Source: Candidatus Omnitrophota bacterium
GTDB taxonomy: Bacteria; Omnitrophota; Koll11; Gorgyraeales; Gorgyraeaceae
Direction of reading: 5' to 3'
DNA length: 5,931 nt
NCBI GenBank assembly: GCA_018818505.1
Contig: JAHIRR010000005.1
Location: 1-5,931 of the forward strand
Under the pieces are notes generated by a model. The model ran no database searches. It was not told where the DNA came from and worked only from the letters and a program-made list of their open reading frames with translations. Positions 1-5,931 of this stretch are shown here, one piece after another (position 1 is the stretch's first letter; each line of letters opens with the position of its first letter). Position numbers and translations under genes: made by a program.

Positions 1-2
1 CA

Positions 3-788
3 AAAGACTTAATTATCAACGTACTAGAAGCCCTTGAGCTTAAAGCAGATAATTTTGATATTGCATTATTTGAGAAATTTATTGATTATGAGTGGTATGG
101 AATTTATTCTCACGACCCAGAATATATAAGAATTTATTTAAGAATATTACAATACGCAATAAACCATGATAAAGTTTTTGCAGGAAAGCCTAAGGTTGTT
201 TTCCTTCCAAATCTAGATATAGACTATTCGCAATTTGGATTTAATTATTTCGACTTTACAAATAACAAAAGAAAATCGGTCGTAACAAACAGCAATATTT
301 ATATTATCAATACACCAAAGGGTTTCTACTGGAAAAGCATATTGGCACTTTCAGAAGTTCCTTTGGTTACTGGGGATAATTCTGTGACAGAGGCGTTAGC
401 TAATAGGCAGAGATTTTTTTATGAAATAGAGCCTCATAAAGCGGATTTTGCAACATCCTTACGTGATATGGCTAGATCAGGATTGACGGAAAGAGAAATA
501 GAAATCTACAGCCTTCTTCTGTTCCATAATCTTCCTGCCTATTTATCAAGCCATCACCCACAGTTTAATAGAAAGACACTAGAGTCAGAAATAGAAACTA
601 TGTTTGCATCGCTGGCTAGGATATTTACAGATTCTAATGCAAAGGAAATATTTATAAAAATAGGCAATAAAGTAATTGAAGCCAAAGGTAATGTTACTGA
701 TAAATTCATTAGAGTGATTCAGAAGAAAGAATGGTTGCAGTTAGATAAGATGAAGCAGGCAGTAGATAATATAGATATAAACATCTAG
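3..788 (+). CDS. 3' part of an unrecognised protein with a possible GT-B glycosyltransferase-like motif (5' end outside window)
   Basis: This frame is open from the window edge to the TAA at 786-788 and gives 261 residues of a C-terminal part; the true start lies upstream. I do not recognise the family with certainty. Visible residues 111-141 read as a hydrophobic segment (SILALSEVPLVTGDNS) followed by VTEAL and FFYE. This resembles the C-terminal nucleotide-sugar-binding stretch of GT-B glycosyltransferases, where a small, polar turn and an EA pair precede a short beta strand. An earlier VVFLPNLDIDY (65-75) could be a Rossmann-type strand. The last ~100 residues look helical and charged (EIETMFASLARIF, KVIEAKGNVTDKFIRVIQKKEW). 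There is no signal peptide or membrane segment in the visible part. An internal TTG at 342 is not a start, because the same frame continues upstream without a stop. The region is AT-richer than the genes to its right. The glycosyltransferase reading is an inference from a short motif; the coding call itself is firm. Confidence 0.8.
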   Translation, partial: KDLIINVLEALELKADNFDIALFEKFIDYEWYGIYSHDPEYIRIYLRILQYAINHDKVFAGKPKVVFLPNLDIDYSQFGFNYFDFTNNKRKSVVTNSNIYIINTPKGFYWKSILALSEVPLVTGDNSVTEALANRQRFFYEIEPHKADFATSLRDMARSGLTEREIEIYSLLLFHNLPAYLSSHHPQFNRKTLESEIETMFASLARIFTDSNAKEIFIKIGNKVIEAKGNVTDKFIRVIQKKEWLQLDKMKQAVDNIDINI

Positions 789-907
789 TTAAAGTACCAC
801 TTTGATCAAATTCACATTTTTTTATCCAAGCCCATAGCATCCGAGGATTTTATAACTTTTCTCGTTAATCGTAGACAAAATCAGAGACAGTCGATCAATA
901 AAAAAAG

Positions 908-913
908 AAGGAG
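908..913 (+). promoter_or_regulatory. Shine-Dalgarno of the helix-turn-helix gene, unusually close to ATG
   Basis: AAGGAG ends only 2 nt before ATG 916, where 5-9 nt is usual. Translation may therefore be inefficient, although the motif itself is strong. Confidence 0.5.
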
Positions 914-915
914 TT

Positions 916-1203
916 ATGCCATTATCTATTACCCCGGAAGACAGATTAATTTATACAATAGAAGTCGAAATCAATCTTCATGAATTTAGCCCAAAATATC
1001 CCAAAAACCCAAAGACCTTCGGAGCACTCCTTAGGAAGAAACGCATGGACAAAAGACTCACAATGAAAGGCATCGCCAGAAAATTAGGCGTTTCAGAGAC
1101 AACGGTATACAATTGGGAAATCAGGAATAAAATACCCTACAGAAGAACAAAAGAAAAGCTCAAATCCCTACTTGGCTTAACCAAAAAAGATATCTCTATC
1201 TAA
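916..1203 (+). CDS. Small XRE-type helix-turn-helix DNA-binding protein
   Basis: This is a 95-residue basic protein. Residues 34-87 form a Cro/CI (XRE)-like helix-turn-helix: [21 protein letters not shown] supplies the first helices, and [13 protein letters not shown] (56-68) is the classic turn and recognition helix. The first 30 residues ([17 protein letters not shown]) look like a short strand-rich extension with no family I can name. There is no second domain, so it is probably a DNA-binding regulator, or a relic of an integrated-element regulator or antitoxin-like protein; no target can be named. The start is ATG 916, preceded by AAGGAG at 908-913. The spacing of 2 nt is unusually short, but no other in-frame start preserves the domain. 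The gene is preceded by a 127-bp non-coding gap after the upstream gene. Its 3' end overlaps the convergent ComM-like gene by 27 bp. Confidence 0.82.
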
Positions 1204-2709
1204 AGAACGATACTGTATCGCCTCTGATATATGATCTGTCTTGATATCCTCGCTTCCCTCGACATCCGCAATAGTCCTTGAAACCTTTAATATCTTATCA
1301 TAAGCCCTTGCGCTAAGGTTTAACTCTGTCATTGCCATTTTAAGAAGGTCTTTTTCCTCTTTGCCCAGGGCGCAATATTTACGGATTTGTCTATGTGACA
1401 TTGAGGAGTTACAAAATATGCCCTCATTCTTAAATCTTTCCCTCTGAATAGCCCTTGCTTTATTTACTCTTTCTCTTATTTGAGCCGACGTCTCACAGGG
1501 TCTATCACTTGCCAAATCTTTATATTCAATACGGGGCACTTCTATATGAATATCAATCCTATCTAATAAAGGTCCTGAAATCCTCGAGCGGTAAGCGTGG
1601 ATTTGGTTCGGCGTGCACCTGCACTGAGATTTAAGGTCGGAGAAATGCCCACACTTACATGGGTTCATCGAAGCCACAAGAGTAAACTTGGACGGGAATC
1701 TCATTGTGGCGCTTACCCTGGAAATAGTTACGTACCCGTCTTCAAGGGGCTGCCTCAGCGCCTCAAGGACATTCCTGTGAAATTCAGGCAGCTCATCCAT
1801 GAAAAGCACGCCGTTATGCGCCAGGCTTACCTCGCCAGGCTTTGGCGCGCTTCCTCCGCCAACAAGCGATGCGTCAGAAGAGGTGTGGTGCGGTGTCCTA
1901 AAAGGCCTTGTGTTTATTATTGCCTTTTTTGTTGGGACAAGGCCGCATATGCTGTATATCTTTGTGGTCTCAATAGCTTCTTCAAGTGTCATATCAGGCA
2001 TGATCGTGGGCAGCCTCTTAGCGAGCATTGTCTTTCCGCTGCCAGGAGGCCCTATCATGATGATATTATGGCCTCCTGCCGCAGCGATCTCCATGGCCCT
2101 TTTTGCATAGACCTGGCCTTTTACGTCTGAAAAATCGACTTCATAGTCGTGGTTTTGATTTAGATGAATCTCTGCAGTATAAGGCAAGGGCGAGAGAGAA
2201 TCCCCATAATTTATGAAATCGCACACGCTGCTGAGCCTGTCTACGGGATAGACTTCCAGGCCTTCTACTACGCTGGCCTCATATGCATTCTCTTCTGGCA
2301 GGATCAGTTTTTTATGCGAGTTCTTTAAGGATATTGCGATAGGCAGGACACCTTTTACAGGCCTTATCCTGCCATTCAGGGCAAGCTCTCCCAGAAATAC
2401 AAAATCCTTTATGTTCTTATAAGCTATCTGTTCAGATGCGACAAGTACGCCTATTGCAATAGGAAGATCAAAGCATGGGCCTTCTTTCTTTATATCGCAT
2501 GGCGCAAGATTTACTGTTATCTTTTTAGAAGGATACTTGAACTGACTGTTTTTTATAGCTGAGCGCACCCTGTCCCTGGATTCACGTATAGCAGTATCAG
2601 GAAGGCCTACAATAGTCACCTGCGGCAGTCCGCTCGCTATATCTACTTCAACCTCGATCTCTCTTGCCTCAATGCCAATAGTGGCTGCTGAAAATACCTT
2701 TGATAACAT
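1177..2709 (-). CDS. comM: YifB/ComM family Mg-chelatase-like AAA+ ATPase
   Basis: The protein has 510 residues, close to the usual ~500 of the family. Domain order is complete. Residues ~20-140 form the ChlI-like N-terminal domain ([23 protein letters not shown] and [20 protein letters not shown]). The AAA+ domain spans ~190-395, with Walker A GPPGSGKT at 220-227, Walker B VLFMDE at 301-306 and the arginine-finger region [11 protein letters not shown] at 378-388. The Mg-chelatase C-terminal helical domain spans ~405-503 ([21 protein letters not shown], ending YRSLDR). The cysteine cluster C351, C353, C363 and C365 around MNPCKCG may bind metal, as the family commonly shows. ComM of Vibrio cholerae is known to be a hexameric helicase that promotes branch migration during natural transformation; E. 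coli YifB is the same family. ATG 2709 was chosen because AAGGAGG sits 8 nt upstream and [15 protein letters not shown] is the usual family N-terminus; a TTG at 2781 would add 24 atypical residues. The gene is divergent from the barrel genes. I found no clear promoter for it. The cellular role here (DNA uptake or recombination) is inferred from the family. Confidence 0.96.
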
Positions 2710-2714
2710 ATAGA

Positions 2715-2724
2715 CCCCCTCCTT
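2715..2724 (-). promoter_or_regulatory. Shine-Dalgarno that fixes the ComM-like start
   Basis: Read on the minus strand, AAGGAGGGGG is followed by TCTAT and then ATG at 2709. This strong site at normal spacing decides for ATG 2709 over the upstream TTG at 2781. Confidence 0.88.
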
Positions 2725-2798
2725 ATGTATATAAGACACGGGAAGAGGGCGGTTTTCTTTCAATTTTTTTAAGAATGTCAAATTTTATGCTGGCTACC

Positions 2799-2827
2799 TT
2801 GACAATCCTTACAACGTAATGTATACT
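2799..2827 (+). promoter_or_regulatory. Sigma-70-type promoter of the barrel gene pair
   Basis: TTGACA (2799-2804, perfect -35) is followed by exactly 17 bp and TATACT (2822-2827, 5 of 6 to the -10 consensus). The predicted transcription start is near 2834. That gives a short leader of about 29 nt before ATG 2863. The strength of the match suggests high constitutive expression, as is common for major outer-membrane proteins. Confidence 0.85.
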
Positions 2828-2864
2828 TCATTATAAAATAAGCTGGAGTATTATACTTTATTAT
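2822..2864 (+). repeat. 13-bp direct repeat, offset 30 bp, spanning -10 box and start codon
   Basis: TATACTTCATTAT (2822-2834) and TATACTTTATTAT (2852-2864) match at 12 of 13 positions and start exactly 30 bp apart. The first copy contains the -10 box and predicted transcription start; the second runs into the ATG of the first barrel gene. It could be a paired operator, a local duplication, or chance in AT-rich DNA. Confidence 0.45.
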
Positions 2865-3720
2865 GAAGAAACTCTATATTTTATATTCTTTAGTGATTGT
2901 AGCTATATTTGTCAGTAGCGGGCTTGTGTTTGCTGCAACTGTGGGTAATTCTCTTGACCTTGATGTGCCAAATGTCTCTGCTATATTGAAACAGACGGCT
3001 GTGGATCAAGCCCTTGATGACTATGAACAGATGATAAAGATAAAGGCCTCGCTGGATATGGAATTTCTATTTGATAAGGATCTAAATGGGCCTAATGAAG
3101 TAGCAGGCGCTGAGCTAAAGGGAGAATGGAATATGGTAAAGCTGGGCGTTACTATTTTTGACAGGGTAGAGCCATATATCAAGATAGGCGCAGCAAGGTT
3201 AGATGCGAAGTGGAGACAGAATAGTGCATGGGACATAGAGGTTGCGTCTGATCAGGGTTTTGCATGGGGCGGTGGCATAAAGGGGATTATCTGGGATTTC
3301 GATGATCAAGGCCTTCGCCTGACAGGTGATGTTCAGTGTAGAATCGCGGATCTGGACGCTAGTGATATTGAGCGGGGAGGCGTTAGCATAACTGATACAG
3401 GCGCAGATTTTAAAGTAGAGGAATGGCAGGCAGCCATTGCTCTAAGTAAGAAGTATGAACTTCCTTTAAAATGGCAGAATATCTACTTAGTGCCTTATAC
3501 AGGTTTGACGTTTTCTGATTCAACGGTAGATGTAAGCTTTAAAAATCCAGATGATCCTGCGCAGGATTGGACGCTCTATGACGCGAATAATGAGTCTATG
3601 TTTGGTTTTTTTCTGGGATGCGATATTATGCCGACAATATCAAGCTCGTTTATATACAGCATAGAGGTCAGGCTTGTGAATGAGATGGCTCTTACGCTTG
3701 GCGGCGCCATGAAGTTTTGA
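2863..3720 (+). CDS. Secreted outer-membrane beta-barrel protein, first of a tandem paralogous pair
   Basis: The protein has 285 residues. A classic Sec signal peptide is visible: MKK, a hydrophobic core at 5-22, then VFA with likely cleavage after A24 (mature ATVGNS). The mature part is rich in alternating hydrophobic/polar strands and Gly/Asp turns (YIKIGAARLDAKW 105-117, EWQAAIALSKKYELPL 187-202, YLVPYTGLTFSD 208-219, FGFFLGCDIM 247-256). It ends in ALTLGGAMKF; a terminal phenylalanine after an amphipathic strand is the usual signal for BAM-dependent outer-membrane insertion. I cannot name a substrate or a known family; a small barrel of roughly 8-12 strands is a guess from length. The segment at 39-60, just after the mature N-terminus, looks like a periplasmic amphipathic helix. 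The start ATG 2863 is set by the signal peptide. GGAG at 2845-2848 is rather far away (14 nt). It is transcribed from the strong promoter at 2799-2827 and followed 14 bp later by its paralogue. Confidence 0.88.
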   Translation: MKKLYILYSLVIVAIFVSSGLVFAATVGNSLDLDVPNVSAILKQTAVDQALDDYEQMIKIKASLDMEFLFDKDLNGPNEVAGAELKGEWNMVKLGVTIFDRVEPYIKIGAARLDAKWRQNSAWDIEVASDQGFAWGGGIKGIIWDFDDQGLRLTGDVQCRIADLDASDIERGGVSITDTGADFKVEEWQAAIALSKKYELPLKWQNIYLVPYTGLTFSDSTVDVSFKNPDDPAQDWTLYDANNESMFGFFLGCDIMPTISSSFIYSIEVRLVNEMALTLGGAMKF

Positions 3721-3722
3721 GA

Positions 3723-3727
3723 GAGGG
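3723..3727 (+). promoter_or_regulatory. Shine-Dalgarno that fixes the second barrel start
   Basis: GAGGG lies 7 nt before ATG 3735. It excludes the TTG at 3717, which would overlap the stop codon of the previous gene and would put this site inside the coding region. Confidence 0.7.
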
Positions 3728-3734
3728 TATAAAA

Positions 3735-4580
3735 ATGAAAAAGATAATAATAATTTTATTTTTCCTGACCTTTGGTATCTCCTCGTTTGTGTTTGGAGCT
3801 ACAGTAGGCGGCCCTGATATGAGTATCCCAGATGAGTCGCTTTTTCTAAAGGAACAGGCAATAAAAAATTCCCTTGATAGTTTTGAAACAGAGATGAATA
3901 TAAAAGTCGGTCTAGACATGGAAATAGTTACCAAAAGAAAGCTTTCTTCTGCTGCAGATGTTACTGACGCTGAGCTGAGCGGCAGTAATTTCATGTTCAA
4001 GATCTCCGATAGTTATAAAGAGCTTATTGAGACCTACATAAAGATAGGGACATCCAGCCTTGAGGTTGAGTGGAGCCAGAATAATGATAAAGTCAAAGTG
4101 GAGTCAGATATTGGTATTGCCTGGGCCGCCGGCGCAAAGGCAAAGTTATGGACGCTGAAAAATTATAACGTTGATCTTACAATGGATTTACAATACAGGC
4201 ATACTAGCCTGGGTTTTGACAAGGCAAAGATAAACGGTTCCGTATCAGCAGCTTCTCGCATTAACGAGGATTTCACAATAAGCGAATGGCAGACGAGTTT
4301 ACTAGCCAGCAAGAAATACATTATTCCTTTAGGAGTAAACGATTGCTACGTTATTCCGTATGGCGGCCTGACTTATTTAGCGTCAGACGTGGATTTGAGT
4401 TTTACGCGGTCTACTTCCGGCCAGCTTTATTCTCTATATAACGCGGATGATGAAAATGACTTTGGTGTTGTGCTTGGCTGTGATATAATGCCGTTCTATT
4501 TGAGCTACTATCTTCTGAACTTTGAGCTCAGGCTCCTGAATGAGACTGCCCTGACCCTTGGCGGCACAGTGAAGTTCTAA
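3735..4580 (+). CDS. Secreted outer-membrane beta-barrel protein, second of a tandem paralogous pair
   Basis: The protein has 281 residues and is a clear homologue of the preceding gene product over its whole length. The signal peptide is MKK plus a hydrophobic core, with likely cleavage after G21 (mature ATVGGPD, the same ATVG start as its neighbour). Blocks shared in order are LDME (60-63), AEL-x-G (79-83), YIKIG (101-105) followed by L-x-x-x-W-x-QN, EWQ with SKKY-x-x-PL (184-199), PYGGLTY (208-214), LYNADDE with FG and LGCDIMP (234-253), and E-x-RL-x-NE-x-ALTLGG at the end. The final residue is phenylalanine, as expected for a BAM-inserted barrel. The pair is diverged (identity about a third by eye), so the duplication is old and both copies appear maintained. 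Loops differ: this copy has an insertion-like KAKINGSVSAASRI stretch (163-176), and the DDPAQDW loop of the first copy is replaced by RSTSGQ. Start ATG 3735 follows GAGGG at 3723-3727. It is co-transcribed with the first copy. The substrate or ligand is unknown. Confidence 0.88.
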   Translation: MKKIIIILFFLTFGISSFVFGATVGGPDMSIPDESLFLKEQAIKNSLDSFETEMNIKVGLDMEIVTKRKLSSAADVTDAELSGSNFMFKISDSYKELIETYIKIGTSSLEVEWSQNNDKVKVESDIGIAWAAGAKAKLWTLKNYNVDLTMDLQYRHTSLGFDKAKINGSVSAASRINEDFTISEWQTSLLASKKYIIPLGVNDCYVIPYGGLTYLASDVDLSFTRSTSGQLYSLYNADDENDFGVVLGCDIMPFYLSYYLLNFELRLLNETALTLGGTVKF

Positions 4581-4600
4581 ACAGTATCCCATCTTTTTCC

Positions 4601-4630
4601 TTGCTATAGTTCCTATCCATTATATATAAT
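4601..4630 (+). promoter_or_regulatory. Possible promoter for the divergent-PAP2 / L,D-transpeptidase genes
   Basis: TTGCTA (4601-4606, 4 of 6 to the -35 consensus), an 18-bp spacer and a perfect TATAAT (4625-4630) lie in the gap after the second barrel gene. Transcription would start near 4637, at the foot of the palindrome at 4640-4691, so the message would carry that hairpin at its 5' end. The surrounding run of TA repeats makes a chance -10 match easy, so support is moderate. Confidence 0.5.
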
Positions 4631-4639
4631 GTTAAAGCT

Positions 4640-4691
4640 ACCTGTTCCACCGCGTAGGTGGAATTAATTCCACCTACGCGGTGGAACAGGT
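4640..4691. repeat. Perfect 52-bp loopless palindrome with nested hairpins
   Basis: Bases 4640-4665 are the exact reverse complement of 4666-4691: 26-bp arms, no mismatch and no spacer, centred on AATTAATT. Each arm contains its own smaller inverted repeat. TTCCACC, GCGTA and GGTGGAA occupy 4645-4663; TTCCACC, TACGC and GGTGGAA occupy 4668-4686. The element can therefore fold as one long hairpin/cruciform or as two tandem 19-nt hairpins separated by TTAA. A CTA triplet flanks it on both sides (4638-4640 and 4692-4694, the first overlapping the palindrome by one base), which could be a short target duplication or chance. It lies between two genes, contains no coding sequence and has no T-tract directly after it. 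It may be a REP/MITE-like dispersed element, a 5' mRNA stabiliser or a bidirectional transcription barrier. Confidence 0.97.
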
Positions 4692-4699
4692 CTAAATTT

Positions 4700-4705
4700 G
4701 GAGGG
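4700..4705 (+). promoter_or_regulatory. Shine-Dalgarno that fixes the GTG start of the divergent-PAP2 gene
   Basis: GGAGGG ends 4 nt before GTG 4710. The alternative TTG at 4698 would place this site inside the gene and has no site of its own; the long palindrome lies immediately upstream of it. Confidence 0.78.
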
Positions 4706-4709
4706 TGAA

Positions 4710-5156
4710 GTGGATTTTTTTGTAGACTTAGGGAAAAATCAGATGTTTTTGACTGCCTCGTTAGCATGGCTTTTAGCGCAGACCATAAAGGTGGCAATAG
4801 GTGTGATACGCGAGAAGCGGTTTAACTTTAAATGGTTCGTGGGGGCAGGGGGCATGCCGAGTTCTCATGCCGCTACTGTGGCAGCGCTTGCCGCTTCTAT
4901 TGGATTCACCTTTGGTTTTTCGTCGGCATTTTTCGCGTTCGCGTTTTTCATCGCGTTTATCATAATGTTTGATGCCCAGGGTGTGCGGCGGCAAAGCGGC
5001 CAGCAGGCAGAGATACTCAATAAGATGATAGAGGATATTTACTTACAGAAGGGCGTTAAGCAGGACCGCCTTATAGCGTTATTAGGCCATACGCCTATAC
5101 AGGTATTCATAGGCGCTGCATTAGGTATTCTTGTTGCGATTTTTTGTTACAGATAA
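4710..5156 (+). CDS. Divergent PAP2 family membrane protein (YuiD/DUF212-like)
   Basis: The protein has 148 residues, close to Bacillus YuiD-type proteins (~150-160). The family signatures are present: an N-terminal membrane helix with AWLLAQTIKV (18-27), the GGMPSSHAATVAALA block (~46-60), a second hydrophobic region rich in Phe/Ala (~64-86), FDAQGVRRQSGQQAEILN (~87-104) and LLGHTPIQVFIGAALGILVA near the C-terminus. PAP2 enzymes are lipid or acid phosphatases. The divergent family keeps the PSSH motif and a DAxGVR motif but lacks the standard upstream K-x6-RP motif, so its activity and substrate are not established; action on a membrane phospholipid or isoprenoid phosphate is inferred from the superfamily. 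It has three or four membrane segments and would sit in the inner membrane. The start is GTG 4710 after GGAGGG. The next gene begins 15 bp after its stop, which points to an operon with the L,D-transpeptidase gene. Confidence 0.92.
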   Translation: MDFFVDLGKNQMFLTASLAWLLAQTIKVAIGVIREKRFNFKWFVGAGGMPSSHAATVAALAASIGFTFGFSSAFFAFAFFIAFIIMFDAQGVRRQSGQQAEILNKMIEDIYLQKGVKQDRLIALLGHTPIQVFIGAALGILVAIFCYR

Positions 5157-5171
5157 AATATGGAGGATAGA

Positions 5172-5931
5172 GTGAATAGTAAACTGGTTGGTGCGGGGAT
5201 TGGCTTGGCGTTGATATTGGTATTGATAGTTATAGTATTCAGTCCTAAGAATCAGGCTAAGATAGGGGGATTGTCAGATTTTAGATCTGTTAGGGAGTTG
5301 ATTTCAAAGGACAATCTGGATGAGGCAGAGAAAAAGATAGCTGAGCAGGCAGATAAAGATCCCAATTCAGCTGAAACAGGCAGGATCTATTTTGATCTCG
5401 CGAAATCTTACGAGGAAAAAAAGGAGATCGTTAAGGCAAGGGATGTCTATCAGTTGATATTGAGCAAATACCAGAATGTCGATAATATACTTCAGATACA
5501 GGAAAAACTAGGCGCGCTTAATACAGAGATACTCTTTTCTTCTATTATTACAGATACGGATGTGCTCTATCAGGTGGAGCCAGGCGATAGTCTTTCGAAA
5601 ATCGCGAAGAAATTCAAGACAACAATTGAACTTATAAAGGCTTCAAACTCACTCAAAGATAATACTATACTGGCCAATTCAAGGCTAAAGGTCTCGACTG
5701 CCAGATATAAGATATTGATAGACAAGTCTCAGAATCTTTTAACGATCTTTTCTGGCGATGAGGACATTGTAAAAGTCTACCCGGTTGCAACAGGCAAAAA
5801 TGGATCTACGCCAGTAGGGACTTTTACCATAATCAATAGAATGGAAGATCCTGTCTGGTATAAAGAAGGCGCGATAGTGCCTGCTGAGAGCCCTGAAAAT
5901 ATTCTTGGTTCGCGCTGGCTTGGGTTTTCTG
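5172..5931 (+). CDS. Membrane-anchored LysM and L,D-transpeptidase (YkuD) protein, 3' end outside window
   Basis: The first 253 residues are visible and the frame is open at the window end. GTG 5172 follows GGAGG (5162-5166) at 5 nt. Residues 7-23 form a hydrophobic N-terminal anchor or signal (GAGIGLALILVLIVIVF). Residues ~37-120 are helical with TPR-like character (LDEAEKKIAEQADKDP, ETGRIYFDLAKSYEEK, ARDVYQLILSKY). A LysM domain follows at ~132-174 (YQVEPGDSLSKIAKKFKTT with a hydrophobic core and ASNSLKDNTI); it would bind peptidoglycan glycan chains. The YkuD domain begins near 179 (KILIDKSQNLLTIF, YPVATGKNGSTPVGTF, ILGSRWLGF). L,D-transpeptidases make 3-3 peptide cross-links or attach lipoproteins to peptidoglycan using a catalytic cysteine in an HG...SxGC motif. 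That motif lies beyond the window, so catalytic competence cannot be judged here. It is probably co-transcribed with the divergent-PAP2 gene and acts in the periplasm. Confidence 0.93.
   Translation, partial: MNSKLVGAGIGLALILVLIVIVFSPKNQAKIGGLSDFRSVRELISKDNLDEAEKKIAEQADKDPNSAETGRIYFDLAKSYEEKKEIVKARDVYQLILSKYQNVDNILQIQEKLGALNTEILFSSIITDTDVLYQVEPGDSLSKIAKKFKTTIELIKASNSLKDNTILANSRLKVSTARYKILIDKSQNLLTIFSGDEDIVKVYPVATGKNGSTPVGTFTIINRMEDPVWYKEGAIVPAESPENILGSRWLGFS

What the first reader, a model, noticed from the sequence alone, without database searches (positions are those of the whole stretch)
4640..4691. Perfect 52-bp palindrome with two alternative folds
A mismatch-free, loopless 26-bp inverted repeat is rare by chance. 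Each arm is itself a 7-bp stem with a 5-nt loop, so TTCCACC/GGTGGAA occurs four times in alternating orientation. This dual fold (one long hairpin or two tandem hairpins) is typical of mobile palindromic units such as REP/MITE-like elements or of switchable RNA structures, and is not explained by any gene here. Perfect symmetry implies recent insertion, active conversion or selection.
Basis: partly seen in the sequence, partly recalled or inferred. Interest (0 to 1): 0.75.

Follow-up and report, generated by a model that had tools for sequence, protein, structure and literature searches.

The report
Mobile hairpin repeat of Omnitrophota bacteria
The perfect 52-letter palindrome is one copy of a family of small, apparently mobile DNA hairpins in uncultured Omnitrophota bacteria: a sister species lacks it at this spot but carries the identical sequence elsewhere, and similar hairpins flank a matching transposase gene in other members of the phylum.

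Summary
The palindrome is real: 4640-4691 is a loopless, mismatch-free 26-bp inverted repeat; window shuffles reach 9 bp. The window is Candidatus Omnitrophota. The closest of 39 genomes searched, G019 (87-89% nt identity), has an empty site here but carries the identical 52 bp at another locus; 15 further relatives lack it here. It is therefore a mobile insertion, not a conserved riboregulator. Related doublets share the anatomy ACC-N6-ACCNCGTAGGT-[apical palindrome]-ACCTACGNGGT-N6-GGT, lie mostly between genes and covary. One subfamily of REP-associated tyrosine transposase (RAYT) has this core near both gene ends in 12 of 30 loci, near at least one in 14; other Y1 transposases 1 of 56. Best reading: a REPIN-like doublet of REP units moved in trans by a RAYT, here inserted between the conserved promoter and the ribosome-binding site of a divergent-PAP2 gene. 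Unusual: single units carry GTAG in the hairpin loop, and stems differ from copy to copy. The window's own genome is not held, its cognate RAYT is unknown, and mobilisation by RAYT is inferred. New variant of a known kind.

The parts
4640..4691 (.). the whole element: perfect 52-bp palindrome, REPIN-like doublet of two inverted units
   Evidence: identical copy in G019 at another locus, empty site at the orthologous place
4640..4642 (+). terminal ACC (left end)
   Evidence: terminal ACC and/or GGT present in 48 of 48 non-G100 doublets, usually 6 nt from the core
4645..4663 (+). first unit: half-hairpin TTCCACC-GCGTA-GGTGGAA
4649..4659 (+). core ACCGCGTAGGT (family consensus ACCNCGTAGGT), holding GTAG at 4654-4657
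4660..4671 (.). inner palindrome GGAATTAATTCC, apex of the long hairpin
   Evidence: inner pairs covary across doublets
4668..4686 (-). second unit, inverted: half-hairpin TTCCACC-TACGC-GGTGGAA
4672..4682 (-). second core, inverted (ACCTACGCGGT on the + strand)
4689..4691 (+). terminal GGT (right end)
4601..4630 (+). promoter-like TTGCTA-18-TATAAT of the downstream gene, left intact by the insertion
   Evidence: TTGCCAT...TATATAAT-like block readable by eye upstream of the gene in 14 of 15 relatives and in G019
4700..4704 (+). GGAGG, presumed ribosome-binding site
   Evidence: read; GGAGG also in the aligned G019 sequence
4710..5156 (+). DUF212 / divergent PAP2 gene, host gene whose presumed 5' leader holds the element

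Best explanation
It is a non-autonomous mobile palindrome: a minimal REPIN-like doublet of two inverted REP-like units, from a family found in many Omnitrophota genomes. Inferred mechanism: when the DNA is single-stranded (replication or DNA uptake) the element folds; a RAYT (HUH/Y1 endonuclease) acting in trans recognises the hairpin with its NCGTA loop and conserved ACC/GGT pairs, cuts beside the element and joins it to a new, mostly intergenic, site. Shown: repeats at many loci; an empty site against an identical copy elsewhere in the sister genome; covarying stems; association of the same core with one RAYT subfamily in other Omnitrophota. Inferred: that a RAYT cuts it, the single-stranded route, and any effect on the host gene. 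Here it inserted between promoter and ribosome-binding site of the DUF212 gene, so the transcript probably begins with a very stable hairpin: tolerated, possibly stabilising the mRNA.
For: Empty site in G019 and an identical 52-bp copy in other flanks. 0 of 15 further relatives have it at this site. Core ACCNCGTAGGT far above the reversed-pattern control in some genomes: G100 406 vs 0, G018 80 vs 1, G329 75 vs 1, G006 64 vs 1, G019 16 vs 1. Fixed architecture with terminal ACC/GGT. Covariation of inner pairs, outer pair 1 and the free core base. Mostly intergenic. Core near both ends of 12 of 30 loci of a RAYT subfamily, against 0 of 56 other Y1 loci on both sides and 1 of 56 on one; shared hairpin words of 11 nt or more between the two flanks in 17 of 29 evaluable subfamily loci against 5 of 52 others. 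That lineage resembles E. coli TnpA_REP (4er8, E 2e-5) and the NCBIfam REP-associated tyrosine transposase model. In G125 the RAYT is flanked by the same unit that the genome carries 12 times, two of the 12 being these flanks.
Against: The window's genome is not held, so its copy number and RAYT are unknown. In sister G019 the RAYT of this subfamily is flanked by hairpins with another core (L314), so no enzyme is matched to the window's unit. 16 of 30 subfamily loci lack the CGTA core. The CT-CT flanks that fit known RAYT cutting are not general: CT precedes the terminus at 8 of 71 ends. The NCBIfam score is below its cut-off (69.4 against 80). Many genomes have the core only at control level. 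Outer pairs 2-9 are not above shuffle outside G100. Only one empty site was examined.
Confidence: 0.72

Rival explanations
1. A cis-regulatory RNA or terminator of the DUF212 gene: the hairpin near the start of the transcript tunes expression and is kept by selection at this locus.
For: It lies between a conserved promoter-like block and the RBS and would be a very stable RNA hairpin.
Against: Absent from the orthologous site in G019 and in 15 of 15 relatives; the same sequence sits at another locus in G019; no Rfam match above threshold; it is followed by CTAAATTTGG, not a T run, and is not in the terminator-like list.
Confidence: 0.05
2. A palindrome made on the spot by template switching or gene conversion around a shorter hairpin, without any mobility of the doublet.
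For: Several copies have arms matched far beyond the core (for example L214, L217, L239 in G100), and changes appear in both arms together (L223), as conversion between arms would give.
Against: An identical 52-bp element at another locus and an empty site at this one need copying between loci; the fixed ACC-N6-core spacing is not expected from local errors. Conversion may still act on top of mobility to keep arms perfect.
Confidence: 0.08
3. A MITE or satellite moved by another enzyme (a DDE transposase, an IS110-like recombinase or a different Y1 enzyme) rather than by the RAYT subfamily named here.
For: No cognate RAYT is known for the window or for G019; each genome searched has Y1 genes of several kinds.
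Against: No clear target duplication beyond a possible CT; the core is specifically near this RAYT subfamily. Other transposase families were not searched for.
Confidence: 0.13
4. An assembly artefact (foldback chimera).
For: Perfect loopless palindromes are a known chimera signature (recalled, from no call); no reads were available.
Against: The identical 52 bp in a separate assembly at another locus; many doublets of the same design in other assemblies; different sequence continues on the two sides, collinear with G019.
Confidence: 0.02

Closest known systems
REPINs (REP doublets forming hairpins; Bertels and Rainey 2011, PMC3116915, passages read)
   Same: Two inverted short palindromic units that fold either as one long hairpin or as two small ones; dispersed, intergenic, covarying; units also flank RAYT genes.
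   Different: 52 bp instead of about 100 bp (the paper's GI ends lie 71 bp apart); perfect and loopless here; the conserved part is an 11-nt core with an NCGTA loop rather than a fixed 16-mer.
GTAG-tagged REPs and their HH/TT dimers (Di Nocera 2013, PMC3733652; abstract, sections 5, 14, 16 and part 1 of 17 read)
   Same: Short palindromes with GTAG, subfamilies with complementary stem changes, dimers with GTAG inside or outside, RAYT association, extragenic.
   Different: In single units GTAG spans the hairpin loop instead of an unpaired end; in the long fold it is paired. The 24 families' consensus figure could not be seen, so identity with a listed family was not tested.
'Double foot' REPs of TnpA subclass 2.4 (Quentin 2018, PMC6006769; passages, sections 13 and 17 read)
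   Same: The centre GTAG-GTGGAATTAATTCCAC-CTAC has GTAG 5' and its complement 3' of a hairpin, and formally fits the published search rule (7-bp stem, 2-nt loop, three of the first four stem bases G/C).
   Different: Here the double foot is embedded in longer outer arms ending in ACC/GGT, and the associated transposase has other key motifs (THxH, W[EQ], YxHLNP) than subclass 2.4 (NH[IFV]H, WQ, YIxNNP).
E. coli TnpA_REP and its REP (structure 4er8; Corneloup 2021, PMC8266576, passages read)
   Same: Related Y1 enzyme; hairpin plus GTAG as substrate; reported cleavage at CT, and CT lies on both sides of the window's element.
   Different: E. coli REPs carry GTAG 5' of a bulged hairpin; here a loop motif, and no general CT preference.

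Membership tests
REPIN | two inverted REP units close together that can pair into one hairpin | tested here: met
REPIN | the doublet behaves as the mobile unit | tested here: met
   one empty site against an identical whole doublet elsewhere; a single case
REPIN | many extragenic copies in the same genome | not testable with these tools
   window's genome not held; sister G019 has 16 cores, 4 exact doublets; G100 hundreds
REPIN | unit also flanks a RAYT gene of the same genome | tested here: inconclusive
   met for other genomes, not for the window (no genome) nor for sister G019 (other core, L314)
GTAG-tagged REP | GTAG unpaired at one end of the stem-loop | tested here: not met
   GTAG 4654-4657 spans loop and stem of the half-hairpin and is paired in the long fold
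GTAG-tagged REP | extragenic, repeated, with complementary stem variation | tested here: met
   for the family in relatives
Double foot REP (subclass 2.4) | GT[AG]G 5' and C[TC]AC 3' of a hairpin | tested here: met
   4654-4677 read, rule
Double foot REP (subclass 2.4) | associated TnpA with motifs NH[IFV]H, WQ, YIxNNP | tested here: not met
   associated lineage shows THxH, W[EQ], YxHLNP (against Table 1); subclass profile HMMs were not available
RAYT (for the associated transposase, not in the window) | Y1 domain with HUH and Y---NP motifs | tested here: met
   PF01797; HxH and Y-x-H-L-N-P invariant in 8 aligned rows
RAYT (for the associated transposase, not in the window) | reaches the NCBIfam REP-associated tyrosine transposase cut-off | tested here: not met
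   69.4 bits against 80
Intrinsic terminator | hairpin followed by a T run | tested here: not met
   not among the 5 terminator-like sites; followed by CTAAATTTGG
Known structured RNA (Rfam 15) | score over a family's gathering threshold | tested here: not met

The most novel reading that the evidence does not exclude
A REP system in which the transposase reads an NCGTA loop rather than a foot tag, leaving the stems free to drift into covarying 'dialects', in a RAYT lineage whose motifs are nearest subclass 2.1, reported to have no REPs; and in the window's clade some RAYT and other Y1 genes share a promoter-like box (TTGAAAG-N15-18-GTGTCWTATA) with comM, dprA and a pilin-like gene, so the hairpins would be moved mainly during DNA uptake, when single-stranded DNA is in the cell.
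Probability: 0.25. Interest if true: 0.72.

Novelty: new variant of a known kind. Interest (0 to 1): 0.45.

Why it matters
REP/RAYT systems were worked out mostly with GTAG at the hairpin foot, chiefly in Proteobacteria. A family with drifting stems and a fixed loop core gives a natural panel of RAYT-substrate pairs and makes it testable how these transposase relatives recognise hairpins. The published automatic rule (GTAG just 5' of the hairpin) would miss the single units seen here, so such repeats may be undercounted in other deep phyla. If the box shared with competence genes holds up, it would tie REP mobility to natural transformation.

Tried and rejected
Own-genome copy number: not possible, no genome held. 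Rfam: only far-sub-threshold hits to a microRNA model. Viral contigs: 0 matches to TTCCACCNCGTAGGTGGAA, so no sign of a phage carrier there. Insertion into pre-existing palindromes: suggested by G100 copies with extended outer stems, not upheld outside G100, where outer pairs 2-9 are not above shuffle. CT target rule: fits the window, not the family. RAYT tree against core type: at least 7 changes, shuffled mean 10.3, 11 and 15 of 500 shuffles as low for the two groups: clustered, but the core type changed repeatedly.

Controls and dropped rows. One search was given 60 other Y1 loci: 2 had no ORF found, 58 were tested; L181 (same gene as L301) and L131 (same place as L307) belong to the subfamily and were dropped, leaving 56, of which L127 has the core on one side. 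An entry in my notebook says 57; 56 is right. One search used the first Met as start and so missed some flanks: 17 of 29 evaluable subfamily loci (30 given) share a hairpin word of 11 nt or more between flanks; of the others 54 were evaluable of 60, 52 after dropping L181 and L131, and 5 reach 11 nt (L118, L123, L179, L185, L189). The doublets were chosen by exact cores on both sides, so core columns other than N are paired by construction; the 111 pairs include overlapping pairs within clusters. The 40 stretches were picked from the listing because two inverted cores lay close together, so they do not measure how common doublets are. In G019, where all 16 cores were read, 8 sit in 4 exact doublets, 3 have a degenerate inverted partner and 5 are single.

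Papers: none held both RAYT and Omnitrophica; the listings showed none whose title or abstract start is about REPs in this phylum. Subscription papers and preprints are not covered.

Full report
1. The observation. Window 4640-4691 is ACCTG-TTCCACCGCGTAGGTGGAA-TTAA-TTCCACCTACGCGGTGGAA-CAGGT, identical to its reverse complement; the symmetry stops at both ends, and the longest perfect palindrome arm in 100 shuffles of the window was 9 bp. As RNA (with flanks) it folds to -48.6 kcal/mol (z -9.7); as DNA the long hairpin (-31.5) far outweighs the half-hairpins (-6.3 and -5.9). No Rfam family reaches threshold and no tRNA gene is found.

2. Where it lies. The window encodes a ComM-like Mg-chelatase (ORF 1177-2781, minus), two ORFs of about 285 aa that resemble each other in DNA and have no Pfam match, a DUF212 (divergent PAP2) protein and a LysM/YkuD protein. 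The best DUF212 relatives that carry a name are Candidatus Omnitrophota. The element begins 9 nt past the promoter-like TTGCTA-18-TATAAT; a TTGCCAT...TATATAAT-like block is readable at that place in 14 of 15 relatives and in G019 (by eye). It ends 8 nt before GGAGG and 18 nt before the GTG start. So it sits in the presumed 5' leader and leaves promoter and RBS intact.

3. Mobile. No genome is held for the window. Relatives came from one genome-contig scan with DUF212. Of 39 genomes searched with the window's DNA, G019 is the closest: two stretches of 89 and 87% identity covering window 1658-5931. At the orthologous place it reads AATGTTATACAACTTAATTTTAGGAGG where the window reads AATGTTAAAGCT-[52 bp]-CTAAATTTGGAGG. 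G019 carries the identical 52 bp at C1:53064-53115 (100% over 52; L093), in other flanks, and variants with other stems, such as ACCTGTCCA-ACCGCGTAGGT-TGGATTTAAATCCA-ACCTACGCGGT-TGGACAGGT on C10. None of 15 other relatives has the core, or a perfect hairpin arm over 8 bp, in the 130 nt upstream of the gene. The window has CT on both sides and the empty site one CT, which would fit cutting at CT as reported for RAYTs (PMC8266576, passages); but CT precedes the terminus at only 8 of 71 ends counted in the 48 doublets.

4. A family. TTCCACCNNNNNGGTGGAA occurs in 22 of 147 relatives, with no control match; G100 holds 72 exact places, and 95 within one mismatch of TTCCACCTCGTAGGTGGAA. More widely shared is the core ACCNCGTAGGT: 263 of 384 Omnitrophota genomes have at least one match, but many are at the level of the reversed-pattern control. 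Counts (both strands, against control) reach 406 vs 0 in G100, 80 vs 1 in G018, 75 vs 1 in G329, 64 vs 1 in G006, 31 vs 1 in G009 and 16 vs 1 in G019. Stems outside the core differ between genomes and between copies.

5. Anatomy. Among the loci held there were 111 close inverted pairs of exact cores (overlapping pairs within clusters included): 90 with GTAG towards the inside, 21 with GTAG towards the outside; the commonest spacings of the first kind are 22 (19 pairs), 25 (19), 23 (12) and 14 (11, all in G100). All 48 first-kind doublets outside G100 with spacing 21-30 have a terminal ACC on the left and/or GGT on the right 3-12 nt from the core (shuffled flanks: mean 12, maximum 21); 55 of 84 such distances are exactly 6 nt. 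The window fits on both sides: ACC-TGTTCC-ACCGCGTAGGT-GGAATTAATTCC-ACCTACGCGGT-GGAACA-GGT, so its palindrome ends are the element ends. Covariation in these 48: inner pairs 1-4 form in 47, 48, 48 and 47 rows, with changes on both sides (shuffled means 22.8, 37.3, 21.0, 29.7); the free core base pairs in 48 (22.2), outer pair 1 in 47 (23.0), and the half-hairpin pair next to ACC/GGT in 46 and 47 (about 23), with weaker excess at half-hairpin pair 4 (21 and 31; shuffled 11.7 and 23.6). Outer pairs 2-9 are not above shuffle outside G100, though pairs 2-8 form in 13-16 of G100's 17 doublets. Both folds are therefore kept in part; the window's fully paired outer arms and 7-bp half-hairpins are an especially regular case. 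These shuffles do not allow for relatedness.

6. Location. In 52 stretches of G100, 22 of 143 cores lie in ORFs of at least 100 aa, which cover 81.5% of that sequence; in loci of six other genomes 12 of 47 against 89.9%. The stretches were chosen around elements, cores cluster, and six-frame ORFs overstate coding, so the probabilities printed there should not be taken literally.

7. Transposase. Y1 transposase domains (PF01797) occur in 15 of 15 and 9 of 9 genomes searched. One 220-aa lineage (L239:1803-2465 in G100) has such palindromes on both sides, as does a homologue in G127 (L181 = L301). It matches the NCBIfam REP-associated tyrosine transposase model below its cut-off (69.4 of 80 bits), PF01797 above it and E. 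coli TnpA_REP (4er8, E 2e-5); HxH and Y-x-H-L-N-P are invariant in the 8 rows aligned. It has matches at E <= 1e-3 in 118 of 147 relatives, most of them weak. Of the 30 loci returned, 12 have the core ACCNCGTAGGT within about 300 nt of both gene ends and 14 near at least one (two of them with a flank cut short by the contig end); of 56 other Y1 loci, 1 has it on one side. Of the other 16, 15 show hairpins with other loops on both sides by eye, L307 on one. In G125 the RAYT (L300) is flanked by TTCCACCCCAGGGGTGGAA, the unit type of which the genome has 12 places, two of them these flanks. In sister G019, however, the RAYT's flanking hairpins have a different core (L314), so the window's cognate enzyme is not identified. 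On a tree of the 30, core type changes at least 7 times (shuffled mean 10.3). Of 1479 database hits 120 were listed; among those with names are also Nitrospirae, Auribacterota and Makaraimicrobium.

8. Comparison. It works like a REPIN (PMC3116915, passages), including the two alternative folds discussed there. It is not a strict GTAG-tagged REP as in PMC3733652, because the tag lies in the loop or is paired. Its centre fits the 'double foot' form of PMC6006769, which those authors note could arise by central deletion between inverted REPs; but the enzyme's motifs differ from subclass 2.4 and are nearest 2.1, for which that paper found no REPs. The subclass was judged by motif and length only. 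PMC2817692, PMC3686654 and PMC8049555 were seen only in search listings.

9. A side lead. The stretch just upstream of comM in the window (2730-2763, minus strand) matches TTGAAAG-N15-18-GTGTCWTATA. This occurs 92 times in the 19 genomes closest to the window (1-10 each, 19 of 19) and twice in 128 others, with 1 control match among 147. Of 93 listed sites (G098's left out), 15 lie within 500 nt upstream of a Y1 domain on the same strand (Y1 list incomplete for G016-G018), and 7 at comM orthologues by position; others precede dprA, a gene with a pilin-type N-terminus, ORF6N, AbiEi and DUF1016 genes. That suggests a clade-specific regulon joining competence genes and Y1 enzymes; it rests on sequence alone.

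10. Verdict. A REPIN-like mobile element of a new variant, with RAYT mobilisation inferred. The regulatory-RNA, local-origin and artefact readings fit poorly.

Noticed in passing
window 2730-2763, minus strand, 20 nt upstream of the comM-like gene's ATG (2709): TTGAAAG-N17-GTGTCTTATA: one of 92 sites in the 19 genomes closest to the window, 2 in 128 others, 1 control match in 147. It also precedes RAYT and other Y1 transposase genes (15 of 93 listed sites), dprA, a pilin-like gene, ORF6N, AbiEi and DUF1016 genes: a possible competence-type regulon.
   Followed up: partly
L266/L185, G019:C29:67582-67914, beside the orthologue of the window's comM locus: A Y1 transposase gene whose two flanks share GTAGGCCAGGTTTAAACCTGGC; window-G019 homology starts only at window 1658, so the two genomes differ beyond comM's 3' part.
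   Followed up: no
G100 loci such as L226, L238, L239, L242: Other dispersed palindromes in the same genome: GGGCACGGCATGCCGTGCCC, and ACCTCGTAGGT-core elements with AACA/TGTT or CCAA/TTGG arms beside the TTCC/GGAA ones.
   Followed up: partly
L001 1663-2284 and 3857-3886; L012 1807-1888; L022 10448-10507; L018 5340-5367; L078 3564-3591: Loopless palindromes with GTAG or GCAG on one arm and its complement on the other, without the ACCNCGTAGGT core: perhaps other REP-like families of the phylum.
   Followed up: no
window 2863-3720 and 3717-4580: Two adjacent ORFs of about 285 aa (start chosen by the tool) that resemble each other (79% over 53 nt at their 3' ends), with signal-peptide-like starts and no Pfam match; possibly a duplicated outer-membrane protein gene.
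   Followed up: no
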